64,000 bases of DNA. It comes from a virus. The translations under genes and the position numbers were made by a program. The stretch lies in the IMG/VR virus record IMGVR_UViG_3300044653_000098, positions 1 through 64,000 of that record; one strand, given 5' to 3'. Shown here in pieces: positions 1-64,000 of this stretch; the first letter of the stretch is position 1; each line of letters opens with the position of its first letter. The notes under the pieces are model-generated. The model saw only the letters and a program-made list of their open reading frames with translations, was not told the DNA's origin and ran no database searches.

Positions 1-1
1 G

Positions 2-214
2 GTCACGCTCTTCGAGCGCACCAGCACCGGGCACCCGGAAGGCTGGAGCGACGGCGACGGGCAGATGGCTGTGCGGTTCGACGGCGCCGGGATGTTCGTG
101 GACCGCTACGACGGCCGGTGGGTGGTTCGCGGGCCGGACGAGTTCAACCTGGTCGACTGGAACATGATCGACATCAACGCCGAGATATTTCCCGCTGATC
201 CAGGCATCGGCTAG
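2..214 (+). CDS. C-terminal end of an unidentified protein (5' truncated by window edge)
   Basis: An open frame runs from base 2 to a TAG at 212-214 and encodes the last 70 residues of a protein that begins outside the window. It is acidic and Trp/Gly/Asp rich (ending INAEIFPADPGIG) and has no recognisable motif. It lies 5 bases before the next start, so it belongs to the same rightward head-tail operon. It could be a short capsid or connector-associated protein; the function is not known. Confidence 0.65.
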   Translation, partial: VTLFERTSTGHPEGWSDGDGQMAVRFDGAGMFVDRYDGRWVVRGPDEFNLVDWNMIDINAEIFPADPGIG

Positions 215-219
215 ATAGA

Positions 220-726
220 ATGAGCATCACGCCTCCCGAGCCGTACATCCCGTTCGCCCCCCTGCAGGGGTCCATGCGGGCTCTGTACCATTCGATGGTG
301 CAGGTCACGAGGCTGCAGGCCACCATCACCGCCGACGGCGCCGCGACCATGTCCTGGAGCCCGGTGGAGGTGGTGTTCGACATGTTCCTGAACACCGCCA
401 GCTACATGATGTGCCGCCTCGACCTGCAGTTCGTGCGCCGCGGTGTCGACCAGCCGCCAGCGCTCGTCGCCGGCAAGGCGCCGGACCGCGTCGGGGTGAT
501 CTACTACGACCCGGTCACCGACCCGCTGACCGGCGTGCCGCTGATCCTGGCCGGCGACCGGCTGGTGTGCGTCTCCGGCCCGGTGATGGGCACCTTCGAG
601 CTGCGGGTCGTGCCCGACGTCGCCCAGGATCTGATCGGTGCCCACCACGTCGAGACCCAGATCGTGGAGGTCAGCCAGGCGCTGCAGCCCGGCTCGATCC
701 AGCCGTTCCCCGGCAGTGGCCCGTGA
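220..726 (+). CDS. Putative head-tail connector/neck protein
   Basis: A 168-residue protein, soluble and mixed alpha/beta in composition, with no signal peptide or membrane segment. Residues 85-125 (VIYYDPVTDPL to LAGDRLVCVSG) read like the beta-rich core of head-closure (stopper) proteins of siphoviruses. Its position fits: it is followed with a 4-base GTGA overlap by an HK97-gp10-like gene and then by a tail-terminator candidate, the usual stopper, neck, terminator order. The assignment is by synteny and shape only, since no diagnostic motif is visible. Confidence 0.6.
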   Translation: MSITPPEPYIPFAPLQGSMRALYHSMVQVTRLQATITADGAATMSWSPVEVVFDMFLNTASYMMCRLDLQFVRRGVDQPPALVAGKAPDRVGVIYYDPVTDPLTGVPLILAGDRLVCVSGPVMGTFELRVVPDVAQDLIGAHHVETQIVEVSQALQPGSIQPFPGSGP

Positions 727-1100
727 GCTTCCGCCTGACGGTCGACGCCTCTCGCGCCCTTGCCGAGCTGGACCGCCTCGCCCGCGGGCCGGATCCCGGC
801 ACCTTCGAGGTTCCGCTGGCCGCCGCCACCGCGGCGGTCGCCTCGCGTGTGCACAAGCTCACCGGCAAGCTGGCCGGCAGCGGCCACCCCAGCAGCGAGC
901 TGAGCGAGGGCCGGTGGGAGGGCACGCTGGCCTACGCCCGCTACCCCGGCATCTTCGAGCTGGCCCGCGGCAACCGGCCGACCAAGAACCACCCCGAGGG
1001 CAAGCACTTCTTCTTCGACCCCGGTGGCGAGAACTACCTGCAGGGTGTCCGGCGCGCACTGGTGGCCTACGTCACCGACGGGGACGAGACCGACCTCTAA
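723..1100 (+). CDS. HK97 gp10-like tail-completion/connector protein
   Basis: A 125-residue protein starting at GTG 723 with a GTGA overlap to the upstream stop. It opens with a short beta strand and a long Ala-rich helix (about residues 8-55), then a loop with LTGKLAGSG and a compact C-terminal half (YARYPGIFELARG and HFFFDPGGENYLQG). This helix-then-beta layout is typical of HK97-gp10-like proteins, which bridge the connector and tail. Upstream is a stopper candidate, and a tail-terminator candidate lies about 3.5 kb downstream. Family membership is inferred from pattern, not from a search. Confidence 0.65.
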   Translation: MSFRLTVDASRALAELDRLARGPDPGTFEVPLAAATAAVASRVHKLTGKLAGSGHPSSELSEGRWEGTLAYARYPGIFELARGNRPTKNHPEGKHFFFDPGGENYLQGVRRALVAYVTDGDETDL

Positions 1101-1109
1101 CCCGATTAA
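1101..1109 (+). repeat. CCCGATTAA start-proximal motif, copy 1 of 3
   Basis: CCCGATTAA ends exactly 6 bases before the GTG start at 1116. The same 9-mer, with the same 6-base gap, precedes two other fibre-type genes (starts 41119 and 44673). There is no strong Shine-Dalgarno sequence here, so the motif may replace one or mark a cassette boundary. Confidence 0.5.
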
Positions 1110-1115
1110 CTACGG

Positions 1116-2342
1116 GTGAGCGTCTATTACGCGGGTTTCGTAGCTCAGGGCGCCCCCACCTCTGGCACGTACTCCACAGGCGCCTTCACTACCGACGACC
1201 TGGGAAACGTCTGGGTGTGCACGAGCGGCGGGACGCCGGGTACGTGGTCGAATCAGGGTCCGGGAAACGTCGCCGCGCTGATAGCTGCCCTGGCCTTTGA
1301 GAACGTCGGCGGGGGTGCCTTCCCGACCGGGCTGGTCACGCTCACCGACGCGCCGACGATCGCGGTCAACGCCGCAGCCGGGTCGCTGTTCCGGGCCACG
1401 ATCAACGGGAACCGTACCCTCGGCACGCCATCCAGCCCGGTAGATGGCCAGCCGGTCACCTTTGAGATCATCCAGGGCACGGGAGGCGGCTTCACTCTCG
1501 GGTTCAGCGCCGCGTACGCCTTTCCCGCCTCGATTCCGCAGCCGTCCCTGTCGACCACGGCCGGGCAGCGTGACTTCCTGCAGTTCCGCTACGACGCGGG
1601 CGAGTCGCTGTGGCAGTGCACCGGGTGGGTGCCGGACCAGAACGCGGGCGTCGTGGCACTCCCGCAGGGCGGCACCGGGCAGACCACGCAGCAGAACGCG
1701 CTGAACGCCCTGGCCGGGGCGCAGACCTCCGGCGAGTTCCTGCGCGGCAACGGCACCAACGTGCAGATGGCGGCGATCCAGTCCAGCGACCTGCCCGCGC
1801 TGACCGCCGCGCCGACGTGGACTGACGCTGCCGGGCTGGCGCTGAACGCTGAGGGCGCCCAGGCATCGCCCACATCCCCGGTGTCCGTCACCAGTCAGAG
1901 CATCACCAGTGTGGCCGGGATGACCGTCCCTGCGGGTGATCCGGTGGCCGGCGCGATCTACCGGATTACCAGCTGGGGGTTCTTCACCCAGACTGGCAGC
2001 ACCAGCGCCATCACGATCGGGCTGACCTGGGGAGGCACAGGCGGCACGTCGCTGGTCGGCAGCATCACCATCACGGCGACCGCTTCCCTGACGGCGTTCT
2101 GGACGGCAGAGGTGCTGGTCACATTCACCAGCCCGAGCGCATGCAATGCGGTGCTGAAGTGGACGCACATCACCAGCGGCACGCCCGCGTTCACGGGATC
2201 CCCGCACGTCAGCGGCTCGACGTCGCCGGTCACGGTCACCGTCAGCTCCAGCCAGCTGCTGAGCATCAACGTGACCCTGGCAAACACGACCGACACCACC
2301 GCATTCGAGTGCCTCGGTGTCGTGGCCGAGCGGGTGTACTGA
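1116..2342 (+). CDS. Fibre-like virion protein with GGTGQT repeat
   Basis: A 408-residue protein from a GTG start. The N-terminal 60 residues contain a carbohydrate-binding-like strand pattern (FTTDDLGNVWVCTSGGTPGTW). About residues 183-230 carry QGGTGQTTQQNALNALAG followed by LRGNGTNVQM, a collar motif common in tail-fibre proteins. The same motif occurs in duplicate in the receptor-binding protein at 44673. The C-terminal half is Ser/Thr-rich beta (SITSVAGMTV, SLVGSITITATASLTA), like a trimeric fibre or decoration head. Its place between neck genes suggests a head fibre or neck whisker rather than a tail-tip fibre. It overlaps the next start by one base. Virion location is inference. Confidence 0.65.
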   Translation: MSVYYAGFVAQGAPTSGTYSTGAFTTDDLGNVWVCTSGGTPGTWSNQGPGNVAALIAALAFENVGGGAFPTGLVTLTDAPTIAVNAAAGSLFRATINGNRTLGTPSSPVDGQPVTFEIIQGTGGGFTLGFSAAYAFPASIPQPSLSTTAGQRDFLQFRYDAGESLWQCTGWVPDQNAGVVALPQGGTGQTTQQNALNALAGAQTSGEFLRGNGTNVQMAAIQSSDLPALTAAPTWTDAAGLALNAEGAQASPTSPVSVTSQSITSVAGMTVPAGDPVAGAIYRITSWGFFTQTGSTSAITIGLTWGGTGGTSLVGSITITATASLTAFWTAEVLVTFTSPSACNAVLKWTHITSGTPAFTGSPHVSGSTSPVTVTVSSSQLLSINVTLANTTDTTAFECLGVVAERVY

Positions 2343-2677
2343 TGGACGTCGTGGCCGCGCTGCTCGCTCAGGCACAGGCTCTCAGCGCTGACCAGGCGCA
2401 GGCTCTTGGCAAGGCGTGGGACGCCGCTGGCGATGAGGTGCTGCGCGGCGCCGAGAGCGCCTGCAAGGCCGCGGGCCGGGACTGGGACGGCCTCATGCGC
2501 CAGGCGAAGCACACCTTCCTGCGGGCCAACTGGCCGCGCACGGGGTACAACACGCAGCGCGCTATCGCTGACGTCGTCCTGGCTGTCTTCTCCCGCGATC
2601 TGGTCAGCGAGGATGGCTTCGCTTTGCTGACCGCCCCGTGGCGCTCGGTGGTGGGCGAGGTGCCCGGTGGCAGCTGA
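2342..2677 (+). CDS. Small unknown protein between fibre-like and PhoD-like genes
   Basis: A 111-residue, mostly helical protein, Ala-rich at the N terminus (VAALLAQAQALSADQAQALG) with a conserved-looking Trp/Arg patch (LRANWPRTGYNT). The start ATG overlaps the preceding stop by one base (TGATG) and the end overlaps the next GTG by 11 bases, indicating translational coupling. The second half (IADVVLAVFSRDLV) could be an amphipathic helix. No domain is recognised. It may be a chaperone or adaptor for the flanking virion proteins. Confidence 0.65.
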   Translation: MDVVAALLAQAQALSADQAQALGKAWDAAGDEVLRGAESACKAAGRDWDGLMRQAKHTFLRANWPRTGYNTQRAIADVVLAVFSRDLVSEDGFALLTAPWRSVVGEVPGGS

Positions 2678-4652
2678 AGTTCAGCCGGTCCTGTGCTGCT
2701 GCTTCGAGGCCGAGCCTCCCGGCACCTCGCTGGCCGCAGGTGGCGGGTTCTATGAGAGCCTCGGAACCTCCGATGGCGCACAGTTCGACGTGGTGTCCGC
2801 CGCGGGCGGCGCCATCACCTACGACAGCACCTACGCCTACACGGGCACCCAGTCCTGCAAGATCGTCACCACGTCGAATGCGTCCACGTACTTCTCGTGG
2901 AACGCCAGCGGGCTGCTGATCACCCCTGCTGTCCAGACCTGGTTCCGGATCTTCGTCTTCCAGACGGCGTGGCCGTCAGCGACGCGCCCGCTGTTCGGGT
3001 TCTACACCAGCGGCACCCGCAACGCTGACGTGATCCTGCACACCAACGGCACCCTCTCGGTCCGGGACACCAACGGCAGCACGATCGTCACCACCACGAA
3101 CACGGTGCCCAACGGCTCCTGGTACCGGCTGGAGGGGTACTGCACCTCCAATGCCTCCACCGGTCAGGTCGAGCTGAAGCTGTTTGATAGCCCGTCCAGT
3201 GCCACGCCGACCGAGACCCAGACCTCGGCCGCGACGCAGAACACCCTCGGCGGGGCCATCGGTGAGACCCGGTTCGGGATCGCCAATGCCGCGGGCTCCG
3301 GCCACACATTCTGGATAGATGACCCGGCGTGCTCCACCTCCGGCTACATCGGCCCGGTACCCGCGCAGGTGTTCCACATGGTTTGCGGCGCACCTACCGA
3401 TGCCAGTTTCAGTGTCATTGCCAAGCCGGTCGGCGGCACCAGCCTGCGGCTGAAGGTCGCCACCAACGAAGCCCTGACCAGCGGTGTGTTCTACGAGCCC
3501 GCGCAGACGCCGGACCAGTACGGTTACGTCTCCTACCAGGTAAGCGGCCTGTCCCCGTCGGCCACCTACTACTGCCAGCTGGCCGACACCCCGCCCGGCG
3601 GCACCGAAGTGCTGTCCGGGCCGGCGGGGCAGTGCATGACCCTGCCGGTGCCCGGCGCGATCACCTCCTGCACCGTGGCGTTCGCGTCGTGCATCGACAC
3701 GGGAGACACCGGGGGCAGCCCTACCGCGGCGATCAGCGACTGGATCAGCTGGGATGCGGACCTGAACGTCTTCCTGGGTGACTACGGGTATTTCGATACC
3801 ACTGACACCACCGTCAGCGGATGGCTCGGCTATATCGAGTACCAGTCGATGTACTACTCCCTGCTCGCCCTGACCAGCACTGCGTGGGGTTTCTACGTCC
3901 GCTCCGACCACGACTCCACCACGGCCGGCGGCGACTCGGACAACACCTGGACCGCGGCCAACCTGCTGGCGTGCCAGGAAGCGTTCCCGCAGGCTCCGCT
4001 GGCCGACCCGAACTCACCCGTGCACGGCCTGTACCAGAGCTTTGTCATGGGACGGGTCCGGTTCATCCTGCTGGACCAGCGCAACACTGACCGCTCCCCG
4101 GTGGCGAACACTGACAACAGCAGCAAGACGATGCTGGGCGCGAATCAGCTTGCGTGGCTGGAGCAGCAGCTGCTCCTGCCGGAGCCCCTGAAGATTATCT
4201 GCACGGACACGTCGTGGATCGGGAACACCTCGCAGTCTTCGTGCGGGCCGGGGTGGGGCTACTACTCCACCGAGCGCCAGAGCATTATCTCGTTCATCCA
4301 GGCGAACCAGTCCAGGGTCAAGAACGTGCTGCTGTGGCATGGCGATGCTCACGGTGTGGCAGCCTGCCCGGGATGGGGCAACGCGGACGGCGGTTTCAGC
4401 GTCTACTGCGCGGCGCCCCTTCGCCAGACCTCGGGCAGCGATGCGGTCGCTGCCCTGCAGGCTTTCCCCGCCTGGTACAACAACAACTCGGGGACCTGCC
4501 GCTTCTACGGCCGGGTCACTATCACCGACAGCGGGCAGACGATCTCTGTCAGTTTCCAGGGCTGGGACGCCGTCAGCCAGGTCACCCAGATCACCCAGAC
4601 CGATGTGTTCAACGTGGCCTGCGGATTCCGGCCGCTGGCTGGAATCCTGTGA
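2667..4652 (+). CDS. LamG/FN3-like domains fused to PhoD-type metallophosphoesterase
   Basis: A 661-residue protein. Residues about 20-225 look like a concanavalin/LamG jelly roll (ending GHTFWIDD). About 235-330 is a beta domain like the N-terminal domain of PhoD enzymes (YVSYQVSGLSPSATYYCQL). From 335 onward the PhoD catalytic series appears in order: AFASCIDTG (337), FLGDYGY (365), RSDHDS (411), LLDQRNTDR (468), DTSW (513) and LLWHGDAHG (554). These are the positions of the metal-binding Asp, Asn and His residues of alkaline phosphatase D/phosphodiesterases. Known PhoD enzymes cleave phosphate esters including wall teichoic acids. Here the gene lies among neck and tail genes, so a virion-borne wall-polymer hydrolase is the best inference. 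No signal peptide is seen. Confidence 0.75.
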   Translation: MAAEVQPVLCCCFEAEPPGTSLAAGGGFYESLGTSDGAQFDVVSAAGGAITYDSTYAYTGTQSCKIVTTSNASTYFSWNASGLLITPAVQTWFRIFVFQTAWPSATRPLFGFYTSGTRNADVILHTNGTLSVRDTNGSTIVTTTNTVPNGSWYRLEGYCTSNASTGQVELKLFDSPSSATPTETQTSAATQNTLGGAIGETRFGIANAAGSGHTFWIDDPACSTSGYIGPVPAQVFHMVCGAPTDASFSVIAKPVGGTSLRLKVATNEALTSGVFYEPAQTPDQYGYVSYQVSGLSPSATYYCQLADTPPGGTEVLSGPAGQCMTLPVPGAITSCTVAFASCIDTGDTGGSPTAAISDWISWDADLNVFLGDYGYFDTTDTTVSGWLGYIEYQSMYYSLLALTSTAWGFYVRSDHDSTTAGGDSDNTWTAANLLACQEAFPQAPLADPNSPVHGLYQSFVMGRVRFILLDQRNTDRSPVANTDNSSKTMLGANQLAWLEQQLLLPEPLKIICTDTSWIGNTSQSSCGPGWGYYSTERQSIISFIQANQSRVKNVLLWHGDAHGVAACPGWGNADGGFSVYCAAPLRQTSGSDAVAALQAFPAWYNNNSGTCRFYGRVTITDSGQTISVSFQGWDAVSQVTQITQTDVFNVACGFRPLAGIL

Positions 4653-4658
4653 GCTGCC

Positions 4659-5174
4659 ATGGATAACGTCGCCAGCGGCGCGGTGCAGTACCTCGCCGGG
4701 ATCACCGCGGTGACTAGCCTGCTCGGCTCGTTCGCCAGCAGCGACACGCCCAACGCCAGCCTGCCCTACATCTTCCAGGAGAACCAGCTCGTCGTGCTCC
4801 AGGGCACCTCTGCGGCCGGGCTGGTGTGCTCGGTGTCCGGGCAGTGGAACAATGCCATTCCCTACGGCACACAGCGGTTCAGCCGCCTGAGCGTGGAGTT
4901 CTACGTCGACCCGCAGCGCGACTCAGACCTGAACGTGACCGAGACTCCAGGACTGACGATCAAGCGGGGCGAGCAGCTGTTCGCCGTGGTGAACAGCTAC
5001 CTGCACCGCCGCAACCCCGATACCCAGGTCTGGGGTGATCTGGTCACGGCCAGCTGCGTGCTCCTGGCGGAGGGCGAGTTCGTCAAGATGCCGACCGGGG
5101 ACGGCGACTGGCTGCAGTACAAGCAGAGCCTTTACGGAGTCGGGTTCACCGGCTGGACCGACGTCGCAATCTAG
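4659..5174 (+). CDS. Putative tail terminator protein
   Basis: A 171-residue protein whose start codon lies 6 bases after the PhoD-like stop. It opens with an amphipathic helix (VASGAVQYLAGITAVTSLLGSF) and then strands, including FQENQLVVLQG, RLSVEFYVDPQRD and LAEGEFVKMPTG. This is the helix-then-beta-sheet order of lambda gpU/SPP1 gp17-type tail terminators, which cap the tail tube and join it to the neck. The size (about 130-180 aa) and the position after the gp10-like gene agree. The call rests on synteny and fold pattern. Confidence 0.6.
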   Translation: MDNVASGAVQYLAGITAVTSLLGSFASSDTPNASLPYIFQENQLVVLQGTSAAGLVCSVSGQWNNAIPYGTQRFSRLSVEFYVDPQRDSDLNVTETPGLTIKRGEQLFAVVNSYLHRRNPDTQVWGDLVTASCVLLAEGEFVKMPTGDGDWLQYKQSLYGVGFTGWTDVAI

Positions 5175-5183
5175 GAGAGCCCC

Positions 5184-5657
5184 ATGCCCCTGTTCACCCC
5201 CCGCCGCCGCAAGCTGGGTCCTGTCAAGGAAATGATGAACTCAACTGTCCTGTGGCAGCTGGGTGTGTCAGGCACCACGATCAGCGCCAACGGGAACTCC
5301 GGCGAGATCAACGTCGCCTCGTGGGAGAACTTCATCCTGATGGCCACGGTGGGCGTCCCGACCGGGTCGAGCCCGACTCTGCAGGTGCATGTGGACGGAT
5401 ACGATGCCAACGGCAACGTCTACTCCGACCTGTGCAGCGCCTCGCAGCCGGTGCTGGGCTTCAGCGGGGGCGGGGGGCAGAGCCTGCAGTCGACCCTGGG
5501 GCTCAGCGCCCAGTTCGTCGTCTCGTCTTCCGCGGGCACCCCGGGCGCTTTCAACCAGCTGTTCTGCGCCCCGGAGTACATCGCGGTGCGGTGGGTCATC
5601 GGCGGCACCGGCAGCCCAACGTTCCCCGGCACCTACATGAGCTTGTTCGGCCGCTGA
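5184..5657 (+). CDS. Small beta-rich virion-type protein
   Basis: A 157-residue protein with a clear ribosome binding site (GGAGAG, 5 bases before ATG). A basic N terminus (FTPRRRKLG) precedes an almost entirely beta body (TISANGNSGEINVASWENFILMA, LQVHVDGYDANGNVYSDLC) and a C-terminal YIAVRWVIGGTG strand. The composition resembles decoration or minor tail proteins and the immunoglobulin-like add-on domains of phage virions. It sits between the terminator candidate and a glycosyltransferase. A glycosylated decoration protein is a possibility, but this is inference only. Confidence 0.6.
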   Translation: MPLFTPRRRKLGPVKEMMNSTVLWQLGVSGTTISANGNSGEINVASWENFILMATVGVPTGSSPTLQVHVDGYDANGNVYSDLCSASQPVLGFSGGGGQSLQSTLGLSAQFVVSSSAGTPGAFNQLFCAPEYIAVRWVIGGTGSPTFPGTYMSLFGR

Positions 5658-5723
5658 CCGATGGTGTGCACCTGCCGGGTTTCCTGAGCGTCTTTTCCTT
5701 ATCCACCAGAGAGGGCGGGGAGC

Positions 5724-6992
5724 ATGTCGGACTTCAAGGTGCTGGTCAAGTCCCCCTTCTCCCCGCTCACCGGCTACGGCCAGGACGGCTTCGGCCTGAT
5801 CCGGGCGCTGGATCACTGGGGCTGCGATGTCTACCCCCAGCCGACGTGGGTCGACGTCCCGCTCCCCAAGGATCTGCTGCACCTGTTCAACAAGCACCTG
5901 GAGCCCCCGTTCGACCTCACGATCAACCACTGGTCGCCTGGCGAGCTGGGGATCCGGCCGGAGGCGCGCGAGCTGACCCGGTGCGCTATCGCCTGGACCA
6001 TGTGGGAGTTCGAGAACTGCCCGCTGCCCGGCCCGGTGGCCATGACCGACAAGAGGACGGGCAAGCCCTGCACGACCACCCCTAAGAGCGGGCTGGTGCC
6101 GCTGTGCGCGAACCGCGGCTCGCTGCGCAAGCGGCTGGAGCTGTTCGACCTCGTGCTCGGCTACACCGAGACCACGCTGCATGCGCTCGGCCGCTACATC
6201 CCCAGGACCCGCGGCAAGGAGAAGGTGCCGGTGCCGACCGCGATCCTGCAGGGCGGGTTCGAGGCAGGGGAGTGGAAGTACCACCACGAGCGCGACTGGT
6301 TCGCAGATGAGTTCACCTACATCATGCACGGCGCGCTGAACCGGCGGAAGTGCGCCTGGACGGCGATCCAGGCGTTCAACGACCTCAAGCACGAGCATCC
6401 TGAGTTCGCCCCGGCCCGCCTGGCTCTTCATTCGATGACTCCGGGACTGTTCCCTGAGCTAAACGAAGTGTTCAAGGACAAGAATTTCCACGTCTACATC
6501 GAAGCCTGGGACCACGAGACGGTGCAGGCGTTCTACAACGCCGCGCACGTGCTGCTGGCCCCGAGCCGCGGGGAGGGCAAGAACCTGCCCGCCCTGGAGT
6601 TCTCCACGACCGGCGGCGTGGTGGCGGCGACGGCCTTCGGCGGCCACCTGAACTGGATGGGCGACGCTTACGCCTACCCGCTGAGCTACGCACTCACCCC
6701 GAGCTTCGGGGACCGGCCGGACGCAGCTTACGATGCCAAGGTGCCCGTGGAGGAGCTGAAGCGGGTCATGTGGCACACCTTCACCCACCGGGACGAGGCC
6801 AGGCAGAAGGGCGAGCTGGCGTCCAGGGTGATCCCGTCCATGTGCGACTGGTCCGTGGTGGTGGAGAACCTGTTCCGCACGATCCGTGACAACGTCCCGT
6901 TCAACGGCACGCTGATCTACGACATGGCCATGCGGTGCCGGGTCGACCCGCTGGAGCGCGTTTCACGTGGAACGCAGGACCCGCGGGCATGA
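5724..6992 (+). CDS. GT-B fold glycosyltransferase (GT4-like)
   Basis: A 422-residue enzyme. The N-terminal Rossmann half begins KVLVKSPFSPLTGYGQDG, matching the Gly-rich first loop of GT4 enzymes. The C-terminal half contains LLAPSRGEGKNLPALEF at about 277-293, the acidic E-x(7)-E-type nucleotide-sugar binding motif, followed by ATAFGGHLNWM. Such enzymes move a sugar from an NDP- or lipid-linked donor to a protein, nucleic acid or glycan. Its place inside the virion operon suggests glycosylation of virion proteins, as known for several actinophages. DNA modification or host-wall modification are alternatives. An ATGA overlap links it to the next gene. Confidence 0.8.
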   Translation: MSDFKVLVKSPFSPLTGYGQDGFGLIRALDHWGCDVYPQPTWVDVPLPKDLLHLFNKHLEPPFDLTINHWSPGELGIRPEARELTRCAIAWTMWEFENCPLPGPVAMTDKRTGKPCTTTPKSGLVPLCANRGSLRKRLELFDLVLGYTETTLHALGRYIPRTRGKEKVPVPTAILQGGFEAGEWKYHHERDWFADEFTYIMHGALNRRKCAWTAIQAFNDLKHEHPEFAPARLALHSMTPGLFPELNEVFKDKNFHVYIEAWDHETVQAFYNAAHVLLAPSRGEGKNLPALEFSTTGGVVAATAFGGHLNWMGDAYAYPLSYALTPSFGDRPDAAYDAKVPVEELKRVMWHTFTHRDEARQKGELASRVIPSMCDWSVVVENLFRTIRDNVPFNGTLIYDMAMRCRVDPLERVSRGTQDPRA

Positions 6993-7246
6993 CCGTCATG
7001 GCGATTGACCAGAGTGTGGCCGTCCCGGAGGAAGTCGAGCTGCGCTGCCCGGAGACCGCGGGCAAGCTGCTGGCCAAGATCCGGCGCCAGGGCGAGCAGC
7101 CGAGTTATGTGCACCCGGACAACCTGATCGAGCTGAGCTGCGACTCGTGCAAGCTCTCCCGGCGCCGGGCCGGGCTGCCGGTGGTCCGGGTGCTGCACCG
7201 CTATGACATCCTCGGAACTCTCGTGGCGACTCTGGTAGTCGAGTAA
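6989..7246 (+). CDS. Small Com-like Cys-containing protein
   Basis: An 85-residue protein whose ATG overlaps the glycosyltransferase stop (ATGA). It carries ELRCPETAGKLLAKI followed by DNLIELSCDSCKLSRRR. The spacing (one Cys before KLL, then a C-x2-C within a basic patch) recalls Com/zinc-knuckle translation regulators of phages, although only three Cys are present, so a complete zinc site is doubtful. The C-terminal VVRVLHRYDILGTLVATLVVE forms strands. Possible RNA or DNA binding; uncertain. Confidence 0.65.
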   Translation: MTVMAIDQSVAVPEEVELRCPETAGKLLAKIRRQGEQPSYVHPDNLIELSCDSCKLSRRRAGLPVVRVLHRYDILGTLVATLVVE

Positions 7247-7321
7247 CCATTCGATGGCATAGCCTCCTGCCTGGGCGTACTAGATGGCCTGTGCATCTGT
7301 CGCCCAGCGGAAGGACTGTCT

Positions 7322-7741
7322 ATGGCATTGCAGGTTGTCGACGTAGATCCGGACCAGCTCGCGGAGGAATGGCTGTTTTTCGTGGACGCCTCGATCGTGG
7401 GCTGCCGCGGGCAGGGTCACGCCTTTCCTAAGATCAAGAGTGCGAAGCTGAATCCCCGGCAGAGCTGGCTGGAGCGTAACCAGCGCACCGGCCGGATGCA
7501 GCTGGTCCAGCTGTGCCGGGACGGCTGCGGCTCTGAGCGGTACGTCACCACCAACGACACCGGAACCGACATCGACCTTCCGGCCACCTTCCGGTACCGG
7601 CGCCGCAAGAAGAACTACAGCCCGCCCAGGGGAGCGCGCCGCGTCTCCCGGCGTGAGTGCTTCGCCGAGACGATGAGGCGTCGCAGGCTGGACATGCTTC
7701 CCGGCTCGGTGGTGCCGGAGGTCAAGCTCAGCACCGTCTGA
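7322..7741 (+). CDS. Unknown basic protein with CxxxC site
   Basis: A 139-residue protein, strongly basic in its C-terminal half (RYRRRKKNYSPPRGARRVSRR). In the middle there is a possible metal site made of GCRGQGHAF and LCRDGCGSERY. Upstream lie 75 bases without a gene; a GGAAGGA ribosome site precedes the ATG. The layout (Cys pairs plus a long basic tail) suggests nucleic-acid binding. No family is recognised. Confidence 0.65.
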   Translation: MALQVVDVDPDQLAEEWLFFVDASIVGCRGQGHAFPKIKSAKLNPRQSWLERNQRTGRMQLVQLCRDGCGSERYVTTNDTGTDIDLPATFRYRRRKKNYSPPRGARRVSRRECFAETMRRRRLDMLPGSVVPEVKLSTV

Positions 7742-7767
7742 ACACCTAGAAGAAAGCGAGTAATTAG

Positions 7768-8145
7768 ATGTCAGAGAAAGGCCCCGCCGAGCTGCGTATC
7801 CGGTTCCCGGACCAGGAGAAGCTGCTCAACTTCATCCGGCTGCTGCGCGAGGAGCACCCGACCCAGGTCCAGCCGTTCGGCGCCGACGTCAACGCGGTGG
7901 TTTACGACGCTGCGGAGGATGAATCGCCGGTCGACTGGGTCAACCAGGTGATCCTGGTGCCGGGGCACCGGCAGGAGCTGGAGAGTCAGTTCCTGCTGCC
8001 AAAGCCGGGCGAGGAGGAGCCTCCTGCGCCCCGCCCGCGCCTGCGCGGGGTGCCGGACCAGCCGTTCGCCACGCACGGCGGCCCTGGCGGCATGCGCCCC
8101 GACGACGGCCGCACGCGCGGGCTGAACGAGCCAGCGCCGTATTAA
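7768..8145 (+). CDS. Unknown acidic protein with Pro-rich tail
   Basis: A 125-residue protein. The first 70 residues form an alpha/beta unit (ELRIRFPDQEKLLNFIRLLREEHP then VVYDAAEDESPVDWVNQVILVPGH). From residue 75 the chain is Pro/Gly/Arg rich and probably disordered. It has its own ribosome site (AGAAAGCGAG). No function can be assigned. The short 3' gap leads to a 270-residue disordered protein, perhaps its partner. Confidence 0.6.
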   Translation: MSEKGPAELRIRFPDQEKLLNFIRLLREEHPTQVQPFGADVNAVVYDAAEDESPVDWVNQVILVPGHRQELESQFLLPKPGEEEPPAPRPRLRGVPDQPFATHGGPGGMRPDDGRTRGLNEPAPY

Positions 8146-8151
8146 CAAACG

Positions 8152-8190
8152 ATGACATATCCTCACCCTGGAGGCGAGAGCTTATGGTGA
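8152..8190 (+). other. Possible 12-codon leader peptide preceding the 8184 gene
   Basis: ATG at 8152, preceded by the AAACG motif seen at other starts in this genome, opens a frame MTYPHPGGESLW that stops at 8188-8190. This stop overlaps the ATGGTGATG start cluster of the next gene. Its own stop could feed ribosomes into the 8184 start. The size gives no statistical support. Confidence 0.25.
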
Positions 8191-8996
8191 TGACCAAGCA
8201 GGTGAGCGGCATCCGCCGCTCCCGCCACAAGACGGACGAGGTCGACGGCAAGCCGGTGACGGTCGAGTACCTGATCGAGGCCGAGCCGCCGCTGGTCCCG
8301 GAGAAGGTGGCTCTGGGCCACACTGTGCGCGTGGGCCAGGGCTCGGTCGACCGCTGGAAGGCCCGCCCGGTCAAGGGCAAGGCCGGGGAGCCGAGGGACA
8401 ACCACACCCTGGCCGTGCACGAGCTGATCGAGGCTTACCGCGTGGCTGGCGGGGAGATTGCCGCGGTGGACGCCCCGGCGGAGAAGCCGGCCAAGGCCCC
8501 CAAGCCCGCCAAGCCGGCCACAGAGACCAAGGCCAGGGGCCGCCGGGCTAAGCCCGCCAAGGACAAGCCGGAGGAACCGGCCCCCGAGGCGAAGCCTGAG
8601 CCTAAGTCCAAGAGCCGCCGCCGGGCCAAGCCCGTTACGGTGGCCACGGACCCTACCCCCGGCGAGCCGACGGAAGCGACGGCTTCTGGAGAGGCCGCCC
8701 CCTCAGCAGGCACCGCTGAGCCGCAGCTGCCGCAGACCGAGATGATCCCGGTCGGGGCCGAGCACGCTGCGGCGCTCGATGTGAACAGCCCTGGGGTGGC
8801 AGCGGATCCCCAGTTCGCTGACGAGGCTGCGCTGGAGGATGCCGTCCTGGCCGACCCGGAAGCGGCCGCTGCCGTGGGCGATCCCGAGGGCTGGGGTGAC
8901 GGTTATCCCGAAGGCAAGCACCGCGCTCCTGCGGCCGCCAACCCGTTCGAGCCCGACCCGGACAGCCCGTTCTCCAACACGGGATTCGTCCGCTGA
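8184..8996 (+). CDS. Unknown protein with long Ala/Lys/Pro disordered region
   Basis: A 270-residue protein. Residues 1-90 look folded (SGIRRSRHKTDEVDGKPVTV, LGHTVRVGQGSVDRWKARPV). About 95-165 is a histone-H1-like low-complexity stretch of repeated KPAK/PAKP units, and the remainder is acidic and Pro rich, ending SNTGFVR. GGAGGC lies 8 bases before ATG 8184, and ATG 8190 is an alternative start. The Lys-rich arm could bind DNA or bridge virion parts. It ends the first transcription unit, 20 bases before a strong terminator. Confidence 0.65.
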   Translation: MVMTKQVSGIRRSRHKTDEVDGKPVTVEYLIEAEPPLVPEKVALGHTVRVGQGSVDRWKARPVKGKAGEPRDNHTLAVHELIEAYRVAGGEIAAVDAPAEKPAKAPKPAKPATETKARGRRAKPAKDKPEEPAPEAKPEPKSKSRRRAKPVTVATDPTPGEPTEATASGEAAPSAGTAEPQLPQTEMIPVGAEHAAALDVNSPGVAADPQFADEAALEDAVLADPEAAAAVGDPEGWGDGYPEGKHRAPAAANPFEPDPDSPFSNTGFVR

Positions 8997-9015
8997 CCTG
9001 AGCCTCAACCCAGAC

Positions 9016-9050
9016 AAGCCCGGCTCCCGCTCTCCTGGGGCCGGGCTTTC
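9016..9050 (+). terminator. Rho-independent terminator of the neck/decoration operon
   Basis: A perfect 9-bp GC-rich stem AAGCCCGGC/GCCGGGCTT (9016-9024 with 9040-9048) is followed by T-rich bases. It lies just after the 8996 stop and just before promoter copy 1, cleanly separating two transcription units. Confidence 0.85.
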
Positions 9051-9062
9051 TGCTGCTTCGGG

Positions 9063-9092
9063 TTGACACGTGTCTACCAACTCCGTTACCGT
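9063..9092 (+). promoter_or_regulatory. Operator-embedded promoter, copy 1 (opens accessory operon)
   Basis: TTGACA (9063-9068) is the -35 box and overlaps the palindrome GACACGTGTC (9065-9074). The best -10 is TACCGT at 9087-9092 (18-bp spacer). The first start codon, 9133, has a normal GGAGG site. This is one of 12 exact copies of TTGACACGTGTCTAC and the only one far from the right-hand region. Confidence 0.8.
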
Positions 9093-9132
9093 GGAGACGT
9101 TCATCAAATAAAGGAATCAGGAGGAACGCCAT

Positions 9133-9303
9133 ATGGGCTGTAAGCAGACCGGGGACCATGTATCGGGTGTCCCGGTGGGTGTTCGGGAATCGCCGGAAGA
9201 GCCGCGCTTCGCGATCTGCCTGGGGTGCGGGGGGATCTTGATTGCTTACCCCGGAACCGGGCAGGCCGGAGTGCTGGCGGGAGCAGGAGCCAGCCATGCC
9301 TAA
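9133..9303 (+). CDS. 56-aa CxxC protein, first gene after promoter copy 1
   Basis: The ATG at 9133 is preceded by AGGAGGAACGCCAT. The peptide begins MGCKQTGDHVSG and contains ICLGCGGILIAY, a zinc-ribbon-like C-x2-C, plus an early Cys. It overlaps the next gene (start 9296) by 8 bases, indicating coupled translation. It may be a small regulator or a partner of the Topo mini-A-like protein. Function unknown. Confidence 0.6.
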   Translation: MGCKQTGDHVSGVPVGVRESPEEPRFAICLGCGGILIAYPGTGQAGVLAGAGASHA

Positions 9304-10228
9304 GATCCTCTACGTCGACCGCAACTTCTCGGCCGAGTCCCTGGAGGTCATCGACCGTGCGGACGCGCTGTGCGCGGACTACGCCGCCCAGGGCTACAAC
9401 CTGACGCTGCGGCAGCTGTACTACCAGTTCGTCAGCCGCGCGTGGATCCCCAACAGCCAGCAGTCCTACAAGCGCCTCGGCTCGATCGTGAACGATGCGC
9501 GCTTGGCAGGGCTGATCGACTGGGACCACATCACCGACCGGACCCGGAACCTGGAGAGTCTGGCCGCCTGGGGCAGCCCGAGCGACATCATCGACGCGGT
9601 CGCCGCGCAGTACCGGACGCGCCGCTGGGCTGACCAGCCGAACTACGTTGAGGTCTGGGTGGAGAAGGAAGCCCTGGCCGACGTCGTGTCCCGGCCTGCC
9701 GACAGGTGGCAGGTGCCGTACTTCTCCTGCCGCGGGTACGTCTCGCAGTCCGAGATGTGGGGCGCCGCACAGCGCATCCTGAATGCGGAGAAGCGCGGCA
9801 AGCGCGCCATCATCATTCACCTTGGTGACCACGACCCGTCCGGGATCGACATGACCCGCGACATCCGCGACCGGCTGGAGATCTTCGGTACCGGAGTCCG
9901 GGTCCGGCGCATCGCGCTGACCATGGATCAGGTGCAGCAGTACGACCCGCCGCCGAACCCGGCCAAGCTCACTGATGCGCGGGCTGAGGGCTACATCGCC
10001 ACCTACGGTGACGAGTCCTGGGAGCTGGACGCGCTCGACCCCGCCACGCTGGACACCCTGATCGAGGATGAGATCCTGAGCTGGCTGGACCGGCGGCGCT
10101 GGGATGCGGCCACGGAGCAGATGGAAGAGGAGCGGCGCTCGCTGACCGCGGCCTCGGAGAACTGGCCGGACCTCGTCACCGAGATGCGCAGCCTGGGCTG
10201 GCTGGAAGACGGGGACGGCGGTGAGTGA
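9296..10228 (+). CDS. Topo mini-A-like protein (Spo11/Topo VI A-subunit family, Toprim)
   Basis: A 310-residue protein starting at ATG 9296. It shows the two domains of type IIB topoisomerase A subunits. Residues 37-44 are TLRQLYYQ, the 5Y-CAP winged-helix motif with tandem tyrosines 42/43 as candidates for the DNA-cleaving residue. The Toprim fold has VEKEAL at 122-127 (catalytic Glu) and LGDHDPSGIDM around 176-186 (the D-x-D). Topo VI A is about 370 aa, and short stand-alone forms in mobile elements have been named Topo mini-A. No B-subunit (GHKL ATPase) gene is seen nearby. It may cut DNA for recombination or relax DNA during replication. The longer frame from 9242 lacks a good start. Confidence 0.8.
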   Translation: MPKILYVDRNFSAESLEVIDRADALCADYAAQGYNLTLRQLYYQFVSRAWIPNSQQSYKRLGSIVNDARLAGLIDWDHITDRTRNLESLAAWGSPSDIIDAVAAQYRTRRWADQPNYVEVWVEKEALADVVSRPADRWQVPYFSCRGYVSQSEMWGAAQRILNAEKRGKRAIIIHLGDHDPSGIDMTRDIRDRLEIFGTGVRVRRIALTMDQVQQYDPPPNPAKLTDARAEGYIATYGDESWELDALDPATLDTLIEDEILSWLDRRRWDAATEQMEEERRSLTAASENWPDLVTEMRSLGWLEDGDGGE

Positions 10229-10442
10229 GCTTCCTGCGGTCGCTCAGCTGAGCGGTGGCGACTGGCGCGACCTCGCCACGGTGTTCGATGCCGGGGCAAA
10301 GACCATCGGTGCCTACAGCATGAACATCCCCGCCCAGCAAGAGGCGGAAAAGCTGCGGGCTATGCGCGACCGCTGCATAGAGATTGCGGACGAGCGCGAC
10401 GAGGCGTGGGAGAACGCCAGGGAGGAGGACCACGGTGGATGA
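10221..10442 (+). CDS. Small helical unknown protein
   Basis: A 73-residue protein from GTG 10221, overlapping the Topo mini-A gene by 8 bases and the next gene by 8 bases. The C-terminal half is a charged helix (EAEKLRAMRDRCIEIADERDEAWENAREED), probably coiled coil. It has no recognised domain. Tight coupling suggests co-expression with the topoisomerase-like protein. Confidence 0.6.
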   Translation: MSELPAVAQLSGGDWRDLATVFDAGAKTIGAYSMNIPAQQEAEKLRAMRDRCIEIADERDEAWENAREEDHGG

Positions 10443-10809
10443 CTTCGAGCGCCGGGCCGAGGCCATAAACACGCTGGCCAATTACGGGTACATCCCGGTC
10501 GGCCCGCAGTCCCGGAACCTGACGCTCGGCCAGCTGGAGGCCATGGCCTCGGTCGTCCGTAACCCGGCCCCTCAGCCGCCCCCGGTTGTCAGCTTTGCTA
10601 TCCGGGCCGGGGTGGCGGTCAGTGCGGTCAGCTGGGTGGTCACGGTCGTGGCCCTGGTGCTGGCTGTGGGATACAGCCACCGGACGGCCTCGTTCGCCTG
10701 GGAAGCCGTGCAGTGCGGGCGCATCCACCCGTACGGCTCCTCGGCCCAGTACCAGTGCTGGGAGAGGCAGATCAGGCAGGGTGCGCCACGATTCTGGGAG
10801 GTGCCGTGA
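10435..10809 (+). CDS. Single-pass membrane protein
   Basis: A 124-residue protein from GTG 10435 (VDDFERRAEAIN). A Pro-rich linker leads to one strong transmembrane segment at about 55-80 (AVSAVSWVVTVVALVLAVGY). The C-terminal part holds two Cys (VQCGRIHP, YQCWERQ), plausibly an extracytoplasmic disulphide. Part of the overlapping operon; function unknown. Confidence 0.65.
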   Translation: MDDFERRAEAINTLANYGYIPVGPQSRNLTLGQLEAMASVVRNPAPQPPPVVSFAIRAGVAVSAVSWVVTVVALVLAVGYSHRTASFAWEAVQCGRIHPYGSSAQYQCWERQIRQGAPRFWEVP

Positions 10810-10967
10810 GCGCCGACGTCAGCGAAGAGCTGCAGTTCTGCAGCGACCCGGAGTGCAAGGGCCATGCCCCGGCTCAGCACCCGCAGGAGAAAGTGATCAC
10901 CTGGAGGTCGGTGCCGCCGGCCGACTTCCTGGAGAAGAACGCCGGGGTGACCTACCGTGATAACTGA
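10806..10967 (+). CDS. 53-aa Cys/His protein
   Basis: GTG 10806 overlaps the previous stop (GTGA). The peptide contains FCSDPECKGHAPAQH, a compact C-x4-C-x2-H...H metal-binding pattern. It overlaps the NADAR gene start by 11 bases and so is likely co-translated with it. Function unknown. Confidence 0.55.
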   Translation: MSADVSEELQFCSDPECKGHAPAQHPQEKVITWRSVPPADFLEKNAGVTYRDN

Positions 10968-11469
10968 GTTCCAGGGCCAGTACCGGTTCCTGTCCAACTT
11001 CTGGGAGCAGCCGGTCTTCTACCAGCACCCGGACATGCAGAGCGCGATCTGGTGGCCGTCGGCGGAGCACGCCTTCCAGGCGTCCAAGACGCGGGAGCCT
11101 GCTGAGGCTGCATTCGTCGGCCGGGCAAGTTCCCCTCGCCTGGCCAAGCGGCTCGGGCGTGCGGCTACCTGCCGTCCCGACTGGGAGCAGGTGAAAAAGC
11201 GCGTGATGTTCAGCGTGCTCGTCGCCAAGTTTGCCCGCGATCCTGGTGTGACGTCAGGATCCCTGGGTGCCCAGCTCGTGGCTACCGGTCACCAGATCCT
11301 GGTTGAGGGCAACCGGTGGGGCGACACCTACTGGGGCGCGGTTCCCGGCATTCATGCTCCTCATGCGGGCGTCGTCTCTAGTTCCTGGACCGCAGAGGAC
11401 GGGTCGCTGCTGTGGGGGCACAACTACCTAGGGCGCCTGCTCATGGCCGTCCGCGACATCCTGGAGTAA
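10957..11469 (+). CDS. NADAR superfamily (YbiA-like) protein
   Basis: A 170-residue protein with the full NADAR pattern in order: YRFLSNFW (about 9-16), WPSAEHAFQASKT (33-45), SPRLAKRLGR, DWEQVKKRVMFSVLVAKF, LVEGNRWGDTYWG and GHNYLGRLLMAVR. NADAR proteins include YbiA/RibX N-glycosidases and enzymes that remove ADP-ribose from guanine in DNA, reversing guanine-specific DarT toxins. Phage-encoded NADAR proteins can counter DarTG defence. That role is plausible here, in an accessory operon, but is inferred. Pyridine-nucleotide or riboflavin-intermediate turnover is the alternative. GTG start with an 11-base overlap upstream. Confidence 0.85.
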   Translation: MITEFQGQYRFLSNFWEQPVFYQHPDMQSAIWWPSAEHAFQASKTREPAEAAFVGRASSPRLAKRLGRAATCRPDWEQVKKRVMFSVLVAKFARDPGVTSGSLGAQLVATGHQILVEGNRWGDTYWGAVPGIHAPHAGVVSSSWTAEDGSLLWGHNYLGRLLMAVRDILE

Positions 11470-11479
11470 GGACGAAACG

Positions 11480-11779
11480 ATGCAGATAAACAAGCCCCAG
11501 CGTCCTGTACTGGTTGCTCTCGCGGCCTGCACGCGCCCCCGCGAAGAGTGGGCGACCACAGATCAGGTGATGGCGGTTCTGAGAGACGCTGATCCAGCCG
11601 CCACCACCCTGACCATGGCCGGGCTCAAGGCGAGGCTGAACTCCCTGTCCCGCAAGGGTGCCGCCGAGCGGAAGCCGGGGGCTCAGGACCCCGGTTACGT
11701 CTGGTTCCGCGTCACGCAGGCAGGCTCGGACTACCTCGCCCGCCAGCTGGTACCGAGGAGGTCAAACGATGGCCGATAG
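11480..11779 (+). CDS. Small winged-helix-like DNA-binding protein
   Basis: A 99-residue basic protein with helix-turn-helix-wing layout: TTDQVMAVLRDADPAATTLT, then MAGLKARLNSLSRKGAAERK as recognition helix, then a wing (DPGYVWFRVTQAGSDYLARQ). The pattern fits MarR/ArsR-like or phage replication-region wHTH proteins. The start has AAACGATG context. It overlaps the next gene by 11 bases. It is a candidate local regulator, though not obviously the ligand of the GACACGTGTC operator. Confidence 0.6.
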   Translation: MQINKPQRPVLVALAACTRPREEWATTDQVMAVLRDADPAATTLTMAGLKARLNSLSRKGAAERKPGAQDPGYVWFRVTQAGSDYLARQLVPRRSNDGR

Positions 11780-12023
11780 TGGAAAGCCCTCTGCTGAGGC
11801 GTATAACGCTTCGTCTGTGGCGGGGGAGAATACACACGAAGGCGCACTGCCGCACCGCCTTCTGCCAGATGGGTCTGACACCCTGTCGCAGCTGGCGGAG
11901 GCTGACCTCCGGGAGTGGTGCCCGGACGCGGGAGCGTGTCACCACTCCTGCCGGGCCTCGGCTCGCCCGCCGGACATGGACTGGGCGCTGTTCGCCCCGG
12001 AGCAGGAGGTGCCTCATGGCTGA
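11769..12023 (+). CDS. Cys/His-containing small protein
   Basis: An 84-residue protein from ATG 11769 (GGAGG, then AAACG immediately before ATG). A disordered N-terminal half precedes LREWCPDAGACHHSC, a C-x5-C-x2-H/C cluster likely to bind zinc, and a C-terminal RPPDMDWALFAPEQ. The 8-base overlap with the next gene indicates coupling. Function unknown. Confidence 0.55.
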   Translation: MADSGKPSAEAYNASSVAGENTHEGALPHRLLPDGSDTLSQLAEADLREWCPDAGACHHSCRASARPPDMDWALFAPEQEVPHG

Positions 12024-12300
12024 GGGCAAAGGCGCGCAGCTTCCGGAGCGCACCGCGGTGCCGCCGGGCTCCTACAGTCAGCTGGCGTTCCAGCTCCGCC
12101 AGGCGCGCTACTGGATGGAGCAGGCGGAGCTGACCGCGGCCCGCCCGGAGGGCGAGGTGGCGGCTGACTCCCGGCGCTCCTCTCCAGCTTTCACCGCGGT
12201 GATCCGCCGGCAGCTGGACGGCATGGCCTCGTCCGCCTCGCAGCTGCGGGACTCCCTGTGCCCCGGCGCTCATGTCCGGGAGGAGGCGCCCCGTGACTAG
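12016..12300 (+). CDS. Helical unknown protein
   Basis: A 94-residue protein starting at ATG 12016. Central helices (YSQLAFQLRQARYWMEQAEL, AVIRRQLDGMASSASQLRDSL) suggest a four-helix or coiled-coil fold. Overlaps both neighbours by 8 bases. Nothing in the sequence points to a function. Confidence 0.55.
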   Translation: MAEGKGAQLPERTAVPPGSYSQLAFQLRQARYWMEQAELTAARPEGEVAADSRRSSPAFTAVIRRQLDGMASSASQLRDSLCPGAHVREEAPRD

Positions 12301-12640
12301 CGTCCCGGACCGCTGGGATGTGCTGAAAGAGGCCATCCGCTCCGACCTCGCCAGGCTGCACGGCGTGGCGGGGGACGCTGGCGTCCACCAGGGCCGCGCC
12401 CTGACCTCGGTGCTGGCCAAGATGGAGGCGCTGGAGCCGGGCGGCGCGTGGTATGCCGATCCCCGCCCGCAGCCGCCCACGTTCGGCTTCTCCTCCGGCG
12501 GTGACCAGGATCCGCTGGAGCTGGTGATCCGGGCGGACGGCAGCCGGCTGACCATCTGGGACCTGCTGCCGGGTACCGACCCGCCGGCGTACCGCGCCCG
12601 CGGCACGTACGAGTGGGTGGAGGTAAACGATGGGAACTAG
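12293..12640 (+). CDS. Unknown small protein
   Basis: A 115-residue protein from GTG 12293 (VTSVPDRWDVLKEAI). It consists of an N-terminal helix pair followed by Gly/Pro linkers and a beta C terminus (LELVIRADGSRLTIWDLLPG, GTYEWVEV). It ends 11 bases inside the next gene. The strand pattern with the phrase SRLTIWDLL is the only distinctive element; no family is recognised. Confidence 0.55.
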   Translation: MTSVPDRWDVLKEAIRSDLARLHGVAGDAGVHQGRALTSVLAKMEALEPGGAWYADPRPQPPTFGFSSGGDQDPLELVIRADGSRLTIWDLLPGTDPPAYRARGTYEWVEVNDGN

Positions 12641-12950
12641 GCAGGCATGGCTCCGGAACTGGTTCTGGTGGCTGGTCATGGCGGCGGTCGCGGTCTATCT
12701 GGCGGAGACGCTGGGCGTCAGCTACCGCGGCCAGCTGCAGGGCGCCTATCTGGGCTTCGCGCTCGGCGCCGTGGTGATCGCGCTGACGGCCACCTGGAGC
12801 CGCAGGCGCCGCGCGGCTGTGTGCAGGGGCCGGTGGGTGGTGAAGATCTATGACCCGGCGGGTACCTGCGTGGCTGTGCACGAGACGCGGCGCGCGGCCT
12901 CGGAGGCTCAGGCGCTGGCTGCGGCCCTGGAGGCGGACCGTGACGGCTGA
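12630..12950 (+). CDS. Two-helix membrane protein
   Basis: A 106-residue protein (GGAGGT then AAACG before ATG). Two transmembrane segments, NWFWWLVMAAVAVYLAETLG and YLGFALGAVVIALTATW, are followed by a basic stop-transfer (SRRRRAA) and a cytoplasmic domain of about 45 residues (WVVKIYDPAGTCVAVHETRR). It could be an exclusion or inner-membrane accessory protein. The operon around it is rich in membrane proteins. Confidence 0.6.
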   Translation: MGTRQAWLRNWFWWLVMAAVAVYLAETLGVSYRGQLQGAYLGFALGAVVIALTATWSRRRRAAVCRGRWVVKIYDPAGTCVAVHETRRAASEAQALAAALEADRDG

Positions 12951-13605
12951 GCGGCCTGACCGCGGCATGACGTTCGCGCAGTGGGTGGAGGCCGTTCACG
13001 GCCCGCCCGGCTGGGTCAGCACCGGCCGCTCTGGCGCCCGCCCGCAGGACATGACGTTCAGTGGGTGGGCGGCAGTTCTTCCTGGCGCGACGGTGCGTGA
13101 TCTGCAGGAGCTGCGGCGCGAGGCCCGCCAGGCGACTTCGCAGATGCGTGACGCGGAGGCGGCGTCCTCGTTCGGGGAGCGGCTGGAGCCGCCGCCTCTC
13201 GCCCTGCTGCTGCAGGAGATGCGCGAACGTGACGAGGGCTGGGCAGATGAGAGCTGCCAGATGCCGCCCCCGGCCCGGGACTGGCCGGACGGGATGAAGC
13301 ACCCCCTGCCCAGCGAGCAGAGTGCCGCGCAGGTTGATGCCATGGTTTCCTGCCTGCCGCGCTCGGAGCTGGAGATCCTTCCCCGCTACCTGGACTTCGG
13401 CATCGGCCGCGCGCTCATGGTGCTGAAGGCCGGGGCCACGGCCGACTACATGGCCCGGGACTGGATCGGCCGGATCTGGTGGGACGATGCGGATGGCCGC
13501 TACGGCGTGGTGGTGCGCTGCAGCGGCGTAGCCGTTGATGTGATGTACGCCCCGTCGCTCAGTGAATTGATAGATACCGTCTGCGGCACCTACGGCTGGG
13601 ATTAA
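12940..13605 (+). CDS. Unknown 221-aa protein
   Basis: It starts at GTG 12940, overlapping the membrane gene by 11 bases. The N-terminal 45 residues contain two similar halves (MTFAQWVEAV and MTFSGWAAVL), suggesting a small internal duplication. A charged helix follows (VRDLQELRREARQATSQMRD). The C-terminal domain (IGRIWWDDADGRYGVVVRCSG) is beta-rich. No known domain is recognised. The stop lies 3 bases before the next ATG. Confidence 0.6.
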   Translation: MTAERPDRGMTFAQWVEAVHGPPGWVSTGRSGARPQDMTFSGWAAVLPGATVRDLQELRREARQATSQMRDAEAASSFGERLEPPPLALLLQEMRERDEGWADESCQMPPPARDWPDGMKHPLPSEQSAAQVDAMVSCLPRSELEILPRYLDFGIGRALMVLKAGATADYMARDWIGRIWWDDADGRYGVVVRCSGVAVDVMYAPSLSELIDTVCGTYGWD

Positions 13606-13608
13606 ACG

Positions 13609-13731
13609 ATGAGCATTGTGTCGGGCATAGAGCTGGGTCTTGGCATCGGCGCCGTGGTGCTGCTGCTGGCCATCCTCACGGTGCTGGTCCTGATCCTGGG
13701 AGAGCAGCGTGAGGGCGGGATTAAACGATGA
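13609..13731 (+). CDS. 40-aa single-pass membrane peptide
   Basis: ATG 13609 in GATTAAACGATG context. The peptide is a near-complete transmembrane helix (IELGLGIGAVVLLLAILTVL) with a short charged tail, GEQREGGIKR. Its stop overlaps the next start (ATGA), and that start repeats the same GATTAAACGATG context. The size and topology resemble small holin or exclusion peptides; function unknown. Confidence 0.5.
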   Translation: MSIVSGIELGLGIGAVVLLLAILTVLVLILGEQREGGIKR

Positions 13732-13988
13732 AGACCGTCCGGGTGCTGTGGGATTCTCCCACGCTCACCGAGCTGGCCCTGGCCACGGCCGGCGCCGCGG
13801 TGATGGGCGGGGTGTCCGGGTACGCGTTCGCCGCGGGATCGCCGGGCGTGGGGTGGGTGGCCGCGGTCTTCTCCGGCGTCGCCGCCTCGCCCTGGCTGGT
13901 GCGGGCGGTCTTCGAGCTGCGTTTCTGGCGGCGACGCCGGGGCGTAATAGCGGCAGCAGAGGAGATGACGGCCCATGGAAAGCACTGA
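13728..13988 (+). CDS. Small two-helix membrane protein
   Basis: An 86-residue protein with two hydrophobic segments (LALATAGAAVMGGVSGYAFA and GVGWVAAVFSGVAASPWLVR) and a very basic stop (RFWRRRRG). It overlaps both neighbouring genes. Together with the 12630 and 13609 products it forms a three-gene membrane cluster; no family is recognised. Confidence 0.6.
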   Translation: MKTVRVLWDSPTLTELALATAGAAVMGGVSGYAFAAGSPGVGWVAAVFSGVAASPWLVRAVFELRFWRRRRGVIAAAEEMTAHGKH

Positions 13989-14580
13989 GTTTCAGGACAT
14001 GTGGCGGCGTGCGGATGAGCGCACGCTGGCCGGCTTCGGGGATGTGCACGAGCTGGCGGTGGCGCTGAATAAGCGCAGTCAGCTGGTGGCCCACCGGGAG
14101 GGCCTGGCGTGGTGGCGGTGGATCCGCCGGCGCAAGCTGGACGACTCGGTTGCCGTGGAGACCGGCCGGGTGCTGTTCTGGGCGCCGCAGGCGGTGGCGG
14201 CCGCGCACGCGGCTGTGGCGACCGCTGACGCGGCCCGGAGGTGGGGGCGCACCGAGCTGCGCCACCCCCGCCAGCACGTCAGGGAGGCCGCTGCGGCGCT
14301 GCTGGAGGCCATCGGGCAGCCGGTGGCCGAGCCCGGCCCCGGTCAGCTCCTGAGCGATCTGGTGGCCGTCATGGGCGCCCCGGACGAGGTGAGCGCCTGG
14401 GACGATCTGGCCCGCAGGCTGAAGACCCGCCGGCCGGAGCGCTACCCGGTGCTGACCGGCACCCAGCTGCGCGCCCAGGCTCTGGTGAGCGGGGTGCGGG
14501 AGCTGGCGGTGCCCGGCCCGGTGCGCCAGCGCGGCACCAGCTGCGAGGCTGTGACGGCGGCGCAGGAGGCGGCCCGGTGA
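13975..14580 (+). CDS. Unknown Ala-rich helical protein
   Basis: A 201-residue soluble protein rich in long amphipathic helices (VHELAVALNKRSQLVAHREG, AVAAAHAAVATADAARRWG, VREAAAALLEAIG). It contains basic patches (RRRKLDD, RRLKTRRPERYP). No catalytic signature is seen. It overlaps the previous gene by 14 bases and the next by 4 (GTGA). The extreme Ala content makes homology by eye unreliable. Confidence 0.6.
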   Translation: MESTEFQDMWRRADERTLAGFGDVHELAVALNKRSQLVAHREGLAWWRWIRRRKLDDSVAVETGRVLFWAPQAVAAAHAAVATADAARRWGRTELRHPRQHVREAAAALLEAIGQPVAEPGPGQLLSDLVAVMGAPDEVSAWDDLARRLKTRRPERYPVLTGTQLRAQALVSGVRELAVPGPVRQRGTSCEAVTAAQEAAR

Positions 14581-15098
14581 GCGCGGCACTGGAGCAGCTG
14601 CGCGAGAACCTGGAGCGCACCGACCTGATGCTGGCCGAGCTGCAGGGCATGCCGCGCTCCCACTTCCGGAGCCGGTTCAGGCTCCAGCGCAGGATCGACC
14701 AGGCGCAGGAGGAGGCGCAGGTGCTGTCCACCCGGGTGGCTGACGAGCAGCGCCGCCTGATAGATGAGCTGTCGGCCGTGCCCGCCCCGGCCCGCCTGGC
14801 CCGCTCCGCTCATGAGCTGGCCCGGCTGCAGATCTCCCGGCACGGGATGGACCGCTACCCCGACGTCCCGGCTCAGCTGCTCAAGCTCATGGCCGAGCTG
14901 GGTGAGCTGGCCGAGGAGATCGCCAATCACCACCGGCCCCTGGAGGGCGTGGCGGACCGGATCCGCCGCGAGTACGCCGACGTCGGCCTGTCCTACTACG
15001 AGCTTGGCAACAAGCTGCACCTGGATGCGATCGAGTGCATGACCGAGGTCGTGGACGGGGACGGGCGGCACTTCTCAGATGATTCCGGTCAGCCTTAG
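14577..15098 (+). CDS. MazG-like nucleotide pyrophosphohydrolase domain protein
   Basis: A 173-residue protein from GTG 14577. Residues 1-70 form a coiled-coil-like N terminus (LEQLRENLERTDLMLAELQG). From about 95 the all-alpha NTP-PPase pattern appears: LLKLMAELGELAEEIANHH (the E-x2-E Mg-binding helix), then IRREYADVGLSYYELGNKLHLD (second metal helix with E-x2-D), then AIECMTEVVDGDGRHF. MazG-like enzymes hydrolyse NTPs or (p)ppGpp-type nucleotides, and phages use them for pool cleaning or stress signalling. The N-terminal extension is unusual for the family. Confidence 0.7.
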   Translation: MSAALEQLRENLERTDLMLAELQGMPRSHFRSRFRLQRRIDQAQEEAQVLSTRVADEQRRLIDELSAVPAPARLARSAHELARLQISRHGMDRYPDVPAQLLKLMAELGELAEEIANHHRPLEGVADRIRREYADVGLSYYELGNKLHLDAIECMTEVVDGDGRHFSDDSGQP

Positions 15099-15121
15099 GG
15101 CGTAACAGCAAGCGGAGGCGG

Positions 15122-15628
15122 ATGCACATGGACGTGATCAAGAGGGTCGAGCTGATCTCGCTGGCCCGGTACTGGAAGCAGCTTTCGGATCGCACCGATC
15201 TCCCGGACGCGGTCCGGAACTCCTACCGCGACTGCGGGGAGGTGCTGGGGCAGGTGACCGGCGCCGGCCCGGCGGAGGGCGCGCGGCGCCGGATGACGGT
15301 GACCGTCTACGGCTTCGCGAACCTCGCGATGGAGGACGAGGCCCGCCGGATCGGCCAGGAGGTGTTCCCCGGGCTGGACGTGTCTGTCGTTGCCGTCTGC
15401 GTCCGCGAGCCGGCCACCCCCGAGCAGCGGGCCCGCGCCGCTGCGCTGACCGCCCCGGTCTTCGACGGTGACGAGCAGATCTCGCTGGGCCATGAGGGCA
15501 CGGTCTACATGGCCGAGGTGACCCTGGCGGCCGCCGAGCCCGACCCGGCACAGACCCCGGAGTTCGCCGGCCGCCAGCGTGAGCCGCTGGCCGCCACCGA
15601 GAACGCCAATGGCGGCAGCTCGGTATGA
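15122..15628 (+). CDS. Unknown protein
   Basis: A 168-residue protein; ATG 15128 (MDVIKRVELI) is the more likely start because GGAGG then sits 8-9 bases upstream. Residues 1-45 are helical. A beta-alpha domain follows (RMTVTVYGFANLAMEDEARR, LDVSVVAVCVREPATPEQR), reminiscent of small ferredoxin-like folds. An acidic tail ends the protein. It overlaps the next gene by 4 bases. No function is known. Confidence 0.6.
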   Translation: MHMDVIKRVELISLARYWKQLSDRTDLPDAVRNSYRDCGEVLGQVTGAGPAEGARRRMTVTVYGFANLAMEDEARRIGQEVFPGLDVSVVAVCVREPATPEQRARAAALTAPVFDGDEQISLGHEGTVYMAEVTLAAAEPDPAQTPEFAGRQREPLAATENANGGSSV

Positions 15629-16236
15629 GCGCGTACGAGGACACGGCCCGGCGGCTGGCCGAGGCGTTCGGCGTCGAGCCGGAGCAGGTGATCATCCTGC
15701 ACGACGAGGTGGACGAGATCCTGAGCGGCCCGGCCACCGACGGCGGCCCCGGCACGCTGCGCGACCAGCTGCACCGCGTCTCCGGGAAGACCATGGATGA
15801 GGTGAAGGGCAGGACCCGGCGCCTGCCTCGGGAGGAGCCGGAAGTTCACGGCTTCGGCCGCCGCGACTACTCCTGGCCGTCTGAGACCCCGCAGCGCCCG
15901 TCCTGCCAGGCGATCAGGCCGCACTGGGGCCGGCCTGTTCCCGAGCCGTGCGGCTGCGGGCTGGTGAAGCGCTACCGTCTTGGGTGCAAGAACGAGCACG
16001 TGGCCGAGGAGTGGCTGTGCACCTGCTGCGCAAACGCCTCGGCGCGGACTTGCTGTCACCCGGTGACCGGCCCGGGGACGGAAGTCCCGGGCACCTGCGG
16101 GGAGGCGCTCACCGCCGTGCCCGTGGAAGACCTTGGCCCTTCGGCCGGGGACGTCCCCCCTTCCGTGCAGCGCATGCGCGACCGCGCCGCTGGCCCTGGC
16201 GACGGCGAGAACTGGTTCCGGGGGCTGGGGGAGTGA
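15625..16236 (+). CDS. Cys-rich protein, zinc-binding candidate
   Basis: A 203-residue protein. The N-terminal 45 residues resemble a small helical domain (YEDTARRLAEAFGVEPEQVI). The middle contains PCGCGLVKRYRLGC and WLCTCCANASARTCCH, eight Cys and one His within about 45 residues, so probably two metal centres. The C-terminal third is disordered. It overlaps the FHA gene by 4 bases (GTGA), suggesting the two work together. Confidence 0.6.
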   Translation: MSAYEDTARRLAEAFGVEPEQVIILHDEVDEILSGPATDGGPGTLRDQLHRVSGKTMDEVKGRTRRLPREEPEVHGFGRRDYSWPSETPQRPSCQAIRPHWGRPVPEPCGCGLVKRYRLGCKNEHVAEEWLCTCCANASARTCCHPVTGPGTEVPGTCGEALTAVPVEDLGPSAGDVPPSVQRMRDRAAGPGDGENWFRGLGE

Positions 16237-16520
16237 AGCTGCTGCTGCTGTCCGACAAGGCCGGGGACAACCGCAAGATCCTCACCATGACCACCATCAT
16301 CGGGCGCAGCCCGCACGCCGGGTTCCGGGTGAGTGACCAGTATGCTTCCCCTAACCACGCAATCATCGCTCCCTACGAGGACGGCTGGGCGGTCGCTGAT
16401 CTTGGCTCCTCGAACGGGACCAGGGTCAACGGCCTGACTGTCCATGGCGCCTGCCAGCTGGACAAAGGGGATCAGATAAGAGTTGGCCACACCATTCTCA
16501 TAGCGGTGCCCGTCAGCTGA
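16233..16520 (+). CDS. Stand-alone FHA domain protein
   Basis: A 95-residue protein made almost entirely of one FHA domain, with GRSPHAGFRVSDQYASPNHA (Gly-Arg-Ser phosphopeptide loop and the S/N-H contact) and LGSSNGTRVNG, the hallmark Asn loop. FHA domains bind phosphothreonine. In actinobacteria they partner with Ser/Thr kinases and type VII secretion. A free phage FHA protein could sequester or redirect host phosphoprotein signalling; no kinase gene is seen here. GTG start with a 4-base overlap upstream. Confidence 0.85.
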   Translation: MKLLLLSDKAGDNRKILTMTTIIGRSPHAGFRVSDQYASPNHAIIAPYEDGWAVADLGSSNGTRVNGLTVHGACQLDKGDQIRVGHTILIAVPVS

Positions 16521-16602
16521 TCCGGCATGTAGGCTGCTGCCTGCCTTCCACTCTGGACCCCGGTGCCGGCGGCAGGATCCGCTGACCTACCGGGGAGCCG
16601 AG

Positions 16603-16932
16603 ATGCCAGACATCCCCCCGACCGGAGATGGTGCTTGCCCACGTACGCGCCAGGCCCTGCTTCGCGCGGCGGCAGCCTTTCACCGGGAACGGGCCCTCGA
16701 CCTGCTCATCGCCTCGGCCCGGCTGGCGGATGCCGGGCCGATGGGCGGCTTGTGGAGCAGCTCACCTTCCCGAAGCCAGGAGACTTCGCGTGCGTCCCGG
16801 TCCGTGGCTTCGGCGGATTCTGCATCGGCATCGGCCAGCTCGCGGCCGGGTACTGGCGCCATCCCTCGTTCGGCCGCTACCGGCACACCTTCGTCTACCT
16901 CGGTGAGATCAGCGCCTCCACGGCTGAGGTGA
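16603..16932 (+). CDS. Possible small ORF upstream of the NlpC-like gene
   Basis: ATG 16603 has a GGGGAG ribosome site. The first 50 residues (MPDIPPTGDGACPRTRQALL...LADAGPMGGL) look natural, but after 16752 the frame becomes a Ser/Arg-rich shadow of the next gene. It may be a real gene with a 181-base overlap, a remnant that has lost its own stop, or non-coding. About 80 bases before it hold no gene. Confidence 0.3.
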   Translation: MPDIPPTGDGACPRTRQALLRAAAAFHRERALDLLIASARLADAGPMGGLWSSSPSRSQETSRASRSVASADSASASASSRPGTGAIPRSAATGTPSSTSVRSAPPRLR

Positions 16933-17384
16933 ACGCGCTGGAGGAGCACGGCTGGTGCGGCCCGGGCGTCTACTGCGAGGAAGCGATGCCCGGCGGCGCC
17001 CGGCTGCGGCGGCTTGGCGCGAACGCTAGCGCCGCGTGGGCCATGTACGGCACCAGTGCCCTGTGGAGCACCACGATTCTGCCGCTGAGCGACTGGCAGC
17101 GTTCCGAGGTGGTCAGGGCCGCCCTCGGCAAGCTCGGCACGCCGTACTCGTTCCTGGACTATCTCTCGCTGATTGCCTACCACCTGCACATCCGCACGCG
17201 GGGTTTGCTCCAGTTCATCCGGGATTCCGGACACCAGATCTGCAGCCAGGACACTGATTGGGTGTGGCAGCGCGCGGGGAAGCGTATATTTCACGATGAG
17301 AGGTGGGACGGTGACGTTATGCCGGCCGATCTTGCGTATGAGCTGGTGAGCTGGCGCAAGTGGCAGGCAGCCCGTGCCGCCTGA
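16752..17384 (+). CDS. Permuted NlpC/P60-like (YiiX/papain-fold) protein
   Basis: A 210-residue protein from GTG 16752 (VEQLTFPKPGDFACV). It follows the circularly permuted NlpC/P60 order: GDFACVPVRG, then catalytic His in YRHTFVYLGE (His45), then a helical stretch (YSFLDYLSLIAYHL), then catalytic Cys in GHQICSQDTDWVW (Cys164), ending DGDVMPADLAYEL. Such enzymes act as amidases, acyltransferases or peptidases, often on cell-wall or lipid substrates. No signal peptide is seen, so it acts in the cytosol or is released by holins. It is a lysis or host-takeover candidate. Confidence 0.65.
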   Translation: MEQLTFPKPGDFACVPVRGFGGFCIGIGQLAAGYWRHPSFGRYRHTFVYLGEISASTAEVNALEEHGWCGPGVYCEEAMPGGARLRRLGANASAAWAMYGTSALWSTTILPLSDWQRSEVVRAALGKLGTPYSFLDYLSLIAYHLHIRTRGLLQFIRDSGHQICSQDTDWVWQRAGKRIFHDERWDGDVMPADLAYELVSWRKWQAARAA

Positions 17385-17392
17385 GGGAGGGG

Positions 17393-17509
17393 ATGCCCGT
17401 GAAGATTAAGCGCATGCGTAAAGGACGGCACCGCCGGCGGGGGATTCTGGCGCGGGCCGCAGGAGTTATGGCCGTCGCCGTAATGGTGCGGCTGGCCGCG
17501 GTTCGCTGA
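17393..17509 (+). CDS. 38-aa basic membrane peptide
   Basis: ATG 17393 preceded by GGGAGGGG. The peptide starts with a very basic patch (KIKRMRKGRHRRRG) and continues into a hydrophobic helix (ILARAAGVMAVAVMVRLAAV). This is the topology of a small anchored or antimicrobial-like peptide. It overlaps the following Cys-rich frame. Too short for family assignment. Confidence 0.45.
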   Translation: MPVKIKRMRKGRHRRRGILARAAGVMAVAVMVRLAAVR

Positions 17510-17805
17510 GCGAGCCCCGGCTTCTGTGCGCTCAGGCAGGCCGGTGCCGCTGCGGCTGCCATGCCTGCAGGTACGGGGGACACAACTGCCTGGAGCCGCT
17601 GGGCGGCAAGTGCCATGTGCGCTGCCCGCCTATCTACCTGCTGACCTGCAAGGTGTGTGATCCCCGCGCGCCCATCCCGTTCCCCTCCCAGGAGGAGCGC
17701 GGGCACTGGGCGTCCGAGCACACCGCGGGTACCGGGCACGACCGCTGGGTGGTGGAGGACCCGCCCTTCGAGACGAAGGGTAATTCTGAGGTTTCGGAGC
17801 GGTAA
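17506..17805 (+). CDS. Cys-rich zinc-binding protein, probable CTG start
   Basis: From a CTG at 17506 that overlaps the upstream TGA (CTGA, mimicking the GTGA junctions used elsewhere here) the frame encodes 99 residues. It has ten Cys in the first 50 (LLCAQAGRCRCGCHAC, NCLEPLGGKCHVRC, LTCKVC) and a GHWASEHTAGTGHDRW His cluster. The only GTG in frame is 17617, which would remove seven of the Cys, so the CTG start is preferred. Likely a multi-zinc protein; function unknown. Confidence 0.5.
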   Translation: MSEPRLLCAQAGRCRCGCHACRYGGHNCLEPLGGKCHVRCPPIYLLTCKVCDPRAPIPFPSQEERGHWASEHTAGTGHDRWVVEDPPFETKGNSEVSER

Positions 17806-17928
17806 CGGCCCGGAAACGTGCACAATCCAGCTTGGCGGCCAGGAAGTAGCCGGCCCGCGCGGCCGCCCGGCAGCGGCCTGGCCCATGACCCTGGCGAGGT
17901 GCCCAGCGGGCACGTCTTCAGGAGGACC

Positions 17929-18699
17929 ATGAGCGGGCACCGCACCACCCGCAGCGCACCACGTCATGCTGCTCCGCAGCACAGCCACCCTGTCATCACC
18001 ACCGCCGTCGGCACCGTCGTGGTGCTCGGCGCGGGCACCGCGGCGCTCGCCGCCCCGGCGCCCTATACCGCCCCTCCGATGGGCGACACGCTGCCCGCCA
18101 CGCCGGCCGTGCAGGCCGCCCCGCAGAAGCCGGCCGTCCAGGCCGCGGGCCCGGCCTTCTACCGGATCCAGGAAGGCGACACGCTCTCCTCGATTGCCGC
18201 CGCCCACGGGCTCGGCTCGAACTGGGAGGGCCTGTGGGCCGCGAACCGCTCCGGGATCGATAACCCGGACCTCATCCAGCCCGGCTGGGTGATCAAGATC
18301 GAGACAGCTCCCGTCACCCCGGCTCTGCAGCTGGTGATCGACCGTGTCCTGAGCCCGCCCGCCCCCAAGCCTGCGCCCGTCGCCGTGGCCGCCTCCGGCA
18401 GCGCCGGGTCCGCACCGGCCCAGCCCGCGGGCGTCCAGTTCTCCGGTACGCTGACCGTGGCCGGCTTCGGCGGCTTCGAGGGCTGCGTGATAGACCACGA
18501 GTCCAGCGGGAACCCCGATGCCCAGAACCCGGACTCGACCGCGAGCGGGCTGTTCGGCTTCCTGGACACCACCTGGACCGCGGTCACCGGCCTGCCGGGC
18601 CCGGCCCGGGACTACTCCGTTGCGACGCAGGAGCAAGCCTTCAGCAAGGAATACGCGATGGACGGCACCGCCCCCTGGGCCCCGTATGACGGCTGTTAA
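17929..18699 (+). CDS. Secreted LysM-transglycosylase (Rpf/SLT-like) protein
   Basis: A 256-residue protein with AGGAGG 4 bases before ATG 17929. A basic N terminus and hydrophobic segment ending ALAAPAP (about 18-46) form a Sec signal or anchor. A LysM domain spans about 75-125 (FYRIQEGDTLSSIAAAHGLG to QPGWVIKI). The C-terminal domain (about 182-256) has CVIDHESSGNPDAQNPDSTA with the catalytic Glu and LFGFLDTTWTAVTG, as in resuscitation-promoting-factor/SLT enzymes. Streptomycetes secrete similar proteins. Here it could be the endolysin, exported by the host Sec pathway, or could remodel the wall. The gene looks host-derived. Confidence 0.8.
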   Translation: MSGHRTTRSAPRHAAPQHSHPVITTAVGTVVVLGAGTAALAAPAPYTAPPMGDTLPATPAVQAAPQKPAVQAAGPAFYRIQEGDTLSSIAAAHGLGSNWEGLWAANRSGIDNPDLIQPGWVIKIETAPVTPALQLVIDRVLSPPAPKPAPVAVAASGSAGSAPAQPAGVQFSGTLTVAGFGGFEGCVIDHESSGNPDAQNPDSTASGLFGFLDTTWTAVTGLPGPARDYSVATQEQAFSKEYAMDGTAPWAPYDGC

Positions 18700-18865
18700 C
18701 TGCCCGCCAGACTGCACGTGCCACCGCCACGACGACCACACGTGCCGGCCCGGCTGTAACTGCGGCCGCCACCTGATCGGCCCGCGCCAGGCGCAGCGCA
18801 AGTCGGCCGAGGCGGCTAAGCGCCAGCGCGATGCGCACGGGAGATTTGCCCGTGACGGCTGTTAA
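18686..18865 (+). CDS. 59-aa Cys/His-rich protein
   Basis: ATG 18686 overlaps the previous gene by 14 bases. The N-terminal half CPPDCTCHRHDDHTCRPGC with NCGRH forms a dense Cys/His cluster. The C-terminal half is basic (RQAQRKSAEAAKRQRDAHGRF). Probably a zinc-binding nucleic-acid-binding peptide. Function unknown. Confidence 0.55.
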   Translation: MTAVNCPPDCTCHRHDDHTCRPGCNCGRHLIGPRQAQRKSAEAAKRQRDAHGRFARDGC

Positions 18866-18927
18866 TCACGGTATGGTCACCGTCCCGTGGGAGCGCTGGG
18901 CGATGTGGAATACTGCGAGCCGCCTGT

Positions 18928-18968
18928 AAACCGGTGGTATGCCTAGCGCGTCTCAAGGGTGCCGGTTT
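18928..18968 (+). other. Inverted repeat in leader of the secreted-protein gene
   Basis: The 142-base gap 18866-19007 holds AAACCGG (18928-18934) and CCGGTTT (18962-18968), a 7-bp inverted repeat with a 27-base loop, 40 bases before the start at 19008. It could be a regulatory hairpin. No clear promoter boxes are seen in the gap. Confidence 0.3.
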
Positions 18969-19007
18969 GGCCGGGGGTCCAAAAGACAAGAGCTGGAGGT
19001 TTGGTGC

Positions 19008-19898
19008 ATGCGTAGTAAGATCTTTGGTCCGCGGCGCGTGATCGTCGTGGCCGCGCTGGCTACGGCCGGCGCGCTGGTCGCCATGGGAGCGGGCGCCAAC
19101 ACCGTCCCCAATGCCAGGGCCACCAACGCGAACGTCAACCCGGTCGCCGGGTACCTTGCCGTCGGCAACGACGTAAACGTGAACTTCGACCACGTCGAGG
19201 CGTACCTGGGTGCGCAGGACAACATCGGTGACCTGCAGCAGACCAACGCCAACGGCTTCGGCATCGGCCTGTGCAACAGCAACGTGGGCGGCGCCACCGG
19301 CCCGGCGGTGCAGATGGGGATCGTGCATCTGGCCGACGGCAACTACCAGATCGAGTACGGCTACGGCACGATCGCCCCGGCGAATGGTGCTCAGACCAGC
19401 GGCGACAACTGCGAGGACGGCGCGCTGGGTAACTTCAATGCGCCAGCCTCGGCCACGGTCGCCCCGCTCGGCCCGGAGTTCGCCTTCGGGAACGTCGAGG
19501 AGACGGAGATCCAGTACCTGCACGGTCGCGCGGACTTCTCCTACCGCCAGATCACCTCGGACAACCCCGGTCCCTGGTATTCGACCGGCTGGGTCAACGT
19601 CGGCTTCAACTGCCAGTTCAACGAGGCCGAGATCGGCGTGGACGCTGACACCACCGGGCTGGTCGGGCCGCCTTCCCGCACGCTGGCCCCGTTCGCTCAC
19701 GCTTCGGTGACGTCGTTCACCTTCGCTCAGCACCACAGTGCTGACCAGGGCTGGTTCGATGCAGCACCGAACGGTGAGTGGACCGCTCTGCAGGTGAACA
19801 GTTACCCGAACGGCAACAGCGGCGACTCGGCTGACCTGGACGGCAACGGCCTGCACAACGGCAACGGCGGTATCGGTGAGGGTGCGCCGGTCGGATGA
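19008..19898 (+). CDS. Secreted protein of unknown function
   Basis: A 296-residue protein with CTGGAGG 8 bases before ATG 19008. A Sec signal peptide is evident (RRVIVVAALATAGALVAMGAGA). The mature part is acidic, Asn/Gly-rich and beta (NVNFDHVEAYLGAQDNIGDL, YQIEYGYGTIAPANG), with paired Cys (GLCNSNVG, DNCEDG, FNCQFNE). No phage family is recognised. It may be shed into the medium or stay on the wall, for example as a competitor-exclusion or lysogenic-conversion factor. An ATGA overlap leads to a 29-aa membrane peptide. Confidence 0.65.
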   Translation: MRSKIFGPRRVIVVAALATAGALVAMGAGANTVPNARATNANVNPVAGYLAVGNDVNVNFDHVEAYLGAQDNIGDLQQTNANGFGIGLCNSNVGGATGPAVQMGIVHLADGNYQIEYGYGTIAPANGAQTSGDNCEDGALGNFNAPASATVAPLGPEFAFGNVEETEIQYLHGRADFSYRQITSDNPGPWYSTGWVNVGFNCQFNEAEIGVDADTTGLVGPPSRTLAPFAHASVTSFTFAQHHSADQGWFDAAPNGEWTALQVNSYPNGNSGDSADLDGNGLHNGNGGIGEGAPVG

Positions 19899-19984
19899 CC
19901 CGCGATCAATGGCTGGCGTTCCTGCTCATCGTGGCCATGGCGGTTGCCGCCGGGGCTGAAGTGATGACGGCGGGCCTGCCGTAA
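19895..19984 (+). CDS. 29-aa membrane peptide
   Basis: ATG 19895 overlaps the previous stop (ATGA). The peptide MTRDQWLAFLLIVAMAVAAG is one hydrophobic helix with a short tail. It ends the accessory operon just before a strong hairpin, in the place where small anchored or lysis peptides are often found. Confidence 0.45.
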   Translation: MTRDQWLAFLLIVAMAVAAGAEVMTAGLP

Positions 19985-20003
19985 CGGCAACGGAGCCGAT
20001 GAC

Positions 20004-20034
20004 AGGGCGGAGGGCAACCCCCTCCGCCCTTCGT
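20004..20034 (+). terminator. Terminator after accessory operon
   Basis: A 10-bp perfect stem AGGGCGGAGG/CCTCCGCCCT (20004-20013 with 20021-20030) is followed by TCGT. The T tract is short, but the stem is strong and sits directly after the operon's last stop. Confidence 0.65.
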
Positions 20035-20051
20035 CATGTATGGAGGCTTCG

Positions 20052-20885
20052 GTGGCCAACCCGAACCATGTCCCGGGCAAGACGGGGCTGCTCCCGCGGG
20101 ACACCGGCAAGGCCATGCTGGTGGTGGAGCACTACGTCGCGGCCGGGGGCCTGACCGCGGTGCCGCCCGCTACCGACGTCGACCGCGCGACCAGGGTCAG
20201 CGACTGGCCCATGTACTGCAACGGCCCCGACCCCGCGAACGAGAGCGCCTGCCCCGGATCGCCTGATGGCTGCGGGGACTGCTTCTGGGCAGCGTGCGGG
20301 CACGAGATCACTGCGTTTACCGCTTACGCGGGCGCTGCCCCGGTCGTGGTCCCGCCCATCTCGGTGATCCGTGGCTACAGCTCGACGGGCTACAGCCCGC
20401 AGACCGGAGAGAACGACAACGGCACCGAGCCATCGCAGGGGCTGGCGTTCATGCGCTCGACCGGTCTGCTCGACTCGGCTGGCCGCGCGCACAAGTACGA
20501 GGCGTACGCCGCCTTCCGTGACCCCACCGACGAGGAGCTGCTGGCCCAGGTGCTGAACACCTTCGGCACCGTGCTGCTCGCCGTCGAGCTGGACCAGGCC
20601 CAGGAGGACCAGTTCGGCAACGGCCAGCCGTGGACCTACGTGGCTGGCAGCCAGGATCTCGGCGGGCACATGATCTGCCTGCAGCGCCGGGCGCCCGCAA
20701 GCCAGCTGGACATCTACAAGCCGGTGACCTGGGGCGCGCTGTGGGAAGCGAACCGCGCCTTCATCCACAACCAGGTCATCGACGCGTACGCCGTCGTGTC
20801 TGCGGACTGGATCGCCGCGAACGGCACGACCATTGAGGGTCTTGACCTTCAGCAGCTGCTCGCGGACATGCCAGAGGTGGGCTGA
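20052..20885 (+). CDS. Papain-like cysteine peptidase candidate
   Basis: A 277-residue protein. GTG 20052 is chosen because TGGAGG lies 5-6 bases upstream, whereas the ATGs at 20036 and 20040 have no such site. GDCFWAACGH (Cys77) and LGGHMICLQR (His206) are the nucleophile and His elements of papain-like peptidases, with KPVTWG and DAYAVVSADWI downstream. There is no signal peptide. The position, between a terminator and small membrane proteins at the head/tail junction, would fit a lysis-associated or virion-maturation protease. The assignment rests on the Cys/His motif pair and length. Confidence 0.6.
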   Translation: MANPNHVPGKTGLLPRDTGKAMLVVEHYVAAGGLTAVPPATDVDRATRVSDWPMYCNGPDPANESACPGSPDGCGDCFWAACGHEITAFTAYAGAAPVVVPPISVIRGYSSTGYSPQTGENDNGTEPSQGLAFMRSTGLLDSAGRAHKYEAYAAFRDPTDEELLAQVLNTFGTVLLAVELDQAQEDQFGNGQPWTYVAGSQDLGGHMICLQRRAPASQLDIYKPVTWGALWEANRAFIHNQVIDAYAVVSADWIAANGTTIEGLDLQQLLADMPEVG

Positions 20886-20890
20886 GTCCG

Positions 20891-21256
20891 GTGCACAGCG
20901 GCGGAGAGCGCCCGATCCGGCTGCTGCCGGAGCGCGGATCACCTGGCCGGGCCCTGGCCCTGACGATTATCTGCGTGCTGGGCGCGGTGCTTCTGGTGGC
21001 CGGGTACTTCACCTGGAGCACCAACACCACCAACGGCCAGCTGGTCTCGGTCAACCAGAAGCTGCGGGCGCAGCAGGCAGAGTCTCAGAAAGCGGGACTG
21101 CTGATCGAGAAGGCGATCTGCCTGGATATGGGTACGATGGCCGCCATCCCGCCGCCTGCGGGAGCGGGCCCCTCGAACCCGAGCCGGACCTACGAGCAGG
21201 CAGAGCACCGGGCGTGGAAAGGGCTGTACGACGGCCTCAGGTGCGGGAAGACGTGA
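20891..21256 (+). CDS. Membrane-anchored small protein (lysis-cassette candidate)
   Basis: A 121-residue protein from GTG 20891. One transmembrane segment (ALTIICVLGAVLLVAGYFTW) is followed by a coiled coil (LVSVNQKLRAQQAESQKAG) and a C-terminal domain with two Cys (AICLDMG, LRCGKT). The topology matches Rz-like spanins or anchored lysis accessory proteins. Neighbouring genes also encode small membrane proteins. Confidence 0.55.
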   Translation: MHSGGERPIRLLPERGSPGRALALTIICVLGAVLLVAGYFTWSTNTTNGQLVSVNQKLRAQQAESQKAGLLIEKAICLDMGTMAAIPPPAGAGPSNPSRTYEQAEHRAWKGLYDGLRCGKT

Positions 21257-21271
21257 CAGGGGAATGTTCAG

Positions 21272-21664
21272 ATGTCCGGGTCTAGCCTGGTCCCGCTCTA
21301 TTACCTTTCGGGTATAGGTGTGGCTGTAGGCGGAGGCGTGGCCGGCGTGCGCAGTTATCTCGGCAGGCAGCGCGAGAAGTGGGTGCAAGAGGGCGCCAAG
21401 GAGGCGGACCTCGCCAAGGTGCTGGAAGCTAACAGCAAGGTCGGGGCCAGCAACACGGCGGCTATCGACCGTATGTCTGATGAGCTGCGCCGGTTTGGTG
21501 AGGGCCTGAAGGAGTCCACGGCAGAGACCCAGCGCCGGCTGGATGCGGTCGACCGGCGGTTCGAGACGGCTGAGCAGCGGGCGCAGGCGATAGAGGATGC
21601 GCTGTGGGGACAGCGCGGTACTCTCCCGGACCGCGGTCTCCGTGGGCAGCCGAACCAGCCATAG
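21272..21664 (+). CDS. Holin-like membrane/coiled-coil protein
   Basis: A 130-residue protein. An N-terminal hydrophobic segment (LVPLYYLSGIGVAVGGGVAG) precedes a long coiled coil (about 30-115: MSDELRRFGEGLKESTAETQ, RRLDAVDRRFETAEQRAQ). Actinophage lysis cassettes often contain one such protein beside the true holin. The context (peptidase, small membrane genes, then a terminator) supports a lysis or membrane role. Confidence 0.55.
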   Translation: MSGSSLVPLYYLSGIGVAVGGGVAGVRSYLGRQREKWVQEGAKEADLAKVLEANSKVGASNTAAIDRMSDELRRFGEGLKESTAETQRRLDAVDRRFETAEQRAQAIEDALWGQRGTLPDRGLRGQPNQP

Positions 21665-21672
21665 GGGGAGAA

Positions 21673-21900
21673 GTGGGCAGGCATCCTGGGTTCATCGCCC
21701 TCGTCTCCGTGGTGACTGCCGTCCTGCTGACGGTCGGGCTTGTCTGGTGGATCGTGACCAGCACGAAAGAGTCGGTGTGCCGGCCGGTGCTCCGGCTGGT
21801 GGAGAAACCCGAGCCCACCGGGCTGACGCACTCCCAGCTCCAGTCGTTTGAGTACAACCACAAGACCTATGTGCAGCTGTACGCGAGCCTGGGCTGCTGA
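21673..21900 (+). CDS. Small holin candidate
   Basis: A 75-residue protein from GTG 21673 with AGGGGGAG upstream. A single strong transmembrane helix (FIALVSVVTAVLLTVGLVWW) and a short soluble C terminus with two Cys (ESVCRPVLRL, YASLGC). Size and topology fit class III or small single-TM holins. The last gene before a strong terminator. Confidence 0.5.
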   Translation: MGRHPGFIALVSVVTAVLLTVGLVWWIVTSTKESVCRPVLRLVEKPEPTGLTHSQLQSFEYNHKTYVQLYASLGC

Positions 21901-21918
21901 CATACGCTCCTGATTAAG

Positions 21919-21958
21919 AGGGCCCGGCTGTTCTCCCCACCCTGCAGCCGGGCCCTTT
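21919..21958 (+). terminator. Strong rho-independent terminator
   Basis: A 12-bp perfect stem AGGGCCCGGCTG/CAGCCGGGCCCT (21919-21930 with 21945-21956) followed by TTT. It closes the lysis-like cassette before the split HNH-type gene. Confidence 0.9.
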
Positions 21959-21977
21959 GCTGTGCGCAGCCGATATA

Positions 21978-21991
21978 TAGACTCGTGTCAA
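21978..21991 (-). promoter_or_regulatory. Degenerate copy of the GACACGTGTC operator
   Basis: TAGACTCGTGTCAA differs by one base from TAGACACGTGTCAA, the reverse reading of the 12 exact copies. No good -10 box is seen at 17-18 bp on either strand, so it may act only as a protein-binding site (stoperator-like) or be a decayed promoter. Confidence 0.5.
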
Positions 21992-22061
21992 CTAACCTAA
22001 AGCCGATAAGTGCAGGTAGGATACCCAGTCGCTACTTCCGGCGCGACGATGCTTCTGCTCC

Positions 22062-22100
22062 CTAGAGGGACGATGTCTCTAGAGGTTCTAGAGGTCTAGC
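22062..22100 (+). repeat. CTAGAGG short direct repeats
   Basis: CTAGAGG occurs three times, plus a final CTAG, within 40 bases, in a gene-free stretch (21959-22113). The repeat resembles a small protein-binding array or slipped-strand expansion. The rest of the gap shows only the degenerate operator. Confidence 0.4.
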
Positions 22101-22113
22101 CGGGAGGCCGGGT

Positions 22114-22215
22114 ATGAGTGCCACGGTGGCGCTGGTGTTCGCTGGTATTCCAGCGTGTGATGTTGCACTGAAGTGGTTTCAGGAGTGGAAGCATCGGCAT
22201 AGACGTATAAAGTGA
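22114..22215 (+). CDS. 33-aa possible peptide
   Basis: GGGAGG lies 7 bases before ATG 22114. The frame MSATVALVFAGIPACDVALK ends with a basic tail, WKHRHRRIK. It lies between a terminator and a hairpin in a region that looks like an insertion. Short, no homology visible; coding status uncertain. Confidence 0.35.
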   Translation: MSATVALVFAGIPACDVALKWFQEWKHRHRRIK

Positions 22216-22244
22216 TGGAAGACGCGGGCCTGATCACCTGCGCC

Positions 22245-22271
22245 GGAGGGCCGGGCCTGCTCCGGCCCTCC
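22245..22271 (+). terminator. GC-rich hairpin before the HNH-like gene
   Basis: A 10-bp stem GGAGGGCCGG/CCGGCCCTCC (22245-22254 with 22262-22271) lacks a T tract. It may be a weak terminator or an insulating structure bordering the inserted gene. Confidence 0.4.
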
Positions 22272-22296
22272 ACCTTCAAGCAGGCTGGAGGATGCG

Positions 22297-22545
22297 ATGA
22301 CAGCACCCTTGAATGTGCAAGGCGAGCGGTTCGGTCGGCTGGTAGTGGTCCGGGACGGCCCCAAGCGGAATGTCACGGAGAAGCGCCCTGAGGGCGTACG
22401 CACTGCGATCTGTGAATGCGACTGCGGGTCAGTAACTACCGTGCTTCTCAACAATCTGACCCGAGGCAAGGTCACGTCTTGTGGCTGTGCTCGGCGTGAG
22501 CGCACAGGTGAGTGGAACCGTGAGGCCAAGGTGGTGATGGGCTGA
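22297..22545 (+). CDS. N-terminal half of a split zinc/HNH-type phage protein
   Basis: An 82-residue frame starting at ATG 22297. It begins QGERFGRLVVVRDGP and has ICECDCGSVTTVLLNNLTRG followed by SCGC, the Cys-rich N-terminal zinc unit of a phage/homing-type family whose C-terminal half carries GGRGI and LDRI motifs. In complete members both halves are one chain of about 150-200 aa. Here a TGA at 22543 interrupts it, and the second half continues in the -1 frame. The composition (lower GC3 than neighbours) suggests recent acquisition. Confidence 0.65.
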   Translation: MTAPLNVQGERFGRLVVVRDGPKRNVTEKRPEGVRTAICECDCGSVTTVLLNNLTRGKVTSCGCARRERTGEWNREAKVVMG

Positions 22546-22850
22546 AGCACCATCCGCTCTACGCGACGTGGACCTCCATGATTCATCGCTGTGAGGACCC
22601 CAAGGTTGACAACTACAAGCATTACGGTGGCCGGGGGATCCGGGTGTGCGATCGGTGGCACGACGTCAGTGTGTTTATCTCGGACATCGAGCGCTGGCTT
22701 GGCCCGCGGCCGCCGGGTATGACCTTGGATCGCATTCTCAATGACCATGATTACCGGCTGGACAACGTCCGCTGGGCGACGTGGGTACAGCAGCGCGCGA
22801 ACCAGCGTCCCGGTGCTGGCTGGTGGGGTCCGCATACACGCGAGAGCTAG
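22542..22850 (+). CDS. C-terminal half of a split HNH-type phage protein
   Basis: Read in the -1 frame relative to the first half, from a CTG overlapping its stop (CTGA, 22542), or from ATG 22578. The encoded HHPLYATWTSMIHRCEDP, then YGGRGIRVCDRW, then MTLDRILNDHDYRLDNVRWA and QRANQR, match the C-terminal part of the same family, with Asn-rich HNH-like positions. The halves join without missing residues if one base is re-read, so this is a single-base frameshift, a programmed shift or a coupled two-subunit arrangement. Flanked by major tail genes, typical for homing-type insertions. Confidence 0.6.
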   Translation: MKHHPLYATWTSMIHRCEDPKVDNYKHYGGRGIRVCDRWHDVSVFISDIERWLGPRPPGMTLDRILNDHDYRLDNVRWATWVQQRANQRPGAGWWGPHTRES

Positions 22851-22900
22851 CCGATAAGCCCCTGTGACGGGAAGAGGACCCGACCACAGGGAGTAACCGC

Positions 22901-23581
22901 ATGGCTACGCAATATTTCGAGGGCTTCTCGTTGAGCCACGCGGCGATCTTGGACGGGCTAAACGGGGCGGAAGGGCAGACCATCTACGGTGTGCGCAACG
23001 GCACGCTGAGCACGGACAACGGGAACTTCGAGAACACTGGCGACAACGTCGTGCTGTCGGAGTGGTTCTGGATCAACTTCGCGAACCTGACCATTGAGTC
23101 CGGGTTCATCCCGTTCCCGACCATCGCGGACATCACCGGCCTGAGCACGGTGTCCAACGGCGTGACGGTCACCTCCGGCGTCGACTCCTCGGGCACCGCC
23201 CCGAACGACTACTACGCGATCCCGCTGTGGACGCTGAACTCGATGAACACCGTGACCAAGCCGGTGGGCCTGCGAGTGCCGTCCAAGGACAATGCGGGCA
23301 ACATTCGCACACTGGACTTTGTGCTCTATAGGGTGCAATTCCAGCCATTTAACTTCACGGGCCCGAGCTACAAGAATGGCCTGACCACGTCGATTGCCGG
23401 CCGCGCGCTGTTCTCGACCTTTAACGAGGTTGGGCTGGCCCTGCCGGTGTCCTACGGCGGTCCGGGTTTCGAGCCGGGCACCACCACCCAGGCGGGCATG
23501 AGCATCGGCCGCCTGATCTCCAGCCCGGGATCGCTGTCGGGCTCCTTCACCACCGAGCCGTTCCAGAACCCAGCGATCTAG
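22901..23581 (+). CDS. Major tail (tube) protein
   Basis: A 226-residue protein, beta-rich (YGVRNGTLSTDNGNFENTGD, LSTVSNGVTVTSGVDSSG, RTLDFVLYRVQFQPFNFTG). It is followed by the G/GT chaperone pair and the tape measure, the invariant siphovirus order, which makes the tube assignment strong. Hundreds of copies form the tail tube around the tape measure. The start follows GGGAGTAACCGC. Confidence 0.75.
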   Translation: MATQYFEGFSLSHAAILDGLNGAEGQTIYGVRNGTLSTDNGNFENTGDNVVLSEWFWINFANLTIESGFIPFPTIADITGLSTVSNGVTVTSGVDSSGTAPNDYYAIPLWTLNSMNTVTKPVGLRVPSKDNAGNIRTLDFVLYRVQFQPFNFTGPSYKNGLTTSIAGRALFSTFNEVGLALPVSYGGPGFEPGTTTQAGMSIGRLISSPGSLSGSFTTEPFQNPAI

Positions 23582-23584
23582 CCC

Positions 23585-23950
23585 ATGGCGTACTGGACTC
23601 CGCCGTTCCGGGACAGCAAGCATGCGCCCATGGCCGGGACGGCGGGGTTCTGCTACGCAGACAACCAGCTGTGTGGCGGGGAGGACACTGCCGGGCAGGC
23701 GATCGTCTGCCTATGCTGCCAGGCAGCGGCTGCGACTTCCCCCGCAGTTCCGTCACCCGCTGGCTCCCCGGATGTCCCCATCGGGGAGCCAGCTCAGCCC
23801 TCCCCCGCCCAGCCTGTGCTCACCGACCAGCCGCAGACCGCGGGCGAGCAGAGCGTGCAGCAGGCCGGCCAGGAAGGCATGGCCGAGCCCGGCTCTGACG
23901 CCCTTGCTGACCCCGCGTGGCCGAACCGGCCGCCAGAGGTCCCGGTCTAG
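23585..23950 (+). CDS. Unknown protein between tube and chaperone genes
   Basis: A 121-residue protein. The first 45 residues contain four Cys (GFCYADNQLCGGEDTAG, IVCLCC), a likely metal site. The remainder is Pro/Gln/Ala rich and disordered. It starts 3 bases after the tube stop, so it is probably co-translated. It might be a minor tail component or a regulatory add-on. Confidence 0.6.
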   Translation: MAYWTPPFRDSKHAPMAGTAGFCYADNQLCGGEDTAGQAIVCLCCQAAAATSPAVPSPAGSPDVPIGEPAQPSPAQPVLTDQPQTAGEQSVQQAGQEGMAEPGSDALADPAWPNRPPEVPV

Positions 23951-23997
23951 CCGATAGCCCCTCCCGTACGCCATCACGCGAGTCCCCGGGAGGGCCC

Positions 23998-24549
23998 ATG
24001 GCTGATTCTGATCTTGACCGGATCGACCCCGAGGGCGCCATCATCGCCCTGCAGGATGGATCTCCGGTCCGCGTCGTCCGGCTCCGCACCAGGCAGTTCT
24101 TCCGGTTCCTGCGCATCCTCACCCACGGGGGCGGTGAGGCACTGGTCCGGGCGATCGACTTCAACGCACCGGCCGAGGAGTTCGCGCAGCGCCTGGCCAT
24201 GGCCGTGCTGTTCTCGATCCCCGACGCCGAGAACGAGGCCATCCTGTTTGTCCAGTCGATGTGCCGGCCGCCGGACGTCGCGGCGCCTGAGGTGCAGCGG
24301 CTGAGCGACGACAAGGTCAAGGCCGACGACGCCAAGTACGGCGCGCTCGGCGTCAAGCTGGCCAACCCGGAGCTGGAAGACACGGTCACGATCATCGAGA
24401 CGGTGATCAAGCAGGAGGCCGAGGACATCCAGGCACTGGGAAAGCGCCTCGCCGGCCTGCTGAAACTGGCGGACAGGACCGGCCAGCTGAAGCCAGAGGC
24501 CCCGACCGAGCCGCCGACGCCAGCGGAGATGGCAGCAGCGGCCTCGTAG
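23998..24549 (+). CDS. Tail assembly chaperone, short form (gpG-like)
   Basis: A 183-residue acidic, helical protein starting ADSDLDRIDPEGAIIALQDG. Its position between tube and tape measure, and the slippery heptamer GGGAAAG inside it at 24438-24444, identify it as the G-type chaperone that binds the tape measure during tail assembly. The stop at 24547-24549 is bypassed in the frameshifted product. Confidence 0.8.
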   Translation: MADSDLDRIDPEGAIIALQDGSPVRVVRLRTRQFFRFLRILTHGGGEALVRAIDFNAPAEEFAQRLAMAVLFSIPDAENEAILFVQSMCRPPDVAAPEVQRLSDDKVKADDAKYGALGVKLANPELEDTVTIIETVIKQEAEDIQALGKRLAGLLKLADRTGQLKPEAPTEPPTPAEMAAAAS

Positions 24550-25124
24550 GCGCGTACGCCGTTGTCTTCGACCGGATCAGCGCCGAGTACGGATGGCCCG
24601 ATGAGCGGATCCTCGACCTCACCCTTGGCCGCCTCCGGCAGGTCAGTGAGGCCATCGGACGCCGCCTCCAGCTGGAGGAGGAGGCCCGGCTCAAGACCCT
24701 GGAGTGGCAGACCAAGACGCTGTGCCAGTTCATCGCGGCCACGGTGCAGTTCGACCTGGAGAAGACCGGCGGCCGCAACCCGCTGGCTGATCTTGCCTCC
24801 GAGATCTCGATCCGCCCCCCTGGCCGGCCCGCGGAAGACGATGAACTGGACAGGATGCGCGGCGAGTCCACGGGCTACGTCACGCATGAGGAAGGGATGC
24901 GGCAGATGCGCAAGGCAGCTGGCGGCTCGGCTACGCCCTCCCGTGCGACCGACACGCTGACCGTGGACGCCGACGGCAACGTGACCGGCTCCACGCTGAC
25001 TTCTGAGCTGGCCCCGGAGGAGCAGGCAGCGGCTGACGCCAACGCTCCCGGCAGCTTCGAGGCGTTCATGCTGGCCTTCGGCGGAGGCGGGACACCCCCG
25101 CCGCGGGGGCCCATCCCCTCCTAG
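23998..25124 (+). CDS. Tail assembly chaperone, frameshifted long form (gpGT-like)
   Basis: Join of 23998-24444 and 24444-25124 through the -1 shift. The T part has no start codon of its own near its beginning and encodes VVFDRISAEYGWPDERILDL, then LQLEEEARLKTLEWQTKTL and a Gly/Pro tail ending PPPRGPIPS. Such GT fusions bind the tape measure and recruit tube subunits. Total about 375 residues. Confidence 0.8.
24438..24444 (+). other. Programmed -1 frameshift site GGGAAAG
   Basis: In the chaperone frame the codons are CTG GGA AAG, so GGGAAAG is phased as X-XXY-YYZ, the same heptamer used by lambda G/GT. After slippage, reading continues GCG CCT without a stop to 25124. G-tracts and GC-rich stems follow and could stimulate pausing. 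Confidence 0.85.
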
Positions 25125-25162
25125 CGGAGGACATGCAGGTGCGGTAGAGCGGGAGGTGAGAC

Positions 25163-28100
25163 GTGGCTGACGACTACGATGTCATCTACCGCGCGCTCGC
25201 TGACTTCTCCCAGCTGACCACCGCGGCCGCCAAGGCCCGCGAAGACCTCAAGAGCATGCAGGAGGCTGCTCGCGAGGAGTCCGCTGAGGAGACCCGCGGG
25301 GCAGCCGAGTCCGCTGCTGCTCACGACCGGGACACCGCGGCGATCAAGCGCCAGCGGGACGCGCTGGTCGAGCTGGCCGCCACGTCCAAGGCCGCGAACA
25401 AAGAGACCACGTTCGGCGGCCGGGACTCGATGCAGGCGCACCTGTCCGACCTGGACGCGGAGCGCCAGAAGGAAGACCTGCTCAACCGCACCCGCTGGGG
25501 CGGGATGTCCAACCCGCAGAGCTGGGAGGCGTGGCAGCAGCAGGTCTGGCAGCACCAGATCATCCGGAACAAGGAAGCCCGGCAGGGCTACGCCACCCCG
25601 GACCAGTACCTGAGCTACCTGGACCAGGAGCGCTCGCGGATCCAGGCCCAGACCGACGCCATGAAGAGCCGGTCGGGTGCCATCGCGTCCGAGGCCCAGG
25701 CCCTGCAGGCCCACAACGACGCGCTGAGGGGCGCGCACGAGTCCGCGGGCACCCTCGGTACCACCGGGACGCAGAACATCCAGGGCTGGACCTCAGCGCT
25801 CGCCGGGGTGCCCACCGATCTCACCACCCGGGTACGGTTCTCCGACGAGGGGGCCCAGGCCGAGACCGCCCGGTACCGCCAGGAGCTGGCGGCCGTGCCG
25901 GGCCAGATCGTCACCCGGCTGCAGCTGGACACCCGCCAGTACCTCAGCGAGCTGGCGAAGATCAAGTCCGCTGCCGGGCCCGCCGGGTTCGTGCCGGGCG
26001 CGGCCGGGCCGATCCAGGCCGGGATCACCGGGTACCAGGCGCCGCGGAACGTCTTCACCCCGCTGGAGCAGTACGAGCTGCGCAAGGCGGTCTCGACCTA
26101 CCAGCCGGCGGGCACCTACTTCCCCGGCCACACCCCGCCCCCGCCGCCCGGCTTCCCGGCAGAGGTGCCCTACCAGCCGGTGTCCGGGCCGCAGGACGTC
26201 TTCACCGGCCATCCGGACCTGTCCTCCCGCTTCCCGGACACGGCGCGGCCGCTCGGGCCGGGAGCTGTCAGCTTCCCTCGTGAGGCCGTTACCCGCTACA
26301 GCACCTCCTGGGCAGGATCGGGACGCCCGGTCACGCTGCCGGGGTACGGGACGCCGGGCGGCGCCCCGATCCTGAGCACCCAGCCCCTCTCCAGCTTCGG
26401 GCCTGACGTCGGCATCCGCGGCAAGCAGACCGCGCTGGAAGACGTCGCCTCGATCAAGAGCGCGCTCAAGGATCTGTCCCAGCAGATCGCCAACCCCAAG
26501 GTGGAAGTCGACGCCGGGCGCACGGTTGACCAGCTGGCCACCGTCAACATGGCGATGCGCCGGCTGCAGCAGGACTACAAGGGCACCGGCCTGCAGCCGG
26601 CCGGCTACTCCGACCTGCAGCGGCAGTTCAAGGACGTCCAGTCCCAGGCTGAGCGCGCGTTCGACTCGATCTCCGCCAAGGGCAGCAGCTCGGCTAACTC
26701 TGTCGGCGCCCGGTGGTCCGCGCTCAAGGGCGCCGTCGGTGATGCGTTCCGGTCCATGGAGGCCGGGGCCGACGACGCTGCCCAGCATGCCGGCGGCGCG
26801 TTCGCCACCCTCGGGGACCGGCTGCAGGGCGCGCTGCGCGGGCTGTCCGGCGGCGGCGGGGTCGGCAACGTCTTCAAGTCCCTGGCGCTGGCGGCAGCGG
26901 CGGCCGGGTCCTCGATCGTGGGCTCCATTGCTCCGATGATCGCCACCTTCACCGTGGTGATCCAGCTGCTCCCGGCGCTGGTCGCCGGATTCGGCGCGCT
27001 GGCTACCGTGTTCGCTGCGATGCCGGAGACCATCGCGGCCATCGCCACCGCCATGGCCACGCTCAAGGAAGCGATCGACCCGGTCGTGGCCGCGCTCCAG
27101 GCGTACTCCGCGGTGCTGGAGGCGTCCGAGTCCGCGGCCGCCAACCCGCTGCAGACGGCCATGCAAATGGCTCAGATGCAGAACCAGCTGGCCAACGCCT
27201 ACTACGAGGTCGGGCAGGCCGCGTACGAGGCGATGGAGACTCAGCTCCAGGACGCGCACGCCGTCGCCGACGCCCAGTACAGCCTGAGCCAGGCGGTCGT
27301 CCAGTCCGCGAACGCTCAGGTCGTAGCCGCGCATGCGGTCTATGATGCGCAGTTCCAGGTCAGCCAGGCCAACTTCGAGCAGTCCATCCAGCAGGTCGAG
27401 TCGGCCATGAGCGTGGCCGACGCCCAGCACTCCCTGGCTGACGCGGTCTTCGCCACCCAGCAGGCCCAGTACCAGCTAGACATCGCGTGGCAGACGGCGA
27501 GTGAGGATCTGGCCAACCTGATGATCCAGGTTGACTACGCCTCGGTCAACCTGCGCGGCGCCCAGCTCGCCCTGGAGCAGGCGCAGCAGAACTATGCCAC
27601 GACCATGGCCAACTCCAACGCCACGGCGCTGGACCGGGCCCAGGCTGCCTACCAGATCCAGCAGGCCGAGGAAGCGCTGGCCGAGCAGGAGCAGCAGAAC
27701 AAGGACACCGAGACCCAGCTGGCCGACGTCCGCAAGTACGGCGCCGGCCAGGTCTTCGGGGTCACCCAGGCCCAGCACGCGCTCACCGACGCCGAGTTCC
27801 AGCAGCAGCAGGCTGCCAAGGAACTGGTCGTCACCGAGCGTGAGGCGGCTAACGCGCAGATCGAGGCGGCCCACGAGGTCATCGATGCGGTCTTCGAGCT
27901 GCAGCAGGCGTACTTCAACCAGAAGGAAACCGCGATCACGGGGGCCCACCAGGTCTCCGACGCTCAGTTCGAGCTGAGCCAGGCCCAGATCCAGCAGGGA
28001 GAGGGCTTCGTCACCTCCGCCCACGACCAGGGTCAGGCCGCCTTCGAGCTGCAGCAGGCCATCGACCAGATGGCTCTGGGCCTGCCGTCCATCGCGAGCG

Positions 28101-31100
28101 CTGAGGAGCAGCTCGCGACCGACATGTACAAGCTCGGCCCGGCCGCCAAGACCGCGGTGCTCGACCTGGAGCCGCTGGCCAAGTGGTTCGTCACCAACAA
28201 GTCGATCGGCCAGGCGTTCTTCAGCCAGATGCTGCCGTCGCTGTCCCACATCGGCTCTATCCTGCGGCCGCTCCAGAGCTACCTCGTGTCCATGGCCCTC
28301 GTGCTGGGCTCCGCGGCAAACAGCGCGCTGACCTGGTTCGAGAAGCTGACCAACAGCCCGGCCTGGAAGATCCTGACCTCCGGTGCGATCAGCGTCATCC
28401 ATTCCCTGGCTGACGCCATCGGGCACGTGGCCGATGGGTTTACCCAGCTGGCCATTGTGGCTACGCCGTTCACCGAGTGGCTGATGCGCGGGATCGACCA
28501 TCTCGCTGACCGCTTTGATAAGTGGGCCACCAACGCAGACAAGGCCGGATCGAATTTCCGGCGCTGGCTGAGAGATGTAAAGCCAGCCCTGGACGACATC
28601 GGCGGGGTGGTCAAGGCCATCGTGGGCGGGTTCGCCATCATGGCGGGCGGCCCCATGGGCAGCTCGGGTTCTCTTACGGCTCTGCACGAGTTCGAGAACC
28701 TGATGAAGGAACTCAGTACCACCATCCTGCCCGCGTTCTTCACGATGATCCACGCGCTGTCCAGCCCGCAGATGGTGGCCGCCATCACGCAGCTGTTCGG
28801 TGCCATGACCAAGCTGCTGCTGATCATCGTCAACACCCCAGGGTTCCAGCTCGGGTTCCAGCTGGCCATCCGCGGCTTCACCCTGCTGCTCGACGCCATC
28901 TCCAAGATCATGGAGGTCAAGGGCGTCGGGGACGTGCTCGGCGTCATAGCAGGCGGGATCATCGCGCTCGGGGCCGCGTTCTCGGTGCTGAAGTACACCG
29001 GCATCCTGGCCCTGATTAACAACCTCAAGCGGGTAAAGAGCGCAGCCCAGACCGCTTACGAGTGGCTCAAGAAAGTCACCGGGTTCGGCGGGGGAGCTGG
29101 CGAGAGCGGTGGCGGGGAGTCCACCCCCAGCCCCACCACCGGCACCGCGGGCCAGGCTTTCTGGGACAAGATCGTTGACGCGGCGCAGACGTTCAAGCGG
29201 ATCATCACGGGCGGCGCTGCCGAGGCCAGCGACGACCTGGAGGCGGGCGGCGCCAAGGCCGGCGACAGCATCGAGTCCGGAGCCGCCACGGCTAAGGCCG
29301 ACGAGGAGGTCGGCGGCGCGACGGGCAGCGGTGAAGGCGCTGCGGCCGGCGGCCTGGCGGGGATCCTCGGCAAGCTCGGGCTGTCCAGCGGGATCATCAA
29401 CCCGCTCGGCGCCGGGCTCATCGCCGGGGCGCTCGTCCGGGCGCTGGGGGACCGTCTCGCTCCCGAGGGCAGCACCGCGGGCAAGTACAGCTCGGCCATC
29501 CAGAGCAGCGGCTTCGGCGGCCCGGGTGCGACGGGCCCGGCTGGCTTCATCGGCTGGGCAGCGGCCAACAAAGAGTTCAGCACCTACAGCAATGATGTCT
29601 ACAACTGGTTCACCCAGACGCTGCCGAATGCGGACAAGATCGCGGGCAATGCGATTGCCGCAGGCTGGAACTGGGTCAACACCCAGTGGGTCAACCTCAT
29701 CCAGAACCCGGTTGATAATTTCTTCGACAACACGGTTCCCAATTTCTTCACCAACAGCGTCCCGCAGGCAGCGGGCCAGGGCTTCAATGCGGTCGGCAAG
29801 TTCTTCTGGGTAGACGTCATCAGCCCGATGCTGACGTTCTTCCAGAGCACGGTGCCCGGGTGGATCAACGGGCTGCTCCACCCGTGGGAGCAGCTGTGGG
29901 ACGCCAACTGGGGTGAGTTCGCCAGCAAGATTGTCGACAACGTTGGCAACTTCTTCACCCATACGATGCCGGACTGGCTCGTATCCACCGGCAAGAACTT
30001 CATCACCTACGTAGCTGACCCGATCGGCCACTGGTTCTCCACCACGCTGCCGAGCGGCATCGAGGGCGCCTTCAAGAACTCGATCAACTGGGTCATCTCC
30101 AATGTGATCAACAAGGCGATCGGGTTCATCAATGATGTAACCGGTGTCGTCGGCATCCCCAAGATCAAGCCGGTGCAGCGGCTGGCCGCGGGCGGCCATG
30201 TCGGCTCGGTCTCCGGCACCGGGGACGAGGACAGCGAGCATGCGATCCTCACGCCTGGTGAGTACGTCATCTCCAAGCCCGCGCGCATGGCCATCGACTC
30301 GCAGATGGGTCCTGGATTCCTCTACGGCCTGAACTCGATGAAGGGCTATGCCGAGGGTGGCTCAGTCGGCAACCCGGTGTCCAACATGCTCGGCATCGCG
30401 GGCAACTTCCTGTCCGGGCTGGGCAGTGTCGGCGGGGTCATCGAGAACCTGATCGGCGGCGGCCTGCGCAAGGTCGAGGGCCTGTTCGGCAAGGGCGCCG
30501 AGGCGGTCTTCAACGGGGTGTGGGACCACGCCATCGAGCCGCTGGTTGATAAGTTCCTGAGCGGTGACTCGGCGGTGGACCGGCTGGGCGAAGCCGCCAT
30601 GGCCAACATCAAGAAGGGTATCGACGCCTACCTGTCCAAGCTCGGCACCACCGGGCCGACGACGGGGATCTCCAAGCCGGTCACCGCGTTCACGGGCACC
30701 ATCCTGCAAGTCCTCAAGATGCTCAAGCAGCCAGCGGGTGACCTGAACACCGTGCTGGCCCAGATGACCACCGAGTCCGGCGGTAACGAGGACGCGGTCA
30801 ACCGCAGCGACATCAACTGGATCGAGGGTCACCCGTCGGTCGGTCTGATGCAGGTGATCGGGCCGACGTTCGACACCTACGCTGGCCCGTACCGGGACGT
30901 CGGGCCCTTCCTGTACGGTGTCTCTACCAACCCGCTGGCGAACATCTACGCGGGCCTGAACTACGCCACCCACCGGTACGGCGAGGACTGGACGTCCGTC
31001 CTGGGCCACGGCCACGGCTACTACACGGGCGGCGACGTCATCAGCGCCGTCAAGCAGGCCACGGCGAACCAGAAGTACCGCGAGGCGATGCTGCTGGGCG

Positions 31101-32464
31101 CGCAGCTCTCCTCGGGGATGAACCCGGAGTTCGCTCTCGGCGGCAAGCGTTACGGCGCCTGGTCCCAGCTCCTGGACAAGGACGTCACCGAGCGCCGCGC
31201 CAAGGACCCCTACTACATGGCCCGGCACCTGCTGCCAGCCTTCGAGCGCGGGGTCTCGCACTACGGCTGGGGCCGGGTGCCGCAGGACGCTGCATCCGCA
31301 GCAGCGATGGCGGAGAAGGTCGGCAGCTTCTACTCCAAGGACGGCGCGGGCGCGGTCAACCTGGCGTGGGGCGATGTGCTGCACGACCTGGGCATCAAGA
31401 CCCAGACGAGCCCGGGGTCGAGCGGCACTGGCACGCAGAAGCCCGGCGGCGAGAGTGGCCTGACGCTGTGGAATCAGTATGTCCCCAAGCTCAAGGCCGC
31501 TGTGCTGGCGGAGCGCAAGGCGTACGACACGCTGTACGGCGCCGGGCCGGGCACGCACTGGGCCGAGAAGTCTGTCGACGGGGTCAAGCGCGGCAGCGCT
31601 GACTGGTCTCGCTGGTATGCGATGGACCTGATCCTGCAGGACGAGAAGGGCAAGGTTCTGTCCGACTCTGCCTCCAGTGACTACTCCAAGATCGCGGCCC
31701 AGCTAGCCAACCCGACCGCTATCAGCGCGGCGTGGTGGACCGACATGCTGACCGGGACCAGCGATCTCGCGCAGTGGGAGTACGGGGACAAGGTTCCCCC
31801 GCGCTCTGCCTGGGCTGCTGAGCGTGCCGGGCACTGGCCGGGCGCCTTCAGCAGGACCCACCCGGCAGGGCGTCTGCCCAGGGGCTTCGTCCCCGGCCAG
31901 ATCCAGCCGTCCATCGCCATGTTCCAGAAGCACCAGCGCACCCCGTGGGAGAGGGAGCACGACGCGCTGCTGGACGTGAGCAAGATCACCGCTGAAACCG
32001 AGAAGGTCTGGAAAGAGCTGTACGGCCCGGGTGGCTCGCTCGTTACACACACGGTTACCGGGCCGCCTACGCCCGGACCCGGCACGCCCCCGCCTTCGGC
32101 CTACGTCCCCGCAGCCAACTACACCTCAGCGATCCTGGCGTACGCCGGCCAGGGAGGCCCGGCCATCCCGCAGTACGCAGCTGGCGGCTCGGTCGGCGGC
32201 CTCGCCTCGATGTTCGGCGGGTTCCAGGCCGGCGGCAGCGTGCCGGACTTCTCCGACTTCACCCCGGCGTTCCAGCAGCCAGGCATGCAGCAGGCCCCGC
32301 GCGCCCTGAGTGAGGCAGCGCAGGCGAGCGGCGCCGGCCAGAGCATCGGGATGCAGGTCAACGGCGGCATCAACGTGCACAACCCGCTGCCCGAGCGCGC
32401 TAGCGACTCGATAGCCCACCAGGTCAACCGCCTGTCGTTCCTGCACGGAAGGGGCGTTGCGTAA
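25163..32464 (+). CDS. Tape measure protein with SLT transglycosylase domain
   Basis: A 2433-residue protein, the longest in the window. An N-terminal coiled-coil region is followed by hydrophobic segments (about 575-640, LQLAAAAAGSSIVGSIAP-like), then a long Ala/Gln helical repeat region (about 690-975, units such as AHAVYDAQFQVSQANFEQ). Next come further helices and Trp/Phe repeats (about 1490-1660, TQWVNLIQNPVDNFFDNTVP). An SLT-type lytic transglycosylase lies at about 1850-1965, with QMTTESGGNEDAVNRSD (catalytic Glu near 1868) and SVGLMQVIGPTFDTYAG. At about 1.5 angstrom per residue the tail would be roughly 365 nm. GTG start after GGGAGG; the stop overlaps the next ATG. Confidence 0.9.
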   Translation: MADDYDVIYRALADFSQLTTAAAKAREDLKSMQEAAREESAEETRGAAESAAAHDRDTAAIKRQRDALVELAATSKAANKETTFGGRDSMQAHLSDLDAERQKEDLLNRTRWGGMSNPQSWEAWQQQVWQHQIIRNKEARQGYATPDQYLSYLDQERSRIQAQTDAMKSRSGAIASEAQALQAHNDALRGAHESAGTLGTTGTQNIQGWTSALAGVPTDLTTRVRFSDEGAQAETARYRQELAAVPGQIVTRLQLDTRQYLSELAKIKSAAGPAGFVPGAAGPIQAGITGYQAPRNVFTPLEQYELRKAVSTYQPAGTYFPGHTPPPPPGFPAEVPYQPVSGPQDVFTGHPDLSSRFPDTARPLGPGAVSFPREAVTRYSTSWAGSGRPVTLPGYGTPGGAPILSTQPLSSFGPDVGIRGKQTALEDVASIKSALKDLSQQIANPKVEVDAGRTVDQLATVNMAMRRLQQDYKGTGLQPAGYSDLQRQFKDVQSQAERAFDSISAKGSSSANSVGARWSALKGAVGDAFRSMEAGADDAAQHAGGAFATLGDRLQGALRGLSGGGGVGNVFKSLALAAAAAGSSIVGSIAPMIATFTVVIQLLPALVAGFGALATVFAAMPETIAAIATAMATLKEAIDPVVAALQAYSAVLEASESAAANPLQTAMQMAQMQNQLANAYYEVGQAAYEAMETQLQDAHAVADAQYSLSQAVVQSANAQVVAAHAVYDAQFQVSQANFEQSIQQVESAMSVADAQHSLADAVFATQQAQYQLDIAWQTASEDLANLMIQVDYASVNLRGAQLALEQAQQNYATTMANSNATALDRAQAAYQIQQAEEALAEQEQQNKDTETQLADVRKYGAGQVFGVTQAQHALTDAEFQQQQAAKELVVTEREAANAQIEAAHEVIDAVFELQQAYFNQKETAITGAHQVSDAQFELSQAQIQQGEGFVTSAHDQGQAAFELQQAIDQMALGLPSIASAEEQLATDMYKLGPAAKTAVLDLEPLAKWFVTNKSIGQAFFSQMLPSLSHIGSILRPLQSYLVSMALVLGSAANSALTWFEKLTNSPAWKILTSGAISVIHSLADAIGHVADGFTQLAIVATPFTEWLMRGIDHLADRFDKWATNADKAGSNFRRWLRDVKPALDDIGGVVKAIVGGFAIMAGGPMGSSGSLTALHEFENLMKELSTTILPAFFTMIHALSSPQMVAAITQLFGAMTKLLLIIVNTPGFQLGFQLAIRGFTLLLDAISKIMEVKGVGDVLGVIAGGIIALGAAFSVLKYTGILALINNLKRVKSAAQTAYEWLKKVTGFGGGAGESGGGESTPSPTTGTAGQAFWDKIVDAAQTFKRIITGGAAEASDDLEAGGAKAGDSIESGAATAKADEEVGGATGSGEGAAAGGLAGILGKLGLSSGIINPLGAGLIAGALVRALGDRLAPEGSTAGKYSSAIQSSGFGGPGATGPAGFIGWAAANKEFSTYSNDVYNWFTQTLPNADKIAGNAIAAGWNWVNTQWVNLIQNPVDNFFDNTVPNFFTNSVPQAAGQGFNAVGKFFWVDVISPMLTFFQSTVPGWINGLLHPWEQLWDANWGEFASKIVDNVGNFFTHTMPDWLVSTGKNFITYVADPIGHWFSTTLPSGIEGAFKNSINWVISNVINKAIGFINDVTGVVGIPKIKPVQRLAAGGHVGSVSGTGDEDSEHAILTPGEYVISKPARMAIDSQMGPGFLYGLNSMKGYAEGGSVGNPVSNMLGIAGNFLSGLGSVGGVIENLIGGGLRKVEGLFGKGAEAVFNGVWDHAIEPLVDKFLSGDSAVDRLGEAAMANIKKGIDAYLSKLGTTGPTTGISKPVTAFTGTILQVLKMLKQPAGDLNTVLAQMTTESGGNEDAVNRSDINWIEGHPSVGLMQVIGPTFDTYAGPYRDVGPFLYGVSTNPLANIYAGLNYATHRYGEDWTSVLGHGHGYYTGGDVISAVKQATANQKYREAMLLGAQLSSGMNPEFALGGKRYGAWSQLLDKDVTERRAKDPYYMARHLLPAFERGVSHYGWGRVPQDAASAAAMAEKVGSFYSKDGAGAVNLAWGDVLHDLGIKTQTSPGSSGTGTQKPGGESGLTLWNQYVPKLKAAVLAERKAYDTLYGAGPGTHWAEKSVDGVKRGSADWSRWYAMDLILQDEKGKVLSDSASSDYSKIAAQLANPTAISAAWWTDMLTGTSDLAQWEYGDKVPPRSAWAAERAGHWPGAFSRTHPAGRLPRGFVPGQIQPSIAMFQKHQRTPWEREHDALLDVSKITAETEKVWKELYGPGGSLVTHTVTGPPTPGPGTPPPSAYVPAANYTSAILAYAGQGGPAIPQYAAGGSVGGLASMFGGFQAGGSVPDFSDFTPAFQQPGMQQAPRALSEAAQASGAGQSIGMQVNGGINVHNPLPERASDSIAHQVNRLSFLHGRGVA

Positions 32465-33354
32465 TGGCGCTCACCGGCAACACCAACTTCCCGGCAGATG
32501 AATACTGGAGCTGGTCTCCGGTCTATGGGCAGTATGCCGGGGACGCTGTCAGCCTCCAGATGCAGCACTGGAACATCGCTGTGTTCGGCGGCAGCCGGTT
32601 CAGTCTGCCGACGCTGCGCGGCCAGGACATCGAGCAGCCCTACCGCTCGGGCCTGCAGTGGCGTCCCAAGTACCCGAACAGCCGCACGGTCACGCTCGGG
32701 ATGTGGACCGCGGGCATCAACCAGACCACCGGGGTGCCGGACACAGCTGACCAGAGACTGACCTTCAACAACAACCTCCAGCAGCTGCGTGCGATGTTCT
32801 TTCAGCGTGGCCCGTCCGGCAGCGCGCAGGGCCAGCTGACCCGGCGGTGGTGGCTGACGCAGGGCGGCCTCAAGCAGATCGTCACCGCTACGGCCATGGC
32901 CGAGGTCGCCGGGACGATGGAGCCGACCAACATGGGCCGCACCAGTGCGAGCTTCAGCGTCGACCTGCTGCTGTCAGATCCGTACTTCTACGGGGCCGAG
33001 CGGGAGATCGCCGTCACCACCAGCGGCGCCTCGATCTTCGGCTACGGCGAGGGTGTGGTCGGTGAGGGCTACCCGAGCGCGGTGAATGCCTTCACGATTC
33101 AGCTCACCACGGGCCCGGTCACGGTCACCAACAGCACCGCCGGGGTCTCGGTCACCTACGGGGCTGCCATCGCCAACTCCCCGGTCACCCTGGACATCCT
33201 CAACAACACAGCCATAGACGATGCGGGCAACAACGTGATCGCCAACGTCACCCACGCCGGAGCGCGGCCGTGGATGACGATCGTGCCTGGCTCGAACGTC
33301 ATCGCCGTGTCCGATGGGACCGCCACCTTCACCTTCTCCGACGCCTACGTATAG
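32464..33354 (+). CDS. Distal tail protein (Dit-like)
   Basis: A 296-residue protein directly after the tape measure. The N-terminal part (about 1-170) carries the Dit-like strand-and-belt pattern, with PTLRGQDIEQPYRSGLQWRP, SRTVTLGMWTAG and VDLLLSDPYFYGAEREI, and a beta C-terminal domain (VNAFTIQLTTGPVTVTNSTA) follows. Dit forms the ring joining tube and tip. The position is diagnostic and the motif is commonly seen in actinophage minor tail proteins. Confidence 0.75.
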   Translation: MALTGNTNFPADEYWSWSPVYGQYAGDAVSLQMQHWNIAVFGGSRFSLPTLRGQDIEQPYRSGLQWRPKYPNSRTVTLGMWTAGINQTTGVPDTADQRLTFNNNLQQLRAMFFQRGPSGSAQGQLTRRWWLTQGGLKQIVTATAMAEVAGTMEPTNMGRTSASFSVDLLLSDPYFYGAEREIAVTTSGASIFGYGEGVVGEGYPSAVNAFTIQLTTGPVTVTNSTAGVSVTYGAAIANSPVTLDILNNTAIDDAGNNVIANVTHAGARPWMTIVPGSNVIAVSDGTATFTFSDAYV

Positions 33355-33364
33355 AGGTACTCAG

Positions 33365-33388
33365 ATGCCCAAGAACGTGGCCAGCTGA
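33365..33388 (+). other. 7-codon mini-ORF coupled to the next gene
   Basis: ATG CCC AAG AAC GTG GCC AGC TGA ends in TGATG, so its stop overlaps the start at 33388. The first codons of the following gene repeat GCC AGC. It may be a reinitiation device or a short duplication. Confidence 0.3.
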
Positions 33389-34299
33389 TGGCCAGCCGCT
33401 ACTACTCCTCGGTCGCTGTGCCCGGCAATCTCGGGGCCTCGATCTCCAACAGCGCGACCAGCCTCTACATGTCCACCACCCCGTCGGGCTACCCGGGGCA
33501 GTTCCCGTTCACGCTGTGCCTGGACGGCGGCACCTCCGGCATGGAGCTGGTCTCGGTCACGGCCGGGTCCGGCACGGCAGGCACTCCGTGGACCTGCACC
33601 CGCGGCTTTGACGGCACCACCGCCTCGGCTCATACCGGGGGGACCGGCACGGTCTCGCACGACTTCAGCGCCTACGACCTGACCACCAGCCGCAGCCACG
33701 AGGCGAGCGGGTCCGGCTCGGGTGTGCACGGCCTGCCGGCCAGCGCCTGGTCCACCGCGGCGAACGCCGTGATCAACGAGACGGTGCTGAACAACTCGAC
33801 CACCGCGGTGCAGACCTGGAGCGGGATCCCCGGCACCTACAACCACCTGATGGTGATCGTGCTCGGCCGGCTGACGGAGACCTCCGAGCAGACCGACTAC
33901 ATCACCCTGCAGATCAACGGGGACACCGGGGCGAACTACTCCTCCTGCCAGATCGAGACCAACAACGTCGGCGGCACGCTCAACAGCCCGAACTCGGTTG
34001 CCTCTTACGGGCAGACGTCCTTCTCGATCGGAAGGATCACCGCGAGTGGCGGGGGTGGCGCCGCCAACGCCGGGGCCCTGGTCGCTTACATCCCCTGGTA
34101 CACCAGCACCTCCTTCAACAAGGTGGTGCAGTCCCAGAGCGGTGGTGGCAACGGCACCAGCGCGCTTGTGGACTGCCGGATGTTCTGGGGCTTCTACAAC
34201 CCCACGGTCCAGGCTGCCATCACGTCTCTGTCCATCTCCGCGCCGAGCGGGAGCGATTTCAAGACGGGCACCAGCTTCGCCCTGCTGGGGGTGAGCTAG
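33388..34299 (+). CDS. Minor tail protein
   Basis: A 303-residue beta-rich protein. Residues 1-100 (YYSSVAVPGNLGASISNSAT, TAGSGTAGTPWTCTRGFDGT, DDFSAYD-like end) form a tail-tip add-on domain often seen with RGFDGTTA. The C-terminal part (TWSGIPGTYNHLMVIVLGRL, FKTGTSFALLGVS) resembles a fibre head domain. It lies between Dit and hub genes, so it is a baseplate or side-fibre component. Confidence 0.65.
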   Translation: MASRYYSSVAVPGNLGASISNSATSLYMSTTPSGYPGQFPFTLCLDGGTSGMELVSVTAGSGTAGTPWTCTRGFDGTTASAHTGGTGTVSHDFSAYDLTTSRSHEASGSGSGVHGLPASAWSTAANAVINETVLNNSTTAVQTWSGIPGTYNHLMVIVLGRLTETSEQTDYITLQINGDTGANYSSCQIETNNVGGTLNSPNSVASYGQTSFSIGRITASGGGGAANAGALVAYIPWYTSTSFNKVVQSQSGGGNGTSALVDCRMFWGFYNPTVQAAITSLSISAPSGSDFKTGTSFALLGVS

Positions 34300-34536
34300 G
34301 TGTCGGTCGAGCACATCGTGGACTGCGGTGCGCAGCTCACCAACCACAGTGCGGTAGATGAAGACCTCTCCCCCGGGCGCCGGGCGGAGTTCGCCGTGCC
34401 CCCGGAGCTGACCTTCGGGCACATCAGGGAGCGCGACCGCCGCCAGCGCGAGGCGCTGGACCGGCTGCAGCTGGCGGCGGTCACCGACGAGCATCTCCGC
34501 GACATCCTCATTGTGCTGGGGGTGGAGGACCAGTGA
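34300..34536 (+). CDS. Small unknown tail-module protein
   Basis: A 78-residue protein from GTG 34300, directly after the previous TAG. Acidic N terminus, then a helix (IRERDRRQREALDRLQLAAV) of coiled-coil type. The 4-base overlap with the next gene and the location suggest a tail-tip assembly factor. No motif is recognised. Confidence 0.55.
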   Translation: MSVEHIVDCGAQLTNHSAVDEDLSPGRRAEFAVPPELTFGHIRERDRRQREALDRLQLAAVTDEHLRDILIVLGVEDQ

Positions 34537-34712
34537 GCGAGCCCACCGTGATCACCGCCGAGACGGAAGAGATCACTTTGTCGGAGGGAGTGGAGATCGT
34601 CCAGCTGGTCCGCCCCGGCCGCCCGTATCCGGCTGCCCCGTTCCCCGGCCCCGGCGGCAGGGTCTCGGCCGCTGTCCCGGACCGCGGGCAGGGCTCGCGC
34701 CCGCGGCGGTAG
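34533..34712 (+). CDS. 59-aa tail-module protein
   Basis: From GTG 34533 (GTGA overlap). An acidic strand (TVITAETEEITLSEGVEIVQ) precedes a Pro/Arg tail (RPYPAAPFPGPGGR). It may be a partner of the large hub protein whose ATG lies 3 bases after its stop. No family is recognised. Confidence 0.5.
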   Translation: MSEPTVITAETEEITLSEGVEIVQLVRPGRPYPAAPFPGPGGRVSAAVPDRGQGSRPRR

Positions 34713-34715
34713 CTC

Positions 34716-37700
34716 ATGGCCACAGGAATAGGCACCACCACCCCGAGCATCCCCGAGCTGATCCCGGCTCCGGTCCAGACCTCCCAGCCGGGCCCGGGCG
34801 AGCCTGGCGGTCCCGGCGGCCCGGGGGGTTCCGCAGCCCCCGGCCTGGGCTCCGGTTACGAGATAGCTATTCGTGCGGCCCCGGACTACAGCACGCTCAT
34901 GGCGGTGCTGCCGAGATACGAGTCGCTTCAGTTCACCAAGATGCTGAACGACAAGGGCTCTGGCTCTGCGGTGTCCAACCTGGACGACGAGTGGTTCGAG
35001 ACCGCCACGCTCGCGCTCCCCGCCCCGACCGCCCCGGTGGTCATCGCCCAGGGCAGCTCCGACGCGACGGCGGACGTGTTCACCGCTGACGTCCAGACCT
35101 CCGCGGTGCAGGGCAGCGCGGTCACGGTCGTGTCCAGCGCGAGCGGGACAAACACCCCCATCACCTGCCAGGACACCGAAGGCAACATCTATCTCAACAC
35201 CCTGGCCCGGCTGCTGTCGTCCAACCCCTACTTCGAGCAGGCCGGCGCCGGGTCGGCGGCCAGCTGGAGCGGCTTCAACTGCACGCTCACCTCCCAGGCG
35301 CTGACCGGCTTGCCGGTGCCTTACGGAGCCCTGCTGACGGTGACCACGGCAGGGTGCGCGTGCGAAGGCAGCCCGGCCAAGTTCACGATCACGCCGGGCG
35401 CTTCCTACCTCGTCACCGCGCTGGTCTGGCTGCCCGCCGCGGGCACCGTCGTCCTCGGGGCCGACTGGGATACCAGCCTCGGGGTCTACGTCTCGACCAG
35501 CACTAACAACATCTCCGTGGAGGCGGAGACCTGGACAGCGATCGGGACGGTGATCACCGCCCCGGGCAGCGGCGTGGGCAAGGCGTACCCGCGGCTCGGC
35601 TACTCCACCAGCGTGGCGGCCGGGGGCACCATGCAGCTCACCGCGCTGGCGATGCAGCCCGCGGCCAGCATGCAGGTCTTCCAGGCTCTGAACATCACCG
35701 TGCTCACCCTGAATGATGCCATCAGCGTCACCTACGCGGCTGACGTCGCTCAGCAGACCAACCTCATTGCGGTGAACATGGCCGGGATCCAGCCGCAGAG
35801 CGCGGTCGACGTCGCTGTGGGTGCCTCCGGCACCTCTGCGCACGCCACTGCCACGGGCACCCCGTCCGAGTTCGGCGAGCTGGGCCTGTTCTTCGTCAAC
35901 AACGCTGCGGCCGGAGGCTCTCCTTCGGTGCCCGCGAACTGGAGCAGGCTGACGCAGCTGGCCGGGACTGGCCGGGGCGAGGCCCAGCGGCTGATGATCG
36001 GGCTCTACAACTACCCGCCCAGCGCCTTCTGGACAGCAGCAATTGATGCAGCGCCCACGACCGCCATCATCATTGCCAATGTGGACAGCGGCCCGGGCGC
36101 TGGCCAGGAGTCGAACTTCCTGGCTGTCTACCAGGAGGCAGCGGCCGCGGGCATCACCCTGGCCGGCTATGTGTCCACGAACTACGGCGCGGTCAGCCAG
36201 ACGGCCCTGCAGAACCAGATCCAGCAGTGGAATGATTATTACGGAATCACCAGCATATTCTTTGATACAGTCAACCCGGCTGCGGATTACGTCGACTACT
36301 ACCAGGAAGCTGTGCAGTATGTGCACGCGCAGCCGGGCGGCGCTGAGGCGATAGTTATTCTCAACCCGGGGTCTCCGCCAACGCAGGCGCTGTTCGGGGT
36401 GATTGGCGAGAACGACATCATTCAGGTCTGCGAAGATAGCTATGCCAACTTCGCCGGGGATGGAGCGCTCGCTCCCGCGTGGCTATTTGATGAAAGTTCC
36501 GCGAACATAGCGATCACCGTCAACCAGTGCCCGAACAGCACGGATATGACCACTGCGCTGGGGATCGCTGCCAGCGACTTCAATGCGGGGTACGTGTGGA
36601 TCACCGCTGATGCAATCTACAACGCCGAGCCCAGCTACTTCGCCGCGGAGGTCTCCGCGCTCGCGGGCACCGGCACGACCGAGCAGTACACCACGGTCTA
36701 CTACTCCGAGCTGACCAGCGATGCTGCGCAGTCTCCCTCGGCCACCATCACCAGTGCTGCCTGGCAGGCGCAGCTGCTCACCCTGGAGGGCACCGGCACC
36801 GCGCCGGCCTCCACGCTGTGGGACAACGAGCACCTGTGGCAGGTCTTGCTCGACGGCATTGTCGTCTTCGAGTTCTTTGCCGAAACGATAACCGAGCAGC
36901 AGGTCGACCAGAGCGAGCAGAGAAACGTCACCACCACCGGCCCCGGAACGATAACCGCATTGTCGTGGGCGGCTGCGATGCCTCCCGGATTTCCCAACAT
37001 CATTTTCAAGTGCGATGCAATCCAGGACGGCTTCGCAGAAATTGATGAGAATGGGAACCTGGAGGTCGACACCAGCCTGTGGAACATCATCAGCCCGACC
37101 GACATGGTCACGCTGAACCCGTCCGGCACGCTGCAGCTCACCGCCTCGCAAGATACAACCTATTGCGGTGCCACTCCCTACGACCTGACCGAGTCGCTGA
37201 TCTCTGCGCAGATAGCACCGCTCGGCCAGGGCACGGAGAACAGCACCGACATCACCGTGGCGCTCGACGGCTCCCAGGTCACGCAGTTCTATATCCAGAG
37301 CAACGCCAGCGCAGGCGACTATATTTTGATGGGAGTCACCGCGGCGGGCATCTACTGCCAGCTCGGGGACACCGAGTCCGGCACCCAGACCAAGGAACTC
37401 GGCGCCTACAACTCCCAGACCCAGCTGTACTGGCAGATGAGTGCCGACTACCTGGATGCTGACTCCGGCGCGGTGCAGGTCACCTTCTGGACCTCCGCAG
37501 ATGGGCAGACGTACACCCCGGTGTGGGTGGTGAACCCGAGCTGGGTGCCCGACAACGTCACGGTGTTCTTCGCCTGTTCTTACGATCAGAACAACAGCCA
37601 GGTGATGAGCATCACCAATGTGAACGGCAACGTCGTCACGCCGAGCAGCAGCGGCAACATCTACTTCGGTGAGCCGATCATGGCTGTCTGGGATGCGATC

Positions 37701-40361
37701 TTCACCGCGGCGCAGGGCCGGGGCACCATCCCGTTCGTCACCACCGCGCTGGACGGGGCGACCGACAGCTTCGGCAACCCCTGGACCGACAGCGAGAGTG
37801 TGCAGATCGAGAACGGCACCGACCTGTACTCGCTGCTGCAGTCCCACACCGCGATTGTCGACGCCGACTACCTCATGCAGCCCGGCTTTGTGCTGCAGGT
37901 GGGCCTGCCGGTGGAGGGCTCGATCACCCTCGGTGTCGACCGCAGCGAGCAGGTGGTATTCCGCGAGGGGCAGTGGATTCAGCAGAAGCAGTACACCCGC
38001 GACCGCAGCCAGATCGCCAACCTCGATGGCGGGGTCAACAGCGACGGCACCACGGTCAGCGCCTCGGACGAGGACTCCATCCTGGAGTGGGGGCAGCGCG
38101 AGGGGTGGGTGCAGACCGCGGTCCAGGTCAACCCGCAGTCCATGGAGATCGCTGTCCAGGCGAGCGTGCAGCAGACCGCGGATGAGGTGGAGAGCTACAC
38201 CATCCAGGTCGACCCGGCCCAGCCCGGCTGCAGTGCGTGGAAGGACTACAACGTCGGGGACTGGATCGGCCTGGAAGCTCCGGGGCCCGAGCCCGGCGGC
38301 CCGGACTTCAGCGCGAACTTTGTCTCGGCCGTCCGCGTCACCGCGATTGCCATCTCGGTCGACGCCACCGGCCTGGTTACCTGCCAGCTCACCCTCATGA
38401 CCTACCTGCAGTGGCTCCAGGAGCAGCTGCAGTACCTGGTGAACAAGATGGGCGGGCAGTTCATCAACTCGCTCGGCACCACCCCGGTCACCAGCTCGGC
38501 CAACGGCGTGCCGACGCAGCTGCCGACGATCTTCGCCCCGAATATCAACGGGCTCAACGGCGCCAATGTGCTCGGCACCACGGGCATCCCGAACGGGGCG
38601 CAGCTGGTCTACAACGCCATCACCGGGCAGTGGCAGGCCGCGTCCAGCCAGGACCCGGTCACCGGGTCCACGCTCAGCCCGACCGGCGCGAACCTGTCGA
38701 CGCTGCAGTACAGCACGCCGCAGGCGAGTCAGGGCAACCTGATCGCCTCGATCAGCAACGCCGGCGGCACCGACCCGACCGGCAACGCGTATCTGCCTGG
38801 CGTGGTGAGCTACGGCTCGACGGAGAGCCAGACCATCCAGCTCTACATGGGGCAGGTGGCGATCGGGCAGGCGCCGGGAACCCAGATCGTGCTCAACCCC
38901 GATGCTAACCAGGTCTTCAACATCACCACGGCGATTGCCGGGACGTTGCAGGCCATCGCTGAGTTCACCACCAACGACACGAACGAGGTGCTGCCGGGCG
39001 TCGCGGGCTCGCTGGTGCTCAACCCGGGCGCGTCCCAGAAGATGGCTACTGCGCTGACCAGCCCGCTGAACGGCAACTCCGCGGCCGCCGTGGTGCTGGA
39101 GACCGAGAACGATGCTGGCACCGACACCCCGGTGATCACCTTCGGTCAGGTCACCACCCCGGACGACTCGACGTTCGTTTTCACCCCGACCGCCACGCTC
39201 ACCCCGTGGGCGTTCCTGCTCTACGGCGGCGAGGGCGGCACGGTCGTGGAGACGATTGACGGGGCTGCCTCCGGCAACTGGCCGGTCCCCGGCACAGTGT
39301 CGCAGGTCAAGGCCGAGGTCTGGGGCCCTGCCGCTGGCGGTGGCGGGTCGAACCACAGCTTCTGGACCGTCCAGGCCGGAGGCGGCTCGGGCGGTGGTGC
39401 TTACTCGTGCGAGCCGGCCCTGGCCGTCACCCCGTTGGGCACCTGCCCGTATGTGCTGCCCGCAGGCGGGGCCGGGGGCGTCGGGTCGACTGGCTCGCCG
39501 GGCCAGCCCGCGGCCGCCACGTTCCAGGGCTTCGCAGTTACGGTCACTGCGGATGCCGGGCTGGTCGGTGCGGGCAGCGCCTCGCCGGGCAATGGGCAGG
39601 GTGGTCTCGGAGGTGCCGCCTCCGGCAACACGATCAGCTACCCCGGCGGAAACGGGGCCGACGGCGGATACAACGATGGCGGCGGTGGTGGCGGCGCTGC
39701 TGGTACAGGTGGCCCGGGCGGTGGCGGAGCGGTCAATGGCGGCGGGTCTCCGGGTACTGGCGGAGGCAAGGGCGGGAACGGCGGTGTCAGCGGCGGCCCG
39801 GGAAACGGGGGCAGCGGCAGTGCGCCTGGTGGTGGTGCCGGAGGCGCGGCCGGGACGTCCGCGAGCGGTACGACGACCGGAGGCAACGGCGCGGCCGCCC
39901 GGGCCCGGATCACCTACACCACCGGGGCCCCGGACATCATGGCCAGCTTCGCGGTCGCTGCGGGCACCGACCAGTTCGGCAACACCTACCCAGCCGGGAC
40001 AGTGCTGGCCGGGGCCGACACGGGCTGGACCTACGTCGGAACTGGCGGGGCCCCGGCGTTCGGCTCGGGCTGGAGCAATACCGGAAGCAGCAACGCCCCG
40101 ATGGCGTACAAGAACATCGGGCAGAACACGGTGCTGGTCATCGGGGTGGTTAACAACGGAACTGCTAGCAACACCACCCAGATTTTTACCCTGCCTACTG
40201 CCTACCGCCCCCTGACTCAGCAAGCGTTCCCGACAATCGAGATAACCAACGTCTACGGTAACTCTGTGGTCGTCCAGACCAACGGTGAGGTGAAGATGTA
40301 TAGTGCTGCGGGTGCTGGCACCTACTTCATAGGATTCACCTACAGCCTGGATATCACCTAG
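34716..40361 (+). CDS. Tail hub/tip protein with spherulin-4 (GH135-like) and Gly-rich domains
   Basis: A 1881-residue protein. A Pro/Gly N terminus leads to a hub-type domain (YEIAIRAAPDYSTLMAVLPR, VSNLDDEWFE). At about 445-655 a TIM-barrel spherulin-4-like domain appears: IIIANVDSGPG, AGYVSTNYGAV, SIFFDTVNP, VILNPGSPP and VCEDSYANF, matching the Asp/Asn/Glu positions of GH135 enzymes. A ReqiPepy6-Gp37-like hub region continues (about 980-1260). Residues about 1570-1735 are a polyglycine sheet (GGNGADGGYNDGGGGGGAAG), like adhesin tips, followed by a beta C terminus (YFIGFTYSLDIT). GH135 cuts galactosamine polymers, so a capsule or wall-glycan target is plausible. Confidence 0.75.
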   Translation: MATGIGTTTPSIPELIPAPVQTSQPGPGEPGGPGGPGGSAAPGLGSGYEIAIRAAPDYSTLMAVLPRYESLQFTKMLNDKGSGSAVSNLDDEWFETATLALPAPTAPVVIAQGSSDATADVFTADVQTSAVQGSAVTVVSSASGTNTPITCQDTEGNIYLNTLARLLSSNPYFEQAGAGSAASWSGFNCTLTSQALTGLPVPYGALLTVTTAGCACEGSPAKFTITPGASYLVTALVWLPAAGTVVLGADWDTSLGVYVSTSTNNISVEAETWTAIGTVITAPGSGVGKAYPRLGYSTSVAAGGTMQLTALAMQPAASMQVFQALNITVLTLNDAISVTYAADVAQQTNLIAVNMAGIQPQSAVDVAVGASGTSAHATATGTPSEFGELGLFFVNNAAAGGSPSVPANWSRLTQLAGTGRGEAQRLMIGLYNYPPSAFWTAAIDAAPTTAIIIANVDSGPGAGQESNFLAVYQEAAAAGITLAGYVSTNYGAVSQTALQNQIQQWNDYYGITSIFFDTVNPAADYVDYYQEAVQYVHAQPGGAEAIVILNPGSPPTQALFGVIGENDIIQVCEDSYANFAGDGALAPAWLFDESSANIAITVNQCPNSTDMTTALGIAASDFNAGYVWITADAIYNAEPSYFAAEVSALAGTGTTEQYTTVYYSELTSDAAQSPSATITSAAWQAQLLTLEGTGTAPASTLWDNEHLWQVLLDGIVVFEFFAETITEQQVDQSEQRNVTTTGPGTITALSWAAAMPPGFPNIIFKCDAIQDGFAEIDENGNLEVDTSLWNIISPTDMVTLNPSGTLQLTASQDTTYCGATPYDLTESLISAQIAPLGQGTENSTDITVALDGSQVTQFYIQSNASAGDYILMGVTAAGIYCQLGDTESGTQTKELGAYNSQTQLYWQMSADYLDADSGAVQVTFWTSADGQTYTPVWVVNPSWVPDNVTVFFACSYDQNNSQVMSITNVNGNVVTPSSSGNIYFGEPIMAVWDAIFTAAQGRGTIPFVTTALDGATDSFGNPWTDSESVQIENGTDLYSLLQSHTAIVDADYLMQPGFVLQVGLPVEGSITLGVDRSEQVVFREGQWIQQKQYTRDRSQIANLDGGVNSDGTTVSASDEDSILEWGQREGWVQTAVQVNPQSMEIAVQASVQQTADEVESYTIQVDPAQPGCSAWKDYNVGDWIGLEAPGPEPGGPDFSANFVSAVRVTAIAISVDATGLVTCQLTLMTYLQWLQEQLQYLVNKMGGQFINSLGTTPVTSSANGVPTQLPTIFAPNINGLNGANVLGTTGIPNGAQLVYNAITGQWQAASSQDPVTGSTLSPTGANLSTLQYSTPQASQGNLIASISNAGGTDPTGNAYLPGVVSYGSTESQTIQLYMGQVAIGQAPGTQIVLNPDANQVFNITTAIAGTLQAIAEFTTNDTNEVLPGVAGSLVLNPGASQKMATALTSPLNGNSAAAVVLETENDAGTDTPVITFGQVTTPDDSTFVFTPTATLTPWAFLLYGGEGGTVVETIDGAASGNWPVPGTVSQVKAEVWGPAAGGGGSNHSFWTVQAGGGSGGGAYSCEPALAVTPLGTCPYVLPAGGAGGVGSTGSPGQPAAATFQGFAVTVTADAGLVGAGSASPGNGQGGLGGAASGNTISYPGGNGADGGYNDGGGGGGAAGTGGPGGGGAVNGGGSPGTGGGKGGNGGVSGGPGNGGSGSAPGGGAGGAAGTSASGTTTGGNGAAARARITYTTGAPDIMASFAVAAGTDQFGNTYPAGTVLAGADTGWTYVGTGGAPAFGSGWSNTGSSNAPMAYKNIGQNTVLVIGVVNNGTASNTTQIFTLPTAYRPLTQQAFPTIEITNVYGNSVVVQTNGEVKMYSAAGAGTYFIGFTYSLDIT

Positions 40362-40375
40362 CAGAGAGTGAAGCG

Positions 40376-40666
40376 ATGCCTCTTACAAGTGATTCAAACC
40401 TGCAGATCAGCATCCAGAATGTCCAGTATCAGTTCTTCACGCCAGATGGTCCTAGTGGTTTGGTTATTACTCTGCCGTTTCCTGAGGAGGCTACCGACAC
40501 CACCTACTGGGACAGCTTGGCTTACACGATCGCTGACGCACTCAATGGGGTAGAGAGCTGGGGCGGCTTGCAAGACTTCATAGTCAAGAACTTCGGCGGG
40601 AGTGATGTCGATAACGCACTGGGCGGGAATGGCTTCAGTGATCCGAATCTTCCCTACCCGGAGTGA
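40376..40666 (+). CDS. Small unknown tail-tip protein
   Basis: A 96-residue protein with start context GAAGCGATG. Acidic and beta/helix mixed (NVQYQFFTPDGPSGLVITLP, LAYTIADALNGVESWGGLQD). No motif is recognised. The codon usage is lower in GC than its neighbours, which may signal separate acquisition. It sits between the hub and receptor-binding genes. Confidence 0.6.
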   Translation: MPLTSDSNLQISIQNVQYQFFTPDGPSGLVITLPFPEEATDTTYWDSLAYTIADALNGVESWGGLQDFIVKNFGGSDVDNALGGNGFSDPNLPYPE

Positions 40667-40680
40667 CGGGTATATAGATC

Positions 40681-41112
40681 ATGCCGGTAACCGACAGCGG
40701 ATCGGCCGTGTTCGGCCAGATGCTTGCCCGCGGCTCGCGGATCGGCCTTGGCGTGGGGGCCGGGGAGAACCCGGAGGACCGCGGCGCGGCCGCGCTGGGC
40801 GGGGACGGCAGCCCGCACTCCGCGTGGTACCGGCCCGCCGACACCGGCTTCCCGCAGCTTCAGGCTGATGGAACCATGATGCTGCGCGTCAGCTTCGACC
40901 CGGACGAGGCCAACTTCCTGTGGCGGGAGTACTGCATCTTCGTCACCACCGGGAAGATGACTCCGCACCACACCCTGGCCGAGGTGGCCAGCGGTGCGGT
41001 CATGCTCAGCCGCCGGTCGCCTGCGGCGCCGCTGCACGGCGAGGCCAAGACCCGGGAGAGCTGGCGGACGTGGGTGCTGCAGGTGCCCGTAAGGTTCACC
41101 GCACCCGATTAA
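40681..41112 (+). CDS. Minor tail protein (receptor-binding adaptor candidate)
   Basis: A 143-residue protein. The body (TMMLRVSFDPDEANFLWREY, TPHHTLAEVASGAVMLSRRS) is compact alpha/beta and ends WVLQVPVRFTAPD. Small proteins of this kind often sit before fibre genes and attach them. Its stop (GAT TAA) lies inside the CCCGATTAA motif that precedes the next gene. Confidence 0.6.
   Translation: MPVTDSGSAVFGQMLARGSRIGLGVGAGENPEDRGAAALGGDGSPHSAWYRPADTGFPQLQADGTMMLRVSFDPDEANFLWREYCIFVTTGKMTPHHTLAEVASGAVMLSRRSPAAPLHGEAKTRESWRTWVLQVPVRFTAPD
41104..41112 (+). repeat. CCCGATTAA start-proximal motif, copy 2 of 3
   Basis: Identical to 1101-1109 and 44658-44666, again 6 bases before the start (GTG 41119). 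Here its last bases are also the stop codon of the preceding gene. Confidence 0.5.
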
Positions 41113-41118
41113 TCCCGT

Positions 41119-44100
41119 GTGGCCCTGTCCAGTGTTGAGCTGACGCTTGATGTCTACGGTGGCTCTGGTCAGTCCATCACGCAGGGCACGGCGTTCTTCT
41201 CCCCCACGTCCTCCCTGACCGACACCACAGATCATGAGTTCATCTGGCAGACCCCCATCCCGGTGGCGCTGGAGCCTCCGGAAGGTGCAGCTGAGGACTG
41301 GCTGCCGACGGTCAGCCTGTACTCGACGGATTCGACCAACCTGAGCCCGGCTGGCTGGGCATGGACCGTCACCTTTGATGCTCCAGGAGCCCCGGAGCCG
41401 TTCAGTTTCTTCCTGCCGTACTCGGCCGGCGGCAGCCAGTACCTGTCCGAGCAGGCTCCGTATTACACCTCCCCGGTCCTCTACGGGTACATCCCGCTGC
41501 CGCCGGGCACACCGTCCGCCGGGCAGGTTCCCACCGCCACGGGCGTGGGGTCGGAGACCGTCTGGGGAGCGACCGGCTCGACGGGGCTGCCGCTTCCTGC
41601 GGGCACGGCTCAGGCCGGGTACGTGCCTGTAGCCACCGGGGCTGGCTCGGCCTCGGAGTGGTTCCCCGGCGCAGGACTCGCGCCGCTCGGCGGCAGCGGC
41701 GACGACACAGCTAACATCCAGGGGCTGCTCAACCTTGGCGGCATGGCCGCCCTGCAGGCCCTGAGCTTCAACTTCTCGGCCCCGCTGACCGTGCCGACCG
41801 GCGGCGGGATTACCTGCCCGATCGTGGCCCAGTCGTTCGGTGACCCGGGAGCCAACTACGGGATCGGCGGCCTCGCGCTGCAGGGCTGCATCCTCAAGGC
41901 GTCCTCCTCTTTCGCCGATGCCAACTCCTCGACCGGCTGCATCGTCATGACCTCCCCGAACGGAGTACAGGGCGGAGGCCAGCGGCTGGAGGGCATCAGC
42001 CTGGACCTGTCGAACACGCCCAACGGCAACAACCTCCACGGTGTGCTGGTCCAGAACAACACGGCCTGTGTGACTCTCCGGGACGTCACGGTCTACGGCG
42101 GCAACGCCCAGCTCGGGGGCGACTGCCTGCATGCCGTGGCTTCGCTGTACCAGCCCCCGGACCTGCTGAATATGGCATTCTGCCACTTCGTCGGCGGGAC
42201 CGGCGGCGTGACCATGAGCGGGGTTGCTGACACCTACGTCACGGCGTGCGAGTCGACGGGCAACAAGAACTACGCCTGGAACATCATCAACGGGAACAAC
42301 ACGAGATTCCTCGGCTGCAAGGGCGAGACCTCGAATGCCGGGCCCGGCTGGCTGTTCACCGCTGACTCAGGCTTCACTGGCGTGGTTCACCTCGCGCTGT
42401 GCACGAGCCAGAGCAACTACGGGGATGGGTTCAAGTTCACGGGGCTGGGAACCGGCACTTACCAGCTGATCGCCTGCTCCGATGATGGCTCCGGGGTCAA
42501 CGGAGGCTCTGGCGGTGGCAGCTACTCGGGGCTGAACGTCACCAGCTTCTCCGGCACGGTCGAGGCTACCGGCTGGAACACGCGGGTCAGCTCGGCTACG
42601 ACCAGCCCTGAGTATGGCGTGTCCATGACCAGCAGCAACACGCTGATCCTGACCAACGCCAACCTGGCTGGTGCGACCTCCCTGATCCATAACGGTGGCG
42701 GGAACATCAGCCTGCAGACTCCGTACAGCGGCCCGGGCCTGGCGCCGAGCGGGGACATCACCGGGGCTACGGACACAGCGGCTCTCCAGGCTGTGCTCAC
42801 CGCGGCCCCGGAAGGCAGCACTGTTTACCTGCAGGGTGGCATCTTCTACACGAATGCGCCGATCATTCACCCGCCGTGGGTGACCGTCATCGGCAACGGT
42901 GTGGTGCTCAACAACAGCTACCTGTCCGACAACCCCACAACGATCAAGCCGGTGGCTGCCTGGGCGCAGGGCAGCGCCGCAGTCGCCGCGGTCTGGCTGT
43001 CTGTGGACCAGACCACGGGCGGCTACGCGGCGGCGAGCGCGGGCCAGCAGCTCATCGGGGTCAACATCGATGGCTCGGCCGCCCCCTCCTCTGTGGACGG
43101 CTTCGACGTTTACGGCAACGTCGGCGGCGTCCAGATGGCGTATTGCTCAGCACAGTCGGTGACCGGCGGTGGCTTCAACTTCCTCTCCAGGTCCGGGAAC
43201 ATCCCGGACGGCCTGCGCCTCATTGGTCTTATGTCGGCCCGGGCCACCGGCAACAACTTCTTTTTCCAGGCCGCGGATGTGGTCGGCCACGACCTGCATG
43301 CGATCGGCAGCAATGCCGGTGACGGGTTCCGGATCATCACCTGTGCTAACAGCCACTTCTCGGACTGCCGCAGCGGCAACAACGCCGGGCACGGATGGAA
43401 CTTCGGCAACGGCACCGGCAGTGCGGCGCCGACCGGGTACATCTCGCTGCAGAACTGCAACAGCCAGCTGAACACCGAGGATGGCTGGTACGTCGACTGG
43501 ACGTCGGCTAACGGCGGCCACGTGCTCAACATGTCCGGCTGCACGTCGATCGGGGACGGAAACAACGGCGGCGCGGGCGGCGGCTCGTTCGGCGCGCTGA
43601 CGATCGTGCAGTCGACCGCGCCGATCCTGATGGACAACTTCGTCGTCATCAGCAACACCGGCACCGGGAACTGCCCGCAGTACGCGGTGAAAGCCACCAA
43701 CTGCGCCTACCTGCTGATCCGCTCCGGGATGCTCCAGGCATACAGCACCGTCTTCTACAACGGCGGGTCCAACGGCACCATTCTCATCGACCCCGGTGTG
43801 CTGACTGGCACCGGCTCGCCAACGGCACCGTCGTGGAACCCTCTCCCGGCAACGCTCAGCCCGGAGGCCCTGCCCTCCGACCACGGGTTCCTGGCGTGGA
43901 ACCTCGATCCGATGAAGGCGTCCGGCACCGGTCTCATGGTGTCCGAGACGCAGTACGTGCTCGGGGTTTTCATCCGGTCGCCCATGCTGGTGACGCACGT
44001 AACCATGGAGTCCACCGCGGGGGCGGCCGCGACCGGGTTCGTGGGTGCCGGCCTAGGTCTCTGCAGCTCTGCTGGCACGCTTCTCTCCGGCAGCGGCACG

Positions 44101-44379
44101 TCGGCATCTGTCTGGCAGACCACTGGCACGATGGAGTTCACTCTCACTACGCCGCAGCTCATCACCCCCGGTTTCTACTGGGTGATCTTCTTTGTGGAGA
44201 GCACTGGCACGATGCCTACGCTCAAGCAGAGTGGCGCTGGGAACGCAGCCAACCTGGGACTGAGCGCGTCCTCTTATCGCAGCTGCGTCAACGGGACTGC
44301 GGTCACCACTCTGGCTAGCATCACGCCGTCGGCAAACAGCCAGCTCAACCAGTTCCCGTTCCTGATAGCACTGTCGTGA
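41119..44379 (+). CDS. Receptor-binding tailspike with two tandem beta-helix domains
   Basis: A 1086-residue protein. Residues 1-115 form an N-terminal anchor shared with the 44673 protein (VELTLDVYGGSG, then TDHEFIWQTPIPVALEPPEG). A linker with a GTAQAGYVPVATG-like sequence follows. Two pectate-lyase-type right-handed beta-helices are seen, starting DDTANIQGLLNLGGMAAL (about 194) and TDTAALQAVLTAAPEGSTVY (about 550), each with GSG-type turns and many Asn-rich coils (LQNCNSQLNTEDGWYVD). The last 165 residues (FLAWNLDPMKAS to FPFLIALS) again match the paralog. It may bind or cleave a surface polysaccharide; no catalytic acid set can be assigned by eye. Confidence 0.75.
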   Translation: MALSSVELTLDVYGGSGQSITQGTAFFSPTSSLTDTTDHEFIWQTPIPVALEPPEGAAEDWLPTVSLYSTDSTNLSPAGWAWTVTFDAPGAPEPFSFFLPYSAGGSQYLSEQAPYYTSPVLYGYIPLPPGTPSAGQVPTATGVGSETVWGATGSTGLPLPAGTAQAGYVPVATGAGSASEWFPGAGLAPLGGSGDDTANIQGLLNLGGMAALQALSFNFSAPLTVPTGGGITCPIVAQSFGDPGANYGIGGLALQGCILKASSSFADANSSTGCIVMTSPNGVQGGGQRLEGISLDLSNTPNGNNLHGVLVQNNTACVTLRDVTVYGGNAQLGGDCLHAVASLYQPPDLLNMAFCHFVGGTGGVTMSGVADTYVTACESTGNKNYAWNIINGNNTRFLGCKGETSNAGPGWLFTADSGFTGVVHLALCTSQSNYGDGFKFTGLGTGTYQLIACSDDGSGVNGGSGGGSYSGLNVTSFSGTVEATGWNTRVSSATTSPEYGVSMTSSNTLILTNANLAGATSLIHNGGGNISLQTPYSGPGLAPSGDITGATDTAALQAVLTAAPEGSTVYLQGGIFYTNAPIIHPPWVTVIGNGVVLNNSYLSDNPTTIKPVAAWAQGSAAVAAVWLSVDQTTGGYAAASAGQQLIGVNIDGSAAPSSVDGFDVYGNVGGVQMAYCSAQSVTGGGFNFLSRSGNIPDGLRLIGLMSARATGNNFFFQAADVVGHDLHAIGSNAGDGFRIITCANSHFSDCRSGNNAGHGWNFGNGTGSAAPTGYISLQNCNSQLNTEDGWYVDWTSANGGHVLNMSGCTSIGDGNNGGAGGGSFGALTIVQSTAPILMDNFVVISNTGTGNCPQYAVKATNCAYLLIRSGMLQAYSTVFYNGGSNGTILIDPGVLTGTGSPTAPSWNPLPATLSPEALPSDHGFLAWNLDPMKASGTGLMVSETQYVLGVFIRSPMLVTHVTMESTAGAAATGFVGAGLGLCSSAGTLLSGSGTSASVWQTTGTMEFTLTTPQLITPGFYWVIFFVESTGTMPTLKQSGAGNAANLGLSASSYRSCVNGTAVTTLASITPSANSQLNQFPFLIALS

Positions 44380-44634
44380 TCAGCTGGGAAGCTCCCGCAC
44401 AGGCGGCGGCCGCATCGGCCCGTGGAACTGCACGCCCTCCCCGCGGAACTCCCCCGGAGGGTCGTGGTCCAGGAATGCCCCGGGAGGAAACTTCAGCGCA
44501 TGTGCGCACCCGTGTTCAGCGCAGCGTGCCTGCACCACAAAGTCCCCGTCGTCGGCCTGTCCCCATTCCCAGCCGACCAGCTGGGCATCTTCGACGTCAA
44601 AGATGGGCAGGCACTCACCCTGGCCGCTGCTCAT
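44380..44634 (-). CDS. Lone reverse-strand gene between two fibre paralogs (moron-like)
   Basis: An 84-residue frame on the minus strand, ATG at 44634. It has coding-like GC3 and a balanced composition: MSSGQGECLPIFDVEDAQLV, then QARCAEHGCAHALKFPPG with Cys/His spacing suited to metal. A -10-like TACCCT lies 6 bases before the ATG, so it may be leaderless. It is the only reverse gene for 40 kb and is flanked by paralogous receptor-binding genes, as expected of a moron or exclusion gene. The plus-strand alternative frame (44422-44697) looks less natural. Confidence 0.55.
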   Translation of the reverse strand: MSSGQGECLPIFDVEDAQLVGWEWGQADDGDFVVQARCAEHGCAHALKFPPGAFLDHDPPGEFRGEGVQFHGPMRPPPVRELPS

Positions 44635-44657
44635 ACAGCCAGGGTAGGGGTCGCTGA

Positions 44658-44666
44658 CCCGATTAA
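44658..44666 (+). repeat. CCCGATTAA start-proximal motif, copy 3 of 3
   Basis: Identical to 1101-1109 and 41104-41112 and again exactly 6 bases before the start (ATG 44673). It lies close to the start of the reverse gene and to the next fibre start. Confidence 0.5.
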
Positions 44667-44672
44667 CCGTGC

Positions 44673-46238
44673 ATGGCGCTCAACCAGGTTGTCCTGACGC
44701 TTGACGTTTACAACGGCGCGGGCAGCCTCGTTCAGGAGGGCTCTGCCTTCCTCACGCCGTCGAGTCCGCTGACCGACCCCACCGACCATCTCTACATCTG
44801 GCAGACGCCGATCTCTGTCTCCCTGGTGCCCCCGGAGGGCGCCGCGGAGGACTGGATGCCGACGGTCACGCTCTACAGCTGCGATAGCTCCAATCTCAGC
44901 CCGGGCGGATGGGCGTGGCAGATCAGTTTCCAGGCGCCCGGTGCGCCTCCTGGGTTCAATTTCTTCCTGAACTACTCCAACGGCGCTGACCAGTATCTGG
45001 ACGATCAGACCCCTGTCTACAGTGTGACTACGATGCAGGGGTACCTGCAGTACCCGACGGGCACGCCGTCCAACGGCAACGTCCCTACCTACGAGAGCGG
45101 CGCGATCCAGTGGGGCTCGGGCGGTGGTGGCGGGGGCATGTCGAACCCGATGACCACGCTCGGGGACATCATCGCCGGCGGGGCTTCCGGCTCTCCTGCC
45201 CGTGTGGCCGGGCCGACCGCGTCTGAGGGCGTGCTGACCAGCACACCGTCCGGCGGCGTGGCCCAGGACCCGGTCTGGACCACCCTGCAGGCCCTGCAGA
45301 ACGCGCAGGCCGGCGGCGTCACCTCCGGTGACTACCTGCGGGGCAACGGCACGAACATCCTTCTGGCCGCGCTGCAGGCTGCCGATCTGACCGGAACGGT
45401 CAGCGCTGCCCAGGGCGGCACCGGGCAGACCAGCTTGCAGGCAGCGATCAACTCCCTGGCCGGCGGTGTCACCAGCGGGGATTACCTGCGCGGGAACGGG
45501 ACTAATATCCTGCTCTCCGCGATCCAGGCAGCTGACCTGCCCACCGGCACCACCTCGGCCAAAGGCGCGCTGCAGCTCGATGGCACAGCCATCGACATCC
45601 AGCCTTTTGGCTTGGTGCCCGCGGCCGGCGGGAACGGCCTGTCCGCCGACTCCGGTCATGTCCACCCGCTGCCCGACGTCTTCTACGGCAACATGGGCTC
45701 GGTCCTGGCCTGGAACTACCCGCCGTCCCAGATCAGCACCTCCAGCGCGACCGGGGGCACACCGGGCACCAACGCGACGGTCTACTTCCTGCAGATACCG
45801 GTGGCCTATGCGAAGACCATCACTGACCTGAACTTCGGCATCGTCACCGCGGCGACAGGCACGATTACGCACGCCTATGCCGGGCTGGTGAACTCCTCCG
45901 GGCTCGTCGTGGCGGAGTCGGCGGACCGTGCCTCCGACGCCGCGCTCACCACGTCCTCGTCGCTGTGGAGCCCGCCGCTGTCCTCGACCTATGCGGCGGC
46001 GGCCGGAACCTATTATGCGTTCCTGTGGATCCTGATGGCCGGCGGTGGCTCCCCGCCCGCCATCGCCCGGTGCGCGGCCAACGGCGGCGTCACGACCCTG
46101 CTGAACCTGGGCACAGTCTCGGGTTCCTACCGGTTCAGCCAGCTCGCCAGCCAGACCGCGATCCAGACCGTCGGCAACAGCTACACGCTGACGTCGAATG
46201 CTATCTCCAGCTTCTCTGCCTGGTGCGCGCTGACGTGA
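44673..46238 (+). CDS. Receptor-binding protein paralog with GGTGQT repeats
   Basis: A 521-residue protein. Residues 1-115 match the N-terminal anchor of the 41119 protein almost position for position (VVLTLDVYNGAG, then TDHLYIWQTPISVSLVPPEG). Residues about 190-290 contain two tandem LRGNGTNI and QGGTGQT units, shared with the 1116 protein. The C-terminal 185 residues (MGSVLAWNYPPSQIS to FSAWCALT) match the 41119 C terminus. The two genes thus share both ends and differ in the middle, as expected for swappable receptor-binding modules. Confidence 0.75.
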   Translation: MALNQVVLTLDVYNGAGSLVQEGSAFLTPSSPLTDPTDHLYIWQTPISVSLVPPEGAAEDWMPTVTLYSCDSSNLSPGGWAWQISFQAPGAPPGFNFFLNYSNGADQYLDDQTPVYSVTTMQGYLQYPTGTPSNGNVPTYESGAIQWGSGGGGGGMSNPMTTLGDIIAGGASGSPARVAGPTASEGVLTSTPSGGVAQDPVWTTLQALQNAQAGGVTSGDYLRGNGTNILLAALQAADLTGTVSAAQGGTGQTSLQAAINSLAGGVTSGDYLRGNGTNILLSAIQAADLPTGTTSAKGALQLDGTAIDIQPFGLVPAAGGNGLSADSGHVHPLPDVFYGNMGSVLAWNYPPSQISTSSATGGTPGTNATVYFLQIPVAYAKTITDLNFGIVTAATGTITHAYAGLVNSSGLVVAESADRASDAALTTSSSLWSPPLSSTYAAAAGTYYAFLWILMAGGGSPPAIARCAANGGVTTLLNLGTVSGSYRFSQLASQTAIQTVGNSYTLTSNAISSFSAWCALT

Positions 46239-46303
46239 GGTGCTGAACCTGCTGTAGCATTTTCATTGCGGGTTGCTATCCCAGGTTCACCCGTATAGAA
46301 GGT

Positions 46304-46813
46304 ATGCGCACTGACGACACAGATCCCGTGATGAAGCAGGCCCTCGATGCGGCCAAGACCCAGCTGAGGCAGCAGGTCCGCATCCGCGCTGCTGCGGAAA
46401 CCCGTATCGGGCAGCTTCAGGCTACGGTCGCCTCGCTGACCGCCGCGGTGCACGGCCAGAGGCCGCCGGGAACCGGGGAAGTGATCAAGGGGTTCCTGGA
46501 CCGCCTGCAGCCGGGAGAGGATATCGACGTTGCCGAGCTGGTCAGGTACGGGCGGTCCGTGAACTGGGTCTCGACCTCCCCGGAGGAGCGCACGGCGCTG
46601 ATCGGCCGGCTGTCCCGGTGGGCTCTGGAGGGCCGCGTTGCCCGGGCTGATAGCCACCGGGCCGGCCGGTACCGGAAGCTGACCGAGGAGGAGCAGGCTG
46701 CCTACGAGGCCGCGGAGGAGGAGCGCCTGCGGAACATGCCCGTGGTCACCCGCACCCGCGGCTCCCAGGGACGGCCGGGAGGCCGGTATCCCAGTAGACA
46801 CGTGTCAACCTGA
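46304..46813 (+). CDS. Winged-helix-like protein at the start of the right-hand region
   Basis: A 169-residue protein. The N-terminal coiled coil (MKQALDAAKTQLRQQVRIRA) is followed by a wHTH-like domain: EVIKGFLDRLQPGEDIDVAE, then LIGRLSRWALEGRVARADSH as recognition helix and wing. A basic C terminus ends SRHVST, and its last codons overlap operator copy 2. A DNA-binding role is plausible. AGAAGGT precedes the ATG. Confidence 0.6.
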   Translation: MRTDDTDPVMKQALDAAKTQLRQQVRIRAAAETRIGQLQATVASLTAAVHGQRPPGTGEVIKGFLDRLQPGEDIDVAELVRYGRSVNWVSTSPEERTALIGRLSRWALEGRVARADSHRAGRYRKLTEEEQAAYEAAEEERLRNMPVVTRTRGSQGRPGGRYPSRHVST

Positions 46814-46824
46814 TCCGCTAGAGT
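46795..46824 (+). promoter_or_regulatory. Operator-embedded promoter, copy 2 (reverse-oriented, used forward)
   Basis: GTAGACACGTGTCAA (46794-46808) is the 15-mer in reverse. On the plus strand TAGACA (46795-46800) serves as -35, with TAGAGT (46819-46824) as -10 at 18 bp. The ATG at 46832 is 7 bases after the -10, so the transcript should be leaderless. The site lies in the end of the preceding gene. Confidence 0.65.
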
Positions 46825-46831
46825 TCTCCCC

Positions 46832-47107
46832 ATGATGAATCTTCCGGTAGACGAGTTCTGCGATGGTTGCGGCCAGCCGGCTGGCCTGTGCGGTGGCGAG
46901 TGCAGCCCTGACCTCATCGAGTACACCCCCATAATCCGGTATGCCGACGAGGTTCTGCATCTGGTCAATACCGAAGGCCGGCCGGTGCTGCTCGATCGCC
47001 ATCCGTCCCCGCACGTGCGCGTGCCGGTCGGGCTCTTCGAGATCACCCGCCACGGGCCCAGGGTCCGCCGGACCCCGGTGCAGCCGCGGGAATGGTGGGA
47101 GGACTAG
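46832..47107 (+). CDS. Small Cys-rich protein, likely leaderless
   Basis: A 91-residue protein starting MMNLPVDEFCDGCGQPAGLC, with C-x2-C...C-x3-C zinc-like spacing. Then a beta unit (VLHLVNTEGRPVLLDRHPSP) and an Arg/Pro tail. It is driven by operator copy 2 with the -10 only 7 bases away, which predicts translation from the 5' end. Function unknown. Confidence 0.65.
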   Translation: MMNLPVDEFCDGCGQPAGLCGGECSPDLIEYTPIIRYADEVLHLVNTEGRPVLLDRHPSPHVRVPVGLFEITRHGPRVRRTPVQPREWWED

Positions 47108-47212
47108 CACGCTACCCTGATCAGCTCCAGGTGGTCAGTCGGCGTTTCCTGTAATCCTCCCCACGCGCTCAGCCGTCCACCTTTCATCAGCATGCGCGCG
47201 TGGAGGTGGGGA

Positions 47213-47548
47213 GTGGTTGCCCGGTCCGTCCGCAAGATCGTCAAGACCCAGCGTGAGCTGAGGGAGGAATGCCTCGGCGCCGGGCACTGGGTCATCGAAG
47301 GTTACGACGTGCACCGGGCGACCGGCTCTGGCTCGGTGAAGCGGTGGCTCATAAACGATCCCCGCGGTAACAGGGTCGGCCAGCCGGCCACACTTGGACA
47401 GGCACGGCAAATGATCAGAGATCTGCTAGGGGAGTTACGTGGTGTGGGCAGCGCTGACCATCTACAGCCTCATCGGCGGCACGATGGTGTTCTTTGTGTG
47501 GGCAGGGCTCACCGGCCAGCTGCCGTACCTGTTCGGCGCCAGCCCTGA
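47213..47548 (+). CDS. Unknown basic protein
   Basis: A 111-residue frame from GTG 47213 with GGAGGTGGGGA just upstream. The body VVARSVRKIVKTQRELREEC, then HWVIEGYDVHRATGSGSVKR and LGQARQMIRDLLGELRG is basic alpha/beta. The C-terminal 30 residues overlap the next gene by 110 bases and look less natural, so the gene may end earlier in effect. A DNA-binding role is possible. Confidence 0.5.
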   Translation: MVARSVRKIVKTQRELREECLGAGHWVIEGYDVHRATGSGSVKRWLINDPRGNRVGQPATLGQARQMIRDLLGELRGVGSADHLQPHRRHDGVLCVGRAHRPAAVPVRRQP

Positions 47549-47744
47549 ACGCAGAGAGCAGCGCCGCCGCTACCGGCAGGTGATGCGCTGCCGCACCGTC
47601 CGGGCCCAGTCGGCCATGCTCCAGGAGGCGTGCCCGGAAGAGCACGGCAACGGCCATGTGGTGCTGTGGGCCGATCACAAGCCCTCCGCGGTCCGGCTCG
47701 ACCTGCTGTGGGGCCTGTTCACCTTCACCCGCGATCCAAGTTGA
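47439..47744 (+). CDS. Membrane-anchored protein
   Basis: A 101-residue protein from GTG 47439 (GGGGAG upstream). The N-terminal transmembrane segment (ALTIYSLIGGTMVFFVWAGL) is followed by a basic cytoplasmic region (PERREQRRRYRQVMRCRTVR) and a beta tail (HVVLWADHKPSAVRLDLLWG). Its stop overlaps operator copy 3 (47741). Function unknown. Confidence 0.55.
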   Translation: MVWAALTIYSLIGGTMVFFVWAGLTGQLPYLFGASPERREQRRRYRQVMRCRTVRAQSAMLQEACPEEHGNGHVVLWADHKPSAVRLDLLWGLFTFTRDPS

Positions 47745-47770
47745 CACGTGTCTACCAGCTTCGGTAGTCT
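47741..47770 (+). promoter_or_regulatory. Operator-embedded promoter, copy 3
   Basis: TTGACA (47741-47746), palindrome GACACGTGTC (47743-47752), and -10 TAGTCT (47765-47770) with an 18-bp spacer. Drives the seven-gene series ending at the WhiB-like gene (49424). The start at 47814 has GGAGGGCGCC, a normal site rather than the AGCCCA leader. Confidence 0.75.
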
Positions 47771-47813
47771 GGTGCCCTGTTAAGAATCTGCTGGACGGTC
47801 TTTGGAGGGCGCC

Positions 47814-48092
47814 ATGCCACGTTGGCCAGACGATCCAACTGCGACACGTCCTCCCGGCATGTACCGCGATCCTGGGGAGCGGCGCGTGAGCGTTGCGCAG
47901 GCCAGGATCGCGCTGGCCCTGGAGAACCTTCAGGCCGAGCATGGCCTGACGACTATCGAGATGCTCCAGGCGATCACCTCCTGGCAGCAGACCGCCATCA
48001 AGTTCATGCTGCGGGCCGAGCGCGGGGCTCCGGGTGAGCCCGCGGAGGATCGTCTTATCGATCCTGAAGACGCCGTGAGCCCAGGGCTGTGA
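47814..48092 (+). CDS. Unknown helical protein, first gene after promoter copy 3
   Basis: A 92-residue protein. It has Pro/Arg-rich ends and a central helix-turn-helix-like stretch (VAQARIALALENLQAEHGLT, TIEMLQAITSWQQTAIKFML). It could be a small DNA-binding regulator. It overlaps the next gene by 4 bases. It is the first gene of its unit, which fits an autoregulator, but this is inference. Confidence 0.6.
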   Translation: MPRWPDDPTATRPPGMYRDPGERRVSVAQARIALALENLQAEHGLTTIEMLQAITSWQQTAIKFMLRAERGAPGEPAEDRLIDPEDAVSPGL

Positions 48093-48274
48093 ACGGCCAC
48101 TGCCGGCAGCCGGAGTGCACGGCCACCTACGGCGCGCATAAGTGGGGCAAGATCCGGGCTCACAGTGAGGGCTGGTTCTTTCCCGATGACGCCGAGCCCG
48201 GTGGCTGGTGCCCGGATCACCTGCCCGAGTGGGTGCCGGACTGGCGCGCTCGCAAGTCGGCGGCCCGCGGATGA
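48089..48274 (+). CDS. 61-aa Cys/His protein
   Basis: GTG 48089 with a GTGA overlap. It has CRQPECTATYGAHKWGKIRAH and WCPDHLPEWVPDWRARK, with Cys/His spacing of a small zinc ribbon. The PEW and DWRA helix ends the protein. Function unknown. Confidence 0.6.
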   Translation: MNGHCRQPECTATYGAHKWGKIRAHSEGWFFPDDAEPGGWCPDHLPEWVPDWRARKSAARG

Positions 48275-48534
48275 ACCGGGTCCAGCTTGATCAGCAGGCT
48301 GAGCTTCTGGCCGAGGAGCTGTGGCGTGAGCTTGCCGGGCAGACGATGAAGAAATGGATGCTGCTCACGGGTGAGATGGTCGCTACCCCGGAGTGGGAGG
48401 CGTTCCGGGCCAAGGTCTTCGTCAGAGTAGAGAGCAGGATGAACAACTGGCTGCCCGCCGTCGAGGAGCTGCCCAATGGCCAGGCGCTGTCTGAGCCGGT
48501 CCCAGAGCGCCGCAGGCGCCGGGGGCGGATGTGA
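48271..48534 (+). CDS. Helical unknown protein
   Basis: An 87-residue protein from ATG 48271 (ATGA overlap). Amphipathic helices (LDQQAELLAEELWRELAGQT, AFRAKVFVRVESRMNNWLPA) end in a very basic tail (ERRRRRGRM). No recognised domain; nucleic acid or membrane-surface binding is possible from the tail. Confidence 0.55.
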   Translation: MNRVQLDQQAELLAEELWRELAGQTMKKWMLLTGEMVATPEWEAFRAKVFVRVESRMNNWLPAVEELPNGQALSEPVPERRRRRGRM

Positions 48535-48713
48535 CTAAGAGAGGCGCGTTCCCTGCGGGTAAGCACCAGGCTGCGCTCCGGCAGTCGGGGCGGTTCGTTG
48601 AGCACCCGGAAGACTGTGACTGCCGTCGGTGCAGGCGTCTGCGCAAGGCGTTCCTCCGGCGCTCTACGCCCCCCACAGACCCTCTGGGGCGCCCGATCGG
48701 CGGCCCTAGGTGA
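48531..48713 (+). CDS. 60-aa basic Cys protein
   Basis: GTG 48531 with a GTGA overlap. It contains HPEDCDCRRCRRLRKAFLRR, a C-x-C-x2-C cluster in a basic helix. Likely nucleic-acid binding. It overlaps the GIY-YIG gene by 4 bases. Confidence 0.55.
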   Translation: MTKRGAFPAGKHQAALRQSGRFVEHPEDCDCRRCRRLRKAFLRRSTPPTDPLGRPIGGPR

Positions 48714-49030
48714 GCGTCTACCTCATCCACTTCGCCCGCCCGTTTGGCCCTGAGGGCGCCCCAGCGGGCAGCACGGCCCAGCACTACATCGGCAGCTCGC
48801 CCGAGTACCGGCTGAAGGCTCGCCTCCGCGAGGAGCTGACCGGCTGCGCGGCCGCCGCACGGCTCATGCAGCATGTGGTCGCCGCGGGTATCGCCTGTGA
48901 GGTCGTGCGGACATGGCCGGGCGGCCGCAAGCGGGAGCGCCAGCTCAAGACTCAGGGCAGCGCCCGCCGGCTGTGCCCGGCGTGCGGGGTCAGGCCCGGC
49001 AAGGGCTGGACAGTCAGGAGCGTGAAATGA
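48710..49030 (+). CDS. GIY-YIG nuclease-like protein
   Basis: A 106-residue protein. The family pattern appears as SVYLIHFARPF (GIY strand equivalent) and AQHYIGSSPEYRLKARLREE (YIG with the catalytic Arg region), then ARLMQHVVAAGIACEVVRTW and GGRKRERQLKTQGSARRLCP with the family Glu. The CPACGV tail could bind zinc. A single-domain form of this size is known in phages. Catalytic DNA cleavage is plausible; its target is unknown. Confidence 0.65.
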   Translation: MSVYLIHFARPFGPEGAPAGSTAQHYIGSSPEYRLKARLREELTGCAAAARLMQHVVAAGIACEVVRTWPGGRKRERQLKTQGSARRLCPACGVRPGKGWTVRSVK

Positions 49031-49167
49031 TCACTGTTCTCGTGGCGTGCGCGCTCGGGCTGGTCCTTGCCGGAGGCATCTTCTGGTTTGCGTGGTGGAC
49101 GACTAAGCCGCTCCGGGGCTACATGGTTACCCGCGGCTGGCCGGCCAACCGGGTGCGCCGCCCGTGA
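49027..49167 (+). CDS. 46-aa single-pass membrane protein
   Basis: ATG 49027 overlaps the GIY-YIG stop (ATGA). A transmembrane helix (VLVACALGLVLAGGIFWFAW) is followed by a basic cytoplasmic tail (GYMVTRGWPANRVRRP). It overlaps the WhiB-like gene by 4 bases. A membrane-localised small protein of unknown role. Confidence 0.5.
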   Translation: MITVLVACALGLVLAGGIFWFAWWTTKPLRGYMVTRGWPANRVRRP

Positions 49168-49424
49168 GGTTCCTCGACACCAGCTGGCACGAGCGGGCCA
49201 AGTGCAAGGATGCTGACCCCAACCTGTTCTTCACCAAGGCGGGCCAGCACGCGGACGAGGCCAAGGCTCTGTGCGATGGCTGCCCGGTCAGGGAGCAGTG
49301 CCTGGAGGAAGCTCTGGGGATGTCTGCCACGTGTGACTTCGGGATCAGGGGCGGGCTGTCGCAGAAAGAGCGTCAGGCGATAAGAAAGGCCCGGCGCACG
49401 GCCGAGACCAGACTCTCAGCTTAA
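49164..49424 (+). CDS. WhiB-like [4Fe-4S] transcription factor
   Basis: An 86-residue protein. Cys14, Cys37, Cys40 and Cys46 (AKCKDADP, LCDGCPVREQC) match the four cluster ligands of Wbl proteins, preceded by the typical WHERA and DPNLFF elements. The beta-turn is GIRGG (60-64) instead of the usual G[VI]WGG, so the Trp that contacts the sigma factor is replaced by Arg. A basic C-terminal tail (KERQAIRKARR) should bind DNA. Phage WhiB proteins are known to rewire host transcription. It is the last gene before a bidirectional terminator pair. Confidence 0.85.
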   Translation: MRFLDTSWHERAKCKDADPNLFFTKAGQHADEAKALCDGCPVREQCLEEALGMSATCDFGIRGGLSQKERQAIRKARRTAETRLSA

Positions 49425-49458
49425 CACTCAGGCAAGCGCAGGTCAGGGGCATAAATCT

Positions 49459-49492
49459 GTGGCCCGCCCGGCATAGCGCCCAAGCGGGCCAC
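49459..49492 (+). terminator. Terminator after the WhiB-like unit
   Basis: A 9-bp perfect stem GTGGCCCGC/GCGGGCCAC (49459-49467 with 49484-49492) followed by GAGTTTA. It ends the rightward unit at the first strand switch. Bases 49493-49572 hold nothing else recognisable. Confidence 0.75.
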
Positions 49493-49572
49493 GAGTTTAG
49501 CGTGTGTGCTGTAGTCGATGGTGGCTGGGATCTGGTGCAGTTCCCACGTCGGTGCAGCCGAGGAGGTGAGTC

Positions 49573-49600
49573 AGGCGGGCAGTTTGGCCGCTGCCCGCCT
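49573..49600 (-). terminator. Terminator of the leftward four-gene unit
   Basis: A 10-bp perfect stem AGGCGGGCAG/CTGCCCGCCT (49573-49582 with 49591-49600), 9 bases after the minus-strand stop at 49609. With the 49459 hairpin it separates the convergent units. Confidence 0.7.
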
Positions 49601-49608
49601 GGCAAGCC

Positions 49609-50034
49609 CTACCAGATCTCCGGACCGGCCGGTGTCGCGGTCACCGTGATGAGCGCCATGTACTTCCCCTCCGAGACGTTCACGGTTCGCTTAATCGTGT
49701 AGTCGGTCGGGTAGCTCAGCTCGACCCCGGTGCCAAAGATCTCGAACGCCTGCTTGTGGGCGTAAGCCTGGATCGCCTCGTTGTCGTCCCCGTAGGCCCG
49801 GATCTCGGCGGAAGGGGCTAGGCGCTCGCGTGCCCGCACGTCCACCCGGGCGATGAAGCCCTGGCTGCGGTCCTCTCTGGAGACCGGGTTGGCTGAGTAG
49901 CCGGCGATCTCCAGCACCGTGCCGTGGCCGAAGAACTCCAGCGCCTCGTCCAGCGCGGCGTTCTCGATCTCGTGCGCTCCGGGTCCGCGGATGATGGTTT
50001 GGTAGATGCGCTCGTCCTTGGTGTCGTCGTTCAT
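49609..50034 (-). CDS. Unknown acidic alpha/beta protein
   Basis: A 141-residue protein, the last gene of the leftward unit from operator copy 4. It begins NDDTKDERIYQTIIRGPGAH and carries beta strands (GFIARVDVRARERLAPSAEI, RTVNVSEGKYMALITVTATP). The form is that of a small ferredoxin-like or dodecin-like domain. No family is recognised. Confidence 0.6.
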   Translation of the reverse strand: MNDDTKDERIYQTIIRGPGAHEIENAALDEALEFFGHGTVLEIAGYSANPVSREDRSQGFIARVDVRARERLAPSAEIRAYGDDNEAIQAYAHKQAFEIFGTGVELSYPTDYTIKRTVNVSEGKYMALITVTATPAGPEIW

Positions 50035-50046
50035 GGGCGGTACCTC

Positions 50047-50661
50047 CTAGGTGGGCCGGAGCGGGTTCAGCTCGTCTTCCAGTCGGCCGACGAGCTTGTG
50101 CAGCTCGTCCAGCGTGAAACTCATCCGGTCGTCGTGGCGGTAGTCCCTCAGCACTTCGATGCCCAGCACTTCCAGGCGGGCTGAGAGGTCGTCGCGCTGG
50201 AGCTGGAGCCGGTTGCGTGCCGCGGTGGCTTCCTCCCGCTGGCGCCGGTCGTTGTCTTCCTGCCGGGCCATCTGCTGCATCACCTCGTCGTAGAGCCCGG
50301 TGACCGAGGCCATGCGGGTCAGCAGGGTGAGGTAGATCCCGGCGTCAGCGTGCTGCTGTGCCAGCCCCGTGGTGACCGCGGTCGGCTTGATCCTCATCAT
50401 CGTGGCGATCTGGTCCGGCAGGGCGTTCTGGCGCCCGATCAGCACCGGGTAGCCGACCGCGGGGGAGTAGGTGGGCCGCCCGGCTGCCGGCTTGGTGTAG
50501 CCTGCGTCGCCGGCCACCAGATATGCGGGATCGGAGGGCAGGTCGCCGCGCCATCTCTGGCGGTAGAGCGTGCTGGACAGAAACACCAGCGGCTGTGGGT
50601 GATTCCACGACCGGTTCTGGTATGCGTAGACGATGCCTAGTTTGATGTCCTGTTTCCTCAT
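50047..50661 (-). CDS. Unknown protein with N-terminal beta domain and coiled coil
   Basis: A 204-residue protein. The first 100 residues form a beta domain (KLGIVYAYQNRSWNHPQPLV, GYPVLIGRQNALPDQIATMM). The C-terminal 90 are coiled coil (QEDNDRRQREEATAARNRLQ, LEVLGIEVLRDYRHDDRM). The beta start resembles a SH3/Tudor-like effector fold. Its stop is 12 bases from the next gene; part of a four-gene operon. Confidence 0.6.
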   Translation of the reverse strand: MRKQDIKLGIVYAYQNRSWNHPQPLVFLSSTLYRQRWRGDLPSDPAYLVAGDAGYTKPAAGRPTYSPAVGYPVLIGRQNALPDQIATMMRIKPTAVTTGLAQQHADAGIYLTLLTRMASVTGLYDEVMQQMARQEDNDRRQREEATAARNRLQLQRDDLSARLEVLGIEVLRDYRHDDRMSFTLDELHKLVGRLEDELNPLRPT

Positions 50662-51108
50662 CTATGCCTCCTCCTGGAGCTTGGCCAGCCCGGCGTCGGT
50701 GAGCCCGTACTGGAGCCGGTGCATTGTGGGTGTTCCGAAAGACCGCACCGTGCTGTCGAGCAGGCCGAGGCGCACCAGCCTCTGGGCCAAGCCCGCCATT
50801 CTGGCCGGGGTGCCCTCCAGCGCTTCCGCGAGCATGACGTGTGTGGTGGCACCCTCGTGCACGGCGTTGAGCACCCACCACAGGTTGTCGGCCATCCGCC
50901 TGCCCCATCTCACGTGCAGCAGCGCTGCGCAGATGTCGCGCTGGTCTGTGCGAGCCTGCTCCAGCACCTGCTGCAGTGTGTCGATGTTCCGGATCTTGAT
51001 CATCCCGATCTCGCCGGCCGCGAGGATCCACACACCGCCCTGGTCGTCCACACCGATTTGTGCTTCCGACTCGGGTACGTCGTAGAGGATCTTCATGCCC
51101 TGGTCCAT
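50662..51108 (-). CDS. Winged-helix-like protein
   Basis: A 148-residue protein. The N-terminal beta domain (MKILYDVPESEAQIGVDDQG) is followed by a helix-turn-helix region (VLNAVHEGATTHVMLAEALE, RMAGLAQRLVRLGLLDSTVR) and a wing (TMHRLQYGLTDAGLAKLQEE). The C-terminal pattern fits MarR/PadR-like wHTH proteins. A DNA-binding regulator is the best guess. Confidence 0.6.
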   Translation of the reverse strand: MDQGMKILYDVPESEAQIGVDDQGGVWILAAGEIGMIKIRNIDTLQQVLEQARTDQRDICAALLHVRWGRRMADNLWWVLNAVHEGATTHVMLAEALEGTPARMAGLAQRLVRLGLLDSTVRSFGTPTMHRLQYGLTDAGLAKLQEEA

Positions 51109-51113
51109 AGTGA

Positions 51114-51461
51114 TCAGCTCCTGCTTCGTTCGATCGCGTCCGCGGCAAGTTCCATGATCCAGTCGGGGGCCGGGATGCCATAGAGAGACTTAGTGCTTGG
51201 GCTGTAGCTGAGGGACATCCACTGCTCGATCGGCCTGCCGGTGCCCCAGCGGCCCTTCACGGCTACGCGGGTGATGTCTGGCTTTTCTCCCACCTTGTAG
51301 CGCACGGCAACCCGCACCTGAGTGACCACGATCTCCGAGGTCTTCCGCTTGGCCCCTTCCGGGTAGCGGTGGACAAGGATCGTCGGCCAGCCCATGCGGC
51401 GTGGTCGTGCCCACACGTACTGGTCATCGTGGTAGCGGGTGAGGTCCGGCTCATTACCCAT
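51114..51461 (-). CDS. First gene of leftward unit from divergent promoter copy 4
   Basis: A 115-residue protein. ATG 51461 (MGNEPDLTRYHDDQYV) is chosen over the longer frame because a leader resembling the conserved element (AAAGAACGGAGCC) lies just before it and the mapped promoter would start transcription near 51486. It is a basic, beta-rich protein (VVTQVRVAVRYKVGEKPDIT, GRWGTGRPIEQWMSLSYSPS). No family is recognised. Confidence 0.6.
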   Translation of the reverse strand: MGNEPDLTRYHDDQYVWARPRRMGWPTILVHRYPEGAKRKTSEIVVTQVRVAVRYKVGEKPDITRVAVKGRWGTGRPIEQWMSLSYSPSTKSLYGIPAPDWIMELAADAIERSRS

Positions 51462-51493
51462 ATCCTGGCTCCGTTCTTTGGCCAACTGCTCAT

Positions 51494-51523
51494 ACATTAG
51501 CACGTCTGGTTGACACGTGTCTA
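51494..51523 (-). promoter_or_regulatory. Leftward promoter of bidirectional operator copy 4
   Basis: On the minus strand TAGACA (51523-51518) is -35 and TAATGT (51499-51494) is -10 with an 18-bp spacer. The leader then carries a degenerate AAAGAACGGAGCC element before ATG 51461. It shares the palindrome with the rightward promoter. Confidence 0.6.
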
Positions 51524-51539
51524 CCGACTCTGCTAGGTT
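51510..51539 (+). promoter_or_regulatory. Rightward promoter of bidirectional operator copy 4
   Basis: TTGACA (51510-51515), palindrome 51512-51521, -10 TAGGTT (51534-51539, 18-bp spacer). The leader carries AGCCCAGTAAACGGAGGC at 51554-51571, 3 bases before ATG 51575. Drives the RepA-like gene. Confidence 0.75.
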
Positions 51540-51574
51540 TCTCTCATGACCACAGCCCAGTAAACGGAGGCCAG

Positions 51575-52516
51575 ATGGAAACCTACACGTTCGCCGACCC
51601 TGAGCTGTCCCCTCTGCCCATGAAGTGGGTCTGGGACGGTTACATCCCGCGGTACTGCATGACGGAGGGGTACGGCGAGGGCGGGACGATGAAGGGCCTC
51701 GGCATTCAGAGCATCATCGCCCTGATCACCCTCGGTGCGGACATGCCGGACGGCAGCCTCAACGGGTTCGGTGGTCCGCGCACCGTGATCAGCATCACGG
51801 GCGAGGATCTGCTGCGGCAGGGCATGGCCTGGCGCTACCGCGCGGCCGGCGCCGACACCCGCAATATCGTGGATCTCAGCAAGGACGAGAACGGCCGGCC
51901 CTTCAAGCTGAACGACGCGGGGCTCGCGCGCATCCGCGAGGAGATCGCCAAGATCAACTCTCACGAGGGCAAGTACCGGCATATGCCGGACTACGGCTTC
52001 CTGTACCTCGACCCCATGATGAGCATCGCGCCCCGCAGCGTCACCCAGAACACCACGTTCCGTGCGGTGCTGCTCGAACCTCTCGACGCGCTGTGCGCCG
52101 AGGAGGAGCTTGGCAAGGACGGCACGGGCTGCTTCCTCATGAACCACTCGACCAAGGACAAGAAGGTCGTGGCCGGCTCGGCCGCCGCAGTGCAGGGCCC
52201 GCGCATGGTTCTCGGGTTCCGCCAGAGCGACCGCAACCCGCTGTGGCGTGAGCTGTACCGGTACAAGACCAATATCACCGAGAACACCCCGGCTCCCGTG
52301 CCGTACATGGGGGAGGGCAAGGACACCAGTATCCGCGTGCGGTGGATGACGGACTCCTGGGAGCAGCGCCGCAGCGGGTCCGGTGTCCTGAGCCGGTACG
52401 GCTCGCGCGCCTCGGAGGCCATGGCTCCCGCGCCAGTCCCGGCCCCGTACGCGGCGCCCGTTCCGCAGCCGGCCAGCGTTGGCGAGATGTGGAAGAATCT
52501 CCAGTCCAGCATGTGA
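51575..52516 (+). CDS. RepA/AAA_25-like ATPase
   Basis: A 313-residue protein with the RecA-fold order of RSF1010 RepA/AAA_25 helicases: WVWDGYIPRYCMTEGYGEGG, with GEGGTMKG (34-41) as the P-loop, ISITGEDLLRQGMAWRYRAA, LYLDPMMSI (Walker B, about 143-151), LLEPLDALCAEE, and MNHSTKDKKVVAGSAAAVQG, which holds the sensor/His motif. The P-loop keeps Gly and Lys but has Gly where Ser/Thr normally follows, so ATPase strength is uncertain. The C-terminal 50 residues are Pro/Ala-rich. A replication or recombination ATPase is the likely role. Confidence 0.7.
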   Translation: METYTFADPELSPLPMKWVWDGYIPRYCMTEGYGEGGTMKGLGIQSIIALITLGADMPDGSLNGFGGPRTVISITGEDLLRQGMAWRYRAAGADTRNIVDLSKDENGRPFKLNDAGLARIREEIAKINSHEGKYRHMPDYGFLYLDPMMSIAPRSVTQNTTFRAVLLEPLDALCAEEELGKDGTGCFLMNHSTKDKKVVAGSAAAVQGPRMVLGFRQSDRNPLWRELYRYKTNITENTPAPVPYMGEGKDTSIRVRWMTDSWEQRRSGSGVLSRYGSRASEAMAPAPVPAPYAAPVPQPASVGEMWKNLQSSM

Positions 52517-52535
52517 TGTAGCCGCGGAGGCAGTC

Positions 52536-52811
52536 ATGGAACGCATGGAGCTTGCCGACGCACGGTCCGGGCCCGCCCTGCAGGAGGCTGTGCGTCTTGC
52601 GCGCGACAAGCAGCGCACGACCGAGATCATCGAGGATGGCATGGTGATTGCGGTCATCAGTCCCGCGCAGAGCGCGGAGCCGGGCCACGCTGCCCGCGGC
52701 CAGGCACCGGATGAGATCGAGCAGGGCATTGCCTCAGCCTCCCGGCTGAGCGCTGAGCTTGGCCTGGAGCTGACCCGTGTCCGCGATCTCGTTGCACAGC
52801 AGAGAGGGTAG
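52536..52811 (+). CDS. Phd/antitoxin-like small protein
   Basis: A 91-residue protein (GGAGG 7 bases before ATG 52536). MELADARSGPALQEAVRLAR, then TTEIIEDGMVIAVISPAQSA, resembles the Phd/YefM antitoxin core (the repeating pattern ending in VAVI-P). The C-terminal half is helical (IASASRLSAELGLELTRVRD). No toxin gene lies beside it; it may be an orphan antitoxin or a DNA-binding adaptor. Confidence 0.5.
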   Translation: MERMELADARSGPALQEAVRLARDKQRTTEIIEDGMVIAVISPAQSAEPGHAARGQAPDEIEQGIASASRLSAELGLELTRVRDLVAQQRG

Positions 52812-52820
52812 CTCACCTGG

Positions 52821-52849
52821 TTGACACGTGTCTACCGCACCATTAATAT
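52821..52849 (+). promoter_or_regulatory. Operator-embedded promoter, copy 5 (best -10)
   Basis: TTGACA (52821-52826), 17-bp spacer, TAATAT (52844-52849), the closest to sigma-70 consensus in the set. The leader has AGCCCAGCAAACGGAGGC at 52859-52876 and ATG at 52881. Confidence 0.85.
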
Positions 52850-52880
52850 AGATCTATCAGCCCAGCAAACGGAGGCGATT

Positions 52881-53120
52881 ATGTGGAGACAGCGTAAGCC
52901 TGAGACCCAGCGCCAGCCGCATCCCGACCCGTCTATTGAGGTCGAGCTGCAGCGGATCATCTCGCTTCAGCGCGCGGCAGCCCGCAAAGAGACTGAGCTG
53001 GATCAGCTCCAGGAGCTTACCGGCAGGCTGCGGAAGGCTATGCAGGCCGAGGCTAGTGCTGTTACCAGCAACGGAGAGCGCCGCAAGCAGATCGACCGGG
53101 CATGTCGGCCGGACCGGTGA
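52881..53120 (+). CDS. Coiled-coil unknown protein
   Basis: A 79-residue protein; the ATG follows the conserved AGCCCA leader, not the GTG at 52821 inside the operator. PSIEVELQRIISLQRAAARK and ETELDQLQELTGRLRKAMQA are heptad-rich. It ends CRPDR. The next bases, read in the +1 frame, continue the coiled coil to 53229, so the gene may be frameshifted or translated with a shift. Confidence 0.6.
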   Translation: MWRQRKPETQRQPHPDPSIEVELQRIISLQRAAARKETELDQLQELTGRLRKAMQAEASAVTSNGERRKQIDRACRPDR

Positions 53121-53121
53121 G

Positions 53122-53229
53122 CTGGAGGCGGAGGTCGTTCGGCTCCATGACGAGATAGCCAACCGCCTCACTCCTATGCGCGAGGAAGACCGCGCGTACC
53201 TGTACGACTCCACCAAACAGAGAGGATGA
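53122..53229 (+). CDS. Possible C-terminal extension of the 52881 protein in another frame
   Basis: In the +1 frame relative to the 52881 gene, CTG 53122 (LEAEVVRLHDEIANRLTPMR, then EEDRAYLYDSTKQRG) reads as a coiled-coil continuation. It has no ATG/GTG start until 53175. Either a frameshift split one gene, a programmed +1 shift joins the halves, or it is chance. Confidence 0.3.
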   Translation: MEAEVVRLHDEIANRLTPMREEDRAYLYDSTKQRG

Positions 53230-53235
53230 TGCGCC

Positions 53236-53784
53236 ATGAAAGGTATCTGGACCAGAAACCACTTCGACGTGGTTGCCGCGGTGCTGCAGCGTGCTGTCGA
53301 CACGGCTGACCACATCGAGGGGCCGCAGGGGAGCAGTGCGCACCGCGCGCTGGAGTTCGTGTGCGAGGCATTCGTCGCGGTATTCAATGCGGACAGCGAG
53401 CGCTTCCAGCCCGACCGGTTCCGCCAGGCGGCCGGCCTTGACCCCAAGGGCACCACGGTGCAGCTCGATGAGCGGGAGATGTTCTTCTACGAGCACGCTA
53501 ACTGGGCCGGGAAGTTCGAGGGGGAGTCCGCGGCGCACGCCCGCGGCCGCACCGCGATCTTGCTGGCCGACGCGGAGCGGTGCCTGGAGAAGACACCGGA
53601 CACCCGGATCGAGTGGGAGCCTGACCCGGCAGGCAGGGTTGGCACGGATTTCTGGGGTGCCTACCTGTACCAGGGCGGCAGGTTCCTCGGCTCGGATGAG
53701 GTGGAGCTGACCGGCGACCCGGAGAAGGACGCTGTTCGCAAGAGAGTCACCACTGCGATCCTCGCGCTGGAGTACCTTGCCTGA
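53236..53784 (+). CDS. Unknown acidic protein
   Basis: A 182-residue protein. It starts with helices (HFDVVAAVLQRAVDTADHIE) and continues with FVCEAFVAVFNADSERFQPD and YEHANWAGKFEGESAAHARG; the C terminus is VTTAILALEYLA. Overall acidic, one domain by length. The MKGIWTRNHFDVVA start follows AGAGGATGATGCGCC. No family is recognised. Last gene of the copy 5 unit, then a terminator. Confidence 0.6.
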   Translation: MKGIWTRNHFDVVAAVLQRAVDTADHIEGPQGSSAHRALEFVCEAFVAVFNADSERFQPDRFRQAAGLDPKGTTVQLDEREMFFYEHANWAGKFEGESAAHARGRTAILLADAERCLEKTPDTRIEWEPDPAGRVGTDFWGAYLYQGGRFLGSDEVELTGDPEKDAVRKRVTTAILALEYLA

Positions 53785-53808
53785 CAGGAGGTGAGTGGAC
53801 TCCACCTC

Positions 53809-53847
53809 GGAGCACCAGTTCTGCACTGCAGGCTGGTGCTCCGCTTT
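53809..53847 (+). terminator. Terminator of the copy 5 unit
   Basis: A 10-bp stem GGAGCACCAG/CTGGTGCTCC (53809-53818 with 53833-53842) followed by GCTTT. It lies 25 bases after the 53784 stop and 33 bases before operator copy 6. Confidence 0.75.
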
Positions 53848-53879
53848 GTGTGAGGGTACTCCGTAAGGCCGTAGATAGG

Positions 53880-53908
53880 TTGACACGTGTCTACCGTACC
53901 ACTACCAT
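53880..53908 (+). promoter_or_regulatory. Operator-embedded promoter, copy 6
   Basis: TTGACA (53880-53885), 17-bp spacer, -10 TACCAT (53903-53908). Leader element AGCCCACCGAACGGAGGC at 53922-53939, ATG 53944. The CCGTAAGGCCG repeat lies at 53861-53871 just upstream. Confidence 0.8.
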
Positions 53909-53943
53909 AGGGGTAGATGAAAGCCCACCGAACGGAGGCCACC

Positions 53944-54240
53944 ATGACAGCCATACGGGTCACTGTGGAGGCGATGAAGCATCCCGAGGTGCGGGAAACA
54001 CTGGAGGTCGATACTGATCTGCCGCTCCCGCTCACTGCGGACGGGGTAGCGCAGCTCTGGAACTCCCTGAACGGCCAGAGCAAGGTCACGGCCGCCGCGG
54101 GGTCGTTCTGGATTCGCCACGTGCGCGACGAGCACGGCGGTTGTGTGGAGTGCGGCAAGCTCGTCTCCGGCCGGTTCGGCCATGGCCCGTCGTGCTCGGT
54201 GCCGACCGGCGGCGAGCCTACCCCGGTGCTGTTCTCGTGA
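53944..54240 (+). CDS. Unknown protein with Cys/His end
   Basis: A 98-residue protein; ATG 53944 is set by the conserved leader. Alpha/beta N terminus (TAIRVTVEAMKHPEVRETLE), then WIRHVRDEHGGCVECGKLVS and FGHGPSCS, a zinc-ribbon-like C-x2-C...H...C set. It overlaps the next gene by 4 bases (GTGA). Function unknown. Confidence 0.6.
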   Translation: MTAIRVTVEAMKHPEVRETLEVDTDLPLPLTADGVAQLWNSLNGQSKVTAAAGSFWIRHVRDEHGGCVECGKLVSGRFGHGPSCSVPTGGEPTPVLFS

Positions 54241-54404
54241 GGCCGCACCGCTGCTCGCGCCGGCTGTGCTTCCGCATCGCCCACGTCTGGGTGGGTGTCC
54301 CCGGCTACTGGCCAGCCCCGTCGACCGTCGGCCGGTGGAGCTGCCGCCGGCATGCCAAGTACATCCAGAGCGCGATGAACGTGGCGCTCCGGTTCCCCGC
54401 CTAG
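54237..54404 (+). CDS. 55-aa basic Cys/His protein
   Basis: GTG 54237 (GTGA overlap). VRPHRCSRRLCFRIAHVWVG and TVGRWSCRRHAKYIQSAMNV. Two C-x4-C/His pairs in a basic chain suggest nucleic-acid binding. Function unknown. Confidence 0.5.
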   Translation: MRPHRCSRRLCFRIAHVWVGVPGYWPAPSTVGRWSCRRHAKYIQSAMNVALRFPA

Positions 54405-54457
54405 GTGGGCTGGCCACGGTACTCCGATTATCCGTATGAGCAGAGAGGAGGCAGTTC

Positions 54458-54673
54458 ATGATCATTCGTACGGCTGGTGAGCCCGACCTAGGCCGGGCCG
54501 AGATCCTGCACGAGCTTGCGTGGGCTGCCTACGATGCCTCTATCGAGGAAGTAGCAGACGGCGCCTCCCTCGCTGAGGTAGAGACTGCAGCCCGGCGTGT
54601 CGACACGTCCGCGGTCAACCTCGCGGACACCTGCCAGGCGGCCGGCCTCACGCCGGTTGCACAGCCCGCCTAG
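54458..54673 (+). CDS. Small acidic helical protein
   Basis: A 71-residue protein with AGAGGAGG upstream. MIIRTAGEPDLGRAEILHEL, then AYDASIEEVADGASLAEVET and ADTCQAAGLTPVAQ. All-helical, acidic. Last gene before a strong terminator. No domain is recognised. Confidence 0.6.
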   Translation: MIIRTAGEPDLGRAEILHELAWAAYDASIEEVADGASLAEVETAARRVDTSAVNLADTCQAAGLTPVAQPA

Positions 54674-54749
54674 CGGGTACCTTGATTGAGCCCGGTAAAA
54701 ACTAACTCAAGCCTGCTTGAGCATGTCTCTGCAAAGCCGGGCACAGCGC

Positions 54750-54785
54750 GCGGGCCCGGGATTAGCTACCCCGGGCCCGTTCGTT
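54750..54785 (+). terminator. Bidirectional terminator
   Basis: A 10-bp perfect palindromic stem CGGGCCCGGG/CCCGGGCCCG (54750-54759 with 54769-54778) followed by TTCGTTTC. It ends the copy 6 unit and also lies 7 bases past the minus-strand stop at 54792. Confidence 0.85.
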
Positions 54786-54791
54786 TCTCTC

Positions 54792-55100
54792 TCAGACCTC
54801 TGGCCGGCTCGGCCACGGAAACGCGCGCTGCAGCTCGGTCAGGTCGTATGGCGGCTCGTCCGGCGTCACGAGCGTGAAGTCCTGCACATCCACGATCGGG
54901 TACCCGGCAGTCTCAGCCTGTGCGGCCGCCTCGTCGCTGTCGCGCGCCTGGTAGCTCGGCCCGGTCCATCCGCTAGGGGCCATCACTGTGTACGTCTCCA
55001 GGCAGCTCTGCGGGCCGGGCTGAGCGGCCTCCTCGCCGGGCCCGTCTGGCTGGCCCGCGGCCTGCATGCGGAGGAGGTCTTTGGTCTGCTGTGCGTCCAT
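54792..55100 (-). CDS. Unknown acidic protein
   Basis: A 102-residue protein. N-terminal helix (DAQQTKDLLRMQAAGQPDGP), then a beta domain (ETYTVMAPSGWTGPSYQARD, YPIVDVQDFTLVTPDE). The middle resembles small antirestriction-like acidic folds only in composition. It is coupled to the 55104 gene by a 3-base gap. Confidence 0.55.
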   Translation of the reverse strand: MDAQQTKDLLRMQAAGQPDGPGEEAAQPGPQSCLETYTVMAPSGWTGPSYQARDSDEAAAQAETAGYPIVDVQDFTLVTPDEPPYDLTELQRAFPWPSRPEV

Positions 55101-55103
55101 CGC

Positions 55104-55637
55104 TCAGCTCTCCTCATCCAGCACGATCCAGGTCTTGCCTTCCAGCGCACTGGGCTCCACGCGGGCCGGGTACTCCGATCCGTCGCGTGCCCGGACCAGC
55201 AGCGGAAGCTCCCTCGTCAGCGCGGGATTGGTTGCCGGGATGATGATTTCTCCGGCCGCTTCGATCAGGTCTGCGGGTGTGGCAGGCAGAGACACCACGG
55301 TGCTCTCAGCGAAGAGCAAGATCCGGAACGCGCTGTCGGCGATCTCCAGGACTTCCGCGCTCCCCTCCTCGTCCGGATCGCTGTCGAGAACCGGCTGTGA
55401 GTAGGCCGGCGGGATGATCCGGGAGGCTGACCACGAGTCTTCTGCGGCAACCTCTCCGTCCTCGTCGCGCACGGTGATCTCGCCTCCGCTGATTACCCTC
55501 CACATGTCTTCACGCGGCAGCTCGTAGCTGGAGCTGGCCACGATCCGCGCGGCTTCCTCCGCGTTCTCGGCTACGATGGTCACGTTTGAAACGATGGTCC
55601 GGGCAATCTCCACATCAAACTCTGTCATGGTCATCAC
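55104..55637 (-). CDS. Unknown acidic beta-rich protein
   Basis: A 177-residue protein. The start region reads GTGATGACCATGACA; ATG 55634 or 55628 is also possible, and the same GTGATGACCATG context begins the gene at 62984. VEIARTIVSNVTIVAENAEE, then ISGGEITVRDEDGEVAAEDS and IEAAGEIIIPATNPALTREL. Strongly acidic; a DNA-mimic or inhibitor role is possible but unproven. Confidence 0.55.
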   Translation of the reverse strand: MMTMTEFDVEIARTIVSNVTIVAENAEEAARIVASSSYELPREDMWRVISGGEITVRDEDGEVAAEDSWSASRIIPPAYSQPVLDSDPDEEGSAEVLEIADSAFRILLFAESTVVSLPATPADLIEAAGEIIIPATNPALTRELPLLVRARDGSEYPARVEPSALEGKTWIVLDEES

Positions 55638-55687
55638 TTCCGTTCTGGTTTGGTCTTGGGGGTCTCCGGGTCGGCCGAGAGGTGCGC

Positions 55688-56179
55688 TCAGCGCACCCAG
55701 TAGTCGACTCCGCCGAAGCTGACCGTGGAGTAGTCGATCTTGAGTTCGTCGGCCGCCGCTTCCCAGTCGATGCAGTTGACCGGCCAGTTGGCGTCCTTGT
55801 CGATCGCGCCTATGTCGTCGGCAAGCTGTTCCGCGTACTCCTCGAAGTAGCTGTCGCGGATGAGCGTGGCCCCGTGCTTCCAGTCGCCCGCGTTGCTCTC
55901 TCCGTCGCTGGCAAGCTCGCGGAGCTGCTCCAGTTCTTCCGTCTGGTCCTCGTCCAGCCCGACCCCGTACTCCTCTGCCTGCTCGCGCAGGCTGGCCAGC
56001 TCGGCCGCCTCGTCGTCGGACACCCCTGGGTCTGTCTCCAGTGCGCGCAGTTCCGCGAGTCGGCGCTCTTGCGCTTCCAGCTCGGACAGCTCTTCGATCC
56101 GCGCGATCACGTCGCGGCTGTCAATCAGGTCCTCGTCATTGGTGATCGGTTCGGTAGCTGTGATCTCTGCCATGTCCAT
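55688..56179 (-). CDS. Unknown acidic protein with C-terminal YWVR domain
   Basis: A 163-residue protein. Residues 1-90 are a charged coiled coil (IARIEELSELEAQERRLAEL). Residues about 100-163 form a compact domain: WKHGATLIRDSYFEEYAEQL, then DIGAIDKDANWPVNCIDWEA and STVSFGGVDYWVR. This ending is widespread in phage early proteins of unknown function. The leader AGCCCAGTAAACGGAGGC is at 56198-56181 (minus). Confidence 0.65.
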   Translation of the reverse strand: MDMAEITATEPITNDEDLIDSRDVIARIEELSELEAQERRLAELRALETDPGVSDDEAAELASLREQAEEYGVGLDEDQTEELEQLRELASDGESNAGDWKHGATLIRDSYFEEYAEQLADDIGAIDKDANWPVNCIDWEAAADELKIDYSTVSFGGVDYWVR

Positions 56180-56206
56180 CGCCTCCGTTTACTGGGCTGT
56201 GCTCAC

Positions 56207-56235
56207 AGCTTAGCTGACAGGTAGACACGTGTCAA
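56207..56235 (-). promoter_or_regulatory. Operator-embedded promoter, copy 7
   Basis: Minus strand: TTGACA (56235-56230), 17-bp spacer, -10 TAAGCT (56212-56207). Drives the leftward three-gene unit 56179-54792. Leader AGCCCAGTAAACGGAGGC at 56198-56181. Confidence 0.85.
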
Positions 56236-56272
56236 CCAGTTAGGGAACTCCGGGAGAGGGCATAATAGAGCC

Positions 56273-56437
56273 GTGACCATTCTGGTGCTCAGCCTCCTGG
56301 CCCTGGCCTACCTGTGCCGCCGGCCGCTCGGCGCGTGGATGCTGAGCAAGCTCACGCGCCTGGCGGTCAAGCTCCGCCCGTTCGGCATCGCCTATGTGCT
56401 GATGCTCGCGTTTTTCTTTGGCGTCCTGCACGTCTGA
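56273..56437 (+). CDS. 54-aa two-helix membrane protein on the opposite strand
   Basis: From GTG 56273, with CATAAT as a -10-like box 6 bases upstream, so the transcript may be leaderless. Two hydrophobic segments (ILVLSLLALAYLCRRP and FGIAYVLMLAFFFGVLHV) with basic loops. It points away from the copy 7 unit and its stop overlaps a bidirectional terminator. Possibly an exclusion or superinfection protein. Confidence 0.55.
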   Translation: MTILVLSLLALAYLCRRPLGAWMLSKLTRLAVKLRPFGIAYVLMLAFFFGVLHV

Positions 56438-56469
56438 GGGCCCGCCCAGACGCATCTAGGCGGGCCCTT
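56437..56469. terminator. Bidirectional terminator
   Basis: A 10-bp stem AGGGCCCGCC/GGCGGGCCCT (56437-56446 with 56459-56468). It serves the plus-strand membrane gene and the minus-strand 56484 gene. Confidence 0.8.
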
Positions 56470-56483
56470 CGTGCGTTCGTGCG

Positions 56484-57158
56484 CTACTCCTCGTCGTCCT
56501 CGTAGAGCTTGACCTGTGCGCGCTGCTCTCCGTCGAAGAACTCGCGCTCTCCGTAGCTGCTGAGGATCAGGCCGAGAGTGCCGTAGTCGGCCACCACGGT
56601 TCCCTCGGTCCACAGCACCGGCTCCTGAGAGGGGTCCGAGGTGAACGTCACGGTGTCGTCCTCGGAGAACTGGACACCCTCCAGCGGCTTCATCTTGAGC
56701 GCGTCGGGCCCGTCCTCCTGGAACGCGTAGACCTCCTCCCCAATGTTGTCCGAGGTGCCGCGCTCGTCCTGGTACCACGCGTTGGGGTAGTACCCGGATT
56801 CCACCATGAGCTTGGCCAGCTCGTAGGTGGCAATCTCGCGCGTGGGGTAGCCCGGCTCCTGCCAGTTGGCCGGCCGGTGCGTGCTCTCCATGACCACGCG
56901 GTAGGCGCCGCGGTCCTCGGTTACGTAGCCATCGAACTCGTCGGGCAGGTCTTGCCAGCCGTCGACCAGTTCTTTGGCCTCTTCTGCGGCGTCCTGGAGC
57001 GCGCCGAGTAGTGCGTCCGCGTCGCTGGAGAACCGGCCGCAGTTGATCTCCACGTCTCCGTCCTCGTCTTCCACGTCGATCGTGAGGATGATGCCGCCGT
57101 CCTCGTCGTCCTGCCGGACGATCTTGAAAGAGGGGTTTCCGTGCAGTGTGAGCTTCAT
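56484..57158 (-). CDS. Unknown highly acidic protein
   Basis: A 224-residue protein, strongly acidic (IVRQDDEDGGIILTIDVEDE, LVDGWQDLPDEFDGYVTEDR, KLYEDDEE end). Mixed beta and helix; likely a single domain plus an acidic tail. Acidic early phage proteins often mimic DNA and block host nucleases, but no family is recognised. Single-gene unit under operator copy 8. Confidence 0.65.
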   Translation of the reverse strand: MKLTLHGNPSFKIVRQDDEDGGIILTIDVEDEDGDVEINCGRFSSDADALLGALQDAAEEAKELVDGWQDLPDEFDGYVTEDRGAYRVVMESTHRPANWQEPGYPTREIATYELAKLMVESGYYPNAWYQDERGTSDNIGEEVYAFQEDGPDALKMKPLEGVQFSEDDTVTFTSDPSQEPVLWTEGTVVADYGTLGLILSSYGEREFFDGEQRAQVKLYEDDEE

Positions 57159-57188
57159 GTGCGCCTCCGTTTACTGGGCTATGGCAGC

Positions 57189-57217
57189 AGCTTAGCTGAT
57201 AGGTAGACACGTGTCAA
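57189..57217 (-). promoter_or_regulatory. Operator-embedded promoter, copy 8
   Basis: Minus strand: TTGACA (57217-57212), 17-bp spacer, -10 TAAGCT (57194-57189). Leader AGCCCAGTAAACGGAGGC at 57180-57163, ATG 57158. Confidence 0.85.
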
Positions 57218-57220
57218 CCA

Positions 57221-57250
57221 AAAGGCCCCCGGAAGTTAGATCCGGGGGCC
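57221..57250 (-). terminator. Terminator of the 57268 unit
   Basis: Minus-strand stem GGCCCCCGGA/TCCGGGGGCC (57250-57241 with 57233-57224) followed by TTTT. It lies directly upstream of copy 8's -35. Confidence 0.85.
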
Positions 57251-57267
57251 TCCGTAAGGCCGGAGCG

Positions 57268-57663
57268 CTAGGAGACCAGCGCGAGGAATGGCGCTGTGGA
57301 CTTCGGCCGGCGGTATGGCGCGTACTGCCGTACCTGCCTGATGAAGTCAGCGCACCCCTTGTACTGGCCGATGATCGCATCCGGGTCGATCTTGAAGAGG
57401 TGCGCGATCATCCAGCCGTAGTCATCCCACGACGCGGCGCGCGCCTCGTCATCCAGCGGATAGCTGCCGATCGTGCGGTGTGCGGTCGGCCTCGTGCCGT
57501 TGTGGCTGTAGGCATAGAACTGCACGCCATGGCTGTAGCCGGCCAGCCGCGGGCGGAAGTCCTGAACATCGTCGGGCCAGATGTCGGCCCCGTTCAGCAG
57601 ACGCGCCAGGCGGAAAGCCTCGCGCACGTCGTCTGAGGTGATTTTGGTGCTGTAGACCTTCAT
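57268..57663 (-). CDS. Unknown protein
   Basis: A 131-residue protein. STKITSDDVREAFRLARLLN, then YSHGVQFYAYSHNGTRPTAH and YGWMIAHLFKIDPDAIIGQY, ending RPKSTAPFLALVS. Near-neutral, alpha/beta. A single-gene unit with its own promoter and terminator. No family is recognised. Confidence 0.6.
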   Translation of the reverse strand: MKVYSTKITSDDVREAFRLARLLNGADIWPDDVQDFRPRLAGYSHGVQFYAYSHNGTRPTAHRTIGSYPLDDEARAASWDDYGWMIAHLFKIDPDAIIGQYKGCADFIRQVRQYAPYRRPKSTAPFLALVS

Positions 57664-57703
57664 GGGCTCGGCCTCCGTTTAGTGGGCTTGGCTTCCATCA
57701 CCT

Positions 57704-57732
57704 ATCTAAGCACATTGGTAGACACGTGTCAA
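57704..57732 (-). promoter_or_regulatory. Operator-embedded promoter, copy 9
   Basis: Minus strand: TTGACA (57732-57727), 17-bp spacer, -10 TTAGAT (57709-57704). Leader AGCCCACTAAACGGAGGC at 57688-57671. Confidence 0.8.
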
Positions 57733-57767
57733 CCACCTAGGGAACTCCGTAAGGCCGGAGGCAGCAA

Positions 57768-57799
57768 AGACCGCCCGCACCGGCAGGCACGAGCGGTCT
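57768..57799 (-). terminator. Weak terminator after the 57815 gene
   Basis: A 7-bp stem AGACCGC/GCGGTCT (57768-57774 with 57793-57799), long loop, T-rich on the minus strand. It separates the five-gene leftward unit from operator copy 9. Confidence 0.45.
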
Positions 57800-57814
57800 C
57801 TAGCCTCGATGCAG

Positions 57815-58111
57815 TTATTCCGCGCGCTCGTGCACAGCCTTGGTCATGTCCGGCTCCGCGTAGGTGCCTTCGGGCAGCCCGCCCGACCGGCGCCCGGTCT
57901 TGTAGGACGCCACGTCATCCGCGTGCACGTAGAAGACCAGCGTGCCGTGCTCCGGGAAGCTAGAGCGCACGTACAGCGCCGGAGCGTCCAGCTCAGCCCC
58001 GTGTGCGTCCGTGTCCATGGCCAGAACTTCCGGCCAGCCTGTCTCCTCCGGCTGAGTCAGCTCCAGCCCATCCGCGGGACCTTCGAGCAATTCCGCAAAC
58101 ATGTCATCCAT
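57815..58111 (-). CDS. Unknown acidic protein
   Basis: A 98-residue protein. DDMFAELLEGPADGLELTQP, then LYVRSSFPEHGTLVFYVHAD and PEGTYAEPDMTKAVHERAE. Acidic, alpha/beta. Last gene of the five-gene unit from operator copy 10. No family is recognised. Confidence 0.6.
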   Translation of the reverse strand: MDDMFAELLEGPADGLELTQPEETGWPEVLAMDTDAHGAELDAPALYVRSSFPEHGTLVFYVHADDVASYKTGRRSGGLPEGTYAEPDMTKAVHERAE

Positions 58112-58137
58112 GTGATCAGCTCCATTCTCCGATGCAT

Positions 58138-58326
58138 CTATTTTGGCAACAGGCCAAGCTCGCGCATGTCCTCCATCACCACCCCGAACGGGCTGGAGCC
58201 GTCCGGGATCGCTGCCACGCGCCTGGCGAGATCAGTCAGGTACAGCCGCACCGCAAGCGCGTAGGTCTCAGGCGTGCCATGGAATTGCCAGGGCACGCGC
58301 ACGGCCGGCTCATCCGTCGTTGCCAT
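58138..58326 (-). CDS. 62-aa unknown protein
   Basis: ATG 58326 (MATTDEPAVRVPWQFHGTPE), overlapping the upstream gene by 17 bases. Helical C terminus (LYLTDLARRVAAIPDGSSPF). Small, soluble; function unknown. Confidence 0.55.
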   Translation of the reverse strand: MATTDEPAVRVPWQFHGTPETYALAVRLYLTDLARRVAAIPDGSSPFGVVMEDMRELGLLPK

Positions 58327-58669
58327 GCGCCTCCTCGTTCGTCCAGCGCGGCACGTGGGGCCCGTTGCCGGCCGGATAGCAGTGATCATCCCCGGACGTG
58401 TCGAATACGTGTCCGTCGCTCGCTAGGTGCACGTAGTCACCACAGCCGCGACAGGTCACACCAGGGAGGTGCGGGGATACCTGAATCAGGAACTGTGAGC
58501 CGGCCGCGTCGGTGTAGATGAAGGACGCGCCCGTGTTCCATTCCTCCGGCTCAGAGCATCCGCTCAGGATGAGATCTCCGCTCGACAGCTCTTGCGCTAT
58601 GTAGATCGCACGCTCCGGCTTGGCCTGTGCGTAGAACTCATCCCGCAAAGGATCATGCTGTGTCGTCAT
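58310..58669 (-). CDS. Unknown protein with Cys pair
   Basis: A 119-residue protein from ATG 58669 (MTTQHDPLRDEFYAQAKPER). It has FLIQVSPHLPGVTCRGCGDY and DTSGDDHCYPAGNGPHVP, a zinc-like C-x2-C...H/C set. It overlaps the next gene. Function unknown. Confidence 0.55.
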   Translation of the reverse strand: MTTQHDPLRDEFYAQAKPERAIYIAQELSSGDLILSGCSEPEEWNTGASFIYTDAAGSQFLIQVSPHLPGVTCRGCGDYVHLASDGHVFDTSGDDHCYPAGNGPHVPRWTNEEAHGNDG

Positions 58670-58688
58670 CTTGCTTCCGATGCACTTC

Positions 58689-59054
58689 TCAGAAAAGCTT
58701 GGCGGGCCGGTGCAGGTTGCGGCACAGCCCGCAGCGGAACACTCCGGTTGCATAGGGCATGCCGTTGTCATGGCTGGAGTACTGCGGCTCTTGGTGCCCG
58801 GGCGTGGCGTGGCACCGCGGGCAGTAGACACCCCCGTCCGTGTCGCCTACGGGGTTGCCGGTGCCGTCACAGATCACGCCGTGCTCGTTCAGCCGGTAGG
58901 TCAGCACGAGCGCGCCGTCGGCCCCCTCTTGCAAGATCACGCCTGGCCGCTGCCACACGTGCACGAGCATGCGCAGCGCTGCACGCGGGGAGGGCAGGCC
59001 GGCCGCGGTGCGCAGCGTGGGGGAATCGTTGCGCGCTACCGCGTAGCAGATCAT
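58689..59054 (-). CDS. Zinc-ribbon-like protein
   Basis: A 121-residue protein. PRAALRMLVHVWQRPGVILQ forms an N-terminal domain, then YCPRCHATPGHQEPQYSSHD and FRCGLCRNLHRPAKLF give two C-x2-C pairs 35 residues apart, a zinc ribbon. It overlaps the 59051 gene by 4 bases. A nucleic-acid-binding role is likely. Confidence 0.6.
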   Translation of the reverse strand: MICYAVARNDSPTLRTAAGLPSPRAALRMLVHVWQRPGVILQEGADGALVLTYRLNEHGVICDGTGNPVGDTDGGVYCPRCHATPGHQEPQYSSHDNGMPYATGVFRCGLCRNLHRPAKLF

Positions 59055-59458
59055 GCGGACACCGCGCGGAAGATCTCAGCGCGCTGAGCGTCCGTCCAGT
59101 CCCCTACCACGTAGACGCTTACCTCTTCCTTTTCCGTGGTGTAGTTGTCCGGCAGGCTGCAGCTCAGCCACGCATGCGCGCTCAGCTCCGCGGGCACGGG
59201 GCTTACGCTTGGCTCGTAGGCTCCGGTGCGCTGGATACGCTCCACAGCCCACGCCACGCGCGCCGCGCTCTCGCGCTTGGACGCTCCGAGGTAGCGGCGC
59301 ACGCTGTACCACGGAAGTGGCTCCGGCCCGTCAAACTCAGGATCGTAAGCTTCCGTGTCGGTGCCATGGTCCCGGATCTCGCGGGAATCGCCTTCCATCC
59401 ATTCCCCCTCTTCTGAGTAGGGGTCAATGGTGCGCCGGTAGATCTGAATTTCGTACAT
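59051..59458 (-). CDS. Unknown acidic protein, first gene of the copy 10 unit
   Basis: A 135-residue protein. YEIQIYRRTIDPYSEEGEWM and EAYDPEFDGPEPLPWYSVRR, then YTTEKEEVSVYVVGDWTDAQ. Beta-rich, acidic. The conserved leader lies 4 bases before the ATG (59479-59463). No family is recognised. Confidence 0.6.
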   Translation of the reverse strand: MYEIQIYRRTIDPYSEEGEWMEGDSREIRDHGTDTEAYDPEFDGPEPLPWYSVRRYLGASKRESAARVAWAVERIQRTGAYEPSVSPVPAELSAHAWLSCSLPDNYTTEKEEVSVYVVGDWTDAQRAEIFRAVSA

Positions 59459-59491
59459 GCTGGCCTCCGTTTGTGGGCTTGCTGTGTCCTC

Positions 59492-59520
59492 ATTGTCTCA
59501 TGCCGGTAGACACGTGTCAA
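59492..59520 (-). promoter_or_regulatory. Operator-embedded promoter, copy 10
   Basis: Minus strand: TTGACA (59520-59515), 17-bp spacer, -10 GACAAT (59497-59492). Leader AGCCCACAAACGGAGGC at 59479-59463. Drives a five-gene unit to 57815. Confidence 0.8.
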
Positions 59521-59527
59521 CCACAGC

Positions 59528-59563
59528 ACGGAGCCCCGCACCTCTGCAGGCACGGGGCTCCGT
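59528..59563 (-). terminator. Terminator of the 59581 gene
   Basis: An 11-bp stem ACGGAGCCCCG/CGGGGCTCCGT (59528-59538 with 59553-59563). It lies between the stop of the 409-aa gene and operator copy 10. Confidence 0.8.
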
Positions 59564-59580
59564 ACGGGCTTAGGCGGCCC

Positions 59581-60810
59581 CTAGTCGCGGCCGGCTGTGC
59601 CCGCGGGGAGGTCATCCCACGCGGTGTGCTGAATCCTCCGGCCATCCTCGCTGATCTCATACAGCACGGTGCAGCTCCGGGCCTTGACCTTGTTGCCGAC
59701 CGGAACCATGCTCGCGTAGTCGACCGCACAGGCAAGGAAGCGCACGCCCCGCACATACTCGCGCGTGTCCTCTGCGGTAGCGCAGAAGTGCAGACCGTGT
59801 CCGCAGTGCGGCTCCGGGGTGTAGTCCTCCGCTGTGACCGTGGAGCCAATCTCATACCGGATATCGCCATGGCCGACGGGCGAGCTCAGGTCAGCTAGCA
59901 CAGCCTTGACCAGTGTCACGGTCTTGCCGTCATCGCTGAGCGTCAGGCCACGCTCAGCGAGCCAGCGTGGTCTGGCGTTGCGCGCGTCACGCTTGGCTCT
60001 CCGCTGCGCAGCCTTGAGCCGGCGGACAGCCTCCGCACGCTCGCGCGCTTCGGTCTCCAGCCGTGCTGCCTTCTCTTCTGGGGTCTCGTACAGCCGCTTG
60101 GCGTTCGGATCGATCACCATGCCGGAACTGTCCACGCGGATACCGTCATAGAAGATCGCCGGCCGTTGCTGTGAGCCGTAGTCGGCAACCTTCGAGCCGT
60201 GGCAGTTGTGGCACGTGGCCTGATGCTGGCCGGTCACACCCATGCCGCGGTGCCTGTGCCATTGGCCAACCACGCGTACGGTTTCTGGCTGATCACGGAG
60301 AGGCCAGCCATTGCGCTGTAGTGCGGTTGGCACAGGCTCATTCCAGCGCACTGCAAAGTCATATGACCATTCAGAGCATGGGTAGGTCCGGCCCTCTATT
60401 CCCCGGTAGTGGTTGGTAACCGAGTAGTCGGCCGGGTGGTAGTAGCTGACCGTGCCCCAATCGTTTACGGTGACCAGTCCCGTGCCCTTGCACGTGCGGC
60501 ACTTCTGGAGCTTGGCCGGCATGTGGGGGTCTGAGCTGTGCCACACAGCCCAGACGCCACGGTGTGAGTACACCCGCGCGGGCCCGTAGCCATTGATCCT
60601 GTCTTTGGTGGTGACGGTCTCCCACCCGCCAGTGTTCAGGGTGTACGTGCCGTCTGCATGGATGGCCACCACGTCTGTGTTGTGGAGCCGGACAGCGTAG
60701 TTGCTACCTCTCTCCACTAGATAAGTGTTGTTCTGCAGCTTGCGCCGTGGTCCGTATCCGCGGTCCTGAGCACGCGCCATCATGGTCTGTGCGTCTTGGT
60801 AGCTGAGCAT
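59581..60810 (-). CDS. Unknown 409-aa multidomain protein
   Basis: The largest gene of the right-hand set. The N-terminal domain (about 1-105) is beta-rich (NTYLVERGSNYAVRLHNTDV, GRVYSHRGVWAVWHSSDP-like). Two zinc-like C-x2-C sites follow (KCRTCKGTGL, TCHNCHGSKV). A basic coiled coil is at about 245-300 (EEKAARLETEARERAEAVRR). The C-terminal domain has HCGHGLHFCATAEDTREYVR and VPVGNKVKARSCTVLYEISE, a DUF7666-type ending seen in phage and plasmid proteins. Likely an effector or accessory protein; function unknown. Single-gene unit with its own promoter and terminator. Confidence 0.65.
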   Translation of the reverse strand: MLSYQDAQTMMARAQDRGYGPRRKLQNNTYLVERGSNYAVRLHNTDVVAIHADGTYTLNTGGWETVTTKDRINGYGPARVYSHRGVWAVWHSSDPHMPAKLQKCRTCKGTGLVTVNDWGTVSYYHPADYSVTNHYRGIEGRTYPCSEWSYDFAVRWNEPVPTALQRNGWPLRDQPETVRVVGQWHRHRGMGVTGQHQATCHNCHGSKVADYGSQQRPAIFYDGIRVDSSGMVIDPNAKRLYETPEEKAARLETEARERAEAVRRLKAAQRRAKRDARNARPRWLAERGLTLSDDGKTVTLVKAVLADLSSPVGHGDIRYEIGSTVTAEDYTPEPHCGHGLHFCATAEDTREYVRGVRFLACAVDYASMVPVGNKVKARSCTVLYEISEDGRRIQHTAWDDLPAGTAGRD

Positions 60811-60849
60811 TGGTGCCGCCTCCGTTTGTGGGCTTGACCTTGTGACCTC

Positions 60850-60879
60850 ACCTTAGCATGGCTGGTAGACACGTGTCAA
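60850..60879 (-). promoter_or_regulatory. Operator-embedded promoter, copy 11
   Basis: Minus strand: TTGACA (60879-60874), 18-bp spacer, -10 TAAGGT (60855-60850). Leader AGCCCACAAACGGAGGC at 60834-60818. Confidence 0.8.
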
Positions 60880-60882
60880 CTA

Positions 60883-60920
60883 GAAACCTCCCGTACCCTG
60901 TGGCGGATACGGGAGGTTTC
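60883..60920 (-). terminator. Terminator of the 60938 gene
   Basis: A 13-bp perfect stem GAAACCTCCCGTA/TACGGGAGGTTTC (60883-60895 with 60908-60920), the strongest hairpin in this region. It lies between the 60938 stop and operator copy 11. Confidence 0.85.
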
Positions 60921-60937
60921 CGGGGGTGAGCTGAGAG

Positions 60938-61474
60938 CTAGTCCGGCTCACCAAGCGGGCCGGTCATGCTCAGTATGTTTGTGGTGATCTCCTGCCGCAC
61001 GCTGGCCGGTATCGCTGCGGCCGACACTAGCGCGCTGACAACCTCGCGCCATTCCGCGCGGGTGAGGTCAGCACCGAGGATGTCATCATCCGCGATTCCG
61101 AACGTGTCAGACTCCCACACGTACAGCCGGCAGTTGTCGGCTACGTAGTACGGGAAGTGTTCCGCAACCAGCCGCTCTATCGTCGCGTCCCACGCTGCAG
61201 CATCGCCGCGGTAGAGCGGCGCACTGGCACGCTTGTTATCGAACGTGGCAGCGAGGTTATACATGGTGTCCGCCTCCGCGCGGATCTTCCATGCGTCCTC
61301 ATACTGGCCGGCGTCCGCGTAGCTGACCGCGGTGTCTCCTGCCTGATCGGCCGACTCGCTCAGCATGCGGCGCACCTCGTCGGCAACGTCGCGCCACGTG
61401 GTGGCCACGCTGAAATTGTCGTCGCTAGCTTCGGGCCCGTATCCGGGCAGTCCGTAGGCAAGGATCATGCGCAT
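60938..61474 (-). CDS. Unknown acidic helical protein
   Basis: A 178-residue protein. RMILAYGLPGYGPEASDDNF, then DVADEVRRMLSESADQAGDT and SYADAGQYEDAWKIRAEADT. The C-terminal half is SALVSAAAIPASVRQEITTN. Acidic and helical. It is transcribed after the 61480 gene from operator copy 12. No family is recognised. Confidence 0.6.
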   Translation of the reverse strand: MRMILAYGLPGYGPEASDDNFSVATTWRDVADEVRRMLSESADQAGDTAVSYADAGQYEDAWKIRAEADTMYNLAATFDNKRASAPLYRGDAAAWDATIERLVAEHFPYYVADNCRLYVWESDTFGIADDDILGADLTRAEWREVVSALVSAAAIPASVRQEITTNILSMTGPLGEPD

Positions 61475-61479
61475 GGCGG

Positions 61480-61662
61480 TTACCTCCCCTGCCTGATCAG
61501 GTATCCGAAGCCGGCCGCGTCGCGCTGGTCAGCGCGGAATGCGGCACGCTGCAGACTGGCACGCCGGCGGGCACGCTGCATGCGGCCGGCCTTGACGGCC
61601 AGGCGTTCAGCCAGCGGCGCACGCGGAGCCGCGTGGCGTGGGGTGGGGTTGGTGTCGTTCAT
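61480..61662 (-). CDS. 60-aa basic protein, leftward gene of divergent pair
   Basis: ATG 61662 (MNDTNPTPRHAAPRAPLAER), 7 bases after the conserved leader (61687-61670). Very basic (AGRMQRARRRASLQRAAFRA). Probably nucleic-acid binding. Its start is fixed by the leader rather than by the longer frame to 61788. Confidence 0.6.
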   Translation of the reverse strand: MNDTNPTPRHAAPRAPLAERLAVKAGRMQRARRRASLQRAAFRADQRDAAGFGYLIRQGR

Positions 61663-61700
61663 TGTTCTAGCCTCCGTTTGGTGGGCTTGCTTACAGGTCA

Positions 61701-61730
61701 ATCCTCGCACGGACGGTAGACACGTGTCAA
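61701..61730 (-). promoter_or_regulatory. Leftward promoter of bidirectional operator copy 12
   Basis: Minus strand: TTGACA (61730-61725) with an 18-bp spacer to GAGGAT (61706-61701), a weak -10. Leader AGCCCACCAAACGGAGGC at 61687-61670. Confidence 0.65.
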
Positions 61731-61746
61731 CCTCTCGTGCTAGTCT
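61717..61746 (+). promoter_or_regulatory. Rightward promoter of bidirectional operator copy 12
   Basis: TAGACA (61717-61722), 18-bp spacer, -10 TAGTCT (61741-61746). Leader AGCCCACCAAACGGAGGC at 61756-61773, ATG 61781. Both strands of one palindrome carry a promoter and a leader. Confidence 0.75.
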
Positions 61747-61780
61747 GATCTCATCAGCCCACCAAACGGAGGCACCCAAA

Positions 61781-61993
61781 ATGTTCAATCTCTACGTATG
61801 GGAAGGCGTCCTAGCAGGCTGGTCAAGCGGCATGGCTGTGGCGATCGGCCGCACGCAGGATGAGGCCATAGCCACGCTTGACCGCCTCACGCCTAAAGAT
61901 GTGCGTGAGCTGCAGAAGGAAACCCCGGAGGTTATCCCGTTGCGTGCCCGTGGCATGACGCCTAGAGGCTGGTACCTCTACGGGGGAGACTAA
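61781..61993 (+). CDS. 70-aa unknown protein, rightward gene of divergent pair
   Basis: ATG 61781, 7 bases after the conserved leader. MFNLYVWEGVLAGWSSGMAV, then RTQDEAIATLDRLTPKDVRE and LRARGMTPRGWYLYGGD. A compact alpha/beta protein of unknown family. The long frame reaching back to 61157 is not used, since it crosses the promoter. Confidence 0.6.
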   Translation: MFNLYVWEGVLAGWSSGMAVAIGRTQDEAIATLDRLTPKDVRELQKETPEVIPLRARGMTPRGWYLYGGD

Positions 61994-62024
61994 GGGAACC
62001 CCGTAAGGCCGTTCACACGCGCCG

Positions 62025-62639
62025 ATGTGTGCGAGCGTGCCTGTTGTCGACTCGGCGGATATCTCCGATCTTCCGCCGGCGTTGCGGCCGCGTAAGGCCA
62101 GCGTGCCCGACGCGCTCTCTGATCTGCCCGTCGGGTTCAACGTGCTGCATGAGCCACGGCCGGCCGCTCAGCGCGCGGAGGCTGCACCGCTAGTTGTCCA
62201 GTGCTATCACTGTGCGCGCATCCGCCACAGCAAGTGTGCGCGCATTGCCGGAACGGGCCCGTGCCTGTGCTACCAATGCCACAGATTTAAGATCATTGCC
62301 GACGCTGAGTCAGCGCTCACCTCGCGTGACGCGCGGCGTTTGGCCGAATCGCTGCAGCTAACTCTGATCTTGCTAGCGCAGCGCATAGGCCGTGAGCCTA
62401 AAGACAATCCCGACCCCTATCCTCCTCGCGCTTGCGCGTGCGGCTGTGGCCGGCTCGTCTACAGCTCATCCCGCGGAGGCGCACGGAAGAAATACGCTCG
62501 CAAGTCATGCCTCAAGGCGGCCGACGCGCGACGTTCCCGGGCCCGCAAGCGAGAAGGGAAAACGGGCACGTTCGTGCTTATCTCCGCGTTCGATGCAGAT
62601 GGTTTCCCCCTGCCTGGCATGGTGGCTCCGCCGGCCTAG
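62025..62639 (+). CDS. Cys-rich zinc-binding protein
   Basis: A 204-residue protein. About 60-90 holds CYHCARIRHSKCARIAGTGP and CLCYQCHRFK; about 137-160 holds CACGCGRLVYSSSRGGARKK and SCLKAADARRSRARKREG. Six or more zinc ligands and basic arms suggest a nucleic-acid-binding or nuclease-like protein, perhaps related to HNH/GIY accessory domains. Last rightward gene in the window. It begins after a short gap with a CCGTAAGGCCG copy. Confidence 0.6.
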   Translation: MCASVPVVDSADISDLPPALRPRKASVPDALSDLPVGFNVLHEPRPAAQRAEAAPLVVQCYHCARIRHSKCARIAGTGPCLCYQCHRFKIIADAESALTSRDARRLAESLQLTLILLAQRIGREPKDNPDPYPPRACACGCGRLVYSSSRGGARKKYARKSCLKAADARRSRARKREGKTGTFVLISAFDADGFPLPGMVAPPA

Positions 62640-62653
62640 GCGGGCCCTAGGCC
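62633..62653. terminator. Bidirectional hairpin between convergent genes
   Basis: An 8-bp perfect stem GGCCTAGG/CCTAGGCC (62633-62640 with 62646-62653) with a 5-base loop, overlapping the stop at 62639 and 23 bases from the minus-strand stop at 62676. Confidence 0.65.
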
Positions 62654-62675
62654 CGGACGGTATGCCACGATGCAC

Positions 62676-62984
62676 TTATTTTGTGAGGTGCGCGTAGGGG
62701 TCTTGACCTTCTGGGTAGATCACCCATGGCTCGTCTGGGCCAGCCTCCCCGTAGCACGTGCCTAGCGGGTGGGGGGTCTCGTTATCCGCTATGGCCAGGA
62801 AAGCATCACGGTCGAATCCGGGTAGCAAGTTCTCAAGATCATAAGAGACTTGCTCCATGAAAGCTCCGGCTATCCGCGCGCAATCGTCGGTTGGCTCCAT
62901 GCCCATATCGATCATCTGCCGGTACATTTCGCTCATGCGCCGTGCGAGCGTTCCGGTAAGGCTGTCTGTGCTCATGGTCATCAC
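62676..62984 (-). CDS. Unknown acidic protein
   Basis: A 102-residue protein. LTGTLARRMSEMYRQMIDMG, then CARIAGAFMEQVSYDLENLL and EAGPDEPWVIYPEGQDPYAH. The start region GAGGAGTGATGACCATG repeats the GTGATGACCATG context at 55637. No operator copy is adjacent, so it probably comes from the 63994 gene's promoter. Function unknown. Confidence 0.6.
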   Translation of the reverse strand: MMTMSTDSLTGTLARRMSEMYRQMIDMGMEPTDDCARIAGAFMEQVSYDLENLLPGFDRDAFLAIADNETPHPLGTCYGEAGPDEPWVIYPEGQDPYAHLTK

Positions 62985-63046
62985 TCCTCACCAATCCACG
63001 GCTATCCAGCAGATAGCCTCTCCGGACGGTGTGGGCACGGTGTCAG

Positions 63047-63994
63047 TCATGAGAGCGCGCCAATCTGGTAACCGAGGCGGGCAGTGAATGCGCGCATGCC
63101 GTCAAGATCCCCGGTGCAGCGGGGATCGGCTGTGGCAATCGAGAGCGTGAGCGCTCCCCATACCATCCACAGCTCAGCGAGCGACAGCACCCATGGCTGC
63201 GGGTTGCTGAGCTTGCCGTGGAGCGAGCGGAGCCGCGCGGAGTTAGCTTCCGTCGCGCCGGCGTTCTCAAGCTCGCTCAGCGCGTTCTCTGCGGCATCCT
63301 GAGCCATGGCACGCTCAGCGCTCGTGAGCAGTCCGGCCGGCCGCGGGTAGGTCTCTATCGGCCGTTGCTCTCCGTTGACGAACTGAAAATGATCTCCCGC
63401 GTACTCAGCCGACCACACGCGCTCGCGGTCCGCTTCCCGTGCCCACAGCTCAGACGCCATGAGCGCGGCTGAGTCAAAGTCAATCCCTGCGTACTGCTGC
63501 AGCGCTTGCGCTATCTGACACCAGCACGCGCACGTTCCCGCGTGCACAGGATTACCGCAGCTCTGGCACCAATCCGGAGCGCCGCGCGAGCGGAGCCATG
63601 CATCTACCGCGTCCGTAACCGCATTGGCCATGTCCGTTTCAGCGTCGCTGAACATCACCTCGCTCAGCTCATCCCCGCGCGGCTGGTAGCCGTCTAGCGC
63701 TGTGATCACGTATTCGTTGGCGTCCACATGATCATGCAGCTCAGCAAACGAGCGCGCGGTGTCCGGGATGACGCCGGCCGCTATGTCCTCCGTGATCATG
63801 CGCTGCACCTCTGTGGCGTAGCGCTGAATATCGGCCGGCTGTGGCACTATCGCTAGCGCATCCTTGTGCTCTGCCGACCGTAGGCAGTTCCCGCACGTGA
63901 CGTCAGACCATGCTGCGGTGTAGACGCAACGGTGCGCCGGCATGTGGCACGGTGACCAGGATGCGCCCGGTTGCCTGTAATGGGTCTTGCTCAT
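63047..63994 (-). CDS. Unknown 315-aa protein with Cys motifs
   Basis: Start ATG 63994, close to the window edge, so the promoter is outside. N-terminal SWSPCHMPAHRCVYTAAWSD and VTCGNCLRSAEHKDALAI give a zinc-like C...H...C...C-x2-C set. A second set is DWCQSCGNPVHAGTCACWCQ (about 143-162). Helices follow (LTSAERAMAQDAAENALSEL, LSLAELWMVWGALTLSIATA). Two zinc sites and no catalytic signature suggest a nucleic-acid or protein adaptor. Confidence 0.6.
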   Translation of the reverse strand: MSKTHYRQPGASWSPCHMPAHRCVYTAAWSDVTCGNCLRSAEHKDALAIVPQPADIQRYATEVQRMITEDIAAGVIPDTARSFAELHDHVDANEYVITALDGYQPRGDELSEVMFSDAETDMANAVTDAVDAWLRSRGAPDWCQSCGNPVHAGTCACWCQIAQALQQYAGIDFDSAALMASELWAREADRERVWSAEYAGDHFQFVNGEQRPIETYPRPAGLLTSAERAMAQDAAENALSELENAGATEANSARLRSLHGKLSNPQPWVLSLAELWMVWGALTLSIATADPRCTGDLDGMRAFTARLGYQIGALS

Positions 63995-64000
63995 CTCGCT

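Follow-up and report, generated by a model that had tools for sequence, protein, structure and literature searches.

The locus analysed here raises the question of how a phage could use the DNA-cutting half of a type IIB topoisomerase when no gene for the ATPase half is found with it, and which of two adjacent tyrosines would then do the cutting. The window, that is, the whole stretch of 64,000 nucleotides under analysis, covers the first 64 kb of a virus record that is 141,724 bases long. An earlier note on this DNA had read one of its genes, P0001, as the second gene of an operon and as a stand-alone Spo11/Topo VI A-like protein (Topo mini-A) of 310 residues. The frame opens with an ATG at 9296, runs through 310 codons with no stop inside and ends at a stop codon at 10226-10228, so that both the coordinates and the length are borne out. 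A PHROG match, tblastn matches in phage records and relatives in IMG/VR exclude chance; P0001 is a real gene. It does stand second, and its overlaps with the small reading frames on either side (table 1) are as expected for an operon.

Table 1. Features of the mini-A locus (positions within the window)
Feature	Position	Strand	Remarks
PhoD-like phosphatase-domain protein, 661 aa	2667-4652	+	
Glycosyltransferase	5724-6992	+	
Operator/-35 unit TTGACACGTGTCTACC	9063-9078	+	Palindrome GACACGTGTC overlaps -35 hexamer; TTACCGT at about -10 distance
Operon ORF 1, 56 aa	9133-9303	+	CxxC (CLGCG); no family match; 8-nt overlap with mini-A start
Mini-A gene P0001	9296-10228	+	Predicted N-terminal winged-helix/5Y-CAP-like part, Toprim domain, C-terminal helices
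Tyrosine motif LTLRQLYYQ, residues 36-44	9401-9427	+	R39 and Y43 never vary among 132 relatives; Phe replaces Y42 in 8
Toprim Glu motif VEKEAL, residues 122-127	9659-9676	+	E123 invariant; equivalent to Top6A E202
Toprim DxD motif GDHDPSG, residues 177-183	9824-9844	+	D178 and D180 invariant; equivalent to Top6A D254 and D256
SWELDAL motif, residues 241-247	10016-10036	+	E243 invariant; equivalent to Top6A E342, which pairs with R102 (here R39) in the clasp
Operon ORF 3, 73 aa	10221-10442	+	Overlaps mini-A stop; no family match
NADAR-domain protein	10957-11469	+	PF08719, 3e-24; downstream of mini-A, same direction

The surroundings of the operon include further recognizable genes. Shortly upstream a glycosyltransferase (PHROG 2170, 1.9e-22) is encoded, and the 661-aa product that carries a PhoD-like phosphatase domain (4.4e-12) is encoded amid probable structural genes. 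NADAR proteins can strip ADP-ribose off DNA, and a counter-defence role is therefore conceivable for the one encoded downstream.

Database comparisons place the protein in a described family. It matches PHROG 6247, labelled "DNA topoisomerase" (E=1.6e-113), is matched by 76 phage records in tblastn, all at less than 60% identity, and has at least 586 relatives in IMG/VR. By tblastn it shows 46.6% identity over 92% (E=2e-70) to gp49 of Pseudomonas phage NP1, the phage drawn as the example of Mini-A in a review (PMC7614492). Reviews, including this one, describe Mini-A proteins as shortened forms, distantly related to the Topo VI A subunit and occurring in bacterial and archaeal viruses, and the description of Topo mini-A is credited to Takahashi et al. 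2020 (as cited in PMC11302465 and PMC7614492). Since it is homologous to this published example, P0001 is, on sequence homology, a Topo mini-A, and it adds to a family already known, described in 2020 and annotated in PHROGs. No biochemical assay of any mini-A protein was found in the literature searched, which is consistent with the earlier note, where the family counts as predicted enzymes only.

Other searches were less informative. Queried as a single sequence, P0001 matched nothing in Pfam, NCBIfam or PADLOC, a sequence search of the PDB returned nothing beyond one chance hit, and the PDB search with a 132-row mini-A profile returned nothing. P0001 itself has no match over the cut-off to Pfam TP6A_N or TOP6A-Spo11_Toprim; across the family TP6A_N is the commonest Pfam match, weak and present in 22 of the 132 members, with E=0.0013 at best.

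Mini-A is carried by viruses, as both the source record and the 76 phage records attest, and a search of bacterial and archaeal genomes places its relatives in hosts from many phyla. The nearest relatives of P0001 sit in actinobacterial genomes (e.g., Nonomuraea, Actinomadura, and Streptomyces), and the host of this phage is thus likely actinobacterial. In a 165-kb close relative (L014), a frameshift at about 8330-8420 splits the mini-A gene just past the Toprim Glu motif, which is either a sequencing error or a real inactivation. A contig (L137) in a metagenome-assembled genome labelled Nanoarchaeota (G001) also carries mini-A; Topo VI A (PF21180) was not found in that genome, whereas 29 of 29 other genomes in the group have it; the contig may come from a phage and have been misbinned, or the assembly may be incomplete.

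The predicted fold provides additional clues on the relationship with Topo VI A. A first AlphaFold2 model of P0001, built from 12 sequences, had a pLDDT of 79.8, and a model from 132 sequences reached a pLDDT of 94.3 and a pTM of 0.85. In Foldseek comparisons of the predicted structure with the PDB, the sole matches below E=0.001 were three Topo VI A chains, all from one species, M. mazei (probability 1.00, E=5.9e-5); next in rank came unrelated folds of the Rossmann type and Toprim proteins, among them RecR. However, over the whole chain the TM-score of the model against Topo VI A is low, just 0.34, with an rmsd of 17-18 Å. The fold of P0001, winged-helix/5Y-CAP plus Toprim as in Topo VI A, is a predicted one. 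In Topo VI the winged-helix domain pivots relative to the Toprim domain (PMC13040014), and a differing domain orientation in the model could be what lowers the score. Furthermore, a profile-profile alignment of mini-A and Topo VI A in global mode brings all six active-site residues into register, and in local mode hhalign scores 32.8 versus 14-15 for column-shuffled controls, at a low probability of 17%. Comparisons of profile HMMs with sequences were near noise (best E about 1), and so the case for homology to Topo VI A is built on the fold, on the register of the profile-profile alignment and on the pattern of residues. Taken with the homology to NP1 gp49 and the weak TP6A_N matches, these lines agree with the identity first proposed for the protein.

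The active site was compared in an alignment of 132 diverse mini-A relatives, drawn from IMG/VR and from bacterial and archaeal genomes. The motifs TLRQLYYQ, VEKEAL and GDHDPSG, on which the identification had been based, are all present, with key residues invariant throughout. Six residues never vary, R39, Y43, E123, D178, D180, and E243, and these correspond to R102, Y106, E202, D254, D256, and E342 of M. mazei Topo VI A, respectively. In that enzyme Y106 is catalytic, E202, D254, and D256 are the metal-site acids, and an R102-E342 clasp restrains the catalytic tyrosine (PMC13040014). The spacing from arginine to tyrosine is four in both mini-A and Topo VI A, and the pattern R-x-x-[YF]-Y is common to mini-A and 19 archaeal Topo VI A sequences, its second tyrosine being invariant in both. 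The first tyrosine is more permissive: Y42 is Phe in 8 of the 132 relatives, natural variants that read LTLRQLFYQ (L037, L033, L042, L032, L048, L065, L060, and L175), and Y43 is never altered. Yeast Spo11 likewise has Phe at the first position of the tandem, and mutagenesis of mouse SPO11 identified the second tandem tyrosine, Y138, as catalytic (PMC11922746). Because Y42 gives way to Phe, Y43 does not change and the second tyrosine is catalytic in SPO11, Y43 rather than Y42 is expected to be the nucleophile, on conservation and on analogy with the assayed SPO11 and Topo VI.

Given invariant residues like those of SPO11 and no B subunit, the most economical reading, which we consider rather probable, is that mini-A is a homodimeric Tyr43 transesterase, a B-less type IIB cutting core with a role in replication or recombination. 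The gene product would correspond to the part of a type IIB topoisomerase that cuts DNA, with no ATPase (B) subunit. Two molecules would pair on DNA, and Tyr43 of one would attack the backbone, aided by the E123/D178/D180 metal site of the other, to yield a staggered double-strand break with protein left on the 5' ends. Since R39 and E243 would form a Topo VI-like clasp on the tyrosine, cutting may be held in check for as long as the DNA is neither bent nor crossed. Lacking an ATPase gate, the enzyme would not perform ATP-driven strand passage, and the cuts would be resealed or passed to recombination, likely to serve the replication or recombination of phage DNA at an early stage of infection. 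Mouse SPO11 offers a precedent: alone it forms a dimer with hybrid active sites that cuts DNA and stays on the 5' ends, leaving 2-nt overhangs, and it can reseal nicks (PMC11922746). In Topo VI, cutting is normally promoted when ATP drives the B subunits to close, and thus a B-less enzyme may need another activator. In this context, we also put forward, as a tentative and somewhat doubtful extension, that mini-A might be a self-sufficient, clasp-restrained Spo11-like double-strand-break enzyme that starts recombination-dependent phage replication, and so a living analogue of the step from Topo VI to Spo11 with no B-type partner.

In an alternative scenario, mini-A would mainly be an ATP-independent relaxing or unlinking topoisomerase that cuts, swivels or passes DNA and reseals it, with no lasting break. 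The label "DNA topoisomerase" in PHROG and in many records points that way, as do the relaxation of DNA without ATP by Topo VIII of Microscilla marina (PMC7614492) and the ability of SPO11 to reseal nicks and relax plasmids (PMC11922746). Nevertheless, mini-A has no strand-passage module, and relaxation without ATP has been weak in relatives (PMC7614492); we regard this scenario as unlikely.

Whether the transesterase would work unaided can be approached through the genes that travel with it. A search of the whole 141.7-kb record, itself possibly incomplete, found no GHKL ATPase (PF13589, PF02518), in keeping with the earlier observation that no B-subunit gene is seen. The same families were not found in 48 of 49 other virus and phage records with mini-A, six of them full phage records and the others possibly fragments, and the searches were positive in 14 of 14 control genomes. 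In the single positive record (G036, 242.6 kb) two ATPase ORFs, 539 and 666 aa in length, lie at a great distance from mini-A. Additionally, a conserved partner gene was sought across 169 mini-A loci and none was found: the commonest neighbour family occurs at 27 of them, about 4 kb off and mostly on the opposite strand. Among immediate neighbours no PHROG family appears in more than 5 of 115, and the genes there are mixed, comprising integrases, repressors, helicases, DNA polymerases, recombination genes of the RecE/Erf/RecT type and HNH endonucleases. The nearest relatives (68% identity) have mini-A alone in common within 8 kb. In NP1 the gene is near an ATP-dependent DNA ligase and directly upstream of a Sak4-like recombination gene, and in RDJL Phi 2 it comes after a DNA polymerase. 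Mini-A behaves as a free-standing cassette, often in an early, DNA-metabolism region, and the missing GHKL gene and missing conserved neighbour, the two grounds for such a reading, support the prediction that it acts alone.

The same observations weigh against a partner in trans, whereby the B subunit would be replaced by a GHKL protein of the host or by some phage protein that went unrecognised. Topo VI A and yeast Spo11 do work in complexes, many neighbours of mini-A are uncharacterised, and the R39-E243 clasp is retained; in Topo VI cutting is coupled to the B subunits (PMC13040014). However, the hosts span many phyla, 48 of 49 records yielded no GHKL gene, no neighbour is conserved across the 169 loci, and we consider such a partner quite improbable. 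A plain metal-dependent Toprim nuclease like MksG/JetD of Wadjet, with no tyrosine chemistry, is hardly credible: some members do weakly match the Toprim-type DUF2399, DUF7281, and Toprim_2, but TP6A_N is the most frequent Pfam match of the family, MksG has no tyrosine candidate at the 5Y-CAP position (PMC10123090), where mini-A has its invariant Y43, and neither a PADLOC match nor recurrent SMC-type genes beside mini-A were found.

The homodimeric transesterase reading would place the enzyme in early infection, and the promoter region bears on its expression. The unit TTGACACGTGTC at 9063 contains both a -35 hexamer and a perfect palindrome and is one of 15 exact copies genome-wide. Those in the window start at 9063, 46808, 47741, 51510, 52821, 53880, 56235, 57217, 57732, 59520, 60879, and 61730, and three more lie beyond it at record positions 64046, 64712, and 134995; most fall at 46.8-64.7 kb, and the mini-A copy is isolated on the left. 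All 15 are followed by TAC, 13 of them by TACC, and 12 are 59-73 bases upstream of a candidate start codon. At up to two mismatches, the window holds 28 such units against 4.5 expected. The claim that an operator-linked promoter opens the operon is well sustained by these counts, and the units form a putative phage-wide operator set. Their copy number and placement before genes support repressor-controlled expression of the mini-A operon, and mini-A may be expressed early in infection. A scan with the sigma-70 consensus missed the mini-A promoter because its -10 element is not TATAAT-like.

What is new here is the tyrosine assignment, the R39-E243 clasp pair kept by an enzyme that has no B subunit, the broad distribution of the family and the finding of no travelling partner. 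Mini-A is widespread in phages, with hundreds of relatives and hosts in many phyla. Since work in 2025 showed that mouse SPO11 needs no partner to cut DNA, a phage protein this small, with the same invariant residues, could offer a simple model of how A-type enzymes cut. From the family alignment, mutants are predicted to behave as follows: Y43F dead, Y42F active, and E243Q over-active.

Set against known systems, P0001 is closest to the mini-A of NP1, which it resembles in size, motifs and sequence, in the lack of a B subunit and in being phage-borne; it resides in another, large and probably actinobacterial phage and in another operon, and we found no defining difference. With Topo VI A it has in common the predicted layout of tyrosine helix and Toprim domain and the equivalents of all six active-site residues; in contrast, sequence similarity is extremely low, additional C-terminal helices follow ELDAL, and the B subunit with its GHKL ATPase, part of the Topo VI holoenzyme, was not found in this record or in 48 of 49 others with mini-A. 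Topo VIII, a type IIB relative, is found on mobile elements as mini-A is, but has a B part, mostly in the same chain, whereas P0001 has none. MksG/JetD, the Wadjet nuclease, is a relative of Topo VI A, a dimeric nuclease with a Toprim domain, and, unlike mini-A, is partnered by the SMC-like MksBEF. Finally, P0001 differs from Spo11 in being a phage protein with no meiotic partners and a predicted activity; by analogy it may be likened to Spo11, whose catalytic residue is the second tyrosine of the tandem and whose mouse representative is an A-type protein that cuts DNA with no partner.
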